Origin: Loktanella sp. 3ANDIMAR09
GTDB taxonomy: Bacteria; Pseudomonadota; Alphaproteobacteria; Rhodobacterales; Rhodobacteraceae
Assembly (NCBI RefSeq): GCF_001420005.1
Contig: NZ_LJAK01000008.1
Location: forward strand, 62,001 to 126,000
Direction of reading: 5' to 3'
DNA: 64,000 bases
The notes below the pieces were generated by a model that saw only the letters and a program-made list of their open reading frames with translations, was not told the origin of the DNA and did not search any database. Numbering within the stretch: position 1 is the stretch's first letter; each line of letters opens with the position of its first letter. Positions 1 through 64,000 of this stretch are shown in pieces. The translations under genes and the position numbers were made by a program.

Positions 1-1
1 G

Positions 2-139
2 GTCGGCATGGTCGTGCTTGGCATTTTCGGCAAGCTGAGATTTCCCGGGCAACAACGGCTGGCGGACGCCAAATGTAAAAACTGCGGTCGCTACCGCATC
101 GGCAAGGGGCCTTGCCCCTGTGAAAAAGGGCATCCCTGA
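2..139 (+). CDS. C-terminal end of a small Cys-rich protein (partial)
   Basis: Reading frame 2 is open from the window edge to a TGA at 137-139 and encodes 45 residues. A hydrophobic stretch comes first (VGMVVLGIFG), then a basic region, then a Cys-rich tail with CKNC and CPC, which looks like a zinc ribbon. The stop overlaps the start of the antiporter gene (TGATG), so the two are probably co-transcribed and translationally coupled. The 5' end lies outside the window. I do not recognise the family; a membrane-anchored small zinc-ribbon protein is an inference from composition only. Confidence 0.6.
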   Translation, partial: VGMVVLGIFGKLRFPGQQRLADAKCKNCGRYRIGKGPCPCEKGHP

Positions 140-1092
140 TGGAATGGATTCTTGTCATCGTGGGTCTGGTCATCCTGCTGTTTGCAGGTGACGCATTGGT
201 CAAGGGCGCGGTCAACCTGTCGCTGCGGCTGGGTGTGCCCGCGCTGATCGTGTCGTTGACCATCGTGGCATTCGGCACATCCGCGCCAGAGCTGCTGATT
301 TCTGTGAAATCGGTGATCGAGGGTGTGCCGGGGCTGGCGCTGGGCAATGTCGTGGGGTCGAACACCGCCAATATCCTGCTGGTGCTGGGCGTGCCTGCGC
401 TGCTGGCCACGATGCACACGGCGGAACATGACACGCGGTCCAGCTACGTGCAGATGCTGGTCGCCTCTGCCTTGTTCATCGCGCTGTGCTTTGTGGGCGT
501 GCTGACCTGGATTTCGGGTGTGGTTCTGCTGGTGGGCCTTGCGCTGATGCTGGGCTGGTCGTTCCAGCAGGCGCGCCGCGCACGTGCAGCCGACGCCGCT
601 GCTGCGGCACTGGACGATACCGACGAGCTGGAAGGGGCCGATCCCGACATGAGCGGGAAACTGATTGCCTTGTTCCTGATAGCAGGCCTGATCGGCCTGC
701 CGGTCGGGGCCGAGATGCTGATCCGGGGTGCGACCAAGATCGCGCAGGATTTCGGCCTTTCTGACAGCGTGATCGGCCTGACACTGGTGGCGCTTGGCAC
801 ATCCTTGCCCGAACTGGCGACGACCGTCATGGCAGCCCTGCGCCGTCAGGCCGATGTGGCCCTGGGCAACGTGATCGGGTCGAACATGTTCAACCTGCTG
901 GCCATCATCGGCATTGCGACGCTGTTCGGACCGATCCCCGTGGATGCCCAATTCCTGCGGTTCGATCTGTGGGTCATGGCCGGTGCGTCCCTGCTGCTGA
1001 TCCCGTTCGTCTTCATGCGGATGAACATCACCCGGATCTGGGGCGTGGCGCTGACGCTGGGCTATATCGTCTATGTCTGGTCGCTGCTGTGA
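139..1092 (+). CDS. Calcium/sodium antiporter (CaCA family, YrbG-like)
   Basis: This 317-residue integral membrane protein belongs to the K+-independent Na+/Ca2+ exchanger family. It has the two inverted alpha repeats of the family: GTSAPE at residues 46-51 followed by GNVVGSN near 69, and GTSLPE at 220-225 followed by GNVIGSN near 245. The acidic residues of these repeats are the known cation ligands. A charged cytoplasmic loop (about residues 150-170) separates the two halves. The length matches the bacterial family. The start overlaps the upstream stop, and its own stop overlaps the GTG of the next gene, so it sits inside a coupled operon. Expected role is calcium efflux at the inner membrane driven by sodium or protons. 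Confidence 0.93.
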   Translation: MEWILVIVGLVILLFAGDALVKGAVNLSLRLGVPALIVSLTIVAFGTSAPELLISVKSVIEGVPGLALGNVVGSNTANILLVLGVPALLATMHTAEHDTRSSYVQMLVASALFIALCFVGVLTWISGVVLLVGLALMLGWSFQQARRARAADAAAAALDDTDELEGADPDMSGKLIALFLIAGLIGLPVGAEMLIRGATKIAQDFGLSDSVIGLTLVALGTSLPELATTVMAALRRQADVALGNVIGSNMFNLLAIIGIATLFGPIPVDAQFLRFDLWVMAGASLLLIPFVFMRMNITRIWGVALTLGYIVYVWSLL

Positions 1093-1868
1093 CCCGTGCC
1101 CTGGTGACAGGCGGCGGCGCGCGGCTGGGGCGTGCCATGGTGCTGGGGCTGGCGGCACGGGGCTATGATGTGGCTATCCACTACAATACTTCGGCGGATT
1201 CCGCGCATGAGGTGGCGGACATGGTCCGCGCCTTGGGCCGGCAGGCCGTCTGCCTGAAGGCCGATCTGCTGGATGACGGGCCGACAGCGGCGTTGATCCC
1301 GGATGCCGCCCGCGCCTTGGGCGGGCCGTTGACGGTGCTGATCAACAATGCCTCGATCTTTGAGGGTGACGATTTCGAAACCGCCACGCGCGAGAGTTGG
1401 GACCGGCACATGGGCAGCAATCTGCGCGCGCCGTTCGTCCTGACCCAAGGGTTCGCAGCCCAGGTTGCGGAACCGCAACCCGACGACCGGGGCGAGCCGC
1501 TGGCGCAAGGGCTGATCGTGAACATGGTCGACCAGCGCGTATTGAAACTGACGCCCCAGTTCACGACCTACACGCTGGCCAAGGCCGCATTGTGGACCCT
1601 GACCCAGACAAGCGCACAGGCGCTGGCCCCCCGCGTTCGGGTCAACGCAATCGCACCCGGACCGACGTTGCAGGGCGCACGGCAATCCGCATCGGATTTC
1701 GCGCAGCAGCGCGCTGCCACGGTGCTGTCGCGAGGGGCGAGCCCCGAAGAAATCGTCGCAGCGCTGGGCTATCTGCTGGACGCACGCGCCGTCACCGGGC
1801 AGTTGATGACCGTGGACGGCGGTCAGCATCTGGGTTGGGAAACGCCTGACGCGATGGTGTCAGAGTAG
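1089..1868 (+). CDS. SDR family oxidoreductase, pteridine-reductase-like
   Basis: This 259-residue short-chain dehydrogenase starts at a GTG that overlaps the antiporter stop (GTGA). The cofactor motif TGGGARLG is at residues 7-14, NNAS at 86-89, and the catalytic Tyr161 and Lys165 lie in YTLAK. In place of the usual SDR catalytic serine there is NMVD with Asp148. That arrangement is the hallmark of pteridine reductase (PTR1) and resembles FolM-type dihydromonapterin reductases. The inferred reaction is NADPH-dependent reduction of a dihydropterin. A moaD-moaE pair lies 3 kb downstream and phhB at 47.4 kb, so pterin metabolism is represented nearby, but no direct link is shown. A generic SDR of other specificity remains possible. 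Confidence 0.85.
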   Translation: MTRALVTGGGARLGRAMVLGLAARGYDVAIHYNTSADSAHEVADMVRALGRQAVCLKADLLDDGPTAALIPDAARALGGPLTVLINNASIFEGDDFETATRESWDRHMGSNLRAPFVLTQGFAAQVAEPQPDDRGEPLAQGLIVNMVDQRVLKLTPQFTTYTLAKAALWTLTQTSAQALAPRVRVNAIAPGPTLQGARQSASDFAQQRAATVLSRGASPEEIVAALGYLLDARAVTGQLMTVDGGQHLGWETPDAMVSE

Positions 1869-2163
1869 TCTGACACTTGAGTTGTGCACTTTGGATAGCA
1901 GCCTTCCGTGGCGTTAATAAATTCTGTTTAACAACAGCAGTTTACAAATCTGTGATAAATAATACTTTTAATTTCAATGTATTAAATCTGTGCCTCAAAA
2001 TAAGGCAGGTTGCTGAAGTCGACGTAATCGTTAACTTTTTCCCACCTCACAGGCTTTTGCCCACGGAGTTATCCACAGAAACGGTGGATGCCTTTCATCT
2101 TGCGATGTCGCGGTTATCGTTACATGGCGGCCTCGAATCGCAGACCATCTGACGGATCCCGGA
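1869..2163 (+). other. AT-rich intergenic island with DnaA box
   Basis: The roughly 295 bp between the SDR gene and uvrC contain no convincing gene. From about 1915 to 2045 the DNA is much more AT-rich than the surrounding coding sequence. TTAA occurs at 1914-1917, 1928-1931, 1968-1971, 1982-1985 and 2031-2034; two pairs are spaced by 10 bp. A perfect DnaA box follows. An open frame through 1877-2152 exists but its composition is not protein-like. The island could hold the uvrC promoter, a DnaA-regulated promoter, or a replication-associated site. Confidence 0.5.
2069..2077 (+). promoter_or_regulatory. Perfect DnaA box
   Basis: TTATCCACA is an exact match to the high-affinity DnaA box consensus TTATNCACA. 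It lies just right of the AT-rich stretch and 87 bp before the uvrC start. I found no second perfect box in this gap, so the assignment as a functional site is tentative. Confidence 0.5.
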
Positions 2164-4035
2164 ATGACCGACGCCAAGAGCAAACCCGCCAAGACCGGCT
2201 ATGATCTGATCGCATCCTATCTGCGGACGCTGGATTCCTCGCCCGGCGTTTACCGCATGCTCGATGACGAAAGCCGGGTTCTGTATGTCGGCAAGGCGCG
2301 CAATCTCAAGGCGCGGGTGAGCAATTATTCCCGACCGTCGCCGCAGCATTCACGCCGGATCGCCCGGATGATCCAGGAAACGTCGTCGATGATGTTCCTG
2401 ACGACCAAGACGGAAACCGAGGCGCTGCTGCTGGAGCAGAACCTGATCAAGCAGCTCAAGCCGCGCTACAACGTGCTGTTGCGTGACGACAAATCCTTTC
2501 CCAACATTCTGGTCACGACAGGCCACCCCTATCCGCAGATCAAGAAACATCGCGGGGCGAAAAAGGAAAAGGGCGACTACTACGGTCCCTTTGCGGGGGC
2601 TGGTGCCGTGAACCGCACGCTGAACCAGTTGCAGCGCGTATTTTTGCTGCGCAACTGCACCGATCAGGATTTCGAGACGCGCACGCGACCTTGCCTGCAA
2701 TACCAGATCAAACGGTGCAGCGGTCCTTGTGTCGGGCATATCAGCCCTGAGGACTACGCACGGTCGGTGAAGGACGCGCAGGCATTTCTGCAAGGCCGGA
2801 CCAAGGGAATACAGGAAAAACTGGCCGCGGACATGAACGCCGCATCCGAGGCGATGGAATTCGAACGCGCTGCGGCCATGCGCGACCGGATCAAGGCGCT
2901 GACGCAGGTGCAATCGACCCAGGGCATCAACCCCAAGAATGTCGAAGAAGCCGATGTCATGGGCCTGCACATCGATGGCGGGCAGGCCTGCGTGCAGGTG
3001 TTTTTCATCCGCGCCGGTCAGAACTGGGGCAATCACGACTATTATCCCCGGATCAGCGGCGATGAGGACCCGTCAGAGGTGATCGAGGCCTTTGTCGGGC
3101 AATTCTATTCCGACCGTGACCCGCCGCGCGCGCTGATACTGAGCCACGGTCTGGATAACGACGATCTGATGGTGCAGGCGTTGTCCGACCGCCTGGGCCG
3201 CAAGGTTGAGATCATCGTGCCGCAGCGCGGTGAAAAGGCCGACCTTGTGCAAGGTGCGCTGCGCAACGCCCGCGAAAGCCTGGCCCGCAAGATGAGCGAG
3301 ACAGCGACGCAAGGCCGGCTGTTGAAAGGCGTGGCTGACGCATTCGATCTGCCAAAGGTGCCGCAGCGGGTCGAGGTTTACGACAACTCTCACATCCAGG
3401 GGGCGCATGCGGTGGGTGCGATGGTTGTCGTGGGGCCAGAAGGGTTCGAGAAAAACCAGTACCGCAAGTTCAACATCCGTGGCGATGCCCTGACGCCCGG
3501 TGACGACTTCGGCATGATGAAAGAGGTGCTGACCCGCCGGTTCCAGCGTCTGCTGAAAGAGGATCCCGACCGGCAGGCAGGCAGCTGGCCCGACCTTTTG
3601 CTGATCGACGGCGGGGCAGGGCAAGTCAGCGCCGTGCGCGAGATCATGGAAGATCTGGGCGTCGGCGATGTGCCTATGGTCGGCGTGGCCAAGGGCATCG
3701 ACCGCGATGCCGGCAAGGAGGAATTCCACCGCACCGGCAAACCTGTCATGGCGCTGCGCCACAACGATCCGGTGCTGTATTTCATTCAGCGGATGCGGGA
3801 CGAGGTGCACCGTTTTGCCATCGGCACGCACCGCGCGAAACGGTCCAAGGCGATCGGGGCCACGCCGCTGGACGACGTGCCGGGCGTGGGTGCCGGGCGC
3901 AAGCGTTCGCTGCTGGCGCATTTCGGATCGGCCAAGGCGGTGACGCGCGCCAATGTCTCTGATTTGCAGGCCGTTGACGGGATCAGTCAGAATATCGCCC
4001 AGACGATCTATGATTATTTTCACGAAAACGGGTGA
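2164..4035 (+). CDS. uvrC: Excinuclease ABC subunit C (UvrC)
   Basis: UvrC is the dual-incision nuclease of bacterial nucleotide excision repair; it cuts 3' and 5' of a lesion bound by UvrB. This 623-residue protein shows the expected order: an N-terminal GIY-YIG domain (SSPGVYRML ... VLYVGKARN, residues about 25-55), the ring of Cys residues before the UVR motif ([13 protein letters not shown]), a UVR domain ([16 protein letters not shown]), the RNase H-like C-terminal nuclease (VYDNSHIQG), and two helix-hairpin-helix motifs at the end ([12 protein letters not shown] and [12 protein letters not shown]). Length is normal. The upstream gap is AT-rich with a DnaA box; the downstream gap holds a GC-rich hairpin. 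Confidence 0.98.
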
Positions 4036-4080
4036 GGGGGCGCTGCCCCCCGGCCTGCGGCCGCCCCCCGGGATATTTCG
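4036..4080 (+). repeat. GC-rich hairpin after uvrC
   Basis: Immediately after the uvrC stop, GGGGGC and GCCCCC form a stem around a CGCT-type loop. A second inverted block (GGCCTGCGGCC) follows, then CCCCGGGATATTTCG. The block resembles short GC-rich intergenic repeats I associate with Rhodobacteraceae genomes, and it may also act as a transcription terminator or mRNA-stabilising element. Only one copy is seen in this window, so its repeat nature is inferred. Confidence 0.4.
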
Positions 4081-4146
4081 AAAACAGCGATAACTGACCC
4101 GCTGCGTGATCTGGCGTAAGTGGGCAGGTCCGGCTATGACTACGCC

Positions 4147-4809
4147 ATGACCTTGAACCTGCCGAATATCCTGACGATCTTGCGTCTGCTCGCGGCACCT
4201 GCCGTGGCGATCATGTTTTTGTATTTCAACCGGCCTTGGGCGGATTGGTTCGCGCTGTTGTTGTTCAGCAGCGCAGCATTGACGGATTTTCTGGACGGCT
4301 ATCTGGCGCGGGCCTGGGGGCAGGAAACCAAGCTGGGTGCGATGCTGGATCCGATCGCGGACAAGGCGATGGTGGTGATTGCCCTGGTCGTGATTACCGG
4401 ATTTTCAGGTATGAATCCGTGGATCCTGTTGCCTGCCACGCTGATCATTTTCCGTGAGGTTTTCGTATCGGGGCTGCGTGAATTTTTGGGGGATACCGCC
4501 GGGACGCTGAAGGTGACCCAGATGGCGAAATGGAAAACCACCGCGCAGATGATCGCGATTGCCCTGCTGTTCGCAACGGGCGCGTTCGAGCACTATCTCG
4601 GGATGCAGACCTTTGGCATGGATGCCCAGACCCGTGACGCGGTGCTGACGGGTGATCTGCCGGACGAGCTGGGCCTGGTCTGGAAATACTGGGGCATGAT
4701 GCTGTCATGGTATGCGGGCATCACGGGATTGTGGATCGCGGCACTGCTGACATTGCTGACGGGATGGGATTACTTCCGCAAGGCATTGCCCCATCTCAAG
4801 GACAGCTGA
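4147..4809 (+). CDS. pgsA: CDP-diacylglycerol--glycerol-3-phosphate 3-phosphatidyltransferase
   Basis: PgsA makes phosphatidylglycerophosphate from CDP-diacylglycerol and glycerol 3-phosphate, the committed step to phosphatidylglycerol and cardiolipin, in the inner membrane. The CDP-alcohol phosphotransferase signature is complete: Asp47, Asp50-Gly51, Ala54-Arg55, Gly64, Asp68 and Asp72 in DFLDGYLAR ... GAMLDPIAD. Several hydrophobic segments flank it. The ATG at 4147 (MTLNLPNILT) matches the usual family N-terminus; an in-frame GTG at 4120 would add nine residues not typical of the family. The stop is 1 nt from moaD, so pgsA-moaD-moaE look like one operon. Confidence 0.95.
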   Translation: MTLNLPNILTILRLLAAPAVAIMFLYFNRPWADWFALLLFSSAALTDFLDGYLARAWGQETKLGAMLDPIADKAMVVIALVVITGFSGMNPWILLPATLIIFREVFVSGLREFLGDTAGTLKVTQMAKWKTTAQMIAIALLFATGAFEHYLGMQTFGMDAQTRDAVLTGDLPDELGLVWKYWGMMLSWYAGITGLWIAALLTLLTGWDYFRKALPHLKDS

Positions 4810-4810
4810 C

Positions 4811-5056
4811 ATGGATATCTTGTATTTTGCATGGGTGCGCGAACGCATCGGCCTGCCACGCGAGACGATCCAGACCGAGGCCGCTACCGTGGCCGATCTG
4901 GTGGCGGAACTCTGCGCCCGCGAGGACCGGTATGCGGTGGCCTTTGCCGATATCACGGCGCTGCGGGTGGCGCTGGATCAGGAGCTGACCGATTTTGATG
5001 CGCCTCTGGCCGGTGTGCGCGAGGTCGCTTTCTTTCCGCCGATGACAGGCGGCTGA
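4811..5056 (+). CDS. moaD: Molybdopterin synthase small subunit (MoaD)
   Basis: This 81-residue ubiquitin-fold protein ends in the diagnostic Gly-Gly, whose C-terminus is converted to a thiocarboxylate and donates sulfur to cyclic pyranopterin monophosphate. It is the small subunit of molybdopterin synthase. The gene overlaps moaE by one base (TGATG), which fits the 1:1 complex. The length is normal. Confidence 0.95.
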   Translation: MDILYFAWVRERIGLPRETIQTEAATVADLVAELCAREDRYAVAFADITALRVALDQELTDFDAPLAGVREVAFFPPMTGG

Positions 5057-5496
5057 TGGCGGTCCGCATTCAAGAGGCGGCATTCGGTGCCGGTGCCGAA
5101 CTGGACCGGTTCACGGCCGATGCGCCCGGTGCCGGTGCCGTGGTCAGTTTCACGGGCGTGGTGCGCGATGTGGACGGCGGTCTGCGACACATGTTGATCG
5201 AACACTATCCCGGCATGACAGAACGCGCGATCACAGCATTGGTGTCCGAGGCCGTGGCCCGCTGGAACCTGACCGACGCGCTGGTGATACACCGGTTCGG
5301 GCAATTGGCCCCCGGTGATCCGATCATGATGGTCGCGACCGCTTCGGCGCACCGGGCTGATGCCTTTGCGGCAGCCGATTTTCTGATGGACTATCTGAAA
5401 TCCCGCGCGCCCTTTTGGAAAAAGGAAGTGACCGCCGACGGTGCGGATTGGGTCGCTGCCAAGGATGCCGACGAGGCGGCGCTTAATCGTTGGTGA
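5056..5496 (+). CDS. moaE: Molybdopterin synthase catalytic subunit (MoaE)
   Basis: MoaE forms the heterotetramer with MoaD and converts precursor Z to molybdopterin in molybdenum-cofactor synthesis. The 146-residue sequence carries the family features: FTGVVRD near residue 35, the H-R-x-G segment VIHRFGQLAPGD, and the lysine-rich active-site strand FWKKEV near residue 120. The start overlaps the moaD stop. The 3' end overlaps the convergent tag gene by 14 bp. Confidence 0.95.
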   Translation: MAVRIQEAAFGAGAELDRFTADAPGAGAVVSFTGVVRDVDGGLRHMLIEHYPGMTERAITALVSEAVARWNLTDALVIHRFGQLAPGDPIMMVATASAHRADAFAAADFLMDYLKSRAPFWKKEVTADGADWVAAKDADEAALNRW

Positions 5497-6052
5497 GGCC
5501 CGCGTGGCAATGGCAGTCAACGATATGATCGTTCACGAGGCCGCAGGCCTGCATGAACGCATAGACGATCGTCGGACCGCAGAACGTGAAGCCGGCCTTT
5601 TTGAGGTCCTTTGACATCTGTTGCGACAACTCGGTCTGCGCAGGCACATCCGCCATGGTTGCACGATAGGTTTGTAGCGGTTTGCCATCGACATAGGACC
5701 AAAGGAATGTGCTGAAGCCCTGATCCGCCTCGATTTTCTGGTAGGCGCGGGCGTTCTTAATCGCCCCCTCGATCTTGCCGCGGTGACGCACGATGCCGGG
5801 ATCGGCAAGCAGTCGCGCGACCTCTGCATCGCCCCAGGGGGCGATGATGTCAGGATCGAACCCGGCAAAAGCAGCGCGAAAATTGTCGCGCTTTTTCAGG
5901 ATGGTGATCCAAGACAGCCCCGCCTGAAACCCGTCCAGGATCAGCTTTTCGAACAAGGCGCGGCTGTCGTAGTCCGGCACCCCCCATTCGGTGTCATGGT
6001 AGGCCTGATAAACAGGGTCATCCCCGGCCCAGTCGCAGCGTCGTAGGGTCAT
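5483..6052 (-). CDS. tag: DNA-3-methyladenine glycosylase I
   Basis: Tag removes 3-methyladenine from alkylated DNA in base excision repair. The 189-residue protein has the typical N-terminus with the zinc-ligand Cys6 (RRCDWAG), YHDTEWGVP, the FQAGLSWITILKKR segment, and the C-terminal ligand cluster VDCHCHAG. The start at 6052 was chosen because a GAGGA ribosome-binding site lies 7 nt upstream; an in-frame ATG at 6082 would add a non-conserved tail. It is transcribed toward moaE with a short convergent overlap. Confidence 0.95.
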   Translation of the reverse strand: MTLRRCDWAGDDPVYQAYHDTEWGVPDYDSRALFEKLILDGFQAGLSWITILKKRDNFRAAFAGFDPDIIAPWGDAEVARLLADPGIVRHRGKIEGAIKNARAYQKIEADQGFSTFLWSYVDGKPLQTYRATMADVPAQTELSQQMSKDLKKAGFTFCGPTIVYAFMQACGLVNDHIVDCHCHAGLTND

Positions 6053-6103
6053 TTCGCAGTCCTCGTGTCGCATTAACGCCATCTTAGCCCGTGGTGCGTC
6101 AGG

Positions 6104-6937
6104 ATGACATCACCTAAACCGGACGACTTAGCCATGCTTGCCATCATTGACGCCGACGGGGGCGTACCTGAATTTTCGGACCCGCTGATGGCGGCTTTTG
6201 CCAGTCGTGATGCCGACATCCAGACCCTTGTGTCCGAGGCGCTGGATGCGGGGCGCGCGCGACTGGCGTTTCAGCCCGTGGTTTCGGCGACGACAGATCG
6301 CAGGGTCTGTTTCTACGAGGGGCTTATCCGTTTGCTGGACGACGGTGGGCGCGTCTTGCCAGCTGCACAATTCATGCCGCAGGTGGCCGATACCGACGTC
6401 GGGCGGCGCATCGACACGCTGGCACTGAAACTGTCGCTGCGATTGCTGGCAGACACCCCACATGCGCGTCTGTCCATCAATGTCTCGGCCCGGTCGCTGG
6501 CAGATTGGCGTTGGCGCAGCACGATGGCCGATGCGCTGGCGGCGCGGGGCAATCTGGGTGACCGGCTGATACTGGAAATCAGCGAACAATCCGCGATGCT
6601 GCTGCACGAGGTGGTGATCAGGTTCATGATCGAAATGCAGCCGCGCGGCGTATGTTTTGCACTGGATGGGTTTGGCGGCGGGCTGACGTCATTTCTGCAT
6701 CTGCGGGATTTTTATTTCGATCTGGCCAAGGTGCATAAGGGATTTACCGCGCAGTTGGCGCAGCATCCCGAAAATCAGGTTCTGGTCGAGGCGCTGACCA
6801 ACGTCGCCCGCCAATTCGAGATGTTTGTCGTGGCAGAGGGGGTGGAATCGGAACGCGACGCGCAGATCCTGACCCGAATCGGCGTGGATTGCCTGCAGGG
6901 GTATCATACTGGCGTGCCCAATTTCCGTCTGGTGTGA
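6104..6937 (+). CDS. EAL-domain protein with degenerate active site
   Basis: This 277-residue protein is a stand-alone EAL domain, the fold of c-di-GMP phosphodiesterases. Several ligands are kept: Asn126 (INVSARS), Glu158 (LEISEQ), Asp188, Lys209, Glu245 (VVAEGVE) and Gln265 (LQGYHTG). The signature EAL is EGL at 72-74, the second Asp of the paired DD motif is Gly189 (LDGFGGG), and the usual KID is KVH. Loss of the second metal-binding Asp suggests weak or no hydrolysis, so it may bind c-di-GMP or a partner instead. No transmembrane or sensor domain is visible. It lies between tag and phaA, each separated by about 50-90 bp. Confidence 0.88.
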   Translation: MTSPKPDDLAMLAIIDADGGVPEFSDPLMAAFASRDADIQTLVSEALDAGRARLAFQPVVSATTDRRVCFYEGLIRLLDDGGRVLPAAQFMPQVADTDVGRRIDTLALKLSLRLLADTPHARLSINVSARSLADWRWRSTMADALAARGNLGDRLILEISEQSAMLLHEVVIRFMIEMQPRGVCFALDGFGGGLTSFLHLRDFYFDLAKVHKGFTAQLAQHPENQVLVEALTNVARQFEMFVVAEGVESERDAQILTRIGVDCLQGYHTGVPNFRLV

Positions 6938-7029
6938 CCGCTTTTGGTTTGCCTCTGGTTTGCTGTCGCCATACCGTCCAGTGGAAATGCGCGCGCGATG
7001 CGCGGGCAGTCCAGTGAAAGAGGTATGAA

Positions 7030-8205
7030 ATGACCAATGTTGTGATCGCATCCGCAGGGCGGACGGCCGTCGGCAGCTTTAACGGGGCATTTGCCAATGT
7101 CCCCGCCCATGATCTGGGGACGGCAATGCTTGAAGGGATCGTCGCGCGTGCCGGTATCGACAAATCGGAGGTATCTGAGACGATCCTGGGGCAGGTGTTG
7201 ACCGCGGCACAGGGTCAGAACCCTGCCCGTCAGGCCCATGTCAACGCTGGACTGCCGATCGAATCCTCGGCGTGGAGCATCAATCAGGTCTGCGGGTCCG
7301 GTTTGCGTGCCGTGATGTTGGGTGCCCAGCACATCCAGTTGGGTGACGCGCATATCGTGGCAGCGGGTGGTCAGGAAAACATGTCGTTGTCCCCCCATGC
7401 CGCCCATCTGCGTGCCGGCTACAAGATGGGTGATGCGAAATTCGTGGACACCATGATCCGTGACGGTCTGTGGGACGCGTTCAACAACTATCACATGGGC
7501 CAGACGGCTGAAAACGTCGCAGAAAAGTTCGAGATCACGCGCGACGCCCAGGACGCCTTTGCCGCGGCATCCCAGAACAAGGCCGAGGCCGCGCAGAAGG
7601 CTGGCAAGTTCAAGGACGAAATCATCCCCTTTACGGTCAAGACCCGCAAGGGTGACACGGTCGTCGAAGAGGATGAATACATCCGCCACGGCGCGTCGGT
7701 CGAGGGGATGCAGAAACTGCGCCCCGCGTTTACCAAGGACGGGACAGTGACGGCCGGCAACGCGTCAGGTCTGAACGACGGTGCAGCCGGTGTGATCCTG
7801 ATGACCGATGCCGAGGCGGAAAAACGTGGGATCACGCCGCTTGCGCGGATCGTATCCTATGCAACTGCCGGGCTGGACCCCACGATCATGGGGGTGGGTC
7901 CCATCCATGCGAGCCGCAAGGCGCTGGAAAAGGCCGGGTGGAAAGCGTCGGACCTCGACCTCGTCGAGGCGAACGAGGCGTTTGCCGCCCAGGCCTGTGC
8001 GGTCAACAAGGAAATGGGGTGGGACCCCGAAATCGTGAACGTCAATGGTGGCGCCATCGCGATCGGTCACCCGATCGGTGCCTCTGGCGCGCGTATCCTG
8101 AACACCCTGCTGTTCGAAATGCAGCGTCGCGGTGCCAAAAAGGGCCTTGCAACGCTGTGCATCGGCGGCGGCATGGGTGTCGCGCTCTGTGTAGAGCGTC
8201 CCTGA
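7030..8205 (+). CDS. phaA: Acetyl-CoA C-acetyltransferase (beta-ketothiolase)
   Basis: This thiolase condenses two acetyl-CoA to acetoacetyl-CoA, the first step of polyhydroxybutyrate synthesis, and can run in reverse. The 391-residue sequence has nucleophile Cys88 (NQVCGSG), catalytic His near 347 ([12 protein letters not shown]) and second Cys near 377 (CIGGGMG). A GAGGT ribosome-binding site precedes the ATG. A strong hairpin follows the stop, and phaB begins 191 bp later, so the two may be separate transcription units. The symbol phaA is chosen because phaB is adjacent; no phaC or phasin is in the window. Confidence 0.95.
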
Positions 8206-8249
8206 CAACACGTCGGGGCGCGCCCGCCGTCCCCATCAGCCTGAACATG

Positions 8250-8286
8250 ATCCGGTCGCCAGCTGTCTGGCGGCCGGATTTCGTTT
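8250..8286 (+). terminator. Intrinsic terminator after phaA
   Basis: A 13-bp stem (ATCCGGTCGCCAG against CTGGCGGCCGGAT, with one G-T wobble) surrounds a 4-nt loop at 8263-8266 and is followed by TTCGTTT. This is a good rho-independent terminator for phaA on the plus strand. Confidence 0.75.
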
Positions 8287-8396
8287 GCAGGTGCAGCAAA
8301 AACCTAATTTTTCCATGGACTTGCCCATAAGGTGATAGACCTGATGGGCTGATCCACTACGATAGGGGCGGAGATCGACTCAAGGGAGGAAAAGAC

Positions 8397-9119
8397 ATGG
8401 CGAGAGTAGCACTTGTGACGGGTGGCACGCGGGGCATTGGGGGCGCGATCAGTCATGCCCTCAAGGCGGCGGGATACACGGTCGTCGCGACCTATGCGGG
8501 CAACGACGAAAAGGCCAAGGCCTTTACCGATGAAACTGGAATCAAGACCTATAAATGGGACGTAGGCAGCTATGATGCCTGCGCTGCCGGCCTGCAAAAG
8601 GTCGCCGAAGAGGTCGGTCCCATCGAGGTTTTGGTCAACAATGCCGGCATCACCCGCGACGCGCCATTTCACAAGATGACACCAGACCAGTGGAATGAGG
8701 TGATCGGCACCAACCTGACCGGCGTGTTCAACATGACCCACCCTGTCTGGCCGGGCATGCGCGAACGCAAGTTCGGTCGTATCATCACCATTTCGTCGAT
8801 CAATGGCCAAAAGGGCCAGTTCGCGCAGGCAAACTATGCCGCGGCCAAGGCCGGTGACATCGGTTTCACCAAGGCGCTGGCACAAGAGGGCGCGCGCGCC
8901 GGCATCACCGTGAACGTCGTTGCACCGGGCTACATCAACACCGACATGATGAGCACGATCCCCGAAAAGGTCATGGACAGCATCGTTGGTGCAATTCCCG
9001 TGGGTCGGTTGGGCGAAGCCGAAGAGATCGCCCGCGCGGTCGTGTTCCTGGCCTCTGATGACGCGGGGTTCATCACCGGATCGACGATTACGGCCAACGG
9101 CGGCCAATACATGACCTGA
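8397..9119 (+). CDS. phaB: Acetoacetyl-CoA reductase
   Basis: PhaB reduces acetoacetyl-CoA to (R)-3-hydroxybutyryl-CoA with NADPH, feeding polyhydroxybutyrate synthesis. It is a 240-residue SDR with TGGTRGIG at 8-15, NNAG at 81-84, and catalytic Ser133/134, Tyr147 and Lys151 (NYAAAK). The segment INGQKGQFAQ is characteristic of PhaB rather than FabG. A GGGAGG ribosome-binding site precedes the ATG. The gene has its own terminator immediately downstream. Confidence 0.95.
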   Translation: MARVALVTGGTRGIGGAISHALKAAGYTVVATYAGNDEKAKAFTDETGIKTYKWDVGSYDACAAGLQKVAEEVGPIEVLVNNAGITRDAPFHKMTPDQWNEVIGTNLTGVFNMTHPVWPGMRERKFGRIITISSINGQKGQFAQANYAAAKAGDIGFTKALAQEGARAGITVNVVAPGYINTDMMSTIPEKVMDSIVGAIPVGRLGEAEEIARAVVFLASDDAGFITGSTITANGGQYMT

Positions 9120-9149
9120 CGCTTTCGCAGGCGCACCGCATATGCCAAG

Positions 9150-9180
9150 AGAGCCGGGGGACTGACCCCCGGCTCTTTTG
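9150..9180 (+). terminator. Intrinsic terminator after phaB
   Basis: GAGCCGGGGG (9151-9160) pairs perfectly with CCCCCGGCTC (9166-9175) around a 5-nt loop and is followed by TTTTGCGTTT. It ends phaB transcription just 12 bp before the next start codon. Confidence 0.9.
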
Positions 9181-9191
9181 CGTTTGGTTTC

Positions 9192-10061
9192 ATGACACGT
9201 CGCACTGCCACATTGACCGGTTTCGTTGCCGTCCTTCTCTGGGCACTTTTGGCGCTGTTCACGGTTGCGACCGATCCGGTCCCGCCGTTCCAGCTGACCG
9301 CGCTGACGTTTGCCATCGGGGCCGGTGTCGGACTGATGTGGGGCTGGGGCTGGGGCAGCGGCACGCTGCGCCAGTTGTCCCGGGTGCCTGCCCGCATCTA
9401 TGTCTTTGGCACCGTGGGGTTGTTCGGTTATCACGCGCTATATTTTTCGGCTCTGCGGCTGGCCCCACCAGCCGAGGCGGGGCTGATCGCCTACCTCTGG
9501 CCGCTGCTGATCGTCCTGTTGTCTGGTCTGCTGCCGGGCGAGGTGCTGCGTCGGGGTCATATCGTCGGGGCGATATTGGGGTTCGCCGGGGCCGCGCTGA
9601 TCATCGGGGCAGGGCGCGGCACACCGGGTAGCGGGGCCTTTGTCGGTTACGGTCTGGCGCTGCTTTGCGCGTTGTTCTGGTCTGGCTATTCGGTTTTGTC
9701 CCGCAGGTTCGGTGATGTGCCGACAGTCAGTGTCACCGTCTTTTGCGCAGCGACGGCGGTGTTGTCGGGTGGCGTGCATCTGCTGACGGAAAGCTGGGTC
9801 ACACCAACGGCCAGCGGCTGGCTGGCGATCATGGGGCTGGGGCTGGGACCTGTCGGGATCGCGTTTTTTGTCTGGGACGTCGGGATGAAACGCGGCGACA
9901 TTCAGGTTTTGGGTGCTGCGTCCTATGCAGCACCGCTGTTGTCGACCGTTGCACTGGTTGTTGCGGGCCTGTCGCCCGCGACGTGGACACTGGCGGGCGC
10001 GACCGCCCTGATCATGGCCGGGGCGGCGCTGGCAGCACGGGCCAGCGCCGCGCGAGGTTAG
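9192..10061 (+). CDS. DMT-superfamily transporter (EamA)
   Basis: This 289-residue protein has about ten hydrophobic segments in two EamA repeats, the build of drug/metabolite exporters such as amino-acid efflux proteins. Its opening (FVAVLLWALLALFTV) recalls YddG-type aromatic amino-acid exporters, but the substrate cannot be read from the sequence. The ATG lies very close to the phaB terminator and no clear ribosome-binding site is visible, so it may be leaderless or weakly translated. Its 3' end overlaps the convergent DUF465 gene by 4 bp. Confidence 0.88.
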   Translation: MTRRTATLTGFVAVLLWALLALFTVATDPVPPFQLTALTFAIGAGVGLMWGWGWGSGTLRQLSRVPARIYVFGTVGLFGYHALYFSALRLAPPAEAGLIAYLWPLLIVLLSGLLPGEVLRRGHIVGAILGFAGAALIIGAGRGTPGSGAFVGYGLALLCALFWSGYSVLSRRFGDVPTVSVTVFCAATAVLSGGVHLLTESWVTPTASGWLAIMGLGLGPVGIAFFVWDVGMKRGDIQVLGAASYAAPLLSTVALVVAGLSPATWTLAGATALIMAGAALAARASAARG

Positions 10062-10222
10062 GCCGAAAGACGGGAAATTTCCTCTTTCAGCATCAACTTT
10101 TCCTTTTTCAGGCGCGCGATTTCCAAGTCATCCGAACCGGCACTGCGCTGCAACTGTTCGACACTGTCCGACAGGGTTTGATGCTTCTTCTTCAACTCTG
10201 CAATGTGGGAAGTGAGGCTCAT
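10058..10222 (-). CDS. DUF465 (YdcH-like) small protein
   Basis: A short gene on the minus strand encodes 54 residues beginning MSLTSHIAELKKKHQ and ending EEISRLSA. It is highly charged and helical, with heptad-like leucines, the typical character of the DUF465/YdcH family. Function is unknown. A good AAAGGAG ribosome-binding site sits 6 nt upstream of the ATG at 10222. The stop overlaps the end of the convergent transporter gene. Confidence 0.85.
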   Translation of the reverse strand: MSLTSHIAELKKKHQTLSDSVEQLQRSAGSDDLEIARLKKEKLMLKEEISRLSA

Positions 10223-10341
10223 GATCCGCTCCTTTGGTTGATTTAGAACAATGTCAGTTCAGCACAGCGTCATCGATTTGTCATCTGTTTCGTGAGATGC
10301 GTTGCGCAGAGCCAGCCTGCTGCGCAATTCTTGCCAAATTA

Positions 10342-11106
10342 TTAATCCTGCATCGGCAATTTTATGCCATCCCGCAGCATTGCAGCGATCTGCGGGGTGT
10401 AATCCGGGCGATCATCCTTATGTATCGCGCCGGCATGCAGGACGAGAGGTGCGGCAAGCGCAAGCGGCGCACGACCACCGTGACGGGCCTGAACGATGAC
10501 CAGACTGGGGGCGCGACCAGCCCGTGCTGACAGCGGCCTGACCTGCATGGACCCCAGCCGTCCGAACAGTGTTGACAGGATCAGATCCAACTGCCCGGCA
10601 GGATGGATCACCGACAACATGCCCTTGGGCCTGACCCTGCGGATGCCGCAGTCCAGCCAGGCGGACAGACCGACGGGGCCACCGCGCCCCAGATCCCGCC
10701 CCGGATCTGCGGCGGCCGCGCCCGCAGCGCGGTCAAAATAGGGTGGGTTCATGATCACGTGATCATAGGTTTGCTGGCGCACGGCATCCGGCAGGTCTGT
10801 CAGATCGGCCGTATGCACCACGGCATCTGCGCCGCTGTCAGCGGCATTCAGACGCGCAAGTGCTGCATAATCCGCCTGCACCTCGACCCCCGTCAGTGAC
10901 AGGTCAGGCACACGCGCATGCAGGCACAGCATCGCCGTCCCCACGCCGCATCCCAGATCCAGGATGTGTTGCCCCGGTGCGGCCGGAACACTGGCTGCCA
11001 GCAGCACAGGATCGACCCCGGCACGGTATCCCTGCCGGGGCTGGCGCAGCGTCAGACGCCCCCCGAGAAAGGCATCGTGGGTCACGCCCGTGTCGGCATC
11101 GGTCAT
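10342..11106 (-). CDS. tRNA1(Val) adenine-N6 methyltransferase-like protein
   Basis: This 254-residue class I SAM-dependent methyltransferase has motif I ILDLGCGVGTAML (about residues 48-60) and the amino-methyltransferase motif NPPY (MNPPYFDR, near residue 118). The NPPY motif and the N-terminal FLGGRLTLRQPRQGYR match the TrmN6/YfiC family that makes m6A37 in tRNA-Val. The ATG overlaps the stop of the upstream DUF2007 gene (ATGA), so the pair is one operon. Substrate assignment is from family resemblance. Confidence 0.85.
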   Translation of the reverse strand: MTDADTGVTHDAFLGGRLTLRQPRQGYRAGVDPVLLAASVPAAPGQHILDLGCGVGTAMLCLHARVPDLSLTGVEVQADYAALARLNAADSGADAVVHTADLTDLPDAVRQQTYDHVIMNPPYFDRAAGAAAADPGRDLGRGGPVGLSAWLDCGIRRVRPKGMLSVIHPAGQLDLILSTLFGRLGSMQVRPLSARAGRAPSLVIVQARHGGRAPLALAAPLVLHAGAIHKDDRPDYTPQIAAMLRDGIKLPMQD

Positions 11107-11318
11107 GGCGATGTGTGGATCTCTGCGTCACGCATGACGGCGCGTGCCATGAACAGATCGCGGTCGGCGACCATGACCCGCTGTGGCAAGATGCCCAAGC
11201 TGCCGTCAAGCACGCTCATGTTTACGTCGAAGGTGAAACAGGGTATCTCCTCGGCCTTGAGCAGGGCCGTGGCGAGGGCGATGACCGTGGGGTCGTTTGT
11301 GCGCAGCAGTTCCTTCAT
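11103..11318 (-). CDS. DUF2007 domain protein
   Basis: This 71-residue protein beginning MKELLRTNDPTVIALA resembles the DUF2007 family (putative signal-transducing protein, a small ferredoxin-like fold). The VMVADRD segment near residue 48 is typical of the C-terminal strand. Function is unknown. It is the first gene of the pair with the methyltransferase and is divergent from the polyprenyl synthase, with a 48-bp gap. Confidence 0.85.
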   Translation of the reverse strand: MKELLRTNDPTVIALATALLKAEEIPCFTFDVNMSVLDGSLGILPQRVMVADRDLFMARAVMRDAEIHTSP

Positions 11319-11366
11319 GACGCCACCATAGCCGCATCTGCGCCACCCACAACACGGGAACACGAC

Positions 11367-12365
11367 ATGAGCCTCGACCACGCCGCCACCAAGCCGCACG
11401 AACGACTGGCGCAGGCCCTGTCTGCGGACCTGTCCGCTGTGAATGACATGATCGCGGCGCGCATGGCGTCGGAAAACGCACCCCGCATCCCCGAGGTGAC
11501 CGCTCATCTGATCGGCGCCGGTGGCAAACGTCTGCGCCCGATGCTGACGCTGGCCGCGGCCAACCTGTGCGGCTACGCGGGGCCCTATCACGTGCATCTG
11601 GCGACAACGGTGGAATTCATCCATACCGCCACGCTGCTGCACGACGACGTCGTGGACGAAAGCGACAAGCGCCGCGGCAAACCGACGGCCAACCTGCTGT
11701 GGGACAATTCCAGCTCGGTTCTGGTTGGGGATTATCTGTTCGCCCGCAGTTTTCAGCTGATGACGGAAACCGGCAACATGGACGTGCTGCGCATCCTGTC
11801 CAACGCCGCCGCGACCATCGCCGAAGGCGAGGTGCTGCAATTGACCGCCGCCCGCAATATTGCCACGACCGAGGACACATACCTCAAGGTGGTGCGCGGC
11901 AAGACAGCAGCGCTGTTTTCCGCCGCGACCGAGGTTGGTGGTGTGATCGCGGATGCGCCCGCGGATCAGGTCAGGGCCTTGTTCGACTATGGCGACGCGC
12001 TGGGCATTGCGTTCCAGATCGTCGACGACCTGCTGGACTGGCAGGGCGGGGCGGGCATCGGCAAAAACGTCGGCGATGATTTCCGCGAGGGCAAGCTGAC
12101 CATGCCGGTCATCCGCGCCATTGCGGCAGGTGACACGAACGAGCGCGTGTTCTGGACCCGCACGCTGGAAAAACGCGTGCAAGAGGACGGCGATCTGGCA
12201 CAGGCGCAGGACATCCTGGCGCGGCATGGCACGCTGGATAGCACAAAAGACACGGCAATCGCATGGGCCGCGCGTGCCAAATCGGCGCTGGACCCGATTC
12301 CGGATCACGAGATCAAGGGAATGCTGGTCGATCTCGCCGACTACGTGGTGGAACGGCTGGTCTGA
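11367..12365 (+). CDS. Long-chain polyprenyl diphosphate synthase
   Basis: This 332-residue trans-prenyltransferase extends isoprenoid diphosphates to the long side chain of ubiquinone (probably C50 in this group). GGKRLRP is near residue 52, the first Asp-rich motif DDVVD at 93-97 and the second DDLLD near 217. The residues just before the first motif are small (HTATLLH), as in long-chain octaprenyl or decaprenyl synthases. The ATG at 11367 gives the family N-terminus; longer in-frame extensions run into the divergent genes. The 3' end overlaps the convergent ispE by 25 bp. Confidence 0.95.
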   Translation: MSLDHAATKPHERLAQALSADLSAVNDMIAARMASENAPRIPEVTAHLIGAGGKRLRPMLTLAAANLCGYAGPYHVHLATTVEFIHTATLLHDDVVDESDKRRGKPTANLLWDNSSSVLVGDYLFARSFQLMTETGNMDVLRILSNAAATIAEGEVLQLTAARNIATTEDTYLKVVRGKTAALFSAATEVGGVIADAPADQVRALFDYGDALGIAFQIVDDLLDWQGGAGIGKNVGDDFREGKLTMPVIRAIAAGDTNERVFWTRTLEKRVQEDGDLAQAQDILARHGTLDSTKDTAIAWAARAKSALDPIPDHEIKGMLVDLADYVVERLV

Positions 12366-13219
12366 AACACCCCGCCCGGTGCGACCCACCAGCGCGGATG
12401 GCGGAGCTGCATGGATTTCGCCGCCAGTTTCGCATCCGCGGTATGCGCGACAAGGCCCCAGCAGGTCGCACCCGATCCGGACATGCCCACGGCCTTGACC
12501 TGTGGCAGGCCACGCAAATCCGTCAGCGCCTGCGCAATCTCGGGGGCCATCGCCTGTGCCGGTGGCAAAAGGTCGTTGCGCTGCGTTTCCAGCCAGGCTG
12601 CGAAACCTGCGACATCCAACCCCTGTGGCACCGCGTCCATTGGCGCAAGGTCCGTCCGGTCCAGCGCGCGAAAGATTGCGGGCGTCGGCACATCGACATC
12701 AGGCTTGACCAGCACAAGCGCGCAATCCGGCAGGCGCGGCACACTGGACAGATCTTCGCCGATCCCGCGCATCCGCATGGGGGCTGGCCCCGCCAGACAG
12801 ACCGGCACGTCCGCCCCAAGGCCAAGGACGTCATCACGTGTCAGCTGATCCAGATCGACTTTCCAGAAATCCGCAAGCAAATGCAGCGCCAGTGCGGCAT
12901 CGGCCGATCCACCGCCAATTCCGGCAGGGTGCGGCAGGATCTTGTCCAGGGTCAGTGCAGCGCCACGTGTCGTGCCCGTCACCTGTGCCAAGAGACGGGC
13001 CGCCCGCATCACAAGGTTGCGTCCGTCGGTCGGCACGCCGGGTTTGAACGGTCCCGTCACGGACAGGCGCAGGTCCGGTGCAGGGCCAACCCGCAGGCGG
13101 TCGCCCAGATCGACGAACACGACAAGCGAATCCAGCAGGTGATAGCCGTCATCGCGGCGTCCTGTCACATGCAGGGTCAGATTGATCTTGGCCGGGGCCA
13201 GCGCCGCATTCGGAATCAT
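12341..13219 (-). CDS. ispE: 4-diphosphocytidyl-2-C-methyl-D-erythritol kinase
   Basis: IspE phosphorylates CDP-methylerythritol in the non-mevalonate isoprenoid pathway. The 292-residue GHMP kinase has PAKINLTLHVTGRRDDGYH near the N-terminus and the phosphate-binding loop PAGIGGGSADAA near residue 95. It overlaps the TPR gene upstream by ATGA coupling and the polyprenyl synthase gene convergently at its 3' end. Two isoprenoid enzymes side by side fit a shared pathway, but they are on opposite strands. Confidence 0.95.
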   Translation of the reverse strand: MIPNAALAPAKINLTLHVTGRRDDGYHLLDSLVVFVDLGDRLRVGPAPDLRLSVTGPFKPGVPTDGRNLVMRAARLLAQVTGTTRGAALTLDKILPHPAGIGGGSADAALALHLLADFWKVDLDQLTRDDVLGLGADVPVCLAGPAPMRMRGIGEDLSSVPRLPDCALVLVKPDVDVPTPAIFRALDRTDLAPMDAVPQGLDVAGFAAWLETQRNDLLPPAQAMAPEIAQALTDLRGLPQVKAVGMSGSGATCWGLVAHTADAKLAAKSMQLRHPRWWVAPGGVFQTSRSTT

Positions 13220-14910
13220 TGGGTCGGATCGTCGGCCAGTGTGATGGGGGGCTGGCCTTCGGCGGCGCGGACGGCATCCAGGCCGTCCGCCAGTTTCGCC
13301 CTGATCCGCGCGGCAAGCGCCTCGTCGGGATCAAAGGACAGGGCGCGTTGCCACTGAAACCGTGCCTCGCGTTTGCGACCCACTGCCCAATAGGCATCGC
13401 CCAGGTGATCGTTGACGATCGGGTCGGTCGCCTCGAGCGCTGCGGCGGTTTCCAGCGGTGCGACGGCCTCTTCGTAGCGGCCAAGCGTGAAATAGACCCA
13501 TCCGAGTGAATCGATGATGGCCCCGCTGTCGGGGCGTCCCTCGACGGCGCGTTCGATCATGTCGAGCGCCTCGTCCAGTTTTTCACCGCGTTCCACAAGG
13601 CTGTAGCCAAGGTAGTTCAGCACCTCTGGGCGGTTCGGTTCCAGTGCCAGTGCCGCGCGGAAATCAGCCTCGGCGGCAGGCCAGTTGTCGCTGTCGAACG
13701 ACACCACGGCGCGCGAATAATAGACGATCCAGAGATTGGGGTCATCCTGCGGATACAGGTCGATGGCGCGGGAATAGGCGTCATGGGCTGCATCCAGCTG
13801 ATCATTGTCCCGCAGGACATCACCCAGCCGGGATTGCACAAATGGCAGATCGGGATGTGCCCTCGCGAGGGCTTGTGCGACCTCGATCGCGGCCTCGTTG
13901 CGGTCGGACAACCGCAAACTGTCGATGCGTCCCAATTCGGCAGAGGGATAGGCAGGATCGTCGGTGGGGACGGTTGCAAAGGCCTCTCCGGCCAGGTCGT
14001 AGCGACGCATTTCCTGCAAGAGGGCTGCGGTCAGCATGGCGGCATCGACATTGTCGGGGGCCATGAACTGCGCCATCCGGGCGTATTGCAGGATATAGTC
14101 GTCGCGCGCCTCACCTGCGAGGAGGCTGCCGATCATGTACGCAACTTCGGCCAGGCCCTCTGTTGCGCTGGTCACGACATCATAGGCCAGTGTTTCGCCA
14201 GCGGCCAAACGGCCCTGCATGTCCACGATGCCCGGATCCAGCGTCGCGCCGAACACGTCAGTCAGCGCGGCCGCGGCATCATCGTTTCGGTCCAGCTGGG
14301 ACAGGATCTGCGCCTGCGCGATGGCCGCCCGGGGGCTGAATGCGCTGGTGCCGTCACCGGGGTTCGCAAGAATGGCAAGCGCGCCTTCGTAATCGCCGAC
14401 GGTCGCCAGTGCATAAGCCTTGTGCAGCAGGCCATAGCTGCGCATGCCGTCGGTGTCGGCCACCGCGTCAAAGGCGGTCAGCGCGTCCGTCATCTGCCCC
14501 GTGCCGACCAGCGCCCACGCCCGGGCAAGCGCGTCGAACAGCGGGCTGACGCCCAGCGGGTCCGCGTCCAGTATCGCATCCCAGTTTTCATTGACCGCAT
14601 TGACGCTGACCGTGATTGCAGCACCGACCTGGGAGCTGATGCCTGCCTCGCGCAGACGGTCTGCAAAAATGGCCGCGCGTTCGAAATCGCCCAGTGCGAC
14701 ATAGGACACGGCAGCACTTTCCAGCAGGGCGACGTTCTGGGGATCCTCGACCAGGGCCTGTTCGTAGAATTCCGCAGCGGGCGCATAATCGCGCACGCCG
14801 GCGGCGCTGCGTGCGGCCAGATAAGCCCCCGGATCGACCTGTGCCTGCGCTGGCGGGCCGAACGACATGAGACCCACCATCAGGGCCGCGATGGAAATGC
14901 GTTTCGTCAT
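13216..14910 (-). CDS. Exported tetratricopeptide-repeat protein
   Basis: This 564-residue protein has a signal peptide (MTKRISIAALMVGL, cleavage after PAQAQ) and many TPR units across its length. These are clearest in the C-terminal third, for example LNYLGYSLVERGEKLDEA and SLGWVYFTLGRYEEA. It is presumably periplasmic or outer-membrane associated and mediates protein contacts; a specific partner is not known. Start at 14910 is chosen because it begins the signal peptide; an upstream ATG at 14970 adds an unlikely 20-residue extension. Its stop overlaps the ispE start. Confidence 0.88.
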   Translation of the reverse strand: MTKRISIAALMVGLMSFGPPAQAQVDPGAYLAARSAAGVRDYAPAAEFYEQALVEDPQNVALLESAAVSYVALGDFERAAIFADRLREAGISSQVGAAITVSVNAVNENWDAILDADPLGVSPLFDALARAWALVGTGQMTDALTAFDAVADTDGMRSYGLLHKAYALATVGDYEGALAILANPGDGTSAFSPRAAIAQAQILSQLDRNDDAAAALTDVFGATLDPGIVDMQGRLAAGETLAYDVVTSATEGLAEVAYMIGSLLAGEARDDYILQYARMAQFMAPDNVDAAMLTAALLQEMRRYDLAGEAFATVPTDDPAYPSAELGRIDSLRLSDRNEAAIEVAQALARAHPDLPFVQSRLGDVLRDNDQLDAAHDAYSRAIDLYPQDDPNLWIVYYSRAVVSFDSDNWPAAEADFRAALALEPNRPEVLNYLGYSLVERGEKLDEALDMIERAVEGRPDSGAIIDSLGWVYFTLGRYEEAVAPLETAAALEATDPIVNDHLGDAYWAVGRKREARFQWQRALSFDPDEALAARIRAKLADGLDAVRAAEGQPPITLADDPTQ

Positions 14911-15019
14911 GACACTCGCCTGCAAGAACGTTTGGACCTGCACCGTAGGCGCAGGTCCAATGGCGTGCAATCAATCACATGTCACGAGCGGTTGAACGTG
15001 CGGGTCACCGCCGCCGCGC

Positions 15020-16666
15020 TCACATGTTGGGATAGTTCGGACCGTCACCACCCTGCGGCACGGTCCAGACGATGTTCTGGCTGGGGTCCTTGATATCGCA
15101 GGTCTTGCAATGGACGCAGTTCTGGAAATTGATCTGGAACTTGGTCTCGGCTCCTTCGCCCACAAACTCGTACACCCCGGCCGGGCAATATCGTGCAGAT
15201 GGGCCTGCATACTTCGGCAGGTTGACCGCAACAGGGATCGACGGATCCTTGAGCTTTAGGTGCGCGGGCTGGCTTTCTTCGTGGTTGGTAAAGCTGAAGG
15301 CCACGTTCGTCAGTCGGTCGAACGACAGTTTGCCATCCGGCTTGGGGTAGTCGATGACCTTGTGCTGATCTGCGGGTTCCGTCGCCTCGGCGTCGGATTT
15401 GCCGTGCGACAGCGTGCCGATGACCGAAATACCGGTCAGCGTGTTGGTCCACATGTCAAAACCACCCAGCGCAAGCGAGGTCGTCAGCCCGTAACGCGAC
15501 CAAAGCGGTTTGACGTTGCGCACCTTTTTCAGGTCGATGCCGACGGGGCCTGTTTTCAGCACCTTGTCGTAGTCGGTCAGCGTGTCGCCGCTGCGTCCGG
15601 CCTGCATCGCCTCGATCGCGGCCTCGGCTGCGTGGATGCCCGACAGCATGGCGTTGTGGTTACCCTTGATGCGGGGGACGTTCACCAGCCCTGCGGAACA
15701 GCCCAGCAGGCAGCCGCCGGGAAACGCCGTCTGCGGGATGGACTGGAACCCGCCTTCTGAGATCGCGCGCGCGCCATAGGCGACACGCTTGCCGCCTTCC
15801 AGCAGGTCCTTGACCATCGGGTGATGCTTGAACCGCTGAAATTCCATGTAGGGGAATGTGTGCGGGTTCTTGTAGCCCAGATGCACGACGAAACCGACAT
15901 ACACCTGATTGTTGTCGAGGTGGTAGATGAACGATCCGCCACCGGCACCGGATTCGTTCAGCGGCCAGCCCATCGTGTGCACGACCGTGCCGGGCTTGTG
16001 TTTTTCCGGGTCGATTTCCCAGATTTCCTTCATGCCGAGACCGTATTTCTGCACATCGCTCTTGGCGTCGAGGTCGAATTTATCGATCACCTGCTTGGAC
16101 AACGATCCGCGCACGCCTTCGGACAGGAACACGTACTTGCCCAGCAGTTCCATCCCCGGCTCGTAGCCCGGACCCTCGGTTCCATCGGGGTTGCGCCCGA
16201 ATTCACCGGCCACAACGCCCGCCACACGGCCATCGTCGCCCCAGACCAGTTCGGAACAGGCCATGCCCGGGAATATCTCGACGCCCAGTTCCTCGGCCTG
16301 TTCTGCCATCCAGCGGCAGACGTTTGCCATGCTGACGATGTAGTTGCCGTGGTTGTTCATCAGCGGTGGCATCAGCATATTGGGCACGCGGATTTTTCCG
16401 GCCTCGCCCAGCATGTAGAAATGATCGTCGGTGACGGGGACATTCAGCGGCGCGCCGCGGTCCTTCCAGTCGGGGATCAGGCGATCCAGGCCCGATGGGT
16501 CCAGAACGGCACCAGACAGAATATGCGCGCCGACCTCGGACCCTTTTTCCAGAACGACGACATTGCAATCGGGGTCCATCTGTTTCAGGCGAATGGCCGC
16601 CGACAGCCCGGCAGGGCCGGCGCCGACGATGACAACATCATATTCCATTGATTCGCGTTCAGCCAT
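15020..16666 (-). CDS. Electron-transfer flavoprotein-ubiquinone oxidoreductase
   Basis: ETF-QO passes electrons from electron-transfer flavoprotein to ubiquinone at the inner membrane, linking fatty-acid and amino-acid oxidation to respiration. The 548-residue protein starts with an FAD Rossmann motif ([14 protein letters not shown]) and ends with a 4Fe-4S cluster region: YCPAGVYE, then NCVHCKTCDIKDP near residue 520. A membrane-associated region lies between. An AAGGA ribosome-binding site supports the start at 16666. It is divergent from greA with a 188-bp gap that must hold both promoters. Confidence 0.97.
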   Translation of the reverse strand: MAERESMEYDVVIVGAGPAGLSAAIRLKQMDPDCNVVVLEKGSEVGAHILSGAVLDPSGLDRLIPDWKDRGAPLNVPVTDDHFYMLGEAGKIRVPNMLMPPLMNNHGNYIVSMANVCRWMAEQAEELGVEIFPGMACSELVWGDDGRVAGVVAGEFGRNPDGTEGPGYEPGMELLGKYVFLSEGVRGSLSKQVIDKFDLDAKSDVQKYGLGMKEIWEIDPEKHKPGTVVHTMGWPLNESGAGGGSFIYHLDNNQVYVGFVVHLGYKNPHTFPYMEFQRFKHHPMVKDLLEGGKRVAYGARAISEGGFQSIPQTAFPGGCLLGCSAGLVNVPRIKGNHNAMLSGIHAAEAAIEAMQAGRSGDTLTDYDKVLKTGPVGIDLKKVRNVKPLWSRYGLTTSLALGGFDMWTNTLTGISVIGTLSHGKSDAEATEPADQHKVIDYPKPDGKLSFDRLTNVAFSFTNHEESQPAHLKLKDPSIPVAVNLPKYAGPSARYCPAGVYEFVGEGAETKFQINFQNCVHCKTCDIKDPSQNIVWTVPQGGDGPNYPNM

Positions 16667-16854
16667 GATCCATCCTTTTGCATGTGCAGCAATAAAGTTG
16701 CGCGAAGGGTTACAGGACGCGCCGGGGCGTCGCAATCACAACGATGCGTCAAAGGCGCGGTTCCGCCGCGGCGTTTTGGCGGGCGCTTGACTTTACCACG
16801 CGCGAATACGCTATGAACGTGCGATGAATTCGCACAGGCCAAGAGGGTGCCAAC

Positions 16855-17325
16855 ATGGACAAGATTCCGCTGACCGCTGCCGGTTTCAAAAAACTGGACA
16901 ATGAGCTCAAGCACCTGAAGTCGGTTGAACGCCCGGCCATCATTCGCGCCATTTCGGAGGCGCGCGAACACGGTGACCTGTCTGAAAACGCCGAATACCA
17001 TTCCGCCAAGGAAAAACAGTCGTTCATCGAAGGCCGCGTCAAGGAGATCGAGGGCGTGCTGTCGCTGGCGGACGTGATCAATCCGGCCAAGATGTCAGGC
17101 AACGTCAAATTTGGCGCGACCGTGCATCTGGTGGACGAGGACACGGACGAGGAAAAGACCTATCAGATCGTCGGCGAATACGAGGCCGATATCGAAAAAG
17201 GTCTGCTGAACATGAAATCGCCACTGGCCCGCGCCCTGATCGGCAAGGACGAGGGCGACAGCGTCGAGGTCCGCACGCCGGGTGGCGAACGGTCCTATGA
17301 AATCCTGAAAATCGAATACAAGTAG
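16855..17325 (+). CDS. greA: Transcription elongation factor GreA
   Basis: GreA binds the RNA polymerase secondary channel and stimulates cleavage of backtracked RNA. The 156-residue protein has the N-terminal coiled coil (FKKLDNELKHLKS ... SENAEYHSAKEKQ, with tip acidic residues) and the C-terminal FKBP-like domain, including SPLARALIGK near 120. Length and motifs are normal. It is followed after 7 bp by a membrane protein gene, so readthrough is likely. Confidence 0.97.
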   Translation: MDKIPLTAAGFKKLDNELKHLKSVERPAIIRAISEAREHGDLSENAEYHSAKEKQSFIEGRVKEIEGVLSLADVINPAKMSGNVKFGATVHLVDEDTDEEKTYQIVGEYEADIEKGLLNMKSPLARALIGKDEGDSVEVRTPGGERSYEILKIEYK

Positions 17326-17332
17326 CAAACAC

Positions 17333-18286
17333 ATGCCGCAATTTCGTCCAGAGCCAGAGGAATCCGGTGTCGCCGGGCCTCTCTTGGCGGGGCTGGGCGT
17401 TGTCTGGGTCGTCCTTGTTCTGGTAATCTGGGTCTTGCAGCCAGCCGCACCCGAGGGGTTCAGCGGGGCCGTCACGCTGTTCTATTTGCTGGCGCTGGTC
17501 CTGCCGCCCGCGCTGCTGGCGGTGTGTCATCTGATCATGGACGCGCAGCGCGAAACCAAACGGCGCATCAACCGTCTGGATGATGCATTGGCGGCACTGC
17601 GCGTCACGCCGCAATCGTCGGCCATGTCCCCCAAGACGGTCGAGGCACGGCTGGAGGAAATCGCCCAGACAGCGCGCAAGACCGAAGCGACGGTCGCAAC
17701 GTTTACCAGTTCACGGGACATGGCACGGTCCAAGCTGGCGATCACCTCGATCAAGACGGTGCCGGACGACCAGCCAACGCTGGCGCTGGGCACCTCGGCC
17801 GAGGACATGGCCGTTCCCCTGGAAACGGCCGAGCTGATCCGCGCGCTCAATTTCCCCGAGGACGAGCGCGACACCGCCGGTTTCGGCGCGCTGCGCCGCG
17901 CGCTCAAGGATCGGTCGGCGGGCAAGCTCATCAAGGCCAGCCAGGACGTGCTGACGCTGCTCAGCCAGGACGGCATCTATATGGATGACCTGAAACCGGA
18001 CCGCGCAAAACCCGATCTGTGGCGCAGGTTCGCGCAGGGTGAACGGGGTCGGGCGGTCGCGGCGCTTGGTGGCATCCGGGACCGGTCCAGCCTTGCGCTG
18101 ACGGCAGGACGGATGCGCGAGGACGTGATTTTCCGCGACGCCGCACATCATTTTCTGCGGCTGTTCGACCGTATGCTGGCGCAGGTCGAACCGGATGCCA
18201 GTGATGCCGAGATGATCGCGCTGGCCGATACGCGGTCGGCGCGGGCGTTCATGATCGTGGCGCGTGTCAGCGGCGTGTTCGACTGA
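17333..18286 (+). CDS. Uncharacterised membrane protein with coiled-coil region
   Basis: I do not recognise a named family for this 317-residue protein. Two hydrophobic segments (about residues 15-37 and 46-67) are followed by a charged helical stretch (RETKRRINRLDDALAALR). A soluble domain rich in Asp, Arg and Ala, probably helical, makes up the rest. The topology suggests a cytoplasmic domain tethered to the inner membrane. The gene lies 7 bp after greA and its stop overlaps the AEC transporter start (TGATG), so it is inside an operon. No catalytic motif was seen. Confidence 0.75.
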   Translation: MPQFRPEPEESGVAGPLLAGLGVVWVVLVLVIWVLQPAAPEGFSGAVTLFYLLALVLPPALLAVCHLIMDAQRETKRRINRLDDALAALRVTPQSSAMSPKTVEARLEEIAQTARKTEATVATFTSSRDMARSKLAITSIKTVPDDQPTLALGTSAEDMAVPLETAELIRALNFPEDERDTAGFGALRRALKDRSAGKLIKASQDVLTLLSQDGIYMDDLKPDRAKPDLWRRFAQGERGRAVAALGGIRDRSSLALTAGRMREDVIFRDAAHHFLRLFDRMLAQVEPDASDAEMIALADTRSARAFMIVARVSGVFD

Positions 18287-19209
18287 TGATCGCGATTTTC
18301 ATCCAGACACTGCCATTCTTTGCCATCATCGGCTTGGGCTATGCCTCGGGGCGGTCAGGATTTTTCAGCGCCGAGGCGACGGCCTATCTGACGAAATTCG
18401 TATTCTATTTTGCGCTGTCGGCGATGCTGTTCCGGTTTTCCGCGAACCTGTCGCTGGCAGAGGTTTGGGACTGGTCGTTCGTCGGGGCCTATCTGTGCGG
18501 CACGATGTTGATCTACGTGCTGGCCACCATTGTCGCGATGGTCCGCCGATTGCCGGTGGCCGAGGCGGCGGTCGAGGCGCAGGTCGCCGTGATCGGCAAC
18601 GTGGGTTTTCTGGGGATCCCGATGCTGACCTTGCTGCTGGGACCCGCCGCGATTGGCCCGAACATGATGGTGCTGGCGGTCGATCTGATCGTGTTCGGCA
18701 GCCTGATTGTCATTCTGATCACCGGCAGCCGTGACGGGCGCATCCAGCTGGGTGTGTTGAAAACCGTGGCGCTGGGATTGCTGGCCAACCCGATGATCGT
18801 GTCGATTGCGCTGGGCCTCACGGTATCCGCACTGGCGTGGGACCTGCCAAAGCCGGTCAATGAATTCGTGACGCTGCTGGGGGGGGCCGCAACGCCCGGC
18901 GCGCTCTTTGCCATCGGTGCATCGCTCGCTGGCAAATCGGCGGAAAAACTGTCGGTCGCGTCATGGCTGACGTTTTGCAAACTGGTGCTGCATCCGGCTG
19001 CGGTGGCGGTGTTTGCGCTGCTGATCTTTACCGTGGATGCCTACGAGGCCAGTGTGATGATCGCGCTGGCAGCCCTGCCTGTGGCCGGCAACGTCTATAT
19101 GCTGGCGCAGCATTACCGGGTCGCACCCCAGCGCGTGTCAGCGGCAATCCTGGTATCGACGACGCTGTCGATCATCACCGTGTCCGTGGTCATCGCGCTG
19201 GTGACGTGA
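18286..19209 (+). CDS. AEC-family transporter (auxin efflux carrier type)
   Basis: This 307-residue membrane protein has the ten-segment pattern of the AEC family, with the conserved N-terminal helix FFAIIGLGYASGR and the central Asn/Pro features in VIGNVGFLGIPML and GLLANPMIVS. Members move small organic anions such as malate or malonate. It is translationally coupled to the preceding gene. A run of eight G residues at 18879-18886 lies within the coding sequence. Confidence 0.9.
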   Translation: MIAIFIQTLPFFAIIGLGYASGRSGFFSAEATAYLTKFVFYFALSAMLFRFSANLSLAEVWDWSFVGAYLCGTMLIYVLATIVAMVRRLPVAEAAVEAQVAVIGNVGFLGIPMLTLLLGPAAIGPNMMVLAVDLIVFGSLIVILITGSRDGRIQLGVLKTVALGLLANPMIVSIALGLTVSALAWDLPKPVNEFVTLLGGAATPGALFAIGASLAGKSAEKLSVASWLTFCKLVLHPAAVAVFALLIFTVDAYEASVMIALAALPVAGNVYMLAQHYRVAPQRVSAAILVSTTLSIITVSVVIALVT

Positions 19210-19257
19210 CACCGGGCCGGGGGCGCGTTAGCACTGGTGCAAACCAAGGAGACGACG

Positions 19258-20085
19258 ATGGATACCATTTCGGAAAACAAGTGTTTCGGCGGGACGCAGG
19301 GCGTCTATTCCCATGCGTCAGCGGCTACGGGTGGCACCATGACATTCGGCCTGTTCCTGCCGGAAGAGGCCGCGAACGGCCCTGTGCCTGTCCTGATCTA
19401 TCTGTCGGGTCTGACCTGCACCCATGAAAACGCGATGACCAAATCCGGCGCGCAGGCCTATGCTGCCGAACAGGGCATTGCGCTGGTTTTTCCCGATACC
19501 TCGCCGCGCGGAGACGGGGTGGCCGATACCGAAGGGTTCGATATGGGGCTGGCCGCCAGTTTCTACGTCGATGCGACGCAGGACCCTTGGAAACCGCATT
19601 ACCAGATGGAAACCTACATCACGCGCGACCTGATGCAGGCGCTTGCTGATTTCCCGCTGGATATGGACCGCGTGTCGATCACGGGTCATTCGATGGGGGG
19701 GCACGGTGCCCTGACGCTGGCACTGAAACACCCCGACATGTTCCGCAGCGTGTCTGCCTTTTCACCGATCTGCCATCCTACGGCGTCAGACTGGGGCCAG
19801 CGTCAGTTCGAGGGCTATCTGGGGTCCGACAAGAACGCTTGGGCAGGTCACGATGCAACGCTGCTGATGAGGTCCAAGGGCTACGACAAGCCGGTGCTGG
19901 TCGATCAGGGCACCGCGGATCAGTTCTATGACAAGCTGAACACCGGCGATTTCGCGGCGGCCTGTGCCGACGCCCGTGCAGACGCGCAAATCCGCCTGCA
20001 AAGCGGGTATGACCACAGTTATTTCTTTATCGCGTCGTTTATCGCGGACCACGTCGATTTTCACGCGCGGGCCCTCTACGCATGA
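19258..20085 (+). CDS. fghA: S-formylglutathione hydrolase
   Basis: FghA hydrolyses S-formylglutathione to formate and glutathione in glutathione-dependent formaldehyde oxidation. The 275-residue esterase-fold protein has nucleophile Ser in GHSMGGHGA (near residue 147), the family segment [11 protein letters not shown] near 46, and catalytic Asp and His in the C-terminal part (GYDHSYFF). An AAGGAG site precedes the ATG at 19258, which makes the short in-frame extension unlikely. No formaldehyde dehydrogenase gene is adjacent. The stop overlaps the next start. Confidence 0.95.
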
Positions 20086-20531
20086 GCATTTACGTCGACG
20101 CCGATGCCTGCCCGGTCAAGGCAGAGGTCGAACGCGTCGGCACGCGGCACAAGGTGCAGATGTTCGTGGTCAGCAACGGCGGTATCCGCCCGTCGCAAAA
20201 CCCGCTGGTGCAGACCATCGTGGTGCCGGACGGGCCGGACGTGGCTGACATGTGGATCGCGGACAGGGCAGGGCCGGGCGATGTCGTCATTACGGGTGAC
20301 ATTCCGCTGGCGGCCCGCTGCGTGGAAAACGGTGCGCAGGTCCTCAAACACAATGGCGAGCCGCTGACGCAGGCCAATATCGGCAATGTGCTGGCGACGC
20401 GCGATCTGATGGCTGACATGCGTGCCGCCGATCCGTTTCGTCAGGGCGGTGGTCGCGCGTTTTCCAAGGCCGACCGGTCCCGTTTTCTGGACGCGCTTGA
20501 ACGCAGCCTGCGCAAGGCTGCCCAATCCTGA
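20082..20531 (+). CDS. YaiI/YqxD family protein (DUF188)
   Basis: This 149-residue protein begins [13 protein letters not shown] and contains [14 protein letters not shown], both hallmark segments of the YaiI/YqxD family, which has a PIN-like nuclease fold. Conserved aspartates (Asp6, Asp8 and those in the ITGDIPLA strand) would form the acidic centre. The cellular role is not established. It overlaps fghA by ATGA and precedes the HAD gene by 12 bp. Confidence 0.92.
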
Positions 20532-20543
20532 AAGGACACCCCC

Positions 20544-21164
20544 ATGCCTGTAGAGGCCGTCATCTTTGACATCGGAAACGTGCTGATCGAATGGCAGCCG
20601 GAACGGTTCTATGACGCGCAGATCGGAGAGGAACGTCGCCGCGCGATGTTCGCCGCCCTCGACCTGCACGGCATGAATGACGGTGTGGACCGTGGCGACA
20701 ACTTTCTGGAGGCCGTCACGGCCTTTGCCGCGGCCAATCCCGCCTGGCATGCCGAAATCATGATGTGGCACGATAACTGGGCGCAGATGGCGAGCCCCGA
20801 AATCCCTCATTCGATCCGGTTGCTGCATGCCCTGCGCGCGGCAGGTGTTCCGGTGTTCGCCCTGTCGAATTTCGGCATTCAGACCTTTGCGATTGCCGAA
20901 AAGGTGTATCCTTTTCTGAACGATTTCGACCGTCGCTATATTTCCGGCCACATGGGCGTCATCAAACCGGACGCCGAGATCTACCGCCGGGTCGAGGTGG
21001 ATTGCGGCGTCGATCCGGCTGTCCTGTTGTTCACCGATGACCGCGCCGACAATATCGCTGCCGCGACCGAACGCGGATGGCAGACGCATCTGTTCGACGG
21101 GCCGCAGGCCTTTGCAGATCGTCTGGTGTCCGAAGGATTGCTGACGGCAGAGCAGGCACAATGA
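20544..21164 (+). CDS. HAD-family hydrolase (YihX-like)
   Basis: This 206-residue HAD subfamily IA protein has motif I VIFDIGNVLIEW, motif II FALSNF, a Lys in GVIKPD and motif IV LLFTDDRADN. The DxGN form of motif I is typical of YihX-like sugar-phosphate phosphatases and epoxide-hydrolase N-terminal relatives. The substrate is unknown. A GAAAGGA site precedes the start. The stop overlaps the ATG of the ornithine-cyclodeaminase-like gene. Confidence 0.9.
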   Translation: MPVEAVIFDIGNVLIEWQPERFYDAQIGEERRRAMFAALDLHGMNDGVDRGDNFLEAVTAFAAANPAWHAEIMMWHDNWAQMASPEIPHSIRLLHALRAAGVPVFALSNFGIQTFAIAEKVYPFLNDFDRRYISGHMGVIKPDAEIYRRVEVDCGVDPAVLLFTDDRADNIAAATERGWQTHLFDGPQAFADRLVSEGLLTAEQAQ

Positions 21165-22063
21165 CCCTGATGATCGGACCAGAAGCCGAGGCAAGGCTTG
21201 ACTGGGTGGGGCTGACGGATGCGCTGGCCGCAGGTCACGACCTGCCGCCGGCAGAGATCAAGGATGTGTTCCTTTATCAGGGGAACCGGACGCTGCTGAA
21301 CCGGTCCGCCTGGATCGCGGGGTTGGGCGTGCTGGTCAAGGCGGCAACGGTGTTTCCGGACAACCCCGCGCAGGGGCGGCCGATGGTCGGCGGTGCCGTG
21401 AATCTGATGTCGGACGCGGATGGCAGTCTATCGGCCGTTCTGGATTTCGGGCTGGTCACGAAATGGAAAACAGCCGGGGACAGCCTGCTGGCCGCGCGAC
21501 GACTGGCGCGCCCGGACAGCCGCAATATCCTGATCATCGGCGCGGGAACCGTGGGGGCGTCGCTGGTGCAGGCCTATGGTGCCGTGTTCGCGCATGCGTC
21601 GTTCACGATCTGGAACCGGTCCTCCGACGGGGCCGCGCGGTTTGCCCGCGATCATGGGGCGCGGGTGGCCGATGATCTGGAAACCGCCGTGCGGGCCGCC
21701 GATATCATCTGCTGTGCCACGATGACGACCGAACCGGTTTTGCGCGGCGCATGGTTGCAGCCCGGCCAGCATGTCGATCTGATCGGGGCCTATCGCCCCG
21801 ACATGCGCGAGGCCGATGACTTGGCCCTGAAACGTGCGCGGATTTTTGTCGACAATCGCAGCACGACGATGGACCACATCGGCGAGTTGCGCGACCCGCT
21901 GTCGCGCGGTGTGATCGGGCCGGATGATGTTCTGGCGGATTTTTACGACCTTGACCGGTTTGACCGCGAACCGGGGGACATCACCTTGTTCAAGAACGGC
22001 GGCGGCGCGCATCTTGATCTGATGACGGCGCATTACATTCTGGGTCAGGTCGGCGCGGCATGA
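21161..22063 (+). CDS. Ornithine cyclodeaminase/mu-crystallin family protein
   Basis: This 300-residue protein has the N-terminal substrate domain with a Lys (VLVKAATV) and Arg pattern and a Rossmann domain with IIGAGTVGASL near residue 125. It ends with the conserved DLVTG-like region altered to ADFYDLDRF. The family includes ornithine cyclodeaminase, alanine dehydrogenase and ketimine reductases; the substrate here is undecided. The start at 21161 overlaps the HAD stop (ATGA), supporting translational coupling. Confidence 0.9.
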   Translation: MTLMIGPEAEARLDWVGLTDALAAGHDLPPAEIKDVFLYQGNRTLLNRSAWIAGLGVLVKAATVFPDNPAQGRPMVGGAVNLMSDADGSLSAVLDFGLVTKWKTAGDSLLAARRLARPDSRNILIIGAGTVGASLVQAYGAVFAHASFTIWNRSSDGAARFARDHGARVADDLETAVRAADIICCATMTTEPVLRGAWLQPGQHVDLIGAYRPDMREADDLALKRARIFVDNRSTTMDHIGELRDPLSRGVIGPDDVLADFYDLDRFDREPGDITLFKNGGGAHLDLMTAHYILGQVGAA

Positions 22064-23016
22064 TCTGGCTGACCGTCCTTGTGGTTCTGCTGATGCTGGC
22101 GTGCTGGCCATTCCTCAGCGAGGCGCGCAAGCCGCCTTTGACAGCGGATATTCGCGGGAACGGCACATGGGCTGCGTTGTCACAGGGGCGCACGTGGTAT
22201 CGCTGGACCGGGCCATCGCGTGGCCCAGTGGTGGTGGCAATCCATGGCCTGACCACACCCAGCCCCGTGTTCGATGATCTGGCGGGGCATCTGGCGCAGT
22301 CAGGTTATCGCGTGCTTTGCTATGATCTGTATGGTCGGGGGCTGTCTGACGGTGTTGCGGGACCGCAAGATGGTGCGTTTTTTCTCAAACAGCTGGATGA
22401 TCTGTTGCGCGATCAGGATGTGACAGGCCCCATGACGCTGGTTGGCTATTCCATGGGCGGCACGATCGCGACGCTCTTTGCGGCAAGGGATTCGGCGCGT
22501 GTCGAGAGGATCGTCCTGCTTGCTTCGGCGGGCATGGGGCTGAACCTGACGCCATTCTGGCGGTTTGCGCGTGATACGCCTGTGGTCGGGGACTGGCTGG
22601 CGCGCGGGTTCGGTGCGGGTAATCTGCGTCAGGTCGCAGCGACGGGCACGGCGATCGGTCGGGTGCAACACGATCAACTGATGCGCAGGGGGTATCTGCG
22701 CGCTGTTCTGTCCAGCCTACGGGGCGCGTTGTCAGCGCAGATGCAGGATGCCCATCGCGCCGTCGCCGTTGCCGAAATCCCTGTCCTCGCCATCTGGGGC
22801 GGCATGGATGCGACGATCCCGGCCGTCGCGATGGGAAAATTGGCACAGTGGAACCGCAAGGTCGTCCACGAGGTCGTGCCCGACGCTACCCACGCGCTGC
22901 CGTGGCAACACGCCGACGTCGTTGCGGATCTGATGCGGGACTGGATGGACGGTCAGGCCGTTGCGTCCAATGAAACGGCTGCTGGCACCAAAAGCGGTGA
23001 TCCGACACAGGTATAG
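22060..23016 (+). CDS. Alpha/beta hydrolase
   Basis: This 318-residue alpha/beta-hydrolase has an N-terminal membrane anchor or signal (WLTVLVVLLMLACW), an HGLTTPS oxyanion region, nucleophile Ser in GYSMGGT near residue 127, Asp in AIWGGMD and His in DATHALPW. The reaction is not predictable beyond esterase or lipase type. It is coupled to the preceding gene by an ATGA overlap. The last 64 bp overlap the convergent diguanylate cyclase gene, an unusually long overlap for this region. Confidence 0.9.
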   Translation: MIWLTVLVVLLMLACWPFLSEARKPPLTADIRGNGTWAALSQGRTWYRWTGPSRGPVVVAIHGLTTPSPVFDDLAGHLAQSGYRVLCYDLYGRGLSDGVAGPQDGAFFLKQLDDLLRDQDVTGPMTLVGYSMGGTIATLFAARDSARVERIVLLASAGMGLNLTPFWRFARDTPVVGDWLARGFGAGNLRQVAATGTAIGRVQHDQLMRRGYLRAVLSSLRGALSAQMQDAHRAVAVAEIPVLAIWGGMDATIPAVAMGKLAQWNRKVVHEVVPDATHALPWQHADVVADLMRDWMDGQAVASNETAAGTKSGDPTQV

Positions 23017-24080
23017 TTCCGTCCATTGCGTTTCGCGTGATAAAGCGCGTGATCCGCGCTGGCACTATGATGGTCGAAACTCGCCTGAAGCGGAGTCCAT
23101 GAGACACCGATCGACACGGTCAGATCGAGGATCTGATCGTCAATCTCAAAGGCCGTGTCGCTGACGGCCTTTCTGCATCTGTTGGCAATGATTTCCGCTG
23201 TGCCTGCGGCCGTATCCGGCAGTAGGACTGAAAATTCGTCACCCCCAAGGCGGCTGAACAGATCCCCCTCGCGCAGGCAATCACGGATCCTTTGAACAAA
23301 TTGAACCAGGACGGCATCGCCCGCCGGATGGCCATAGGTGTCGTTGATGATTTTGAACCGGTCGATATCCATCAGCAACAAGGCACGCCCGCGGGGGGCC
23401 TGTGGCCGGCTGTTCAGGCCGTCGACGAACTCCCGAATGGCGGCACGGTTCAGAACACCTGTCAGCCCGTCCGTCTGAGAGGCCGTTTGCAGGGTTTGCA
23501 CCCGGATGATCTGTAGCCGTTCACGGGTCAGCAACAGGCCCAGGGCCAGTGTCCCGACAAACTGAACCACAAAGGAAAATGGCGCGATATTGGCCATGTA
23601 GATTTGTCGCGCCGCCTGTGGCAGCAGCAGACCAATCAGCGCGTGCATTGCGACCACGGTTGCCAGCAAGAGGGTCGCAGCGACGTTCGGGACGCCCCTG
23701 GATCGGATGAATTTCGACCACGCCAGGCCGCATGCCGCGACCGAACACATCGCGGTCAAGCCGACAGTCATGCCGTCCCCGCCAATCGCGAAACGGGTCA
23801 CACCCGCAATGACAAGCGCGATGATGCCACCCTGCACATCGAAATAGGCAAAGGCCAGCGCAACGAACACGAGCCTGGAATCAATGAGGAAACCATCCGA
23901 AATTTCGACCGGAGACGACATTGATGCGACCGCCGCGAGCCCCAGCACCAACCCCATGATCGGGCGGACAGCGACACCGTCCAGTTTGTGGCGGGCGATC
24001 AGGCCATAAACATAGGCCATAGAGAGCGCGATCCCGACCGGCTGAAACAGCGTCATGAAAATCCGGACAAGTTCGGTCAT
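22953..24080 (-). CDS. Membrane diguanylate cyclase (5TM-LYT sensor plus GGDEF)
   Basis: This 375-residue protein joins a multi-helix membrane sensor region (residues 1-195, resembling the 5TMR-LYT type) to a GGDEF domain. The cyclase domain begins DGLTGVLNR, carries metal-binding DIDRFK, and has an intact active site RLGGDEF. It should make c-di-GMP at the inner membrane in response to an unknown signal. No allosteric RxxD is visible just before GGDEF (the residues are CLREGDLFSRL). It is divergent from zapE and overlaps the hydrolase gene at its 3' end. Confidence 0.94.
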   Translation of the reverse strand: MTELVRIFMTLFQPVGIALSMAYVYGLIARHKLDGVAVRPIMGLVLGLAAVASMSSPVEISDGFLIDSRLVFVALAFAYFDVQGGIIALVIAGVTRFAIGGDGMTVGLTAMCSVAACGLAWSKFIRSRGVPNVAATLLLATVVAMHALIGLLLPQAARQIYMANIAPFSFVVQFVGTLALGLLLTRERLQIIRVQTLQTASQTDGLTGVLNRAAIREFVDGLNSRPQAPRGRALLLMDIDRFKIINDTYGHPAGDAVLVQFVQRIRDCLREGDLFSRLGGDEFSVLLPDTAAGTAEIIANRCRKAVSDTAFEIDDQILDLTVSIGVSWTPLQASFDHHSASADHALYHAKRNGRNYTCVGSPLLVPAAVSLDATA

Positions 24081-24209
24081 GGGTCCCCTCGTGAGCCTGA
24101 GCGGACAATCGCTGCGAAAACTGTAGAAATATTTAATCGAACCAGACCGGTTCCAACGGGCTATAACACCTGTTTGTCAATTCATCGGTCGCGGCGTATT
24201 TCATGCGGC

Positions 24210-25274
24210 ATGAGTGTTTCAGATGCCTATGATGCAGCGGTCCGGGACGGCACGCTGAATGATGATCCGGCCCAGCGTGCGGTCTTGCCCGAACTGGATC
24301 GTATTGCCACGGCACTTGCCCTGCCGGTCAAGCGTGGCTTGTTCCGCCGGGCGCCGGACCCTGTTCCGGGGCTGTACATGTGGGGTGGTGTCGGGCGCGG
24401 CAAATCCATGTTGATGGACTTGGCCTATGCGCAGATTGATGCGCCAAAGTTGCGCCGCCATTTTCATGCTTTCATGCAGTGGGTGCACGGTGAAATCGCG
24501 CAGGCTCGCAGGCAGGGGGTCGATGACGCGATCAAACCCGTGGTGGCCACGCTGGCCGATCAGACGCGGCTGCTGTGTTTTGACGAAATGCAGATTACGG
24601 ACATTACAGATGCGATGATCGTGGGCCGGCTGTTCGAGGGGTTGTTCGCCGCTGGCGTGACAATCATCACCACATCGAACAGGCCGCCTGACGACCTGTA
24701 CAAGGACGGTTTGAACCGTCAGTTGTTCGTGCCGTTCATCGACCTGCTCAAGACGCGGCTGGTGGTTCACGAACTGGCCGCCGAAACGGATTATCGACAG
24801 GGTCGGCTGGCGGGCACGCCAACCTATTTCACGCCGGTTGATGCGGCGGCGCGCAGCGCCATCGCCAAGGTCTGGCAGGATCTGACCCAAGGTGCGGACA
24901 ACCCGCTGACCCTGCACGTCAAGGGGCGCGAGGTTGTCTTGCCGGGGTATCACAACGGTGTCGCGCGCGCGTCATTCTTTGATTTGTGTGGGCGGCCGTT
25001 GGGCGCTGCGGATTACCTTGCGCTGGCAGATGCCGTGCGGGTGCTGATCCTCGAGGACATTCCGTCGTTGGGGCGGGACAACTTCAACGAGGCCAAACGT
25101 TTCGTGACCCTGATCGACGCCCTCTACGAGGGGCGCGTGCGTTTGATCTGTTCTGCCGCCGCCGCGCCGGAATTTCTGTATCGCGAAGGCGAGGGCAGTT
25201 TTGAATTCGAACGCACCGCCAGTCGGTTGCGCGAAATGCAAAGCGATGGATGGGGCGAAAACCCAGCGGCCTGA
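24210..25274 (+). CDS. zapE: Cell division protein ZapE (AFG1-type ATPase)
   Basis: ZapE is a P-loop ATPase that modulates the FtsZ ring during constriction, related to mitochondrial AFG1/LACE1. The 354-residue protein has Walker A GGVGRGKS (near residue 58), Walker B LLCFDEMQITD (near 120), sensor segment TSNRPPDDLY, and the family C-terminus with FERTASRLREMQ. The ATG at 24210 starts the conserved N-terminus; a longer frame upstream runs back into the divergent gene and lacks conservation. A hairpin follows the stop. Confidence 0.93.
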   Translation: MSVSDAYDAAVRDGTLNDDPAQRAVLPELDRIATALALPVKRGLFRRAPDPVPGLYMWGGVGRGKSMLMDLAYAQIDAPKLRRHFHAFMQWVHGEIAQARRQGVDDAIKPVVATLADQTRLLCFDEMQITDITDAMIVGRLFEGLFAAGVTIITTSNRPPDDLYKDGLNRQLFVPFIDLLKTRLVVHELAAETDYRQGRLAGTPTYFTPVDAAARSAIAKVWQDLTQGADNPLTLHVKGREVVLPGYHNGVARASFFDLCGRPLGAADYLALADAVRVLILEDIPSLGRDNFNEAKRFVTLIDALYEGRVRLICSAAAAPEFLYREGEGSFEFERTASRLREMQSDGWGENPAA

Positions 25275-25277
25275 GAC

Positions 25278-25300
25278 GAAAAAGCAGGCCAAAAGCCTGC
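25278..25300 (-). terminator. Intrinsic terminator between zapE and the folC operon
   Basis: GCAGGC (25284-25289) pairs with GCCTGC (25295-25300) around a 5-nt loop. Read on the minus strand the stem is followed by five T residues, so it best serves the leftward secreted-protein/folC operon. It may also stop zapE transcripts. Confidence 0.7.
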
Positions 25301-25394
25301 CCCTCGCCCTGCCAAGATCGCCGGACCTGCGTGACATTCACTGCCATTCTGTCCCGTTGACACTTTTGTGAATCATGAGTGATTCGCAGTCAAT

Positions 25395-25919
25395 CTATTT
25401 TTCAGTGTCACGTGTCTTGCTCAGTGACATGGCGGCCTGGCAACGGGGTGATACAGCCGCGCGGGTGGCCCGCAGTGGCGTTGTGGGGTCGATCGAGCTG
25501 TCCGCGACATAGACCCCGTTCAGGCAGATATCCTGTGCGTAATTGCCTGAATTGAAACCAAATCCTGGATTTCCGCAGTTTTCGACGTTGCCGTCGGCAT
25601 TCCAGCCTTGCGAATTTGTCCCCGAAAAACTGCCGCCCGTCAGAAATGTCAGCGACAATGGATCAAACCGCAGGTGCCAGGTGGCAGTGGGCGCGCGCGT
25701 TGCCATGTCCCATGTGCCCAGCAGCTGGCCGCGGTGATAGCCCGCAATCTTGAACCCTGTCACATCGCGTTCCGTGACGATGGTGCGGGCCATCGCGGTT
25801 TCCGCAATCGTCATGCGTCCGGTCATCGTATAGCCGTTCGCACCGGTCCAGCAGAAATTCAGGGTCTCGGCGGTGGCCGGGCCTGCCAGCAGCGCAAGGG
25901 CAAACAGACTAACCCGCAT
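25395..25919 (-). CDS. Small secreted protein of unknown function
   Basis: This 174-residue protein has a clear signal peptide (MRVSLFALALLAGPATA, cleavage before ETLNFC). The mature part is rich in aromatic residues, Gly, Asn and Thr and has four cysteines (FCWTG, ENCGNPG, DICLNG, PRCQAA) that could form two disulfides. I do not recognise a named family. It overlaps the folC stop by 11 bp and is last in the accD-folC direction, with a terminator about 95 bp beyond its stop. Confidence 0.75.
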   Translation of the reverse strand: MRVSLFALALLAGPATAETLNFCWTGANGYTMTGRMTIAETAMARTIVTERDVTGFKIAGYHRGQLLGTWDMATRAPTATWHLRFDPLSLTFLTGGSFSGTNSQGWNADGNVENCGNPGFGFNSGNYAQDICLNGVYVADSSIDPTTPLRATRAAVSPRCQAAMSLSKTRDTEK

Positions 25920-27174
25920 CGTTCAGACGCATCACATGCCCGGCAAGGTAAAGCGACCCGCAGATCAGAACGCGCACCGGATCACCACCTGCAAAACCCG
26001 ACAAGGCATCCTGCACGCTGTCGGCGCTGCGTGCCGTCATCCCGACTGATGCTGCGATGCGGGCCGTTTCATCGGCGGGGATCGTATTCGCCTCGTCGGG
26101 AATGGAGACGGCTGTCAGGCTGTCCGCGACAGCGGCCAGCGGGGACAGATAGCCTGCGATGTCCTTGGTGTTCAGCATGCCGCAGACCAGATGCGTGGGT
26201 TTGCGGGGCAAGGCGGCGAGCGTCTGGGCGATCATCCGGCCCGCGGCGGGGTTATGGCCTCCGTCCAGCCACAGCTCTGCGGGGGCGGCCAAATCGACAA
26301 GCGCGCCGGTGGTCAGGCGTTCCATCCGTGCAGGCCAATAGGCGCGGGTGACAGCGGCCTCGCAGGCGGCATCGGTCGCCCCCAGATGACGCAGCCCCGC
26401 AATCGCGGCCCCGGCATTGGTGATCTGATGCGGTCCGGGCAGATTCGGCAGCGGCAGGTCCAGCAGTCCGGTTTCATCCTGATAGATCAGCCGGTCGCGT
26501 TCCACGCCGACATGCCAGTGTTGGCCGTAGGCCAGCAGCGGCGCGCCCAGCCGGGCGGCGCGGTCCTCGATCACCTCCAGCGCCTGAGGATGTTGCGGGC
26601 CGACAACGCAAGGGATGCCGCGTTTCAGGATACCTGCCTTTTCGCCCGCGATCTGCGTGATGGTGTCGCCAAGAAACGATTGGTGGTCCAGATCGACCGG
26701 CGTGATGACGCATAGACGCGGTGTCATCACATTGGTCGCGTCCAGCCGTCCGCCCAATCCGACCTCCAGCAAGGTCCAGTCGGCATGTGTTTCGGCAAAG
26801 GCCAGCAGTGCTGCAACGGTCGTGATCTCGAAATAGGTGATCGGTGCGGGGCCGTTGGCCGTATAGGCGCGGTCCAGCACGCGGGTCAGCGCGTCTTCGG
26901 AAATCAGATCGCCCGCTAGCCGGATGCGTTCATGAAACCGAGCCAGATGCGGCGAGGTATATGCGTGGACCGCAGCGCCATCGCGTTCCAGACCAGCCCG
27001 CATCATGGCCTGCGTGCTGCCTTTGCCATTGGTGCCTGCGATGTGGACCACGGGGGGCAACCTGTCCTGCGGATTGTCCAGCGCCGCCAGCAGCCGCCAG
27101 ACGCGATCCAGCGTCAGGTCGATCACCTTGGGGTGCAGCGTCATCATCCGTTGCAGGATCAGATCAGATGTCAT
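25909..27174 (-). CDS. folC: Folylpolyglutamate/dihydrofolate synthase
   Basis: FolC adds glutamate to dihydropteroate and to tetrahydrofolates. The 421-residue Mur-ligase-like enzyme has the P-loop GTNGKGST near residue 47, the SPHLARFHERI segment, the LLEVGLGGRLDATN motif near 139, and the C-terminal DGGHNP motif. It lies downstream of accD with a 57-bp gap, a common pairing in proteobacteria. Its 3' end overlaps the secreted-protein gene. Confidence 0.96.
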   Translation of the reverse strand: MTSDLILQRMMTLHPKVIDLTLDRVWRLLAALDNPQDRLPPVVHIAGTNGKGSTQAMMRAGLERDGAAVHAYTSPHLARFHERIRLAGDLISEDALTRVLDRAYTANGPAPITYFEITTVAALLAFAETHADWTLLEVGLGGRLDATNVMTPRLCVITPVDLDHQSFLGDTITQIAGEKAGILKRGIPCVVGPQHPQALEVIEDRAARLGAPLLAYGQHWHVGVERDRLIYQDETGLLDLPLPNLPGPHQITNAGAAIAGLRHLGATDAACEAAVTRAYWPARMERLTTGALVDLAAPAELWLDGGHNPAAGRMIAQTLAALPRKPTHLVCGMLNTKDIAGYLSPLAAVADSLTAVSIPDEANTIPADETARIAASVGMTARSADSVQDALSGFAGGDPVRVLICGSLYLAGHVMRLNDAG

Positions 27175-27231
27175 GGCCGCATCCTGTGGGGGAGTGTTGC
27201 CGCGGGGCCGGCTGGCGGCCGGCCGTCCGCG

Positions 27232-28185
27232 CTATTTGGACTGTTCGGTTTCGGCCAGATCTGTGGGTGTGGCCGGCAGTGCGACCTCGGCTTCGCTGGG
27301 AAGGTGCGGCGCTGGCAGGTCACCTGCAACGGGCGGTTCCATCTTCATCAGCATCCGCAGGATCGTGACCAGTTCTTCCTTCAGCTCGGTGCGGGGTGTC
27401 ACACGGTCCAGCATCCCGTGGTCCAGCAGGTATTCGGCACGCTGGAAACCCTCTGGCAGCTGTTCACCGATCGTCTGTTCGATGACCCGCGCCCCGGCAA
27501 AGCCGATCAGCGCGTTGGGTTCCGCGATCTGGACGTCACCCAGCATGGCATAGGACGCCGTGACGCCGCCTGTCGTCGGGTGCGTCAGCACGACGATATA
27601 GGGCAGGCCTGCCTCCTTGAGCATCTGCACCGCGATTGTCGTGCGCGGCATCTGCATCAGGCCCAGGATGCCCTCTTGCATCCGGGCACCGCCAGCAGCG
27701 GAAAACAGGATAAAGGGGCGACCCAGCTCGATGGCGCGTTCGGCCCCCGCGATGATGGCGTTGCCGACGTACATCGACATGGACCCACCCATGAAACTGA
27801 AATCCTGCACCGCGACGACGACGGGCGTGCGGCCCATTTCGCCTTCGGCCACCAGCATGGCGTCCTTTTCACCGGTCTTGCGGCGGGCATCGCGCAGACG
27901 GTCGGTATATTTTTTCTGATCGCGGAAATTCAGCGGGTCAGTGACGGGTTCCGGTACCGCAACCTCGGTGTAGATGCCGCCATCGAACAAGGACAACAGG
28001 CGGTCGCGGGCACCGATCGGCATGTGATTGCCGCAGTTTCCGCAGACATTCAGGTTGTCGGCCAGTTCGCGGTGAAACAGCATCGTGCCGCAGTCATCAC
28101 ACTTCGTCCACAGATTGTCCGGGGTTTCGCGCCGTGAAAACAGGGCGTTGACCTTGGGGCGGACGTAATTGGTGATCCAGTTCAT
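27232..28185 (-). CDS. accD: Acetyl-CoA carboxylase carboxyltransferase subunit beta
   Basis: AccD pairs with AccA to transfer the carboxyl group from biotin to acetyl-CoA, the first step of fatty-acid synthesis. The 317-residue protein has the N-terminal zinc ribbon (CDDC ... CGNC), and the carboxylase core with [10 protein letters not shown] and [11 protein letters not shown]. The start MNWITNYV at 28185 matches the family. The C-terminal tail after residue 280 is Pro/Ala/Glu-rich and low in complexity. It heads the accD-folC run. Confidence 0.97.
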
Positions 28186-28242
28186 GGGGTGCGGCCTCTC
28201 TTGATTGACTTGGAAATAGCGACCGTGCGTCATGAATGCAAT

Positions 28243-29142
28243 CTACACCCGCAGCGCGACCCGCGCGGCCAGCCACATGACCAGCACACCCATGACCGAC
28301 ACCACGATGTCGAACAATGTGAACGGCGTCAGCAGTGCCATCAATCCGGCGTCATCGGGCGGCAGATCACCCGCATAAGGGTAAAGTAGCAGCGCAAGCC
28401 CGCTGGAGGGCGTCTGTGCCTCGGCGATGATGACGGTGGCAAAGACGTTGTTGGCCACATGCAGTCCCACGGCTGCGCCCAAGGTGCCGGTGCGGGCCGT
28501 CAGATCGGCGCAGGCCAGTCCCAGCAATGTGGCCCAGCCGGCCCAGAGCACGCCGGCAGCCACCGTGTCACCATTATAGAGATGCCCAAAACCGAAATAG
28601 ACCGAAGGCAGCACCATCCAGACCCAGCGACTGGATGACAACGCCCCAAGTTGCTGTTGCAGATAACCGCGATACAGCAGCTCTTCGGTTGCGCACTGGA
28701 TCGTGATTGCAACGAGGCCGGGCAGCAGCCAGACCAGCCAGAGCGCGGGATTGCGCAGCCCCAGATCCTCGGACAGGTCGAACCACAGCAGGGCCGGTTC
28801 CTGCGCCAGCAACACAAGCGAGACCGCGAGCGTTGCCACGACGGTTTGCTGCAGTGCCAGATTGCGCGGACCGATCATGCTGGCAAGGCCGCGTTGGTGC
28901 AGCAGGCGTACGGCAAGGATCAGGACGGCGGCGGGCAGGATGAACAGTCCGAAATCCAGCACCGTCGCCGCCGGTGTCGACAGATCGGCGTCCGGACCCA
29001 GCAGGCCGAAATAGATCTGCGGCATGATCGCAAAGGCGATCTCGAAGATGATGAGGACGGCGATGATGCGAAACAGGCTGCCTGCGGGACGGGCAGGGGC
29101 CGTGAATGCCGCCATCGCAAGGTAAGGTCGGTGCCAGATCAT
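28243..29142 (-). CDS. CPBP-family intramembrane protease
   Basis: This 299-residue membrane protein has about eight hydrophobic segments and the ABI/CPBP motifs: EELLYRGYL (EExxxR, near residue 155), the second-motif FGHLYNG with catalytic His, and the third with HVANN. These mark the CaaX-protease-like glutamic peptidases (Rce1 relatives). The substrate is unknown. It is divergent from ilvD across a 103-bp gap. Confidence 0.92.
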
Positions 29143-29245
29143 GCGCCACGTTATGCTGCGTCTGCACGGTCCTGCAACAGCAGTTGCGACTTGTCAGGAA
29201 GGGGTCCGCAAATTAGACCCGTGCCGAGCCCCTGAGGAGAATGCA

Positions 29246-31009
29246 ATGACCGCCAATCGCCCCGACAAATCCAAGCTGCCCAGCCGTCACGTGACCGAAG
29301 GCCCCGCGCGCGCGCCGCACCGGTCCTATTACTATGCAATGGATCTGACCGAGCAGGACATCGCCCAGCCCTTTGTCGGCGTTGCGACCTGCTGGAACGA
29401 GGCAGCCCCCTGCAACATCGCGCTGAACTGGCAGGCACAATCCGTCAAGCGCGGCGTCAAGGAAGCGGCTGGCACCCCGCGTGAGTTCACGACGATCACC
29501 GTCACCGACGGAATCGCGATGGGCCACGAAGGCATGCGGTCCTCGCTTGCTTCGCGCGAAGCCATTGCCGACACGGTGGAGCTGACGATGCGCGGTCATG
29601 GCTATGACGCGCTGGTGGGTCTGGCAGGCTGCGACAAATCGCTGCCGGGCATGATGATGGCGATGATCCGTCTGAACGTGCCGTCGGTCTTCATGTATGG
29701 CGGGTCGATCCTGCCGGGCAAGGCCCCCGCCGGTGCGGACCTGCCGGGCGATTTCGGCGAACGCGATCTGACGGTGCAGGACATGTTCGAGGCCGTGGGC
29801 CGTTATCAGTCCGGCGAAATGACCGAAGAACAGCTGGCAATCCTGGAACGTGTGGCCTGTCCGTCCGCTGGTGCCTGTGGCGGCCAGTTCACGGCCAACA
29901 CGATGGCCTGCGTGTCCGAGGCGATCGGTCTGGCGCTGCTGAATTCCTCTGGCATGCCCGCCCCCTACAAGGACCGCGCGCAATACGGCGAGGCGTCGGG
30001 CCGCGCCGTGATGCACCTGATCAACGAAAACATCCGTGCCCGTGATGTCGTCACCCGCAAGAGTCTGGAAAACGCGGCGCGCGTCGTCGCCTGCACCGGT
30101 GGGTCGACAAACGCCGGTCTGCACCTGCCCGCGATGGCGCACGAGGCAGGGATTGATTTCGACCTGTGGGACGTCTGCGACATCTTCAAGGACACGCCGT
30201 ATTTCGTCGACATGAAACCCGGCGGTCAGGCTGTCGCCAAGGACCTGTTCGACGCAGGTGGCATTCCCGTCGTGATGAAAGAGCTGCGCAAGGCCGGCCT
30301 GATCCACGAGGATTGCATCACATCCTCCGGCAAGACCATCGGCGAAGAGCTGGACATGATCAAAGGTGAGCCGGACGGTAAAGTGATCCACTTTATCGAC
30401 AACCCGATCACCAAGACCGGCGGCGTCGTCGGCCTGCGCGGCAACGTGGCCCCCGATGGTGCAATCGTCAAGGTTGCGGGCATGTCCGATGCAGAGCAGG
30501 TCTTTAGCGGTCCGGCCCGTGTGTTCGAGAACGAAGAAGAGGCATTTGCCGCCGTCAAGGCGCGCGAATACAAGGAAGGCGAAGTCCTCGTCATCCGCAA
30601 CGAAGGCCCCGCCGGCGGTCCGGGGATGCGTGAAATGCTGGCGACCACCGCCGCCCTGTCCGGTCAGGGCATGGGCAAGAAGGTGGCCCTGATCACCGAC
30701 GGGCGTTTTTCGGGCGCGACACGCGGGTTCTGCGTCGGTCACGTCGGACCAGAGGCCGCGCATGGTGGTCCCATTGCCTTGCTGCAAAACGGCGACGTCA
30801 TCACCATCAACGCGCTGACCGGCGAATTGTCTGTTAATGTCAGCGATGCCGACATGGATGCGCGCCGCGCGGCCTGGCCTGGCCCGCGGCCCACGAACTA
30901 TGCCTCTGGTGCGGTCTGGAAATTTGCGCAGCTGGTGGGTGGTGCCCGCAAGGGCGCCGTGACCCATCCCGGTGCAAAGGCGGAAACCCACGTTTACATG
31001 GACCTGTAA
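29246..31009 (+). CDS. ilvD: Dihydroxy-acid dehydratase
   Basis: IlvD dehydrates dihydroxyisovalerate and dihydroxymethylvalerate to the keto acids of valine, leucine and isoleucine synthesis, using an iron-sulfur cluster. The 587-residue protein keeps the cluster cysteines in the family contexts [18 protein letters not shown] and SAGACGG, plus the [10 protein letters not shown] segment near the C-terminus. A GAGGAG site precedes the ATG at 29246; an open frame extends upstream but lacks a site. A 628-residue open frame on the opposite strand is a compositional shadow. Confidence 0.97.
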
Positions 31010-31013
31010 CGCG

Positions 31014-31631
31014 GTGTTGCGCGGATCGATCCTGGCGGTGGCGCTGGCCGCACTTGCAGCTTGCGACCTGCCGGGGACAGTTTCCGGGCCGGACGCCACG
31101 ACATTGCGCCTGACCGGGGGCGTCGTGGTGGCGGCGCCGCAGGGTTACTGCATCGATCCGCAGGTGACGCGCCCGCAGCGCGGGTTTGCATTCCTTGCGG
31201 CCTGCGCCGCGATCAATGCGGCATCGGACAGGCCCCTGCCGGACCTGATGGCGCTGATTACCGTTCAGGTCGGTGACGCAAACAGCGCGTTGGTGGCAGG
31301 GTCCGAACCTGCCTTTCGCGCCTTTCTGGAAACCCAGCAGGGCGCGACCCTGCTGGGCGTGTCCGACATCGGTGGGCCGGTCGAGGTCCTGAACACGGGT
31401 GCCGCGACAAATGCCGTGACCGTCTATACCCGCGACACGGCCCCCCCCGATATCGTCGGCAGCCAACCCGAAAGCTGGCGTTTGTTCACCGACCTGCGCG
31501 GGCGGGTCGTGACGATCACGGTGCGCGGCCTGACCCAGGCTCCGTTGACGCAGGTTCAGTCGCGCGAGGTGCTGGACCAGATGTTGCAGCAGTTGCGGGC
31601 GGCCAATAGCGTGCAACAATCGACGACGTGA
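31014..31631 (+). CDS. Putative lipoprotein of unknown function
   Basis: Starting at GTG 31014, five bases past the ilvD stop, this gene encodes 205 residues with a lipoprotein signal: LRGSILAVALAALAAC, lipobox LAAC. The mature protein has two further cysteines (YCIDPQ, AACAAIN) and no recognisable catalytic motif. A longer frame from GTG 30972 would overlap ilvD by 38 bp and bury the signal peptide, so the later start is preferred. A C8 run occurs at 31441-31448. It is probably co-transcribed with ilvD. Confidence 0.75.
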   Translation: MLRGSILAVALAALAACDLPGTVSGPDATTLRLTGGVVVAAPQGYCIDPQVTRPQRGFAFLAACAAINAASDRPLPDLMALITVQVGDANSALVAGSEPAFRAFLETQQGATLLGVSDIGGPVEVLNTGAATNAVTVYTRDTAPPDIVGSQPESWRLFTDLRGRVVTITVRGLTQAPLTQVQSREVLDQMLQQLRAANSVQQSTT

Positions 31632-31725
31632 TGACTTGGCATTGTTTCTATTTTGGAAATAGTCGTGCAGATCGTCCCATGGCCGCACATGCGCAGTTCG
31701 GCCCAGAAGACTGAAGGAGCGTTTG

Positions 31726-32496
31726 GTGGGTTTAGGCAGACAGGCAATCGGACGGCTCTTGCATCGGTGGAGCCTGCGACGCTGGACCCGGCTGGCCCGC
31801 GCGGCTGAAACGGCCGACCTGGACAAATTGCATCAGCAGCGCTTGATGGCGAGCCAGTTGATGACGCGCCTGTCTGAACTGAATTTCGTTGCCGACAGTC
31901 GACTGGCCTTGCCGCGTGTCGGCACAAACGCATTTGTCAGACCAGGCGGTACACTCTGGTCGTGGCGACCGCGTGCCTGGCGTGGGCCGTTGCCGGAAAT
32001 GGGCATTGCCGCCGTCGGCAACCGCGCCAGCCTGGGCGATCATCTGACGGTGTTTCATGATTGCGACATCAGTGAACTGACGCTTCGCCAGATCCGAAAT
32101 ACGCGCACCAGTGACATGGCACCCTATGGTCTGCGACTGGACGTTTTCAGGTTTGACGGCAGTTTCCTCAGTCTGGTGCTGGATTTGCCCGCAGAGGCAA
32201 TCGACGGCCTGTTGAAACGGCATATCATCCGGTTGGCAGTCAACGTGGAACTGGAACAGCCGCTGGAAATCTTTGCGCGGTTGAACGTCCGTCACGGTCC
32301 GAACACCGAACAGATGGTGCAAGAGATCAAGAATGCGGATGGTGAAATGGTCGTCGAATTCGACCTTGCCTATAGCGACATCAACGAGCGGCGGATCGAG
32401 GCAGCCTGGCTGGACCTGATTTTCGAAGGGGCCGAGATGAACCAGATCACCCTGCGCGACGTCACCTTGTGCCGTTATCCGCGCGCCGAACTGTAA
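31726..32496 (+). CDS. Conserved protein of unknown function (possibly DUF6478)
   Basis: This 256-residue protein has a basic N-terminus (GRLLHRWSLRRWTRLARAAE). A beta-rich middle follows (GTLWSWRPRAWRGPLPEMG; FHDCDISELTLRQI), then a final strand-rich section ending DVTLCRYPRAEL. No signal peptide or membrane helix is evident. I associate it tentatively with a Rhodobacteraceae-restricted family (DUF6478), but this is memory, not a search. A GTG start at 31726 is favoured by AAGGAG six bases upstream; TTG 31723 is too close. The next gene follows after 12 bp, suggesting a functional pair. Confidence 0.7.
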   Translation: MGLGRQAIGRLLHRWSLRRWTRLARAAETADLDKLHQQRLMASQLMTRLSELNFVADSRLALPRVGTNAFVRPGGTLWSWRPRAWRGPLPEMGIAAVGNRASLGDHLTVFHDCDISELTLRQIRNTRTSDMAPYGLRLDVFRFDGSFLSLVLDLPAEAIDGLLKRHIIRLAVNVELEQPLEIFARLNVRHGPNTEQMVQEIKNADGEMVVEFDLAYSDINERRIEAAWLDLIFEGAEMNQITLRDVTLCRYPRAEL

Positions 32497-32508
32497 GGAG
32501 CCACCGTC

Positions 32509-32886
32509 ATGTCGGAACTGAAACTGATCAAGCTGCGGATGATTGCCGGCCTGTGGCAGGGCGAATTGTCGGGTGTCACGGGGGACACCCCGCCCGCGCT
32601 GATCGTGTCGCAGGGAGCAGAGGCCTTGCCCGCGCCGACGCTGAACCGGCTGGAGGACGGCAAATGGCTGGTTGATGTTCCCATTCCGGCTGATCGCTTG
32701 GGGGACGGCGTGCAGACCTTTGTGATCAGCACACGCGATACCGGGGACACACTCGCCAGTTTTGCCTTTCTGGGGGGCGAGGCGCTGTCGAACGATATTC
32801 GCGCGGAACTGGACCTGTTGCGCGGCGAGCTGGACATGCTCAAGCGCGCGTTTCGGCGGCATTGCGTGGAAACCGCCGGGAACTGA
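32509..32886 (+). CDS. Conserved protein of unknown function
   Basis: This 125-residue protein has an acidic beta-rich N-terminal part (SELKLIKLRMIAGLWQGEL ... WLVDVPIPADRL ... TFVISTRDTGDT) followed by a C-terminal helix with heptad character (ALSNDIRAELDLLRGELDMLKRAF). That suggests an oligomerising coiled coil. It has an AAGGAG ribosome-binding site. It lies 12 bp after the 31726-32496 gene and is likely its partner. No family was recognised. Confidence 0.7.
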   Translation: MSELKLIKLRMIAGLWQGELSGVTGDTPPALIVSQGAEALPAPTLNRLEDGKWLVDVPIPADRLGDGVQTFVISTRDTGDTLASFAFLGGEALSNDIRAELDLLRGELDMLKRAFRRHCVETAGN

Positions 32887-32894
32887 TGCACTGA

Positions 32895-35662
<2,768 letters not shown>

Positions 35663-35720
35663 GAAATCGCGGTATTGTCAGGCGCGTGACCCAATCCCGC
35701 CCGATTTGACAGGCAAGAAC

Positions 35721-35747
35721 GGTCCAACAGTTAACAGTGTTAGGACC
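35721..35747 (+). promoter_or_regulatory. Inverted repeat covering the LysR-gene ribosome-binding site
   Basis: GGTCCAACA pairs with TGTTAGGACC (one bulged A) around an 8-nt centre containing GTTAAC. The right arm includes the AGGA ribosome-binding site, and the ATG follows 4 bp later. It may be an autoregulatory operator or an RNA hairpin that limits translation. Confidence 0.55.
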
Positions 35748-35751
35748 GGAC

Positions 35752-36657
35752 ATGGATCGCCTTACCGAGATGGAAGCCTTTGCCACGGTCGTGGATCAGG
35801 GTGGCTTTACCGACGCCGCCAAGAAGATGGGAATCTCTAAATCCGCCGTGTCAAAGCACGTCTCGTCACTCGAGGCGCGACTGGGTGCCCGGCTCTTGAA
35901 TCGCACGACCCGCAGGGTCAGTCCGACGGAAATCGGCCTGGCCTATTATGACCGCGCCCGCCGGGTGTTGAATGACGCAGGCGAGGCGGACGCACTGGTC
36001 ACATCCATGCAATCCGCCCCGTCGGGCCTGCTGCGGATTTCGGTCGCGACGGATTTCGGGGTGAACCACCTGTCACCGGTCCTGGGTGAATTCCTGTCCG
36101 AATTCAGCGACATTACCGTGAACATGGTGCTGAACAACCGCTACGTCGAACTGATTTCCGAAGGGTTCGACATGGCCATTCGCATCGGTGAGCTGGAGGA
36201 CAGCACCCTGCGCGCGCGCAAGCTGACGGAAACCAGCCGACGTATGATTGCCTCGCCTGCCTATTTCGAACAATACGGCCGGCCCGAAAAAATCGACGAT
36301 CTGAACGAACACAAGTTGCTGCATTATTCCAATGCCGCCAATTCAGCAGTCTGGAAACTGACAGCGCCATCGGGCGAAAAGCGGCAGGTCCGGACGGCGG
36401 GCTGGCTGACCGTGAACGACGGACAGTCGCTGCTGAACGCCTGCGTCGGCGGTCTGGGCATCGCCTATCTGCCTAGCTTTCTCTACGCTGATGCGATGCG
36501 CAAGGGTCTGGTCGAAGAGGCGATCCCCGATCTGCCGGTTGAAACCCAAGGCATCTATGCCGTTTATCCGCCCGGCCGTTTCACACAGCCAAAGGTGCGT
36601 GCATTCATTGATTTTCTGGTGAATGCCTTTGCGGAAAAAGGCCCTGAATCCTGGTAA
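35752..36657 (+). CDS. LysR-family transcriptional regulator
   Basis: This 301-residue regulator has the N-terminal winged helix-turn-helix (FTDAAKKMGISKSAVSKHVS, residues 20-40) and the LysR substrate-binding domain with the CrgA-type pattern (LRISVATDFGVNHLSP). The ligand is unknown. The ATG at 35752 has AGGA six bases upstream; that site lies inside an inverted repeat, which suggests autoregulation. The gene ends directly against the convergent OmpA-family gene. Confidence 0.93.
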   Translation: MDRLTEMEAFATVVDQGGFTDAAKKMGISKSAVSKHVSSLEARLGARLLNRTTRRVSPTEIGLAYYDRARRVLNDAGEADALVTSMQSAPSGLLRISVATDFGVNHLSPVLGEFLSEFSDITVNMVLNNRYVELISEGFDMAIRIGELEDSTLRARKLTETSRRMIASPAYFEQYGRPEKIDDLNEHKLLHYSNAANSAVWKLTAPSGEKRQVRTAGWLTVNDGQSLLNACVGGLGIAYLPSFLYADAMRKGLVEEAIPDLPVETQGIYAVYPPGRFTQPKVRAFIDFLVNAFAEKGPESW

Positions 36658-37569
36658 TCAACGGGTCCCGGTGACCACGGCCTCGACACGACGGTTCGCA
36701 CGGCGACCGTCGTCTGTCAGGTTGCTGGCCACCGGTGACAGGTAGCCCATGCCAGCCGGTGTCAGTTGGGCGCGGGGCACGCCGTAATCAGCGACCAGAC
36801 GTTCCACGACAGCGGCAGCACGGCTGCGCGAAATCGCGATATTGCCGTCCAGCGCGCCTTCGGCGTCGGTGTGGCCCACGATGCTGATCGCCAGATCCGG
36901 GTTGTCCGCCAAAAAGTCGGCCAGCGCACGTAGTGCAGCGCTCTCACCGCTTGCAAGGGCGGTCGCCCCCGTCGCGAATGTGACGCCGTCCAGAACAGCC
37001 CGTCCCTGCGCCATCAGCTTTTCCCCAAGATCGCCATTCACGGTGGTGGCGCGCAGGGTCGGTGCCGCGGTCGTGAGGGTCGGCAGGTCATCCGATGTGG
37101 GTGCAATCCGGGTGATCTGGACAAATCCCGCCTGCGGCGTGTGACTGACCAGCAGGCTGACAGCATTTTCCCCGTTTACGGCGGACAAGTGGCGAAAGGC
37201 TCCCAGATCGACCTGCATCTGAGGAGGTGGCGTCACGGGGATCGCAAATCGGAAATCAAAGCCCCCGCAATCCACATCGGCGCATTCATGGATCACGTCA
37301 AAACCCGCGTTGGTCAATTGATCCCGGAGGCTGCGCAGGATCGGCAAGGTATCAAGCCCCGGTGCGTCGATCCGCCAGACCTCGATCTGCTGCGCCCCCT
37401 CGACGGGGCGGCTGGGCAGGACACCATCCACCCAAGGCCCCGTCGGCAGCAGGTAGCGGACGTCGGCGTCCCGGGTCTCAAAGGTCAGCGACGCGTTGCC
37501 GGGCAGCGCCAGTTCCTGTGCGGCCAGCGGGCCTGCGATCAGCCCAAGACAGAGCGTGAGTGTCTTCAT
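36658..37569 (-). CDS. OmpA-family protein
   Basis: This 303-residue exported protein has a signal peptide (MKTLTLCLGLIAGPLAAQ), an N-terminal domain of unknown type (residues 20-185) with two cysteines in ECADVDCGG, and a C-terminal OmpA/MotB domain (LAISIVGHTDAEGALDGN, then SRSRAAAVVERL) that binds peptidoglycan. It is probably a periplasmic or outer-membrane protein linked to the cell wall. It is the last gene of a four-gene minus-strand operon with ATGA overlaps. Confidence 0.9.
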   Translation of the reverse strand: MKTLTLCLGLIAGPLAAQELALPGNASLTFETRDADVRYLLPTGPWVDGVLPSRPVEGAQQIEVWRIDAPGLDTLPILRSLRDQLTNAGFDVIHECADVDCGGFDFRFAIPVTPPPQMQVDLGAFRHLSAVNGENAVSLLVSHTPQAGFVQITRIAPTSDDLPTLTTAAPTLRATTVNGDLGEKLMAQGRAVLDGVTFATGATALASGESAALRALADFLADNPDLAISIVGHTDAEGALDGNIAISRSRAAAVVERLVADYGVPRAQLTPAGMGYLSPVASNLTDDGRRANRRVEAVVTGTR

Positions 37570-38132
37570 CTGGCCTGGGCGTGGTATGCGGCATTGGGCA
37601 CCATTTCGGTGGCTGACGCGACGCGGTTGGACATGTTGAAAAAAGCGGCCACGCTGGCGATGTCCCAGATGGCACGGTCGCTGAACCCTGCGTCGCGCAA
37701 GGCCTGCCGGTCGCTTTCCTCGATCCGTGATGGTGTTTCTGTCAGCTTTTCGGCGAACCGCAGCATGGCGGTCTGGCGGGTGTCCAGATCAGCGGCACGC
37801 CAGTTCATGACCATCATTTCGCCCAAGGCCGGGTTGCCGGACAACTGCCGCACGGCGGCACCATGGGCGGTCAGGCAGTAGTAACACTTGTTCACCGAAC
37901 TGACGACGACCGCGATCATTTCGCGTTCCAGCTTGGTCAGGTCGGATTGTGCCAGCATCAGATCGTTGTAGAGGGCGGTAAAGGCGTTCAGTTTTTCGAT
38001 GTCAAAGGCATAGGCCCGCAGGACATTGGGCACCATTCCCAGTTTGTCCTGGCAGATGTCGAAATAGGCCTGCGTGGCGTCTGGCAGCGGGTCGACCATC
38101 GGCAGGTCCAGGGCGGTCGGCTGTTCGGTCAT
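37566..38132 (-). CDS. Peroxidase-related enzyme (AhpD/CMD-like)
   Basis: This 188-residue protein belongs to the carboxymuconolactone decarboxylase/AhpD fold. It carries the redox pair CYYC followed by LTAHG (NKCYYCLTAHG, near residue 83) within the typical helical context. Members of the peroxidase-related group reduce peroxides via the CxxC thiols. Both ends overlap neighbours by 4 bp (ATGA), so it is translated with the GNAT protein upstream and the OmpA-family protein downstream. Confidence 0.9.
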   Translation of the reverse strand: MTEQPTALDLPMVDPLPDATQAYFDICQDKLGMVPNVLRAYAFDIEKLNAFTALYNDLMLAQSDLTKLEREMIAVVVSSVNKCYYCLTAHGAAVRQLSGNPALGEMMVMNWRAADLDTRQTAMLRFAEKLTETPSRIEESDRQALRDAGFSDRAIWDIASVAAFFNMSNRVASATEMVPNAAYHAQAR

Positions 38133-38848
38133 GATGTGTCCTTTGGCTGTGCCCGGTAATGATAGCGCCCGACCTCTGTCATCCCCAACCCCTGATACAG
38201 CGCATTCGCGCCTGCGTTCGCAACCGTGGTCAGCAATGCAAAGGTTGGCGCGCCATGCGCCTGTCCCCAGATCGCGGCGGCACGGGTCAGGGTCGCGGCC
38301 AACCCCTTGCGCCGGTGGGATTTGCTGACCTCCAGCGCGTGCAACATGGCCACACCGTCATGGATCGCCACGAACAAGGTAGCAGCCGGGCGGTCGTCGA
38401 TGCGGCCAAGGATCGTCGTTTTCGGCCCCGTCACACGGTCCATCACCGCAAGGCGGGCAGGGCCGACACCACCCTGGTCCCAGATATCGCGTTGCACCGC
38501 CAGCGGTGGCCAGACGGTAAAGGCGCAGACAGGGGGCGGTTTCGGAGTCGCAAGAGCGGCGGCAGGGCAGGCATAGACGATCGTTTCATCGCGGATGGTG
38601 TATCCTGCATCCGCCAGTGCTGCGTCGGCGCTGTCGTCACCGGGCCGGATGCTGAACACGACCTCTTGGCCCAGGTCACGCATCGCGGTTTCGGCCAGCG
38701 CCAGATCCTGACGGGTGACGGGGCCGGTCGCTGTCGCTGCACTGACGCGATTGCCGCCGCCGTCGCCTTGCCGGATCAGCCAGGGACCAACCTGCTGCGT
38801 CCGGGCGGCGGGCCAGGTCGCATCTATCACCGCGCCCCAATCAGTCAT
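38129..38848 (-). CDS. GNAT-family N-acetyltransferase
   Basis: This 239-residue protein has a C-terminal GNAT domain with the acetyl-CoA loop segment ALEVSKSHRRKGLAATL (near residue 180). The last strands are ALYQGLGMTEVGRYHYR. The N-terminal part is less conserved. The acceptor is unknown. It is embedded in the four-gene minus operon with overlaps on both sides. Confidence 0.88.
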   Translation of the reverse strand: MTDWGAVIDATWPAARTQQVGPWLIRQGDGGGNRVSAATATGPVTRQDLALAETAMRDLGQEVVFSIRPGDDSADAALADAGYTIRDETIVYACPAAALATPKPPPVCAFTVWPPLAVQRDIWDQGGVGPARLAVMDRVTGPKTTILGRIDDRPAATLFVAIHDGVAMLHALEVSKSHRRKGLAATLTRAAAIWGQAHGAPTFALLTTVANAGANALYQGLGMTEVGRYHYRAQPKDTS

Positions 38849-39567
38849 GCGGGAAACAGCGCCTGCAAGTGGGCCATGGCCGCATCGACCTGTGATGCAT
38901 CGCGGCCGCGCACCACCAGATTGGTGCCATAGACGCCGTCTTTTTGGAACGGATAGCTGCCCAGTGACAATTCGGGGAAATCCTGAGCGACCTGCGCTAG
39001 CGGGGCAGCGACATCGCCTTCGCCGCGCATGACGCGCCAGCTTTGTGACAACAGGGGCGCACCGTGGGCCAGTTTGGACACGACGCTGGCGACCATTGCC
39101 TCGAACACCGCCGGCACGCCTGCCATGACGTTGACGTTGCCCAGGGTGAATCCCGGTGCCGTGCTGACAGGGTTGTCGATCAGGGTGGCACCGTCAGGGA
39201 TTCGGGCCATGCGCAGGCGCGCATCGTTCAGCGTGGTTCCGGCGCGATCGTAATGCGCCTGTAGCAGCGCGCGGGCATCGTCGCGCACGTCGATCGGCAC
39301 ATCGAATGCGGCGGCCACCGCATCGGCGGTGATGTCGTCGTGGGTGGGGCCGATCCCGCCGGACGTAAAGACGTGATCGTAGGCCGCAGACAGCGCCTGC
39401 ACCGCCGCAACGATGGCGGGCTGGTCGTCACTCACGACTCGGGCCTCGCACAGGTCGATCCCGGCTTCGGTCAGCACCTTGGCCAGATGGTTCATGTTGC
39501 TGTCGCGGGTGCGGCCCGACAGGATTTCATCGCCGATGACAAGCATCGCAGCTGTGGGATTGGTCAT
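38845..39567 (-). CDS. CinA-like molybdopterin-binding domain protein
   Basis: This 240-residue protein is the N-terminal MoCF-biosynthesis domain of the CinA family: MLVIGDEILSGRTRDSN near the start and TSGGIGPTHDDITADAV near residue 70. The C-terminal nicotinamide-nucleotide amidase domain of full-length CinA is absent. In this group stand-alone versions are common and their role (competence/damage protein or nucleotide pyrophosphatase) is undecided. It is the first gene of the operon and is divergent from sfsA. Confidence 0.9.
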   Translation of the reverse strand: MTNPTAAMLVIGDEILSGRTRDSNMNHLAKVLTEAGIDLCEARVVSDDQPAIVAAVQALSAAYDHVFTSGGIGPTHDDITADAVAAAFDVPIDVRDDARALLQAHYDRAGTTLNDARLRMARIPDGATLIDNPVSTAPGFTLGNVNVMAGVPAVFEAMVASVVSKLAHGAPLLSQSWRVMRGEGDVAAPLAQVAQDFPELSLGSYPFQKDGVYGTNLVVRGRDASQVDAAMAHLQALFPA

Positions 39568-39602
39568 TCTAAACTCCGTTTTGTCCCGGTATAACTGCCG
39601 AC

Positions 39603-40316
39603 ATGAACTTTGCCAGACCGTTGATCCCCGCCACGCTGATCCGCCGCTACAAACGTTTTCTGGCGGATGTGACGCTGGATGACGGGACCGAGGTCACGGC
39701 GCATGTCGCAAACCCCGGCAAGATGACGGGGCTGGCCGAACCGGGCATGCAGGTCTGGCTGGAAACCAATGACGACCCCAAGCGCAAGCTGAAGTATGCA
39801 TGGCGGCTGGTCGACGATGGGGGTGCATTGGTCTGCGTGGATACGGCGCAGGCCAACCGCGTGGTGGGCGAAGGGTTGCGGGCAGGCCGCGTGCCGGGCC
39901 TGACAGGCTACACCGACATCCGGTCAGAGGTGAAATATGCGGCCAACTCACGTGTCGATTTCCTGCTGACGGGGGATGGCCCCGCCCTGTGGCTCGAGGT
40001 CAAGAGCGCGACGGTCTGCCGGACGCCCGGTCTCGCCGAATTTCCGGACACGGCCACGGCGCGCGGTGCGCGGCACATGGCGGATCTGGCGGACCGGGTC
40101 GCGGCGGGAGACCGCGCGGCGGTCTTTTTTCTGGTCAATCGCACCGACTGCGACGCCTTTGACGTGGCCCGCGATATCGACCCGGTTTACGGCGCGGCCT
40201 TTGATGCGGCAGTGGCCGCAGGGGTCGAGGTGATCGTCATGGATGCGACAATGGACCGCGACGGGATCGCGCTGGGTCGCGTGCTGCCGCTGGGCCGGGG
40301 TGGCATGCAGGGCTAA
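39603..40316 (+). CDS. sfsA: DNA/RNA nuclease SfsA
   Basis: SfsA was named for sugar fermentation stimulation and is now described as a nucleic-acid nuclease. The 237-residue sequence has the family N-terminus (LIRRYKRFLADVTL) and AHVANPGKMTGL. A PD-(D/E)XK-like core follows: SRVDFLL, LWLEVKSATVC with the catalytic Glu and Lys, and FPDTATARGARH. Length is normal. It is divergent from the CinA-like gene across 35 bp. Confidence 0.95.
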   Translation: MNFARPLIPATLIRRYKRFLADVTLDDGTEVTAHVANPGKMTGLAEPGMQVWLETNDDPKRKLKYAWRLVDDGGALVCVDTAQANRVVGEGLRAGRVPGLTGYTDIRSEVKYAANSRVDFLLTGDGPALWLEVKSATVCRTPGLAEFPDTATARGARHMADLADRVAAGDRAAVFFLVNRTDCDAFDVARDIDPVYGAAFDAAVAAGVEVIVMDATMDRDGIALGRVLPLGRGGMQG

Positions 40317-40341
40317 AACGTCCTATGTGGCTTCGCAGGTA

Positions 40342-41169
40342 ATGATAGGTGACGACGTGACGACCTCTTCGCAGAGTGTGACAAAGGACGGGATCCGTCT
40401 GTATGAACCATCCGATTTCGCAGGTATGGAAAAGGCAGGCCGGCTGGCTGCAACGATCCTTGACGATATCGCGGAACATGTGTTCGTCGGTCAGACAACC
40501 GGTGTGATTGACCAACTGATCACCGATTGGGTCACGGCTGCTGGTGCGACCTCTGCCACCATCGGGTATCGCGGCTATCAGCACGCCAGCTGCATCAGCG
40601 TGAACCACGTGGTCTGCCACGGTATTCCTGGTGACAAGGTGCTCAAGGACGGCGATATCCTGAACATTGATGTAACCGTGATTGTCGACGGTTGGTTCGG
40701 TGATTGTTCGCGCATGTATTGGGCCGGCAAGATGAGCCGCAAGGCCGAGCGTCTGGTGCAGGTGACGCACGATTGCCTGATGCTGGGGATCGAGGCAGCC
40801 AAGCCGGGCAATACATTTGGCGATATCGGTCACGCCATTCAGACCTACGCGGAAAAGCAGCGCATGTCCGTCGTGCGTGATTTTTGCGGTCACGGGCTGG
40901 GTCGGGTGTTTCATGCCCCGCCCAACGTGCTGCATTACGGTCGCCCCGGATCCGGTGCCGTGCTGGAAGAAGGCATGTTTTTCACCATCGAGCCGATGAT
41001 CAACCTTGGCCGACCGGAAACCAAGATCCTCGCGGATGACTGGACGGCCGTGACGCGCGACAAGTCCCTGTCCGCGCAGTTCGAACATTCCATCGGGATA
41101 ACCGCGCAGGGGTGCGAGATTTTCACGCTGTCGCCTGCCGGACGGTTTCACCCCACGATGCCCGAGTGA
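40342..41169 (+). CDS. map: Type I methionine aminopeptidase
   Basis: Map removes the initiator methionine from nascent proteins. The 275-residue pita-bread-fold enzyme shows the metal ligands in context: NIDVTVIVDGWFGD (two Asp), GHGLGRVFH (His), FFTIEPM (Glu) and QFEHSIGIT (Glu). The start is uncertain: ATG 40342 gives 275 residues, while GTG 40357, five bases after AGGTG, gives 270. The stop overlaps the MFS gene's GTG. Confidence 0.96.
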   Translation: MIGDDVTTSSQSVTKDGIRLYEPSDFAGMEKAGRLAATILDDIAEHVFVGQTTGVIDQLITDWVTAAGATSATIGYRGYQHASCISVNHVVCHGIPGDKVLKDGDILNIDVTVIVDGWFGDCSRMYWAGKMSRKAERLVQVTHDCLMLGIEAAKPGNTFGDIGHAIQTYAEKQRMSVVRDFCGHGLGRVFHAPPNVLHYGRPGSGAVLEEGMFFTIEPMINLGRPETKILADDWTAVTRDKSLSAQFEHSIGITAQGCEIFTLSPAGRFHPTMPE

Positions 41170-42323
41170 CCGAGGCCGGCGCGGGCCGCCGTCTGATCGG
41201 TGTCCTGAGTGTTGCAAATTTCGCCATCGGTATGGGTGCTTTTGTCCTGATCGGGATGCTGGTGCCTGTGGGCGACAGCTTTGGTATCTCGCCGGGTCGC
41301 ACCGGATGGTTGATGACGACCTATGCCTTGTCCTATGCCGTGCTCTCGCCCTTGCTGGTGTCGGCCACGGGGCGCATCGGGCGCAGGCGCATCCTGACGA
41401 TCGCAATGGCAATCTTTGCGCTGGCGCATGTGGCGTCGGCGGTCGCACCGACTGAATTCACGCTTCATCTGACGCGCATCATTGCGGCGGCGGGCGCGGG
41501 CATGTTCACCCCGGTCAGCGCATCGGTCGCGGCACGCCTGTCCACACCGCAAACCCAAGGCAAGACCCTGGCCTGGGTGGTGTTCGGTCTGACATTGGCG
41601 CAGGTGCTGGGCGTGCCTGCCGGCAGTTTCATCGCCTATACCTTTGGCTGGCGCGCCGCGATGCTGATCGTGGCGGTGCTGGCATTGGCAATGTTGCCGC
41701 TGCTTTGGCGGATCGTGCCACGGGGACTGAATTTTCAGCCGGTCTCGCTGCGCGAACTGGGCGCGATCCTGCGCAACGGACCGATGATGCTGGCGGTCAC
41801 GTTCACCGCGACGTTCCTGGCGGCGGTCTATGTCGTCTATACCTATTTTGCCCCCCTGATGGAAAACGGGATGGGTTACGGGCGTGACGGGATCACGGCG
41901 CTGTTGCTGATGTTTGGTGTGGGCGCCGTGTTGGGCAACCTGATGGGCGGCTGGATGGCCGACCGCATCGGTCCGACGCGGACGCTGACGATCCTGTGTA
42001 TCGCGCAGATTGCCCTGCTGCCGCTTTTCTCGCTCTTGCCCCTGCCGGGGATTGTGCTGGCGCTGCTGGTGGCCGTCTGGTCCGCGACGGGGTGGTCGTT
42101 CCTGGCGGGCCAGCAGATGCGGATCATCGCTTTGCGTATCCAGGCGGCACCGGTTCTTCTCGCGCTCAATGCTGCGGCGATCTACATCGGGGCGGCATTG
42201 GGATCGGCCGTGGGATCGGGGGCCATTGCTCTGGGCGGGCTGATGGCGCTGGGGGTGACGGGCGGATTGCTGGGGTTGCTGGCGCTGGGACATATTACCT
42301 TGTCTCGGCGCATCAGTGGATAA
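41166..42323 (+). CDS. MFS transporter (DHA1 type)
   Basis: This 385-residue protein has about twelve membrane helices and DHA1 features, including the basic loop GRIGRRRIL after helix 2 and PVSASVAARL in helix 4-5. It resembles AraJ-like arabinose or drug efflux permeases; the substrate is not known. The GTG start overlaps the map stop (GTGA). About 100 bp follow before the next gene. Confidence 0.9.
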   Translation: MTEAGAGRRLIGVLSVANFAIGMGAFVLIGMLVPVGDSFGISPGRTGWLMTTYALSYAVLSPLLVSATGRIGRRRILTIAMAIFALAHVASAVAPTEFTLHLTRIIAAAGAGMFTPVSASVAARLSTPQTQGKTLAWVVFGLTLAQVLGVPAGSFIAYTFGWRAAMLIVAVLALAMLPLLWRIVPRGLNFQPVSLRELGAILRNGPMMLAVTFTATFLAAVYVVYTYFAPLMENGMGYGRDGITALLLMFGVGAVLGNLMGGWMADRIGPTRTLTILCIAQIALLPLFSLLPLPGIVLALLVAVWSATGWSFLAGQQMRIIALRIQAAPVLLALNAAAIYIGAALGSAVGSGAIALGGLMALGVTGGLLGLLALGHITLSRRISG

Positions 42324-42424
42324 ATTTGCCCGGCGCACTTGCGAACGGATCGCATCTAAACCATATCAACTGCGTCACTAGCGGTGACATCCCCCCATGA
42401 AAATTCGATTTGAGGATGCACGCT

Positions 42425-43450
42425 ATGCACCGTTCACTGATTGCCGCTGTCGCGGCCTGTCTGACATTGCCCACCGCTGCCCTGACCCAAGAGGTCACGT
42501 TGCGTTTCCAGCATTTCGTTTCGCCTGCCTCGGCGAACCCGACCTATTTCATGCAGCCCTGGGCCGACGCGATCGAGGAACAATCGGGCGGCCGGATCAA
42601 GGTCGAGCTTTATCCCTTCATGCAGCTGGGCGGGTCCGCCGCGTCGCAATATGATCTGATCCGCGACGGTGCCATCGATGGTGGCTGGGTCATTCCGGGC
42701 TATGAGCCGGGCCGTTTCCCCGAGGCCGAGGCGCTGGAACTGCCGTTCATGACCAGCAAGCTGGGCGCAGAGGCGTCGCGTGCCGCATGGGATTTCACCC
42801 AAGACTACCTGATGGACGATTTCGAAGATGTGCATGTGATTACAACCCACATGCACGGCCCCGGCATCATCCACCTGAAGGGTCCAGCGCCCGAAACGGT
42901 CGATGATCTGCGCGGCAAGGTGGTGCGCGGCCCGTCGCGCCCTGCGACGCTGCTGCTGGAAAAGCTGGGGGCCACACCCGTCGGCATGCCTGTTCCCGCA
43001 TTCCCAGAGGCGCTGTCGCGCGGTGTCGTGGATGGAGGCGTGATCACCTGGGAAATGTCGCCGTCGCTGAAACTGGACGAGCTGACCGACAGCCACACCG
43101 ATGTCGCAGGCGACCGCGCGCTGTATAACCTGTTTTTCGTCTGGGCGATGAACAAAGACGTCTATGCGGCACTGCCCGACGACCTCAAGGCTGTCATCGA
43201 CGCCAATTCCGGCAAGATGGCCGCCGAATGGGCGGGCGGTGCCCACGACACCGGCGATTCCGAAGGGCGTGACCTGATGGAGGACGGCGGAAACCAGATC
43301 GCTGTTCTGTCAGAGCTGGAAACCGACGCGATCAAGGCGCTGGGCCAAGAGGTCCGGGCCGACTGGATCGCGGACATGGATGCGCGTGGGCTGGACGGCG
43401 CTGGACTGGTTCAGGCAGCAGAGGCAGCTGTGGCCACCAACCTGAACTGA
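42425..43450 (+). CDS. TRAP transporter substrate-binding protein (DctP family)
   Basis: This 341-residue periplasmic protein has a signal peptide (MHRSLIAAVAACLTLPTAALT) and the DctP fold, with RGPSRPATLLLEKLGATPVGMP near residue 170. The Arg in this segment typically pairs with the carboxylate of an organic-acid ligand. GAGGA lies 8 bases before ATG 42425; an earlier in-frame TTG is less likely. No DctQ or DctM membrane gene is adjacent, so this is an orphan binding protein in the window. A hairpin follows the stop. Confidence 0.92.
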   Translation: MHRSLIAAVAACLTLPTAALTQEVTLRFQHFVSPASANPTYFMQPWADAIEEQSGGRIKVELYPFMQLGGSAASQYDLIRDGAIDGGWVIPGYEPGRFPEAEALELPFMTSKLGAEASRAAWDFTQDYLMDDFEDVHVITTHMHGPGIIHLKGPAPETVDDLRGKVVRGPSRPATLLLEKLGATPVGMPVPAFPEALSRGVVDGGVITWEMSPSLKLDELTDSHTDVAGDRALYNLFFVWAMNKDVYAALPDDLKAVIDANSGKMAAEWAGGAHDTGDSEGRDLMEDGGNQIAVLSELETDAIKALGQEVRADWIADMDARGLDGAGLVQAAEAAVATNLN

Positions 43451-43470
43451 TCCGCAATGCGTGATTGCGC

Positions 43471-43499
43471 GCGCCCCGCTGACAATGTTGGCGGGGCGC
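43471..43499 (+). terminator. Bidirectional hairpin between the TRAP and HAD genes
   Basis: GCGCCCCGC (43471-43479) pairs perfectly with GCGGGGCGC (43491-43499) around an 11-nt loop, between two convergent genes. There is no T tract, so it may be a weak or rho-assisted terminator. Confidence 0.5.
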
Positions 43500-44143
43500 T
43501 AGCCCGTCAGGCCCAGATCGCGCGCGACCTGCATCATGTCCGTGATGGGCTGGACGGCATAGCCTGTGGCGCGGACAGGACCACCATCGGCGACATAGGC
43601 GTAACAGCAGACATCGGCCGCTTGCGCCGCCTGCCAGCCCGCCGGCATGTCGTCGATGAATATCGTTCCGCCCGCATCTGTGCCCGCCACCTGCATCGCG
43701 TGATGCAGCATGGCCGGATCAGGTTTTGGGCGATGGTCATGACCGGTGTAGATGCGCCCGCGGAAACGGTCCCACAGACCAGAGGAGGCAAGGCTGACCT
43801 CCATCTTGGACATCGGACCGTTCGAGGCCACAGCGGTTGCGATACCGGCGTCGTCCAGCAGGTCCAGCAGATCGACGACACCGGGAATGACGGGTGGGCC
43901 GTCGCGCAGTGCCGCCCGGATTTCGGCGTGGATGTCGTCCAGCCAAGTGTCGGGCAGCTGCGCGCCGCGTTGTGTTGCCGCGCTTGCCGCACCGCGCATG
44001 GTGCCACCAGCGAACAAGGCGTGCACCTCTGCGGGTGAAATATGCAGACCATAGCGTGCAAAACTGTCGGACATGATCCGGTTGGTGGTGGGTTCGGTAT
44101 CGACCAGCACCCCGTCGCAGTCAAATATCACCAGTTTGGTCAT
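43499..44143 (-). CDS. HAD-IA family phosphatase
   Basis: This 214-residue HAD hydrolase has motif I FDCDGVLVDTE with both aspartates, motif II VASNGP, a Lys in HRPKPDP and motif IV FIDDMPAG. It resembles phosphoglycolate or sugar-phosphate phosphatases (beta-phosphoglucomutase-like); the substrate is unassigned. It is the last gene of the minus run with rsmD and the reductase, overlapping rsmD by 4 bp. Confidence 0.92.
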   Translation of the reverse strand: MTKLVIFDCDGVLVDTEPTTNRIMSDSFARYGLHISPAEVHALFAGGTMRGAASAATQRGAQLPDTWLDDIHAEIRAALRDGPPVIPGVVDLLDLLDDAGIATAVASNGPMSKMEVSLASSGLWDRFRGRIYTGHDHRPKPDPAMLHHAMQVAGTDAGGTIFIDDMPAGWQAAQAADVCCYAYVADGGPVRATGYAVQPITDMMQVARDLGLTG

Positions 44144-44697
44144 GGTGCCTCCAGCAAGGTGATCCAGGTGCTGCCGTATTGGCGTTGGTCCAGCCGTTTG
44201 AAACCCATCGGCGCGATCTGGGGGCTGGCCTCTTCCCAGACGATCAATGCGCCGGGGGCGATCCAGCCGCCCGCCCGTGCCGCAAGCAAGGCCTGCGCAC
44301 CAAGCCGCTGCCCGTAGGGTGGATCGATAAAGATCAAATCGCAGGCCGTGATGGCGGCCGGAATTGCGGTCGCATCGACCCTGAGCACCGTGGTGTCGGC
44401 CGCGCGCCGGAGCTTGGTGATATTGGCCTGCAACAGGCTGCCCGCTGCGGCACCATTATCGACAAAGGTTGCATGCCGCGCGCCACGTGACAGCGCCTCC
44501 AGTCCCAGTGCGCCGGTGCCGGCAAACAGGTCCAGCACGCGTGCGTCCCGCAGCGGGCTGCCGAAACGTCCTCCGTCCAGCATGTTGAACAGGCTTTCGC
44601 GGACGCGGTCAGACGTGGGGCGCAGGTGCGCCGCCGGATCGCCTGCCCCGACATCGGCCAGCTGGACGCCGCGATGCGTGCCCGCCACGATCCTCAT
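44140..44697 (-). CDS. rsmD: 16S rRNA (guanine966-N2)-methyltransferase
   Basis: RsmD makes m2G966 in 16S rRNA. The 185-residue enzyme has the family N-terminus MRIVAGTHRG, RPTSDRVRESLFNML, SAM motif I LDLFAGTGALGLEALSRGA and the catalytic DPPYG. The start at 44697 overlaps the reductase stop (ATGA); a longer upstream frame is antisense-like and lacks conservation. Confidence 0.96.
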   Translation of the reverse strand: MRIVAGTHRGVQLADVGAGDPAAHLRPTSDRVRESLFNMLDGGRFGSPLRDARVLDLFAGTGALGLEALSRGARHATFVDNGAAAGSLLQANITKLRRAADTTVLRVDATAIPAAITACDLIFIDPPYGQRLGAQALLAARAGGWIAPGALIVWEEASPQIAPMGFKRLDQRQYGSTWITLLEAP

Positions 44698-45902
44698 GCA
44701 CGCAACAATGCCTTGAGGTCGGTCTCTGCTGCGGTGACCACGGCGGGGGCGGGGCTTTTGCCCGCCTCGATCAGACGTTTGCCCACCATATAGGCGCGGG
44801 TATCCGACAGGCTGTCGATCGCCAGCAGGGTGTCGCCACGGTAATACCAATGCGATCGCGCACCATCCACGTCGCGCACATGCAGATCGGTATAGCCGGT
44901 ATTCAGCCCCGCAATCTGAAGTTTCACATCGTATTGATCCGACCAGAACCACGGTTTCGGCGTATAGGTCACGGGGCGGCCCAGCAGGTTGTGGGCCACG
45001 ATTTCAGCCTGATCAATGGCGTTTCCGACGCTTTCGATGCGCACGCGCCCGTCGCGATAGGGGGCAGAGGCGCAATCGCCTGCCGCCCAGATATGGGGAT
45101 CAGAGGTGCGCCCGTGGACGTCGGTGGCAATCCCGTTGTCGATCACGAGGCCCGCGCCTTCGGCCAGTATGGTTGCGGGTGCGATGCCAACGCCTGCGAT
45201 GGCGAAATCAATGTCCAACGTCGTGCCGTCGGACAGGGTTGCCCCGGTGACGACATCATCGCCCGTCAACGCTGACAGCCCGACGCCTTCGCGGATATCG
45301 ACGCCGTGTGCGCGATGAAGCTCGCGAAAGAAATCAGAGGTTTCGGGTGCTGCGACCCGTTGCAGGATACGATCCGCCGCCTCGACCAGCGTGACGCTGA
45401 CACCGCGCTTGGCCGCGACCGCTGCCGCCTCGAGCCCGATATAGCCGCCACCGACGATCAGCGCGCGCGCACCTGCGACAAAGGCGGGTTCCATCGCGTC
45501 CGCGTCATCCAGATCGCGCACGGCAAAGACATTTCCAAGCGTCCCCCCGATGGCGGCGGGCAGGGTGCGGGGATGGGCACCGGTGGTCAGCACCAGATCG
45601 TCGTAGGCCAGCACCTCGCCGCCATCCAGCGTGACGGTTTTTGCTGCCTTGTCGATGCTGTCGGCGCGGCTGTTCAACCGCACGTCGATGCCGTGTTCGT
45701 CATACCAGGCGGCAGGCCTGAAATAGAGCCGGTCCTCGGCCATCTCGCCCAGCAGATAGGCCTTGGACAATGGGGGGCGCTGATAGGGCAGGCGTGGTTC
45801 GGCACAGACAAGGGTGATCCGGTCATCCGACTTTTCGGCGACAAGCTTTGCAATCAACGCCGATGCGGCCTGACCCCCGCCGATGATGACAATTCTACGC
45901 AT
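44694..45902 (-). CDS. FAD-dependent ferredoxin reductase
   Basis: This 402-residue flavoprotein resembles putidaredoxin/rubredoxin reductases: FAD motif IIGGGQAASALI at residues 5-16, PYQRPPLSKAYL, NAD motif ALIVGGGYIGLEAA near 145, and GDCASAPY near 275. It would move electrons from NAD(P)H to a small iron-sulfur protein for an oxygenase. No ferredoxin or P450 gene is adjacent. It is first in the operon with rsmD and the HAD gene and divergent from the peroxiredoxin. Confidence 0.93.
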   Translation of the reverse strand: MRRIVIIGGGQAASALIAKLVAEKSDDRITLVCAEPRLPYQRPPLSKAYLLGEMAEDRLYFRPAAWYDEHGIDVRLNSRADSIDKAAKTVTLDGGEVLAYDDLVLTTGAHPRTLPAAIGGTLGNVFAVRDLDDADAMEPAFVAGARALIVGGGYIGLEAAAVAAKRGVSVTLVEAADRILQRVAAPETSDFFRELHRAHGVDIREGVGLSALTGDDVVTGATLSDGTTLDIDFAIAGVGIAPATILAEGAGLVIDNGIATDVHGRTSDPHIWAAGDCASAPYRDGRVRIESVGNAIDQAEIVAHNLLGRPVTYTPKPWFWSDQYDVKLQIAGLNTGYTDLHVRDVDGARSHWYYRGDTLLAIDSLSDTRAYMVGKRLIEAGKSPAPAVVTAAETDLKALLRA

Positions 45903-45976
45903 GCGTCCCGTCCTCTGGTTCTGCTGCGTCGCACCTTATATGTCTGAGGTACAGACGCAATTCGCAAGGAGCGACC

Positions 45977-46468
45977 ATGACCATCACCACTGGCGACAGC
46001 CTGCCAAACGCATCCGTTCTGACCATGGGGCCGGACGGACCGACTGGCGTGGACATTCACGACAAGATCAAAGGCCGCAAGGTTGTCATCTTTGGTTTGC
46101 CGGGGGCCTATACAGGCACCTGCACCACGGCGCATGTGCCCAGTTTCATCCGCACCGCCCCGCAACTGCGTGAAAAGGGCGTCGATGAAATCATCTGCCT
46201 GTCCGTCAATGATCCGTTCGTCATGCAGGCCTGGGGCGAAGCGACGGGTGCCATCGATGCGGGCATCACGATGCTGGGCGATGCCGAGGCGTCATTCACC
46301 AAGGCCATCGGCATGAATTTCACTGCCCCGCCGGTCGGCTTCATTGACCGGTCCAAGCGTTATGCGATGCTGGTTGATGACGGTATCGTCACGATCCTGA
46401 ACGAGGAACCCGGCCCCGGTCAGTGCGATATTTCCGGCGGCGAAAACCTGTTGGACCAGATGGGTTGA
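45977..46468 (+). CDS. Peroxiredoxin (Prx5 type)
   Basis: This 163-residue atypical peroxiredoxin has peroxidatic Cys49 in YTGTCTTAHVPSF and the conserved FVMQAWGEATG segment. It reduces hydrogen peroxide and alkyl hydroperoxides using thiol partners. A second Cys occurs near the C-terminus (GQCDISG), which could resolve the disulfide. A CAAGGAGCGACC site precedes the ATG. A long hairpin follows the stop. Confidence 0.95.
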   Translation: MTITTGDSLPNASVLTMGPDGPTGVDIHDKIKGRKVVIFGLPGAYTGTCTTAHVPSFIRTAPQLREKGVDEIICLSVNDPFVMQAWGEATGAIDAGITMLGDAEASFTKAIGMNFTAPPVGFIDRSKRYAMLVDDGIVTILNEEPGPGQCDISGGENLLDQMG

Positions 46469-46478
46469 ACGCCGTGGT

Positions 46479-46508
46479 TCCTGCGCCGGGGAAAGTCCCG
46501 GCGCAGGA
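46479..46508 (+). terminator. Bidirectional hairpin between peroxiredoxin and mscS
   Basis: TCCTGCGCCGGG (46479-46490) pairs perfectly with CCCGGCGCAGGA (46497-46508) around a 6-nt loop, between convergent genes. No T run follows on the plus strand. Confidence 0.6.
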
Positions 46509-46513
46509 CCATA

Positions 46514-47362
46514 TCATTCCGCGTTTTGCATCACGAGGGTGCGGGTCGGGAATGGAATTTCGACGCCCGCCTTGTCCAGCGCCTCTTTGACCGCGCGGGT
46601 CATGTCGGCCTGATATTGGAAATATTCAGTGCGTTCGCACCAGACGCGCACCAGGAAATCGACGGAACTGGCATTCATGTTGGTGACCTGGATGAACGGT
46701 TCGGGATCGGACAGGGACCGGGGGTCCGCCATGATCGTGTCGATGATCGCCTTTTCGGCGACAGCCAGATCCGCACCATAGGCGACACCGATCGTCCATT
46801 CGGCACGTCGCTGCGGATAGACCGAATAGTTCGTGATGATGTTGCCCCAAACCTCGGAGTTGGGAACGATGATCTGCACGTTCCCGATGCTGGCCAGTTC
46901 GATGAAATTGAGGTTGATGGATTTCACCGTGCCCATCTGCCCGCCGATATCGACGAAATCGCCCAGTTTGATCGGCCGGAAGAACACGATCATGACGCCA
47001 GCTGCGACATTCGACAGCGTGCCTTGCAGGGCCAGACCGATGGCCAGACCGGCGGCACCGATGACAGCCACGACGCTGGTTGTCTGAACGCCGAACGTGT
47101 TGAGGACGAACAACAGCGCAAAGCCGATGATGACATAGCGCACGATGTTGCTGAGAAAGGTGAACAGCGTCTCGTCCAGATGCGCGTTGCGCTGCCCCAT
47201 GTTGGAAATCCGACGGCTGAGCCATCCTGCGATCACAAAGCCGATGATCAGGATCACGATGGCCGACAGCACGTTTCCAAGGATCGACACGAGGAATTCA
47301 AGCGTCAGCAGATCGGCGATCGATCTGCCGTTCAGAATGGGGGTCGTCAAAAGATCGTTCAT
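46514..47362 (-). CDS. MscS-family mechanosensitive channel
   Basis: This 282-residue channel has three hydrophobic segments. The third is the pore helix rich in Gly and Ala (IGAAGLAIGLALQGTLSN near residue 100), followed by the beta domain (GDFVDIGGQMGTV, NSEVWGNIITNY) typical of MscS. It releases solutes on hypo-osmotic shock. It is last of the five-gene minus run beginning at ridA and overlaps phhB by 4 bp. Confidence 0.95.
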   Translation of the reverse strand: MNDLLTTPILNGRSIADLLTLEFLVSILGNVLSAIVILIIGFVIAGWLSRRISNMGQRNAHLDETLFTFLSNIVRYVIIGFALLFVLNTFGVQTTSVVAVIGAAGLAIGLALQGTLSNVAAGVMIVFFRPIKLGDFVDIGGQMGTVKSINLNFIELASIGNVQIIVPNSEVWGNIITNYSVYPQRRAEWTIGVAYGADLAVAEKAIIDTIMADPRSLSDPEPFIQVTNMNASSVDFLVRVWCERTEYFQYQADMTRAVKEALDKAGVEIPFPTRTLVMQNAE

Positions 47363-47661
47363 GCAGTCCTCGCCAGATCGTCCATGATTTTCGCCAATTT
47401 TGCGTCGAGCGGCGACAAACCATCTGCATCATGCGTCGTCAACGTCACCTGGACAGTTTTATAGACATTGGACCATTCGGGGTGGTGATTGAGTTTTTCG
47501 GCGTGGATCGCGGCCTGCGTCATCCAGCCAAAGGCCTGAACAAAGTTTTTGAACACGAATTCCTTGTGAATGGCGTCACGGTCGTCCTGAACGGTCCAGC
47601 CATTTGCCAGCAGTGGGGCGAGGGCCTCATCACGGTCGGTGCCTGTCAGTTTGTCGGTCAT
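47359..47661 (-). CDS. phhB: Pterin-4a-carbinolamine dehydratase
   Basis: PhhB dehydrates 4a-hydroxytetrahydropterin, recycling the cofactor of aromatic amino-acid hydroxylases. The 100-residue protein has the family signature EKLNHHPEW (residues about 60-68) and VTLTTHD with the third His. No phenylalanine hydroxylase is in the window; a role in molybdopterin synthesis has been proposed for this family. A pteridine-reductase-like SDR sits at 1.1-1.9 kb. The gene overlaps both neighbours by 4 bp. Confidence 0.95.
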   Translation of the reverse strand: MTDKLTGTDRDEALAPLLANGWTVQDDRDAIHKEFVFKNFVQAFGWMTQAAIHAEKLNHHPEWSNVYKTVQVTLTTHDADGLSPLDAKLAKIMDDLARTA

Positions 47662-48836
47662 TGTTGTTCCTCTCTGTTTTCGCGCCGGAAGGGGCCGTAG
47701 CTGGTCAGCACCTCGATTTCTTCGTCGACGGCGCGTTTCTCGGCTTGGACATAGCGGGCAATGGCGTCGCGGAAACCCGGGTCACCGATCCAGTGCAGTG
47801 AATGGGTGGGGACCGGCAGATAGCCCCGGGCAAGCTTGTGTTCGCCCTGCGCACCCGCCTCGACCCGTTTCATGCCCTGCGCGATCGCGAAATCGATGGC
47901 CTGATAATAGCACAGTTCGAAATGCAGCGCCGGGTGGTATTCGGTGCTGCCCCAGTAGCGGCCGAACAGCGTATCGCGCCCGATGAAATTCAGCGCGCCC
48001 GCAACAGGGCGGTCCCCGTCCAGCGCCAGCACCAGCAGCATGTCGTCGCGCAGGCTGTTCTGCGCGTGGTCAAAGAATGCCCGTGTCAGATAGGGCGTGC
48101 CCCATTTGCGGTTCCCGGTGTCCTGATAGAATCGCCAAAAGGAGTCCCAGTGGTGCGGCTGGATTGCGTCACCGGTCAGTTGCACGATCCGGCCGCCAAA
48201 GCCCTGAGCGGTGGCGCGTTCCTTGCGGATGTTCTTGCGTTTGCGGCTGGACAGGTCGTTCAGAAAGGCATCGAAATCGGCATAGTCATTGTTCACCCAA
48301 TGAAATTGTTGGCCGATCCGGTGCAACAGGCCCATTTCAGCACCTGCCAGTGCCTCGGCTTCGGTGCAGAATGTGGCGTGGACCGACGACAGGTCGTTGT
48401 CGGCCGCGATCTGCACGGCCCCCTGAACAAGTGCGGCCATGCCCACGACCTCATGGCCTGACCGGGTCAGGAAACGCCGCCCGGTGGCTGGTGTGAACGG
48501 CACGGCAATCTGCAGCTTGGGGTAATAGGCACCACCTGCGTTTTCATAGGCATGGGCCCAGTTGTGATCAAAGATATATTCGCCCTGTGAATGCCCCTTG
48601 GCATAGAGAGGGCAGACCGCGATCACCTGACCCTCTGACCTGGCAACCAGATAGCGCGGTTGCCAGCCGGACCGGCCGCCGACCGAACCTGAATCCTCCA
48701 GCGCGCGCAGGAAACGATAGGTTGTAAACGGGTCAACGGGGCGGTCGCCCTCGGGGGCGGCGCAGGCATCCCAATCGGCGGCGTCGATGCCGTCCAGCGA
48801 TGGCAAGGCGGTCAGTTCAATGGCGGGTTCTGTCAT
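47658..48836 (-). CDS. GNAT-like protein (COG3146 family)
   Basis: This 392-residue protein has a duplicated acyltransferase-like architecture: EYIFDHNWAHAYENAGG near residue 100, RKRKNIRKER in the middle and RYWGSTEYHPALHFELCYY near 300. It matches the COG3146 group, long annotated as putative acyltransferases in cell-wall or peptidyl-transfer chemistry; no substrate is established. The start at 48836 (MTEPAIEL) is preferred to an in-frame ATG 27 bp upstream. It follows the GDPD gene after 31 bp. Confidence 0.85.
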   Translation of the reverse strand: MTEPAIELTALPSLDGIDAADWDACAAPEGDRPVDPFTTYRFLRALEDSGSVGGRSGWQPRYLVARSEGQVIAVCPLYAKGHSQGEYIFDHNWAHAYENAGGAYYPKLQIAVPFTPATGRRFLTRSGHEVVGMAALVQGAVQIAADNDLSSVHATFCTEAEALAGAEMGLLHRIGQQFHWVNNDYADFDAFLNDLSSRKRKNIRKERATAQGFGGRIVQLTGDAIQPHHWDSFWRFYQDTGNRKWGTPYLTRAFFDHAQNSLRDDMLLVLALDGDRPVAGALNFIGRDTLFGRYWGSTEYHPALHFELCYYQAIDFAIAQGMKRVEAGAQGEHKLARGYLPVPTHSLHWIGDPGFRDAIARYVQAEKRAVDEEIEVLTSYGPFRRENREEQQ

Positions 48837-48867
48837 GGGGTGCAACGTGGGCGGCGTGCCCACGGCG

Positions 48868-49620
48868 TCAAGCCGGATAGCCCTCGAATGTGATGTTGTC
48901 CGCGATTTTGCGGGCTTCTGCCTCTTGTTCGGGCGATCTGATCGTCCAGGTCAGCACCTGCGCCCCGCGGGATTTGAGGTCTGTCACCTGTGGGTGATCC
49001 AATTCCGCCCGGTCATGGCTGATGAAACTGGCCCCCACATGATCGTAGTCGGGAATACCCGACAGCCGTTCCAGCGTCGGCTGCGGGATCGTGGGCCAGC
49101 CTGCGATGTCAAAGCCGCCGGTCGTCAAACCACGCGGCACATCGGGTATGAGACGGGCCATTTCCGCAACATGATGCGGGTTGAACGACATCACAGCCAC
49201 GTCGCCGGTGTAATGTTCCAGCAGCGCAGCGACGGCCCGGCCGATGGGGCCGGTATTGGGGCCAAGGCCGCCGTCCTGATCCTTGATTTCAAGCAGCAGC
49301 GGCACACGGCCGGCCACGACATCCAGCACCTGTTTCAGGGTCGGGATCGTCCCGCCGTCGCCCATCAGTGGAATTTGGGCCAGTTGGGCGCTGCTGCGCT
49401 GCGCGATCGGCCCCATTTCGATCGTCATGCGCCGCAGGTCGTAGTCGTGAAACACGACAGGCACCCCGTCAGAGGCGCATTGCAGATCGACCTCTATCCC
49501 GTAGCCGCCCGCCACGGCCGCAGCGACAGATGACAAGGCGTTTTCAGCGCGGCCTTTGCCTGCGTCATGATAGGCGCGGTGCGCGATGGGCCGCGCGAGA
49601 AAGGATGATGGCAGCATCAC
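48868..49620 (-). CDS. Glycerophosphodiester phosphodiesterase
   Basis: This 250-residue TIM-barrel enzyme hydrolyses glycerophosphodiesters to glycerol 3-phosphate and an alcohol. It has the N-terminal catalytic motif AHRAYHD ... RAENALSS with the His-Arg and Glu-Asn elements, the metal-binding IEVDLQ and VVFHDYDLRRMT with the second His. No signal peptide is visible, so it is probably cytoplasmic. It overlaps the RidA gene upstream by ATGA. Confidence 0.93.
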   Translation of the reverse strand: MMLPSSFLARPIAHRAYHDAGKGRAENALSSVAAAVAGGYGIEVDLQCASDGVPVVFHDYDLRRMTIEMGPIAQRSSAQLAQIPLMGDGGTIPTLKQVLDVVAGRVPLLLEIKDQDGGLGPNTGPIGRAVAALLEHYTGDVAVMSFNPHHVAEMARLIPDVPRGLTTGGFDIAGWPTIPQPTLERLSGIPDYDHVGASFISHDRAELDHPQVTDLKSRGAQVLTWTIRSPEQEAEARKIADNITFEGYPA

Positions 49621-50078
49621 GCGATTTCAAAGATCGCTTCGATCTCGACCATGACACCCAGGGGCAGTGACGCGGCAGAGACAGCTGACCGCGCGTGCCG
49701 GCCCTTGTCACCCAAGGCTGCGACCAGAAAATCAGAGGCACCGTTGATGACCTTGGGTTGGTCGGTAAATCCGCTGGTCGAATTCACGAACCCGGTCAGC
49801 TTGATCACGCGAACCAGCCGGTCGATGTCGCCGCCGCAGGCCGCCTTGAGCTGCGCCAAGAGGCTGATCGCACAGGCACGCGCCGCGGCGACGCCGTCCT
49901 CGATGGATGCGGTTTCGCCCAGTTTGCCCAACATGTTGCCCTGCGGCCCCTGCGAGATCTGACCGGACACATAGACCATGTTGCCGGTGACGACATAGGG
50001 CACATAATTTGCAGCCGGGGCCGGTGCGTCCGGAAGGGTGACGTCCATCTGGGCCAGTTTTTCTTCGATTTTGCTCAT
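49617..50078 (-). CDS. RidA-family protein
   Basis: This 153-residue member of the YjgF/YER057c/UK114 family has the segment GQISQGPQGN and the C-terminal VEIEAIFEIA. Family members form trimers that hydrolyse reactive enamines and imines. The last Arg/Glu residues match a subgroup rather than canonical RidA, so its substrate range is open. It is first in the run toward mscS, 58 bp after the HlyD-type gene. Confidence 0.9.
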   Translation of the reverse strand: MSKIEEKLAQMDVTLPDAPAPAANYVPYVVTGNMVYVSGQISQGPQGNMLGKLGETASIEDGVAAARACAISLLAQLKAACGGDIDRLVRVIKLTGFVNSTSGFTDQPKVINGASDFLVAALGDKGRHARSAVSAASLPLGVMVEIEAIFEIA

Positions 50079-50136
50079 GTGCGCACGCTCCTGTCGGGTT
50101 TGGGCCGACGCTACGCGGGCAGGGCGTAAAGGGCAA

Positions 50137-51438
50137 TCACGACTCGCGGAAAGCTCGGGCGAAATAATCTGTCAGCGGTTTGATCAGGTAGGACAGCGCT
50201 GACCGTCCGGCGGTCTTGACGAATACCTCGACCGGCATGCCGGGAAGCAGCATCAGGTCAGGTGGCAGGCGGTCGATTTCACCGGGGTTCAATGCAACTT
50301 CTGCACGGAAAAACGGCATGCCTGATTGTGCATCCTCAAAGGCATCTGCGCTGATCTGGGTCACGCGTGCGGACAGCTCGGGCGTGCGGCGCTGGTCAAA
50401 GGCGGGAAACCGCACGACTGCCTGTTGGCCCAAGAACAGCTGTTCGACGTCCCCGACCTGTACCCGGATGGTGATGACACGCGGTCGGTCCTGCGGCACC
50501 AGGTACATCAGGGGGTCTGCGGGCTGGATCACCGACCGGGGTGCATGGACCCGAAGCCCGTGGACGACGCCGGACACCGGCGCGCGGATCGCCAGCCTGT
50601 CAACACGCTGTTGCAGCAGCCTGCGACGTTCGGCCAGATCCAGCATGTCGGCGCGCAGATCGCGCAGGTGCGTGATCGCCTCTTCTCGGCGTGTCATCGT
50701 CAGGCCGGAAATCTGGATGTCTATTTCCGTCATCCGTTCGGCGGCCCGTGCGGTTTCGGCGATCACCTGCCCCAGGCGTCCTGACAGTTCCGCCTGTTCG
50801 CGTTGCAGCCCCATGACCAGGTTGGCCGGCGCCAATCCGCGATCCAGCAGCGATTGCTGGTCGGCGAGGGCGCTGGCAATCAGGTCGCGCTGCGTGGTCA
50901 GCGCGGCCCGTTGCGCGTCCAGACCCACGACCTGCGCTGCAATCTGCTGACGTTGCCGGTCCAGTTGCGCGGTCCGGGCGCTGATCGTGTCGATCCTTGC
51001 CGTAAAAAGCCTGCGCTGGCCTTCCATGACGTCTTGCGCTGCGCCGCCCGCCGATAGCAGGTCATGGGCAAACCGGACGGCGCTGCCGCCGTCGCGTTCC
51101 GCCACAAGACGCGCTTGCTGCGCGCGCATGCCCAATATCTGCGCATCCAGTGCCGCCAGCGCACCGGCCAGCCCGTCGCGGTCCAGCGCGATCAACAGAT
51201 CGCCCGCCTGAACCGCCTCGCCTTCGCGGACAAGGATACGCTCAACGATGCCGCCGTCGGGATGCTGGACGACCTGCCGACTGCGGTCGACCTCGACCTG
51301 TCCAGGGCTGATGACGGCACCGCTGATATGCGCCAGCACGCCCCATCCGCCCAGGCCGCACAGCAGCAGCAACAAGGTCAAGCCACCCGTGATCACCGGA
51401 CCACGCGCGGACCAGCGATCCATGATGCACCGGGTCAT
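50137..51438 (-). CDS. Type I secretion periplasmic adaptor (HlyD family)
   Basis: This 433-residue membrane fusion protein has a short cytoplasmic start and one membrane helix (GGLTLLLLLCGLGGWGVLA), then the lipoyl half-motif (VVQHPDGGIVERILVREGE). A long coiled coil with repeated Gln/Ala follows. The C-terminal HlyD domain (RAPVSGVVHGLRVH ... MPVEVFVKTAGRSALSYLI) matches PrtE-like adaptors. It links the ABC component to an outer-membrane TolC. Its ATG overlaps the ABC stop (ATGA), so the two are coupled. Confidence 0.93.
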   Translation of the reverse strand: MTRCIMDRWSARGPVITGGLTLLLLLCGLGGWGVLAHISGAVISPGQVEVDRSRQVVQHPDGGIVERILVREGEAVQAGDLLIALDRDGLAGALAALDAQILGMRAQQARLVAERDGGSAVRFAHDLLSAGGAAQDVMEGQRRLFTARIDTISARTAQLDRQRQQIAAQVVGLDAQRAALTTQRDLIASALADQQSLLDRGLAPANLVMGLQREQAELSGRLGQVIAETARAAERMTEIDIQISGLTMTRREEAITHLRDLRADMLDLAERRRLLQQRVDRLAIRAPVSGVVHGLRVHAPRSVIQPADPLMYLVPQDRPRVITIRVQVGDVEQLFLGQQAVVRFPAFDQRRTPELSARVTQISADAFEDAQSGMPFFRAEVALNPGEIDRLPPDLMLLPGMPVEVFVKTAGRSALSYLIKPLTDYFARAFRES

Positions 51439-53180
51439 GGCATTCCGGCGGCCCTGGCCGGCAGGGGTTGGATGTCGTGCGCATTGTGCAGCACCTTGCG
51501 CATCACCGAATCCTTGGGGCCGAACGCCCGGCACGTCCCCCCTTCGAGCACGATCAACAGGTCGCATTCCCGGATTGCCGCCGGTCGGTGCGCCATGATG
51601 AAAACAGCCTTGCCCGCGGCCTTGGCTGTGCGGATGGCCATGTTCAATGCGGCAGAACCATCGTCGTCGAGGTTGCTGTTGGGTTCGTCCAGTACCAGCA
51701 GGACCGGGTCGCCATAGAGCGCGCGCGCCAGTCCGATCCGCTGGATTTGCCCCCCCGACAAGGGGCAGGCATCGGTCGCCACACGGGTGTCGTAGCCAGC
51801 TGGCAGGCGCAGGATCATGTCGTGGGCCCCCGCCTGCCTCGCGGCGGTGACGACCGCGGCATCGTCCGGCTGCATCGACATGCGGGCGATGTTGTCCCTG
51901 ATCGTGCCGTCGCACAGTTGCACCTGCTGGGGCAGATAGCCGATGTGCCGGCCCAATGCGTCGGGATCATATTGATCCAGCGCTGCGTCACCGAGCCGGA
52001 CCGTTCCACCGACAGGTCGCCAAATGCCGGTCAATGCACGCGCCAACGCCGATTTGCCGGCACCTGACGCGCCGATGACACCGACGGCCTGGCCGGGTGC
52101 GACCGCGAAACTGACGGCACGCAACACCGGGTGATGCGCACCCGGCGGCACGACGGTCATCTGATCGACCAGCATATCTGCGCTGGGAGGTGGCAGGCAC
52201 ATGCGTCTGTGCGGCACTGGATTGACGCCCAGCAGGACTGACAGGTTTTGCCACGCCGCGCGGCCCTGTTGGAATACGGTCCACTGCGCTACGATCTGTT
52301 CCACTGGCAAGAGCGCGCGCGCCATCAGAAGCGACCCCGCGATCATCCCGCCGGGGGTCAGTTCACCGCGCAGCACGAGGTATGCCCCCAGTCCCAGCAT
52401 CGCCGATTGCAGAAACAGGCGAAGCGTCTTGATCACGCCGTTGCTGGTGCTGCTGGCCTGTGTCGCGACAAGGGCTGCATCCAGCGCCCGGTCGCGCGCG
52501 ACCTGCCACCGGGCGAAACAGTCGCGGCGCATGCCCATCGCCCGGATCACCTCATTGGCGCTGCGGATGTATGCGCCTTGGGTTTCAGCCTCTTGCTGCG
52601 AGGTCTGTGCCGTCGAAAGCGGCCTGCGCGTCACGTATCGGTTGATCACCGCCACGCCGATCAACAGGGCGCAGCCTGCCAGGGCGAGACTGCCCAGCAG
52701 CGGGTGAAAGACAAATATTCCCAGGAAAAAAACGGGTATCCATGGCAGATCAAACGCCGACAGCAAGGCAGGCGAGGCCATCAACCTTTGCACTGCTTCA
52801 AGGTCGCGCAGTCCGGTCTGTGCCTGCAACGATGCGGCTTGTGACGCATGCGCCTGCAAAACGGCGTCAAAGACCCGATCATCCAGCCGGGCCTGAAAAC
52901 GCGCGGCCAGACGCATCATGATCCGTCCGCGCATGACGTCGAGCAGCCCCATCGCCACATAGAGGAATGCCACGAGGATTGTGAGTGCGACCAGGGTTTC
53001 CACACTGCGCGATCCCAGCACGCGGTCATAGACGTTCAGCATGTAGATCGGACCGGCCAGCATCAGCATGTTCACGATCAGGCCGAACAGCCCGACGACC
53101 CAGCACAGAGGCAGGCCCTCGCGGTAGACGGCGCGCAGTTCGGTGCGCCCGTCACGGCGCAAGTGTTCAAAAGCCTGCAT
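51435..53180 (-). CDS. Type I secretion ABC transporter (permease-ATPase)
   Basis: This 581-residue PrtD-like exporter fuses a membrane domain (residues 20-310) to an ATPase domain: Walker A GASGAGKSA, signature LSGGQIQRIG and Walker B VLLVLDEP. It energises one-step export of RTX-type proteins or other substrates with C-terminal signals. No RTX protein with nonapeptide repeats is in the window, and no TolC. A CAGGA site lies upstream of the ATG, after an inverted repeat. It is co-transcribed with the HlyD gene. Confidence 0.95.
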   Translation of the reverse strand: MQAFEHLRRDGRTELRAVYREGLPLCWVVGLFGLIVNMLMLAGPIYMLNVYDRVLGSRSVETLVALTILVAFLYVAMGLLDVMRGRIMMRLAARFQARLDDRVFDAVLQAHASQAASLQAQTGLRDLEAVQRLMASPALLSAFDLPWIPVFFLGIFVFHPLLGSLALAGCALLIGVAVINRYVTRRPLSTAQTSQQEAETQGAYIRSANEVIRAMGMRRDCFARWQVARDRALDAALVATQASSTSNGVIKTLRLFLQSAMLGLGAYLVLRGELTPGGMIAGSLLMARALLPVEQIVAQWTVFQQGRAAWQNLSVLLGVNPVPHRRMCLPPPSADMLVDQMTVVPPGAHHPVLRAVSFAVAPGQAVGVIGASGAGKSALARALTGIWRPVGGTVRLGDAALDQYDPDALGRHIGYLPQQVQLCDGTIRDNIARMSMQPDDAAVVTAARQAGAHDMILRLPAGYDTRVATDACPLSGGQIQRIGLARALYGDPVLLVLDEPNSNLDDDGSAALNMAIRTAKAAGKAVFIMAHRPAAIRECDLLIVLEGGTCRAFGPKDSVMRKVLHNAHDIQPLPARAAGMP

Positions 53181-53194
53181 GTCAGCGTTCCTGC

Positions 53195-53217
53195 GACAGG
53201 TCCTGTTTCGACCTGTC
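53195..53217. promoter_or_regulatory. Inverted repeat upstream of the secretion operon
   Basis: GACAGGTC (53195-53202) and GACCTGTC (53210-53217) form a perfect 8-bp inverted repeat with a 7-nt spacer, 15 bp before the ABC gene's start codon. It may be a regulator binding site or an RNA hairpin in the leader. Confidence 0.45.
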
Positions 53218-53386
53218 CGGGTTCAGTTCCTGTGGGGTCAACGCGGCCGCGATACTGACGTGACACTGGCCCCGATGTCCGACACCAGCTTGCGCCATGT
53301 CGGGTCAATGGGCGGTTAACGCGCAAGAGATGACAGATCGTGCCGGGCTGCGTATTGTGGCGGCGCACGACAAAGGAGTAGCCGTG

Positions 53387-53767
53387 ATGCGTTCCATCTT
53401 CTGCACGATCAGCCTGAGTCTGATGGCCGCGCCGGTTTTGGCCGGACCCTACGATGGGACCTACAAACAAACCGCGAATTCCGAATGCGCGCTGGTCGGT
53501 GTGGATGGCGGCGCGGTGCGGATCGCAGAAGGAATCTTTTACGGTGTCGAGGCCGAATGCCGGATGTCCGACCCGGTCAATGTCCTCGAAATGGATGCGC
53601 TGCTCTACACGATGCAGTGCAGCGGTGAGGACCAGCAATTCACGGAACGCGCGATGGTCATGGACAAGGCCGAAGACGACGGCATCATCATGGTCTGGAA
53701 CGGCTACGCCTTTGTTTATGATCGCTGCAATCCGGATCCTTTTGCCGCCGCACCGCAGGACGAATGA
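53387..53767 (+). CDS. Small secreted Cys-containing protein
   Basis: This 126-residue protein has a signal peptide (MRSIFCTISLSLMAAPVLA, cleavage before GPYDGTY) and four mature cysteines (SECALVG, AECRMSD, MQCSGED, DRCNPDP) that could form two disulfides. The family is not recognised. An AAGGAG site lies 8 bases before ATG 53387. It is divergent from the secretion genes and is the last host gene before the prophage left end, which begins about 26 bp after its stop. It appears intact. Confidence 0.8.
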   Translation: MRSIFCTISLSLMAAPVLAGPYDGTYKQTANSECALVGVDGGAVRIAEGIFYGVEAECRMSDPVNVLEMDALLYTMQCSGEDQQFTERAMVMDKAEDDGIIMVWNGYAFVYDRCNPDPFAAAPQDE

Positions 53768-53793
53768 AGGCCCCTGTTCTGGCAATCGGTATT

Positions 53794-53961
53794 TGTTGTC
53801 TCAGCTGTGGGGGACTGAGACATTTGAGACAAAGCGTCGATCAGGCTGAAGCGTCGTTGGGCCTTTGAAACCAAGGCGGATCGCTGATTGGCGATTATTT
53901 ATGGTTTGAGACACAAATGTTCGGATCGCGACGCAAGGGGACGCGACGTTTGAGACACAAA
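53794..53961 (+). repeat. Left-end transposase-binding repeat array (attL)
   Basis: Five TGAGACA motifs lie in 161 bp: one inverted at 53797-53803, a tandem pair at 53816-53822 and 53825-53831, and two in the longer form TTTGAGACACAAA at 53905-53917 and 53949-53961. From the proposed end the outer group spans positions 4-38, and the inner sites begin near +112 and +156. This is close to the L1, L2 and L3 spacing in phage Mu as I recall it. The repeats are therefore proposed as MuA-type binding sites. No gene is present in this interval. Confidence 0.7.
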
Positions 53962-53978
53962 CGATCCCAAATGTTGCG

Positions 53979-54623
53979 TCAGACCAGGGCGCGGCCGATC
54001 CAGACGACGCGGCCGATGATCTCGAGCTGGGCGAGGTCGGGACCTTCGATGCGTTCGACGGGGTATTCTGGGTTGGACGAGATCAGGTCGATCCGGTCGC
54101 CGCGTTTCGCCAGGCGCTTGATGAACAGCGCATCGCCATAGGACACGGCATAGATGGCGTCGCGGACATCGACCTCTGACGTGTCGATCATGACCAGGTC
54201 GCCATCGCCAAGGGTCGGCACCATACTGTCGCCACGCGCATCGACGATGACCATGCGGTCCGGGTTCCGGCCGCCCAGCTTCTTGGAAAAGAAGTCAGGC
54301 GCAAAGGGGATCGGCGTCAACTCCTCGGCACGGTCCGAAATTGAACCACTACCAGCCGAAAGCTGAACGTCGTAGCGGCGAACTAATTTGGAATGAAGTG
54401 TGCCTTTGCCAGGAGCAGGGCCATGTCGTGGTGTACCAGTGACTAGCCAATCGACTGAGACGCCAGACACCTGCGCCATTTTGGCGAGTACCGAAGCTTT
54501 CGGTTCACTTACTCCGGCCAGATAGTTTCCCAATGTGCGCCGAGGAATGCCGATAGCTTTTGCATAGACCTCACCAGAATTGGCTCGATCCACGCAAATT
54601 TTGATCCTGTCCGCGAGGTTCAT
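53979..54623 (-). CDS. Prophage repressor, XRE helix-turn-helix with S24 peptidase
   Basis: This 214-residue protein is the likely lysogeny repressor. It has an N-terminal helix-turn-helix (YAKAIGIPRRTLGNYLAG, residues 20-37) and a C-terminal S24 LexA/CI-type domain with Ser133 (RGDSMVPTL) and Lys169 (ALFIKR). A potential self-cleavage site, Ala90-Gly91 (LSAGSGS), lies between them. That suggests SOS-induced cleavage rather than the ClpX route of the Mu repressor. It is transcribed leftward toward the end repeats and divergent from ner, across an operator region with inverted repeats. Confidence 0.9.
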   Translation of the reverse strand: MNLADRIKICVDRANSGEVYAKAIGIPRRTLGNYLAGVSEPKASVLAKMAQVSGVSVDWLVTGTPRHGPAPGKGTLHSKLVRRYDVQLSAGSGSISDRAEELTPIPFAPDFFSKKLGGRNPDRMVIVDARGDSMVPTLGDGDLVMIDTSEVDVRDAIYAVSYGDALFIKRLAKRGDRIDLISSNPEYPVERIEGPDLAQLEIIGRVVWIGRALV

Positions 54624-54639
54624 CTTAAATTCCTAACTT

Positions 54640-54771
54640 GAACGCCAGCGTTCAGCTTTTCGCGCTGCGTTCAGGTTCGAAATAAAGGTAGTTACATCAG
54701 TAACTTAACAAAATACAGGCAGAAAAATGCCTGAATTTGCCCCTATTGAGCCAAAAACAGCTTGATAAGCT
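54640..54771. promoter_or_regulatory. Repressor/early operator region
   Basis: The 221-bp gap between repressor and ner is AT-richer than its neighbours and has four inverted repeats. GAACGC-CA-GCGTTC is at 54640-54653, with a further half site GCGTTC at 54667-54672. GTTAC-ATCA-GTAAC is at 54691-54704, CAGGC-N8-GCCTG at 54716-54733, and AGCTT-GAT-AAGCT at 54759-54771. The first, next to the repressor start, is the best candidate repressor operator; the last is nearest ner and may bind Ner. Divergent promoters must lie here. Confidence 0.6.
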
Positions 54772-54844
54772 AGCCAAAAAGCGCCAACTTCCTCTCATGT
54801 CGTCGTCAAATGTGCGCCCGCCAGCGCCCACCGAAAGGACCAAC

Positions 54845-55150
54845 ATGAGCAAGGCAAAACACCCGTGGCACCCGGCTGACGTCCTGTGCGCACTCACGAA
54901 ACAAGGCCTGAGCTATGCAGAGGTTGCGCGCCGCCATGACCTGAACAGGTCAGCCGTCGCGAACGCCGCATCGCGTCCGAACTATTCCGCAGAAACCGCC
55001 ATCGCATCAGAGCTAGGCGTTCCAGCGCACCAGATTTGGCCGGACCGTTACGATGATCGGGGCCTCCCCCTGCACAAAATGGTCCGACGCCGTCTTAACG
55101 CACACATGGCCGCGCAGTCACGTCTAATTCGCGACGAGGTGCAGGCATGA
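54845..55150 (+). CDS. ner: Ner-family DNA-binding protein
   Basis: This 101-residue protein matches the Mu Ner/Nlp family: KHPWHPADVLCALTKQGLSY, helix-turn-helix EVARRHDLNRSAVANA and the signature LGVPAHQIWPDRYD. In Mu, Ner represses early and repressor promoters to control the lytic switch. ATG 54845 follows AAGGACCAAC; an in-frame extension upstream is not conserved. It opens the rightward early operon. The last 30 residues (MVRRRLNAHMAAQSRLIRD) extend beyond Mu Ner. Confidence 0.92.
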   Translation: MSKAKHPWHPADVLCALTKQGLSYAEVARRHDLNRSAVANAASRPNYSAETAIASELGVPAHQIWPDRYDDRGLPLHKMVRRRLNAHMAAQSRLIRDEVQA

Positions 55151-55521
55151 CCAAATCTGGCACCACGTATCAGCGCAACGAGATCAGATCCGGTGACGGT
55201 TCACTGGAGGATCGTGTGATAGGTGCGTCCGTCTGGGCGGCGATCACGTCGATCTGCGATCAGCTGAAGGTCCACCCGTTGTCCGGTCGCATGGCGGTCA
55301 TGCAGGACGCGTTCAATCCGCTTGCCCAGATCGCTGGCAAAGAGGCCGTCGCCATGCTGCGCGCCTGGGCCGACATGGTCGAAGCCTGCCGCTCTGGTGA
55401 CATGAGCCAGCCGCACGTCACGAAGGCAATCAGCGCATACGGCGATGCGGTCGAGGCAATGTTTACCCAGATCGAGATCGCCAATGCCGCACAGCGCGCC
55501 AAGGGTGAGGTGAAGCACTGA
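55147..55521 (+). CDS. Prophage early protein of unknown function (cassette gene 1)
   Basis: I do not recognise this 124-residue, mostly helical protein. It contains GASVWAAITSICDQLKVHP and a second helical half (MLRAWADMVEACRSG ... AMFTQIEIANAAQRAK) with no signal, membrane helix or catalytic motif. The start overlaps ner by ATGA and the stop overlaps the next gene, so it is expressed in the early operon. Its position between ner and the transposase suggests an accessory role in host takeover or counter-defence, which is inference only. Confidence 0.75.
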   Translation: MTKSGTTYQRNEIRSGDGSLEDRVIGASVWAAITSICDQLKVHPLSGRMAVMQDAFNPLAQIAGKEAVAMLRAWADMVEACRSGDMSQPHVTKAISAYGDAVEAMFTQIEIANAAQRAKGEVKH

Positions 55522-55793
55522 TGGGACATATCGCATCAAACCCGCGCGTCACGGCCGTGTCATTCCGCGAGGTCGCGTTGAGCGACCATGCCTGTGCCAA
55601 CCCCGGCGATGTCTTGAAGCGGACCGGTCACCTGGCCGTGGTCAAGGCGGACACCGGCTATGAGGTCCGCAATCTGTCCATCGACAAGTTGCGGTACTGG
55701 GGGTGGCATCCGCCATTGGCGCATCGCGAAACGCTGCTGGGGGCGCTGGCTGCCATGGGTCGGCTGCACCTGGGCGCACGGGTGTCGTCATGA
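55521..55793 (+). CDS. Prophage early protein of unknown function (cassette gene 2)
   Basis: This 90-residue protein is a small, probably mixed alpha/beta domain (GHLAVVKADTGYEVRNLSI; LRYWGWHPPLAHRETLLGA). No family was recognised. The ATG overlaps the previous stop by one base and the stop overlaps the next ATG (ATGA), so three consecutive genes are coupled. Confidence 0.72.
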   Translation: MGHIASNPRVTAVSFREVALSDHACANPGDVLKRTGHLAVVKADTGYEVRNLSIDKLRYWGWHPPLAHRETLLGALAAMGRLHLGARVSS

Positions 55794-55951
55794 TGAATGA
55801 GGAACACGAGGACCGCCTGAACGACAGCCTGCCGGAACACCCTGAATGGGCGCAGGAGGATCGTGGCCCGATCGGGCTGCATTTTGTCTACGCCATTGTC
55901 GCGATCCTGGTGATTGCGGCGCTGGCCGATGCATTCCTGTTCGGAGGCTGA
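55790..55951 (+). CDS. Prophage single-pass membrane peptide (cassette gene 3)
   Basis: This 53-residue peptide has an acidic N-terminal half (NEEHEDRLNDSLPEHPEW) and a C-terminal hydrophobic helix (LHFVYAIVAILVIAALADAF). The build predicts a small tail-anchored or C-in membrane protein. Start 55790 overlaps the previous stop; a longer frame from 55703 is unlikely. Candidate roles are superinfection exclusion, holin-like activity or membrane sensing; none is shown. Confidence 0.7.
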   Translation: MMNEEHEDRLNDSLPEHPEWAQEDRGPIGLHFVYAIVAILVIAALADAFLFGG

Positions 55952-55954
55952 CCG

Positions 55955-56212
55955 ATGGCGCAGACATCCCCCCAATTCGCCGATTTCGATCGCCACCCGC
56001 ATCGCCAGCCGGATGACTGGATTGTCGATGACATCAAATCCGCACTGAACCGCTGCAATTCCGTTGCCGAGGTAAATGCGACTGCCCGGCATTTTGCAAA
56101 AGACGTGCGGGATCTGGAATTGTCGCCAAAAGAAACCGACCGGACAATGGCAATTCAAATTCGTAATTTGGCTGCATATCGCCGGAAGATGATTTCGGAG
56201 GGTGGCAGATGA
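55955..56212 (+). CDS. Prophage early protein of unknown function (cassette gene 4)
   Basis: This 85-residue, highly charged and helical protein (DDIKSALNRCNSVAEVNATA ... VRDLELSPKETDRTMAIQI) has no recognised motif. It follows the membrane peptide by 3 bp, and its stop overlaps the next ATG. It could be a small regulator or partner protein, but nothing in the sequence decides this. Confidence 0.7.
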   Translation: MAQTSPQFADFDRHPHRQPDDWIVDDIKSALNRCNSVAEVNATARHFAKDVRDLELSPKETDRTMAIQIRNLAAYRRKMISEGGR

Positions 56213-56523
56213 ACGCTGTCAGACCCGTCATCCAGCACGCCCTGAAATCCGCGATCACAATCCTAAAGGCCGATCCACCCTTTGCGATCGGCCGCAAAGG
56301 AGGTGCCTACCATGTTATCGACACCCGCACAGACAGCGTCATCCACGAAACAGAAAGCTATTCTGTCGCTGCAGCTCGGATGGGTATTCTTGCCAAGGAA
56401 TTTCGCAGGTCAAAGACGACCCGCGAACGACCATGCATGTGTTGTCAGACCATCATCAAATCCGAGGGCCCGCATCACCGCCTGTGTGACGTCTGTCGTC
56501 GCAAGCGTCCGGGTTTGATCTGA
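56209..56523 (+). CDS. Prophage zinc-ribbon protein (cassette gene 5)
   Basis: This 104-residue protein has a basic N-terminal region with an IGRKGGAYHVID strand and a C-terminal zinc-ribbon-like domain CMCCQTIIKSE followed by HRLCDVCRRKR. Four to five cysteines are arranged as CxxC pairs. That suggests nucleic-acid or protein binding with a bound zinc. Family not recognised. It overlaps both neighbours, so it is part of the coupled run. Confidence 0.75.
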   Translation: MNAVRPVIQHALKSAITILKADPPFAIGRKGGAYHVIDTRTDSVIHETESYSVAAARMGILAKEFRRSKTTRERPCMCCQTIIKSEGPHHRLCDVCRRKRPGLI

Positions 56524-56960
56524 TGGCCTATTTCACCCCATCCCAGGGCTGGGCCATGCCTGCCCGCCACCGGCTGCCTGACGGCGTCGCGACAGCACCT
56601 ACATTGACAGACCGCATCAGCCTGGTCGTGGCCTGGGCGATAAAGGCCAGCGACCTGGGTCGGGGTGAAATTGCGCGCCGTATGTCGGATTACCTGGGTG
56701 CCCCGGTCAGTGTGCATATGCTGAACGGCTATGCCGCCCAGACGCGGACCGATCACCGGATCACGCTGGAACGGTTCATGGCGCTGATCGCAGCGGTCGA
56801 AATGCCTGAACTGGTCGATTTCGTCGCGCGTCCCGCGGGATGTGCCGTGGTGCCTGACGCCTATGCGGATCTGATCGAATTCGACCTGCTGGAGGCAGAG
56901 TTGCGTGCCCTGCAGGCCGAAAAGGCCGATCGCATCCATCAGCAAAGGCGCTCAGCATGA
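56523..56960 (+). CDS. Prophage early protein, possible DNA-binding (cassette gene 6)
   Basis: This 145-residue protein is largely helical. Its middle part (RGEIARRMSDYLGAPVSVHMLNGYAAQTR) resembles a helix-turn-helix with a long recognition region, and its end is a coiled-coil-like helix (LLEAELRALQAEKADR). It may be a regulator or a partner of the transposase. Its stop overlaps the transposase ATG (ATGA), so the two are translationally coupled. Confidence 0.72.
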   Translation: MAYFTPSQGWAMPARHRLPDGVATAPTLTDRISLVVAWAIKASDLGRGEIARRMSDYLGAPVSVHMLNGYAAQTRTDHRITLERFMALIAAVEMPELVDFVARPAGCAVVPDAYADLIEFDLLEAELRALQAEKADRIHQQRRSA

Positions 56961-59122
56961 AGGAATGGATGACAGCCGCCGAGATTGCGGCGATGGGCCT
57001 TGAAGGCCTACCTAAATCTACCCAGAAAATCACAGCGCGCGCCCGGCAGGACGAATGGCGCAAGCTGGGGCCCAATCTAGCCCGCAAGCGCGCTGGCCGC
57101 GGTGGCGGCTGGGAATACCACGTCACCTGTCTGCCACCTGCGGCCCTGGCCGACTGGGAACTGCGCCGCGAACGCGCCCTCACCCCTGCGGCCCCCAAGC
57201 CACCGGCTCTGAAGCGCGAGGCCGATCCGGTCACCACCCTGTCGGGCCGTCGTCGCCGGGTCATGGAAGCCCGCGCCCAGGTCCTGATGGAGGTTCAGCG
57301 CCGCGTCATCACCGAAGGCAAGAGCCAACGCCAGGCGATCCTGTCGTTGATCGCGGATTTCAAAAGCGATACCGCCCTGCCTGAACACCAACGCGTGCTG
57401 AGCGCCCCCCTGTTCGACGCGTGCGGCGATGCGAACGACAAGGGGCGTCGCAGTCTAAGCAGGCCCGCGGTCTATCGTTGGATTAAGGAGCAATGCGAGG
57501 GCGGCGTTGCGGCGCTCGCACCACAAAATACGCGTCCTGCCAGCGCCGACGATGCCTGGCCCTGGCTGCCGCGTCTGCTGCGGTTCTATTGCCGCCCGCA
57601 GAAGCCCGCATTGAAGAAAGCCCACGCCGACCTGCTGAAGTCGGGTCTCGTCAATGAGCCGGTCTCCTATGCCCAATGCAAGCGGGCTATTGCATCGCTA
57701 CAAGGGACCGAGCGGTATCTTGACGCCCATCGCGGGCGTGAAGGGGCGAATGCGCTGAAGGCCCGTATGGCGTTCAAGCGCCGCGATACATCGATGCTGG
57801 ACCCGACCGCTGTCTACATCGCCGACGGCAAGCTGTTCGACGCCGAGATCGCGCATCCCGTCCACGGCCAGCCGTTCAAGCCAGAGATCACGTCGATCCT
57901 GGACGTGGCCACGCGTCGCTGCGTGGGCTGGAGCCTGTCGCTGGCCGAAAACACCGATGCGGTTGCCGATGCCGTTCGCATGGCGGTCACCGATTGCGGG
58001 ATCCCGGCGATTTTCTACTCCGACAATGGTCCGGGTTATCGCAACGCCCGCATGGATGGGCCTGTGCACGGCCTCTGCGCGCGCCTCGGCACCACGACAA
58101 GCCATTCGCTGCCGTACAACAGCCAGGCGCGCGGGATCATCGAGCGGTTCAACGGCTCAGTCTGGAACCCGTTTGCGCAGGAGTTCGACACCTACCTCGG
58201 CGCGCCCATGGATCGCGAGGCGGCCAACGTCATGCACCGCGCAACGCGGCGCGACATTCGCGAAGTCGGGACCAGTCACCGTGTCTGCGGTTGGGAGCTG
58301 TTCATGGAACGGGCCGCTGCTGTTGTCGCGGCCTACAACGATGCACCGCACGATGCCCTGCGGGTCCGCGATCGCGCGACCGGCCGCTGGATCGCGCGCA
58401 GTCCGAACCAGGCATGGGCCGAGGCCGAGGCCGCAGGGTTTGCACCTTTTGTGCCAACCGCAGTCGAGATCGATGATCTGTTCCGGCCTCATATGGAGCG
58501 GACCGCGCGCCGTGGCGAGGTTCAGTTCCTGAGTAACATCTATTTCCACCCGGATTTGCAGCCCTACGACGGCCTCAAGGTTCTGGTGGGGTACGACATT
58601 CATGATGCGCAGCGTGTCTGGGTGCGTTCGCTCGGCGACGATGGCGAGATGGGCGGTCTGATCTGTGTGGCTGAATATGCCGGGAACAGCACTCATTACA
58701 TGCCGCGTCCGATGGTCGAAGCCGCCCAGGAGCGCCGCCTGAAGGGTCAGCGTCAGCGGCTTGCGGTCAAGATGCAGGCTGTCGAGGACGCCGCGCGTGC
58801 GCCGCTATTCATCGAACATGCCGCGCCCGAAGAGACATTGCCCGAGGTGTTGCCGCCCGCTGCCGAGCCGGTTCGTGTTCGGCCCCGCGTTGTCGAGCGC
58901 ACGCCCGATCCGGACGACGAGGTTATTTCGGAAGATCTGCTGCTGTCAGCTGATCTGCTGAGCGGTCGGATGGAGATGACCGAAGGCCGATACGAATTGA
59001 TGGTCCGTTTCCTGCGCTTTGGCGTGGGCGACAACCTCATGAAGCACGCAGGGTACGACCCCGAGGCCCTGCGCGCGAAAATGCGAACTTTCAAAGAGCA
59101 GAGTGGAGTACCCCCCCCATGA
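56957..59122 (+). CDS. Mu-type DDE transposase (MuA)
   Basis: This 721-residue transposase cuts and joins phage ends during lysogeny and replicative transposition. It has N-terminal Mu DNA-binding domains (WMTAAEIAAMGLEGLP; RARQDEW) and an rve/RNase H core with catalytic Asp290 (YIADGKLFD), Asp356 (YSDNGPGYRN) and Glu396 (RGIIERFNG). A C-terminal Mu-transposase domain and a Pro/Glu-rich tail follow. The length is slightly above Mu A (663). The sequence ends in a C8 tract at 59111-59118 just before the TGA, and the MuB ATG overlaps the stop. Confidence 0.96.
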   Translation: MKEWMTAAEIAAMGLEGLPKSTQKITARARQDEWRKLGPNLARKRAGRGGGWEYHVTCLPPAALADWELRRERALTPAAPKPPALKREADPVTTLSGRRRRVMEARAQVLMEVQRRVITEGKSQRQAILSLIADFKSDTALPEHQRVLSAPLFDACGDANDKGRRSLSRPAVYRWIKEQCEGGVAALAPQNTRPASADDAWPWLPRLLRFYCRPQKPALKKAHADLLKSGLVNEPVSYAQCKRAIASLQGTERYLDAHRGREGANALKARMAFKRRDTSMLDPTAVYIADGKLFDAEIAHPVHGQPFKPEITSILDVATRRCVGWSLSLAENTDAVADAVRMAVTDCGIPAIFYSDNGPGYRNARMDGPVHGLCARLGTTTSHSLPYNSQARGIIERFNGSVWNPFAQEFDTYLGAPMDREAANVMHRATRRDIREVGTSHRVCGWELFMERAAAVVAAYNDAPHDALRVRDRATGRWIARSPNQAWAEAEAAGFAPFVPTAVEIDDLFRPHMERTARRGEVQFLSNIYFHPDLQPYDGLKVLVGYDIHDAQRVWVRSLGDDGEMGGLICVAEYAGNSTHYMPRPMVEAAQERRLKGQRQRLAVKMQAVEDAARAPLFIEHAAPEETLPEVLPPAAEPVRVRPRVVERTPDPDDEVISEDLLLSADLLSGRMEMTEGRYELMVRFLRFGVGDNLMKHAGYDPEALRAKMRTFKEQSGVPPP

Positions 59123-59892
59123 CAAATAGCTTCGTCCAGACGAAGAACTGGCAAAGGTTTCAGGATGGCCTGCGCGGGTTGAATACGCGCGGTGCAGAGG
59201 AATGCCGCCTCGTCGTGATCGACGGCAAGCCCGGCCTCGGCAAGACCACGATCCTGAGCCGCTGGGCCGTCCAAGAACGGTGCGTGTATCTGCGCGCCAA
59301 GTCCGAATGGACGCCTTACTGGCTGCTGGGCGAAATCCTGACCGAATGCCAGGAGGCACTGCCGCACGGGCAGGAAAAGCGGATGAACGCGGTTCTGGCA
59401 ACGCTGAGTCGCCAGGCACAATCTGCTGACATGGCCAAGCGGCAATTCGCCGTGGTCATCGACGAAGCCGATCACGTCGCCAAGAAGGCGTCGATGGTCG
59501 AGCTGATCCGCGACATCACTGATCTGGCGGCTGTTCCGGTCATCCTGGTCGGCATGGGCACGATCCGTGACCAGCTCAAGCGGTTTCCGCAGGTCAGCAG
59601 CCGGGTCTCTCGCTATGTTGGGTTCCGGCCTGCGGATGTGGACGATGTGCGTCGCTTCCTGAACGAACGTTGCCGGGTCAAGATTGCCGATGATCTCGTG
59701 TACTTCGTTCACAAGGCGACTGGTGGTTACAATCGCGAGCTGATGGAGGCGATCGTATCGCTGGACGAAGTTGCGATGCGCAACCCGCCTGCCGATCCGG
59801 AGATAGGCCTGACACTGGCCGAGATGGATGGTCGCCAGCTGATCAACGACCGCGCGACCAGCCAGCCGATCATCGTCCGGGGTGCAGTTTGA
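59119..59892 (+). CDS. MuB-type AAA ATPase (transposition target selector)
   Basis: MuB binds DNA in an ATP-dependent filament, captures target DNA and stimulates the transposase. The 257-residue protein has Walker A DGKPGLGKTT at residues 35-44, Walker B VVIDEADH at 112-119 and a sensor segment LVGMGTIRD. It is shorter than Mu B (312) and lacks an obvious N-terminal helix-turn-helix. The ATG overlaps the transposase stop; the preceding C8 tract could allow a frame change between them. Confidence 0.94.
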   Translation: MTNSFVQTKNWQRFQDGLRGLNTRGAEECRLVVIDGKPGLGKTTILSRWAVQERCVYLRAKSEWTPYWLLGEILTECQEALPHGQEKRMNAVLATLSRQAQSADMAKRQFAVVIDEADHVAKKASMVELIRDITDLAAVPVILVGMGTIRDQLKRFPQVSSRVSRYVGFRPADVDDVRRFLNERCRVKIADDLVYFVHKATGGYNRELMEAIVSLDEVAMRNPPADPEIGLTLAEMDGRQLINDRATSQPIIVRGAV

Positions 59893-60509
59893 TGGCTCGG
59901 ACCAAGGAACGCATCATGCTGGAGGCGATCGCCGCGATGGAGCAATCCGGGTGTACGCTTGTGCGTGCGGATGAACCTGGCATCGCGCATGATTTCAGCA
60001 AGGATAACGCGCAGTCGCTGGCCCGAAAGCTGGTCGGCAAAGGGCTCATAATACGCAGGGGCAGAGGGCGGTATCGTCTGTCTGCGGCTGGTCACCGGGC
60101 CCTGGCAGTCCCGGGTGCGACGCTCGATCCGATGTTGACCTGTCAGCGTGAAAAGCCGCGGCGCGGTATCGACCCTTTGCCCTATGAGCGCGCCTGGAAG
60201 GCGATCCGTATCCAACGTCGCTTCACCCATGCGTCCATCATGACGGTTGTCAGCACGCCAGCCAGCCCAGCAAATCCGCGCAACATTCGCGGGTATATCG
60301 CGGGGCTGGTGGCAGCAGGCTATGTGCGGGTCGTCTACCGTCCGGGGCGTGCCTCGGTGACCGGTGGCAGCTCACCGCGCCAATACGCGCTGGTTGAAGA
60401 CACCGGATCTGCCGCCCCGGCCGTTCGGCGTGCATCGGGCGTTCTTCATGATCCCAATCTTAAGCGGGACATTCCCCTCACACCCGCACCTGAACGGGAG
60501 GACGCATGA
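59892..60509 (+). CDS. Prophage winged-helix-like protein
   Basis: This 205-residue basic protein has two helix-rich segments that look like winged helices: MLEAIAAMEQSGCTLVRADE ... GLIIRRGRGRYRLSAAG near the N-terminus, and YIAGLVAAGYVRVVYRPG near residue 135. It resembles hypothetical proteins found next to MuB in transposable phages. The ATG overlaps the MuB stop; a TTG three bases earlier is less likely. Function is unknown, probably DNA binding. Confidence 0.75.
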   Translation: MARTKERIMLEAIAAMEQSGCTLVRADEPGIAHDFSKDNAQSLARKLVGKGLIIRRGRGRYRLSAAGHRALAVPGATLDPMLTCQREKPRRGIDPLPYERAWKAIRIQRRFTHASIMTVVSTPASPANPRNIRGYIAGLVAAGYVRVVYRPGRASVTGGSSPRQYALVEDTGSAAPAVRRASGVLHDPNLKRDIPLTPAPEREDA

Positions 60510-60886
60510 TGGCCAAGCGCGCGCGTCCCGCCCCGAAATTCGCCATCCTGCCGGACGATCCGGACTGGCTGCGGCAGCTGAAGGACGAATGCATCCGTAC
60601 CTCGATCCAGGAGGCAGCCGACCGCCTGGGATTTGGTCGGACCACTGTCAGCCTTGTCGTGCATGGCAAGTATCCGGCGCCGACCACGAACGTGGAAAAC
60701 CGGGTGATCGAGATATTCGGCGGCCTGGTGCCCTGCCCGCACCTGAAGCGGTCCATCACCGCAGACGAATGCAAGCGCGCCTCGATCGGCGCGATGCCCA
60801 CCAACAGCTCTGACAGATTGCGCCATTGGACGGCCTGTCAGACCTGCCCTCTCAATCCAGCGAAAGTAAAGGAACTGACCCAATGA
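60506..60886 (+). CDS. Prophage helix-turn-helix protein with Cys-rich tail
   Basis: This 126-residue protein has a helix-turn-helix (IQEAADRLGFGRTTVSLVVHG, residues 32-52) and a C-terminal part with four cysteines (VPCPHLK, ADECKRA, ACQTCPL) that could bind zinc. It looks like a small transcription regulator of the early or middle phage programme. It overlaps the previous gene by ATGA and the DUF3164 gene downstream by ATGA. Confidence 0.8.
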   Translation: MMAKRARPAPKFAILPDDPDWLRQLKDECIRTSIQEAADRLGFGRTTVSLVVHGKYPAPTTNVENRVIEIFGGLVPCPHLKRSITADECKRASIGAMPTNSSDRLRHWTACQTCPLNPAKVKELTQ

Positions 60887-61542
60887 CGCAGACAATACCG
60901 CAAGACACGCCCGCCATCCCGGACGGCCGCATCGAGGTCCATGGCAAGGTCTACATGGGCGACGGCAAAGGCGGGCTGACACCTGTCGAAAACATCAAGG
61001 CGCAGCACCTCCTGCAAGACGAGCTGGTGCGCGAGATCGTGGGCGACGCGATGACGCTGTCGGACGCCGTGAGTGGTTTCAAGGAAGCCACATTCAACCG
61101 GATCGGGGCGTTCGATGCGATGCTGGCACAGGAGTACAATGCGTCGATCGGCGGAAAGAAAGGCAACAAGACATTCACCAGTGTCGACGGTCTGTACCAG
61201 GTCAAGGTCGCGGTATCTGACCACCTCGAATTCGGGCCTGAATTGCAGGTCGCCAAGGGCCTGACGGATGAATGCCTGCGCGAGTGGTCCGCCGACAGCC
61301 GCCCGGAAATTCGCAGTGTCATCACCAACGCCTTCAACACTGACAAGGAAGGTCAGATCAATCGGGCCGAAGTGTTCAAGCTGCTCAAGCTCGACATCGA
61401 TGACGCGCGCTGGAACCGTGCCATGGATGCGATCCGTGACGCGATCCGCACGGTCGGGTCCACCACCTACGTTCGTTGCTACAAGCGCGCCTCGCATGAT
61501 GCGAAGTTCGAGCCTGTGGTCATCGATCTGGCGAGGGCATGA
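60883..61542 (+). CDS. DUF3164 family phage protein
   Basis: This 219-residue protein resembles DUF3164, a family widespread in Mu-like and related phages: DELVREIVGDAMTLSDAV, LAQEYNASIGGKKGNKTF and the C-terminal AIRDAIRTVGSTTYVRCYKR. Its function is unknown. The ATG at 60883 overlaps the previous stop. A longer in-frame extension from 60826 is not conserved. Confidence 0.88.
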   Translation: MTQTIPQDTPAIPDGRIEVHGKVYMGDGKGGLTPVENIKAQHLLQDELVREIVGDAMTLSDAVSGFKEATFNRIGAFDAMLAQEYNASIGGKKGNKTFTSVDGLYQVKVAVSDHLEFGPELQVAKGLTDECLREWSADSRPEIRSVITNAFNTDKEGQINRAEVFKLLKLDIDDARWNRAMDAIRDAIRTVGSTTYVRCYKRASHDAKFEPVVIDLARA

Positions 61543-61817
61543 CCATGAAAACCATCATTCAGGTTCACCTGATCCCCGAAGCGCGCTGCCGTGACGAAAT
61601 CTACTTTGACATCATCGAGGTTGACGGCAGCTGGGACGAGGCGAAAGCGCGATTGGCAGATGGACTGTCGGTCGAAGGTTCGCAATTGCGAACGCACGCG
61701 GGCACGGAACAAGGCGTTCGCGTCGTCTACAGTGAAGTGACGGTCGCCATCCCGCATCGCTGCATTCAGCGGATCAGTCTGCCAACCTGGCAGATCGTTC
61801 GGGAGGTGGCAGCATGA
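61539..61817 (+). CDS. Small prophage protein of unknown function
   Basis: This 92-residue protein (MTMKTIIQVHLIPEARCRDE ... VAIPHRCIQRISLP) is mostly beta with a central helix. No family was recognised. ATG 61539 overlaps the DUF3164 stop; ATG 61545 is an alternative. Its stop overlaps the next ATG. Confidence 0.7.
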   Translation: MTMKTIIQVHLIPEARCRDEIYFDIIEVDGSWDEAKARLADGLSVEGSQLRTHAGTEQGVRVVYSEVTVAIPHRCIQRISLPTWQIVREVAA

Positions 61818-62044
61818 GCTGGCTCAACATTTCCGTCAGCCCCGAGGATATCTTTCACGCGCTCTGGGAGAAGCCGGACGCTCTCATCCAAATCCTCGCA
61901 AACATGGCTGTCGATGAGGTTACGCAGGAAAAGCTGATCGAGGGCGTCGTCATGGAGCACTCGGGGTCCGAGGCGCATGAGCGGATTGCACCTTTCCTGC
62001 GAAATCTGGCTGACGCGCTTGAAGAGATGGAGCGGTCGCTATGA
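61814..62044 (+). CDS. Small prophage protein of unknown function
   Basis: This 76-residue acidic helical protein (PEDIFHALWEKPDALIQILA ... RNLADALEEMERSL) has no recognised motif. It overlaps both neighbours by ATGA, so it belongs to the coupled run leading to the HD phosphohydrolase and could be a partner protein. Confidence 0.7.
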   Translation: MSWLNISVSPEDIFHALWEKPDALIQILANMAVDEVTQEKLIEGVVMEHSGSEAHERIAPFLRNLADALEEMERSL

Positions 62045-62679
62045 TCGCGCGGTCGGTTATTACGGCCGTGGAGCGTGGTGCTGTGGTGGATCTGTGGTCG
62101 TTGAAGCCTGCAGAGCTGACCGCAGAACAGCTTGCCGGGCCGCTTTCGAGGATCAACCGGTTTAACGGACGAACGCCTGTGCCGTGGTCGGTGGCTGCAC
62201 ACAGCCTGGTTGTGATGGGTTTGGTCGAGGCGCAAGGCGGCAGCGAGATGGCACAAGCGGCCGGGCTCCTGCACGACGGGCACGAGGCCTTCTTGGGTGA
62301 CTGGACAACACCAGCTGTTCAGTTTGCCGGGCAGCAAAGCTTGCCTGTGGGGCCGAGCGTTGTTCGCAGCTGCATCGATCAGGCCAAAAAGTGCGTCGAT
62401 GATGCCATTGCGCGAGCATGGGGCGTCGAATTCACACCAAACATCACGCTGACACGGATCGCTGACCAAGCAGCGCTTGAAGCGGAGATGATCCACTTCC
62501 TCGACTGGCAAGGGCCGGTGGTGACAGAGCCTGCCCTGTTGGCACAGGCGATGGCCTGTCTGACGCTGTGTCATGAACTGACCGAACACCAGACCGCCAA
62601 AGAGGTCTGGATGGAAGCCCTCGAGGGCTTCGTCACGATCGGGGTCCTCACCGACCCTGGTGCAACCCTGGCCGCATGA
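62041..62679 (+). CDS. Prophage HD phosphohydrolase (YfbR-like)
   Basis: This 212-residue protein has the HD-superfamily metal site: His54 (SVAAHSL), His78-Asp79 (GLLHDGHEAFLGDWTTP) and Asp142 (RIADQAAL). The closest known pattern is YfbR, a 5'-deoxynucleotidase with the same HSL and HDA-E-x-L-x-GD-x-x-TP segments; the phage dATPase DatZ is a relative. It may reshape the nucleotide pool, salvage precursors or protect replication. No PurZ gene is visible in the window. It ends the unbroken ATGA-coupled series. Confidence 0.88.
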   Translation: MIARSVITAVERGAVVDLWSLKPAELTAEQLAGPLSRINRFNGRTPVPWSVAAHSLVVMGLVEAQGGSEMAQAAGLLHDGHEAFLGDWTTPAVQFAGQQSLPVGPSVVRSCIDQAKKCVDDAIARAWGVEFTPNITLTRIADQAALEAEMIHFLDWQGPVVTEPALLAQAMACLTLCHELTEHQTAKEVWMEALEGFVTIGVLTDPGATLAA

Positions 62680-62704
62680 CCGGCCTCACCCCAAGGAGAC
62701 GACA

Positions 62705-62989
62705 ATGAACAAACTGACGAAAACGAACCTGATCGATCAAATCGCAGAACAGACCGGTGACACCAAGGTCGATATCGAGCGCCACATCGGCGCATTCCTC
62801 GATACGATCTGGTCAGCGATGGTCGCAGGCGACGAGGTTACACTGCGCGGTTTCGGCACCTTCAAGGTGCGCGACAGCAAGGCCCGGACGGGGCGCAATC
62901 CGCGCACTGGTGAGCCCGTCGAGATCGCGGCCAAACGGACGGCCGCCTTCAAGCCGTCCAGCGCGCTTTCGGAGAAGATGAACGGCTGA
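62705..62989 (+). CDS. Phage-encoded HU-family DNA-binding protein
   Basis: This 94-residue HU/IHF-family protein (MNKLTKTNLIDQIAEQTG ... GRNPRTGEPVEIAAKRTAAF) bends DNA; the beta-arm motif GRNPRTGEPVEI is complete with the intercalating Pro. In phage Mu the host HU is needed to assemble the transpososome at the left end, so a phage copy may make the element self-sufficient or species-independent. An AAGGAG site precedes the ATG. It is 25 bp after the HD gene and followed by a perfect hairpin. Confidence 0.93.
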   Translation: MNKLTKTNLIDQIAEQTGDTKVDIERHIGAFLDTIWSAMVAGDEVTLRGFGTFKVRDSKARTGRNPRTGEPVEIAAKRTAAFKPSSALSEKMNG

Positions 62990-62995
62990 GCGCAA

Positions 62996-63023
62996 GCGGT
63001 TCCGGGAACAAACCCGGAACCGC
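62996..63023 (+). terminator. Hairpin after the phage HU gene
   Basis: GCGGTTCCGGG (62996-63006) pairs perfectly with CCCGGAACCGC (63013-63023) around AACAAA. No T tract follows, so it may attenuate transcription or stabilise the upstream mRNA. It separates HU from the next gene. Confidence 0.6.
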
Positions 63024-63045
63024 ACCATTCCCAAGGAGGCCCTCC

Positions 63046-63816
63046 ATGTACCAGATCGATGTGCAATCAGACGGAACCTATGCGGTGTTCCAGATGCAGC
63101 CCGTTCGCATCGCACAATTTCAAAGTGCAGACGATGCGACAGCATTTGTGGCGCTCAAGGCGGGGCAAACGCCTGCGCCCACTGCGCAAAAGACCGTCCA
63201 GCCTGCCAGAGCGAAGCCTGAAACGGCTCCGATCGTTTCTGATGTGCCCGCGGTCAAGAAAGCACAGCCCGAACGGAGGTTGCGGCTCGAAGACATCGTA
63301 CCGGCAGAGCAGCAGCAGCCGACCCCGCAGCGTGATACACCGGGAGAGCTTCCGTCTGTTAAATCGTTTACCGCCGCACAGCGCGATACGTTCCTGATAC
63401 GCAGAATTGCAGGTGAGGCCCCCAGCGATATCGCCGAGAGCATGGGGTTCAGCCGACGCGGTGTCGCGGGTTTCCTGAGCGGGGCAGAGGTCAAAGCGCG
63501 CCGTTTCGAACTCGAGGCGCTGGACTTGCCTGCGCGCGCACGCCTCCTGGGCGACATTGCGCCAGCTGTTGCCTCACAATCAGCCGAACCGAGCACTGCG
63601 CTGGTTCCTGCGTCAAAACCCGATGTGCTGCCGATCCAGGCGGCGCTGCGCGAGATGCGCGACAGAGAGCTACCTGCTGATGTGCTTGGCCGCGGGCCCG
63701 TGCGCATGGGCATACCACCATCGCAGGCGGAACCGGCCGTTTGCACGGATTGCGGAAAAAACTTCATGAATGCATCGACGGATTTTGATCCCAAATGCGT
63801 TCGGTGCCGGGACTGA
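63046..63816 (+). CDS. Prophage protein with helix-turn-helix-like region and zinc ribbon
   Basis: This 256-residue protein has three parts. A small beta N-terminus (YQIDVQSDGTYAVFQMQPV) leads into a Pro/Ala/Lys-rich linker (residues 40-110), then a helix-turn-helix-like stretch (RRIAGEAPSDIAESMGFSRR near 125-145). At the end is a zinc-ribbon pair (CTDCGKNF ... KCVRCRD). An AAGGAG site precedes ATG 63046. The zinc ribbon resembles DksA/TraR-like tails but lacks the rest of that fold. Function is unknown; transcription control is a reasonable guess. Confidence 0.78.
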   Translation: MYQIDVQSDGTYAVFQMQPVRIAQFQSADDATAFVALKAGQTPAPTAQKTVQPARAKPETAPIVSDVPAVKKAQPERRLRLEDIVPAEQQQPTPQRDTPGELPSVKSFTAAQRDTFLIRRIAGEAPSDIAESMGFSRRGVAGFLSGAEVKARRFELEALDLPARARLLGDIAPAVASQSAEPSTALVPASKPDVLPIQAALREMRDRELPADVLGRGPVRMGIPPSQAEPAVCTDCGKNFMNASTDFDPKCVRCRD

Positions 63817-63820
63817 GCGC

Positions 63821-64000
63821 ATGGCACGGAACCCCCTTCAAGCCCAAATTCACATCGGACGTCAGCAATTGGCGATGGACGATGACGACTACCGCGATCT
63901 GCTGGAGCGCGTCACCGGTCAGCGCAGCTCGGCCCGTTTGAATGACGATCAGCGTCGGGCGGTTATCAATGAGCTCAAGCGCCTGGGCTTTGCCGCGCGC
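63821..64000 (+). CDS. gemA: GemA/gp16-family protein (partial)
   Basis: The first 60 residues (MARNPLQAQIHIGRQQLAMD ... DYRDLLERVTGQRSS ... LNELKRLGF-like end) match the Mu gp16/GemA family (DUF1018), which in Mu alters host gene expression and DNA topology. The gene runs past the right edge. In Mu, gemA closes the early region just before the middle regulator Mor, so mor and the late genes should lie just outside. Confidence 0.85.
   Translation, partial: MARNPLQAQIHIGRQQLAMDDDDYRDLLERVTGQRSSARLNDDQRRAVINELKRLGFAAR

Follow-up and report, generated by a model that had tools for sequence, protein, structure and literature searches.

The stretch of DNA analysed here (the window, 64 kb long) comes from contig C8 in the draft genome (3.67 Mb) of Loktanella sp. 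3ANDIMAR09. Towards its end a repressor gene diverges from a gene for an HTH_35 regulator, which we take to be Ner-like, and these are followed by genes for a transposase, an ATPase, an HU-like protein and GemA (Table 1). The domains of the transposase all score above the family cut-offs, and the match to phrog_310 has an E value of 5e-149. Terminase, baseplate and tail genes lie beyond the early genes.

Next to the repressor gene, five copies of TGAGACA are crowded together, one on the minus and four on the plus strand, as a preliminary description of this DNA had reported; the extended copies that it listed (TTTGAGACACAAA) were likewise found, at 53905-53917 and 53949-53961. The word itself is not enriched in the window, since the 6 copies observed, the sixth of which is at 23100, far from the cluster, are close to the 5.3 obtained from shuffles. 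The Poisson chance of five copies falling within 161 bp is ∼3e-12, and that of four same-strand copies within 142 bp is ∼5e-11. The inverted copy is host DNA, and the other four are part of a prophage.

Table 1. Left end of the prophage and its early genes, in window coordinates.
Feature	Position	Strand	Basis or remark
Inverted TGAGACA, outside the phage, host DNA	53797..53803	-	Aligned congener G1035 reads TACCTCA
Left TCAGC of the 5-bp target duplication	53801..53805	.	Same five bases after right tip C7:175395
Left tip of prophage, TGTGGGGGAC	53806..53815	+	Same tip in C7 remnant
Outer TGAGACA of tandem pair (+11-17), probably fortuitous	53816..53822	+	Found in 2 of 11 left ends: window prophage and remnant
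Proposed transposase site L1 (+17-26, ATTTGAGACA)	53822..53831	+	Equal tip distance at right end and in relatives
Proposed site L2 (+99-108)	53904..53913	+	Matching place in C7 remnant
Proposed site L3 (+143-152)	53948..53957	+	Matching place in C7 remnant
Repressor, HTH_3 and Peptidase_S24	53979..54623	-	Domain families
Ner-like regulator, HTH_35	54845..55150	+	Domain family
MuA-type transposase, HTH_Tnp_Mu_1, rve, Mu-transpos_C; phrog_310	56957..59122	+	Families
MuB/TniB-type ATPase, AAA_22, TniB; phrog_296	59119..59892	+	Adjoins transposase
HU-like DNA-binding protein	62690..62989	+	Open frame from 62660
GemA (Mu gp16-like), cut by window end	63770..64000	+	Families

Ends of the prophage and host junctions

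A search of the genome with TTTGAGACA led to three further ends on C7, one left and two right, and to one right end on C14. The query occurs at 20 places, of which 11 are the ends described here (C7, C8 and C14) or lie in the left region of a prophage on C2; no tip was found in the sequence at the places on C1, C3, C4, C2:18188 and C2:41066, while those on C12, C17 and C23 were left out of this reading. The right tip that belongs to the window prophage, at C7:175395, begins TGTAACGGGCCG, and the bases outside it, in the phage direction, are TCAGC. The 5-bp host duplication that the preliminary description had predicted thus exists. Both tips start with TG (TGTGGG and TGTAAC). When the two host flanks are joined, the resulting 161 bp match an uninterrupted site in the congener G1035 over the full length (91%), with TACCTCA in the congener where the host flank has TGTCTCA. 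Because the joined flanks match this phage-free site, the left boundary is set at 53806 and the inverted TGAGACA copy is assigned to the host. The terminus had previously been placed at 53794, with the inverted copy present there counted as part of the phage end. That position is practically untenable, as 53746-53805 runs on as host sequence into the phage-free site of the congener, and the right junction already contradicts it: GTATT, the duplication expected from a start at 53794, is absent after the right tip. A duplication that sets the boundary elsewhere is also what the preliminary description had named as refuting its proposal.

A caveat to reading the region as attL is that the left and right halves of the prophage are on different contigs. 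The assembly is interrupted within the phage, and C8 and C7 are joined here on the evidence of the TCAGC duplication and the phage-free site. Across the two contigs the prophage measures at least 37,418 bp, the expected size of a Mu-like genome being ∼36-39 kb. Both full prophages of this genome have, in their right part and near the contig end, genes that appear similar by eye (C7:178949-179398 and C14:85771-86271), and this likeness may explain why the two are broken there.

Candidate transposase sites

The 10-mer NTTTGAGACA stands at +17-26 of each tip, in mutually inverted orientation, so that the repeat does recur, inverted, at the right end, as anticipated. Two further copies of the 10-mer are found at the left end (L2 and L3). 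The TGAGACA words within L1, L2 and L3 (53825-53831, 53907-53913 and 53951-53957, all on the plus strand) stand at +20, +102 and +146 counted from the left tip.

Site layout was compared in the window prophage, a remnant on C7, the C2/C14 prophage, the prophages of genomes G042, G046, G248 and G023 (contig C11), and phages RR1-B, RcapMu and DMS3, together with the left end of viral contig L056, giving 11 left and 10 right ends; copies were scored within 2 mismatches. In nine of the ten phages with both ends, the window prophage included, the left 10-mer reappears at +17-26 of the right end; at this threshold it was not found there in DMS3. A second right-end copy at +39, 22 bp further in, is present in 7/10 right ends and was not found within 2 mismatches in the window prophage, G248 or DMS3; the window prophage has a degenerate match at that place. 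The letters of the site vary by phage (TTTGAGAC, CTTCCGGAC, CTTCTGGACA, GAACGGGACA and CATTTGCAGT) and its place is constant. The recognition code can thus be tested in the RcapMu-type group, where the terminal site has a constant position (+17-26) and letters that vary from one phage to another. Second and third left sites are more variable, occurring at +99 and +143 in the window prophage and the remnant, +30 and +139 in C2, +100 in G046, +99 in G248 and +142 in G023:C11; none was found at such places, within 2 mismatches, in G042, RR1-B, RcapMu or DMS3. The positions of both L2 and L3 are identical only in the remnant. When clusters of TTTGAGAC/TGAGACA were sought in the loci of 21 relatives, one was found, in viral contig L056. 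A k-mer repeat scan near the relatives' transposases returned mostly GC-rich noise and was outperformed by a joint search for tip, site and 5-bp duplication.

The tandem arrangement of the two outermost phage copies had been singled out as unusual; it does differ from the relatives, but the pair is not conserved among them. The outer copy (+11-17) is found in 2/11 left ends, those of the window prophage and the remnant. C2 and L056, which also use the same motif, have GCTG or ACTG at +9-12 followed by different bases, and ends with other motifs have no RCTG at +9-12. As C2 and L056 share RCTG and then diverge, the outer word can be read as AGACA that follows RCTG by chance, and on these comparisons it is probably fortuitous. 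A functional role for the outer copy, either as an additional site or as one half of an extended L1 to which two subunits bind in tandem, would fit its exact match to the word, its distance of 9 bp from the next TGAGACA and its retention in the remnant. Such a role is nevertheless unlikely, given that the copy is missing from the other nine left ends and from the right ends read, and that ACTG/GCTG at +9-12 occurs only in C2 and L056, where it continues differently.

The repeats lie just past the 3′ end of the repressor gene, which raises the alternative that they are operators of this neighbouring repressor and not transposase sites. This explanation is very improbable: the same 10-mer also stands at a set spacing from the right tip, ∼37 kb from the repressor gene, and there is no TGAGACA in 54624-54844, where the repressor and the Ner-like gene diverge. 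The preferred interpretation, that the region is the attL of a Mu-like, RcapMu/D3112-group prophage whose ends function as proposed below, is given a probability of about 0.9. The preliminary description had identified the region as a left end belonging to a transposable prophage of the Mu type, for which the right tip, the duplication and the transposase genes have now been found; attL was rightly spotted and wrongly bounded. Like other Mu-like phages, this prophage has a Mu-type DDE transposase with an adjacent ATPase, TG tips bordered by a duplication, early and structural genes, and, near both ends, mutually inverted copies of a site at which binding is predicted. Mu-like phages also replicate by transposition and package host DNA at the ends. 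In the proposed mechanism the MuA-type transposase would bind the 10-mers at L1, L2 and L3 on the left and at R1 and the degenerate R2 on the right, assignments made from sequence. The bound transposase would pair the two phage ends, nick at the terminal TG and, assisted by the MuB-type ATPase, join the ends to target DNA with a 5-bp stagger, which would leave the 5-bp host duplication. The inverted TGAGACA outside the phage belongs to the host DNA that served as target.

Insertions in the same genome and in relatives

Two further insertions are present in the genome. A remnant of 5,208 bp (C7:170176-175383), with GATGG on both sides, shares its first 28 left-end bases with the window prophage, has sites at +17, +99 and +143, and retains a head protease, a major head protein and a late-activator-like gene. 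A second full prophage extends from C2:34825 to C14:84745, with the duplication CGAAC and the tips TGTGGGGGGCTGG and TGTGGCGCGCCG. Exact ends and duplications are thus fixed for three related prophages in one genome, which provides a ready footprinting substrate for the transposase. The window prophage and the remnant were inserted 6 bp apart (G000 C7:175383-175395), beside a tRNA-Ser(GCT) gene at C7:170036-170125 (locus L015). A second, 38-bp copy of part of this tRNA gene (97%) is present at C7:169904-169941 (L015 9904-9941), and the open frame at C7:168306-168854 (L015 8306-8854), near the partial copy, resembles a serine recombinase by eye. Perhaps these mark another mobile element that uses the same tRNA gene.

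In a tree of 38 transposase sequences the window prophage falls within an 11-row clade (100/99) together with RcapMu, RR1-B, C2, G023:C11, G042, G046, G078, G121:C14, G248 and viral contig L056. A search in the genus of G042 gave only G042 itself. Relatives were drawn from a family search of 394 genomes, in which up to 2 candidates were scored per genome and the best 49 matches, down to an E value of 1e-94, were used; to these were added 6 genomes from a class search, 7 matches in the genomes of named loci, and G121:C14. Both tips and an exact 5-bp duplication were set at 16 sites outside this genome, in addition to its own three insertions, the weaker calls among the 16 being the left tips of G656 and G298. 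At G023:C11 (L077 5044) and G713 (L171 6112) the flanks agree over 4 bases with the same one-base offset. The remaining relatives' sites were cut by contig ends or lacked settled tips.

In part of the related group, the right flanks (G187, G200, G053 and G386; L149, L125, L105 and L116) repeat the last 6-11 bases of the right tip, for example GTCACGCTACA, immediately outside the phage, and no 5-bp duplication was found at these flanks. Type II hammerhead ribozymes score above the Rfam gathering threshold in the Mu-like prophages of G023:C11 (L077 15221-15290) and G046 (L086 1059-1121). Rfam detected no such ribozyme in the given stretches of this genome's prophages, in which one tRNA was the only match at the gathering threshold; a literature search combining hammerhead ribozyme, Mu-like and prophage found nothing.

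Insertion beside tRNA genes

That this phage and several of its close kin stand directly beside tRNA genes was less expected, and is suggestive in view of the small numbers. Of the six clade sites resolved at both ends, four are no more than 100 bp away from a tRNA gene: the shared site of the window prophage and the remnant, counted once (tRNA-Ser(GCT), 45 bp), C2/C14 (tRNA-Phe, 35 bp), G023:C11 (tRNA-Met, 33 bp) and G042 (tRNA-Cys, 83 bp). G046 has no tRNA gene nearby, and none was found in G248, whose right flank spans only 129 bp. G078, G121:C14 and G087, for which the left flank alone is available, have no tRNA gene in it and were kept out of the count. The controls were 17 prophages of related clades in the same tree, 11 with both tips set and 6 with the right tip set and no tRNA gene in either of the flanks retrieved. 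Within 100 bp of a tRNA gene there were 0/17 control sites (Fisher p = 0.0017 against 4/6; 0.029 without this genome), and within 250 bp there were 3/17, at 113, 129 and 218 bp (p = 0.038, a value computed with 18 controls where the correct n is 17). The 3/17 figure is itself above random (p ∼1e-4), and a weaker tRNA bias may therefore be general. Outside both counted groups, G713, from a sister group, is 65 bp away from a tRNA-Ser(GCT) gene, while G656 and G650 are not near a tRNA gene and the short flanks of G465 contain none.

With 38 tRNA genes the chance for a random site is 0.28%. As the idea arose from this genome, the independent test is the other clade members, in which the figure is 2/4 (p ∼5e-5, or ∼0.003 if only intergenic DNA is open, the latter value depending on a guess that 2.1% of intergenic DNA is near tRNA genes). 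In Escherichia coli Mu has been reported to enter pre-tRNA leader and trailer DNA and to spare the mature gene (PMC7350765), and among the table rows listed for the D3112-group phage Ab30 hotspots lie 54-59 bp from the palindromic BIME motif (PMC5977238). Should the bias hold, the places at which prophages occur naturally would be linked to the behaviour of Mu at pre-tRNA DNA in vivo. Among the open-licence papers listed, judged by titles and opening parts of abstracts, no tRNA-adjacent Mu-like prophages were reported in this group. It is possible, but at present doubtful, that the RcapMu-type clade truly prefers tRNA-flanking DNA (the distance to the mature gene is 33-83 bp for the four sites, on either side), which would be read by the MuB-type ATPase, the transposase or a host factor. 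Were the preference true, a supposedly near-random transposer would be partly site-directed.

Comparison with known systems

In phage Mu, attL comprises several sites in the same direction and is matched by sites at attR. Mu and the window prophage share TG tips and a 5-bp duplication; the target duplication is 5 bp in Mu and 6 bp in B3 (PMC8705779). The Pseudomonas phages of the D3112/DMS3 group resemble the window prophage in a phrog_310-type transposase, ∼39% identical, and in the tips TGTGGGGAGG and TGTAGCGCGG. Their published L1-L3 lie at 10, 93 and 124 bp, and R1 as published has the opposite orientation to R2 and R3 (PMC4378225); a five-base shift between orientations is described for Ab30 (PMC5977238). 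They differ from the window prophage in a right-end 10-mer unlike the left one. Rhizobium phage RR1-B has a transposase of the same clade, 41% identical over 86%, the tips TGTAGGGGGG and TGTGGCGCGCCG, and right-end sites at +17 and +39, but its site letters are CTTCTGGACA and it has one left site within 2 mismatches.

The Rhodobacter phages RcapMu (NC_016165), whose transposase belongs to the same clade as that of the window prophage, and RcWaterboi (MW677528) have tips like those of the window prophage (TGTAGGGGGG and TGTAGCGCGC), the 10-mer at +17-26 of both tips, and a second right site 22 bp further in. They differ in their site letters (CTTCCGGACG compared with NTTTGAGACA in the window prophage) and have no second or third left site at +99 or +143 within 2 mismatches. 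The RcapMu record annotates attL1, attR1 and attR2 at matching places, and ends of this type have therefore already been described. The element in the window is a prophage of a known kind of phage, and its layout is closest to those of RcapMu and the D3112 group, Mu entering the comparison through its general layout alone.
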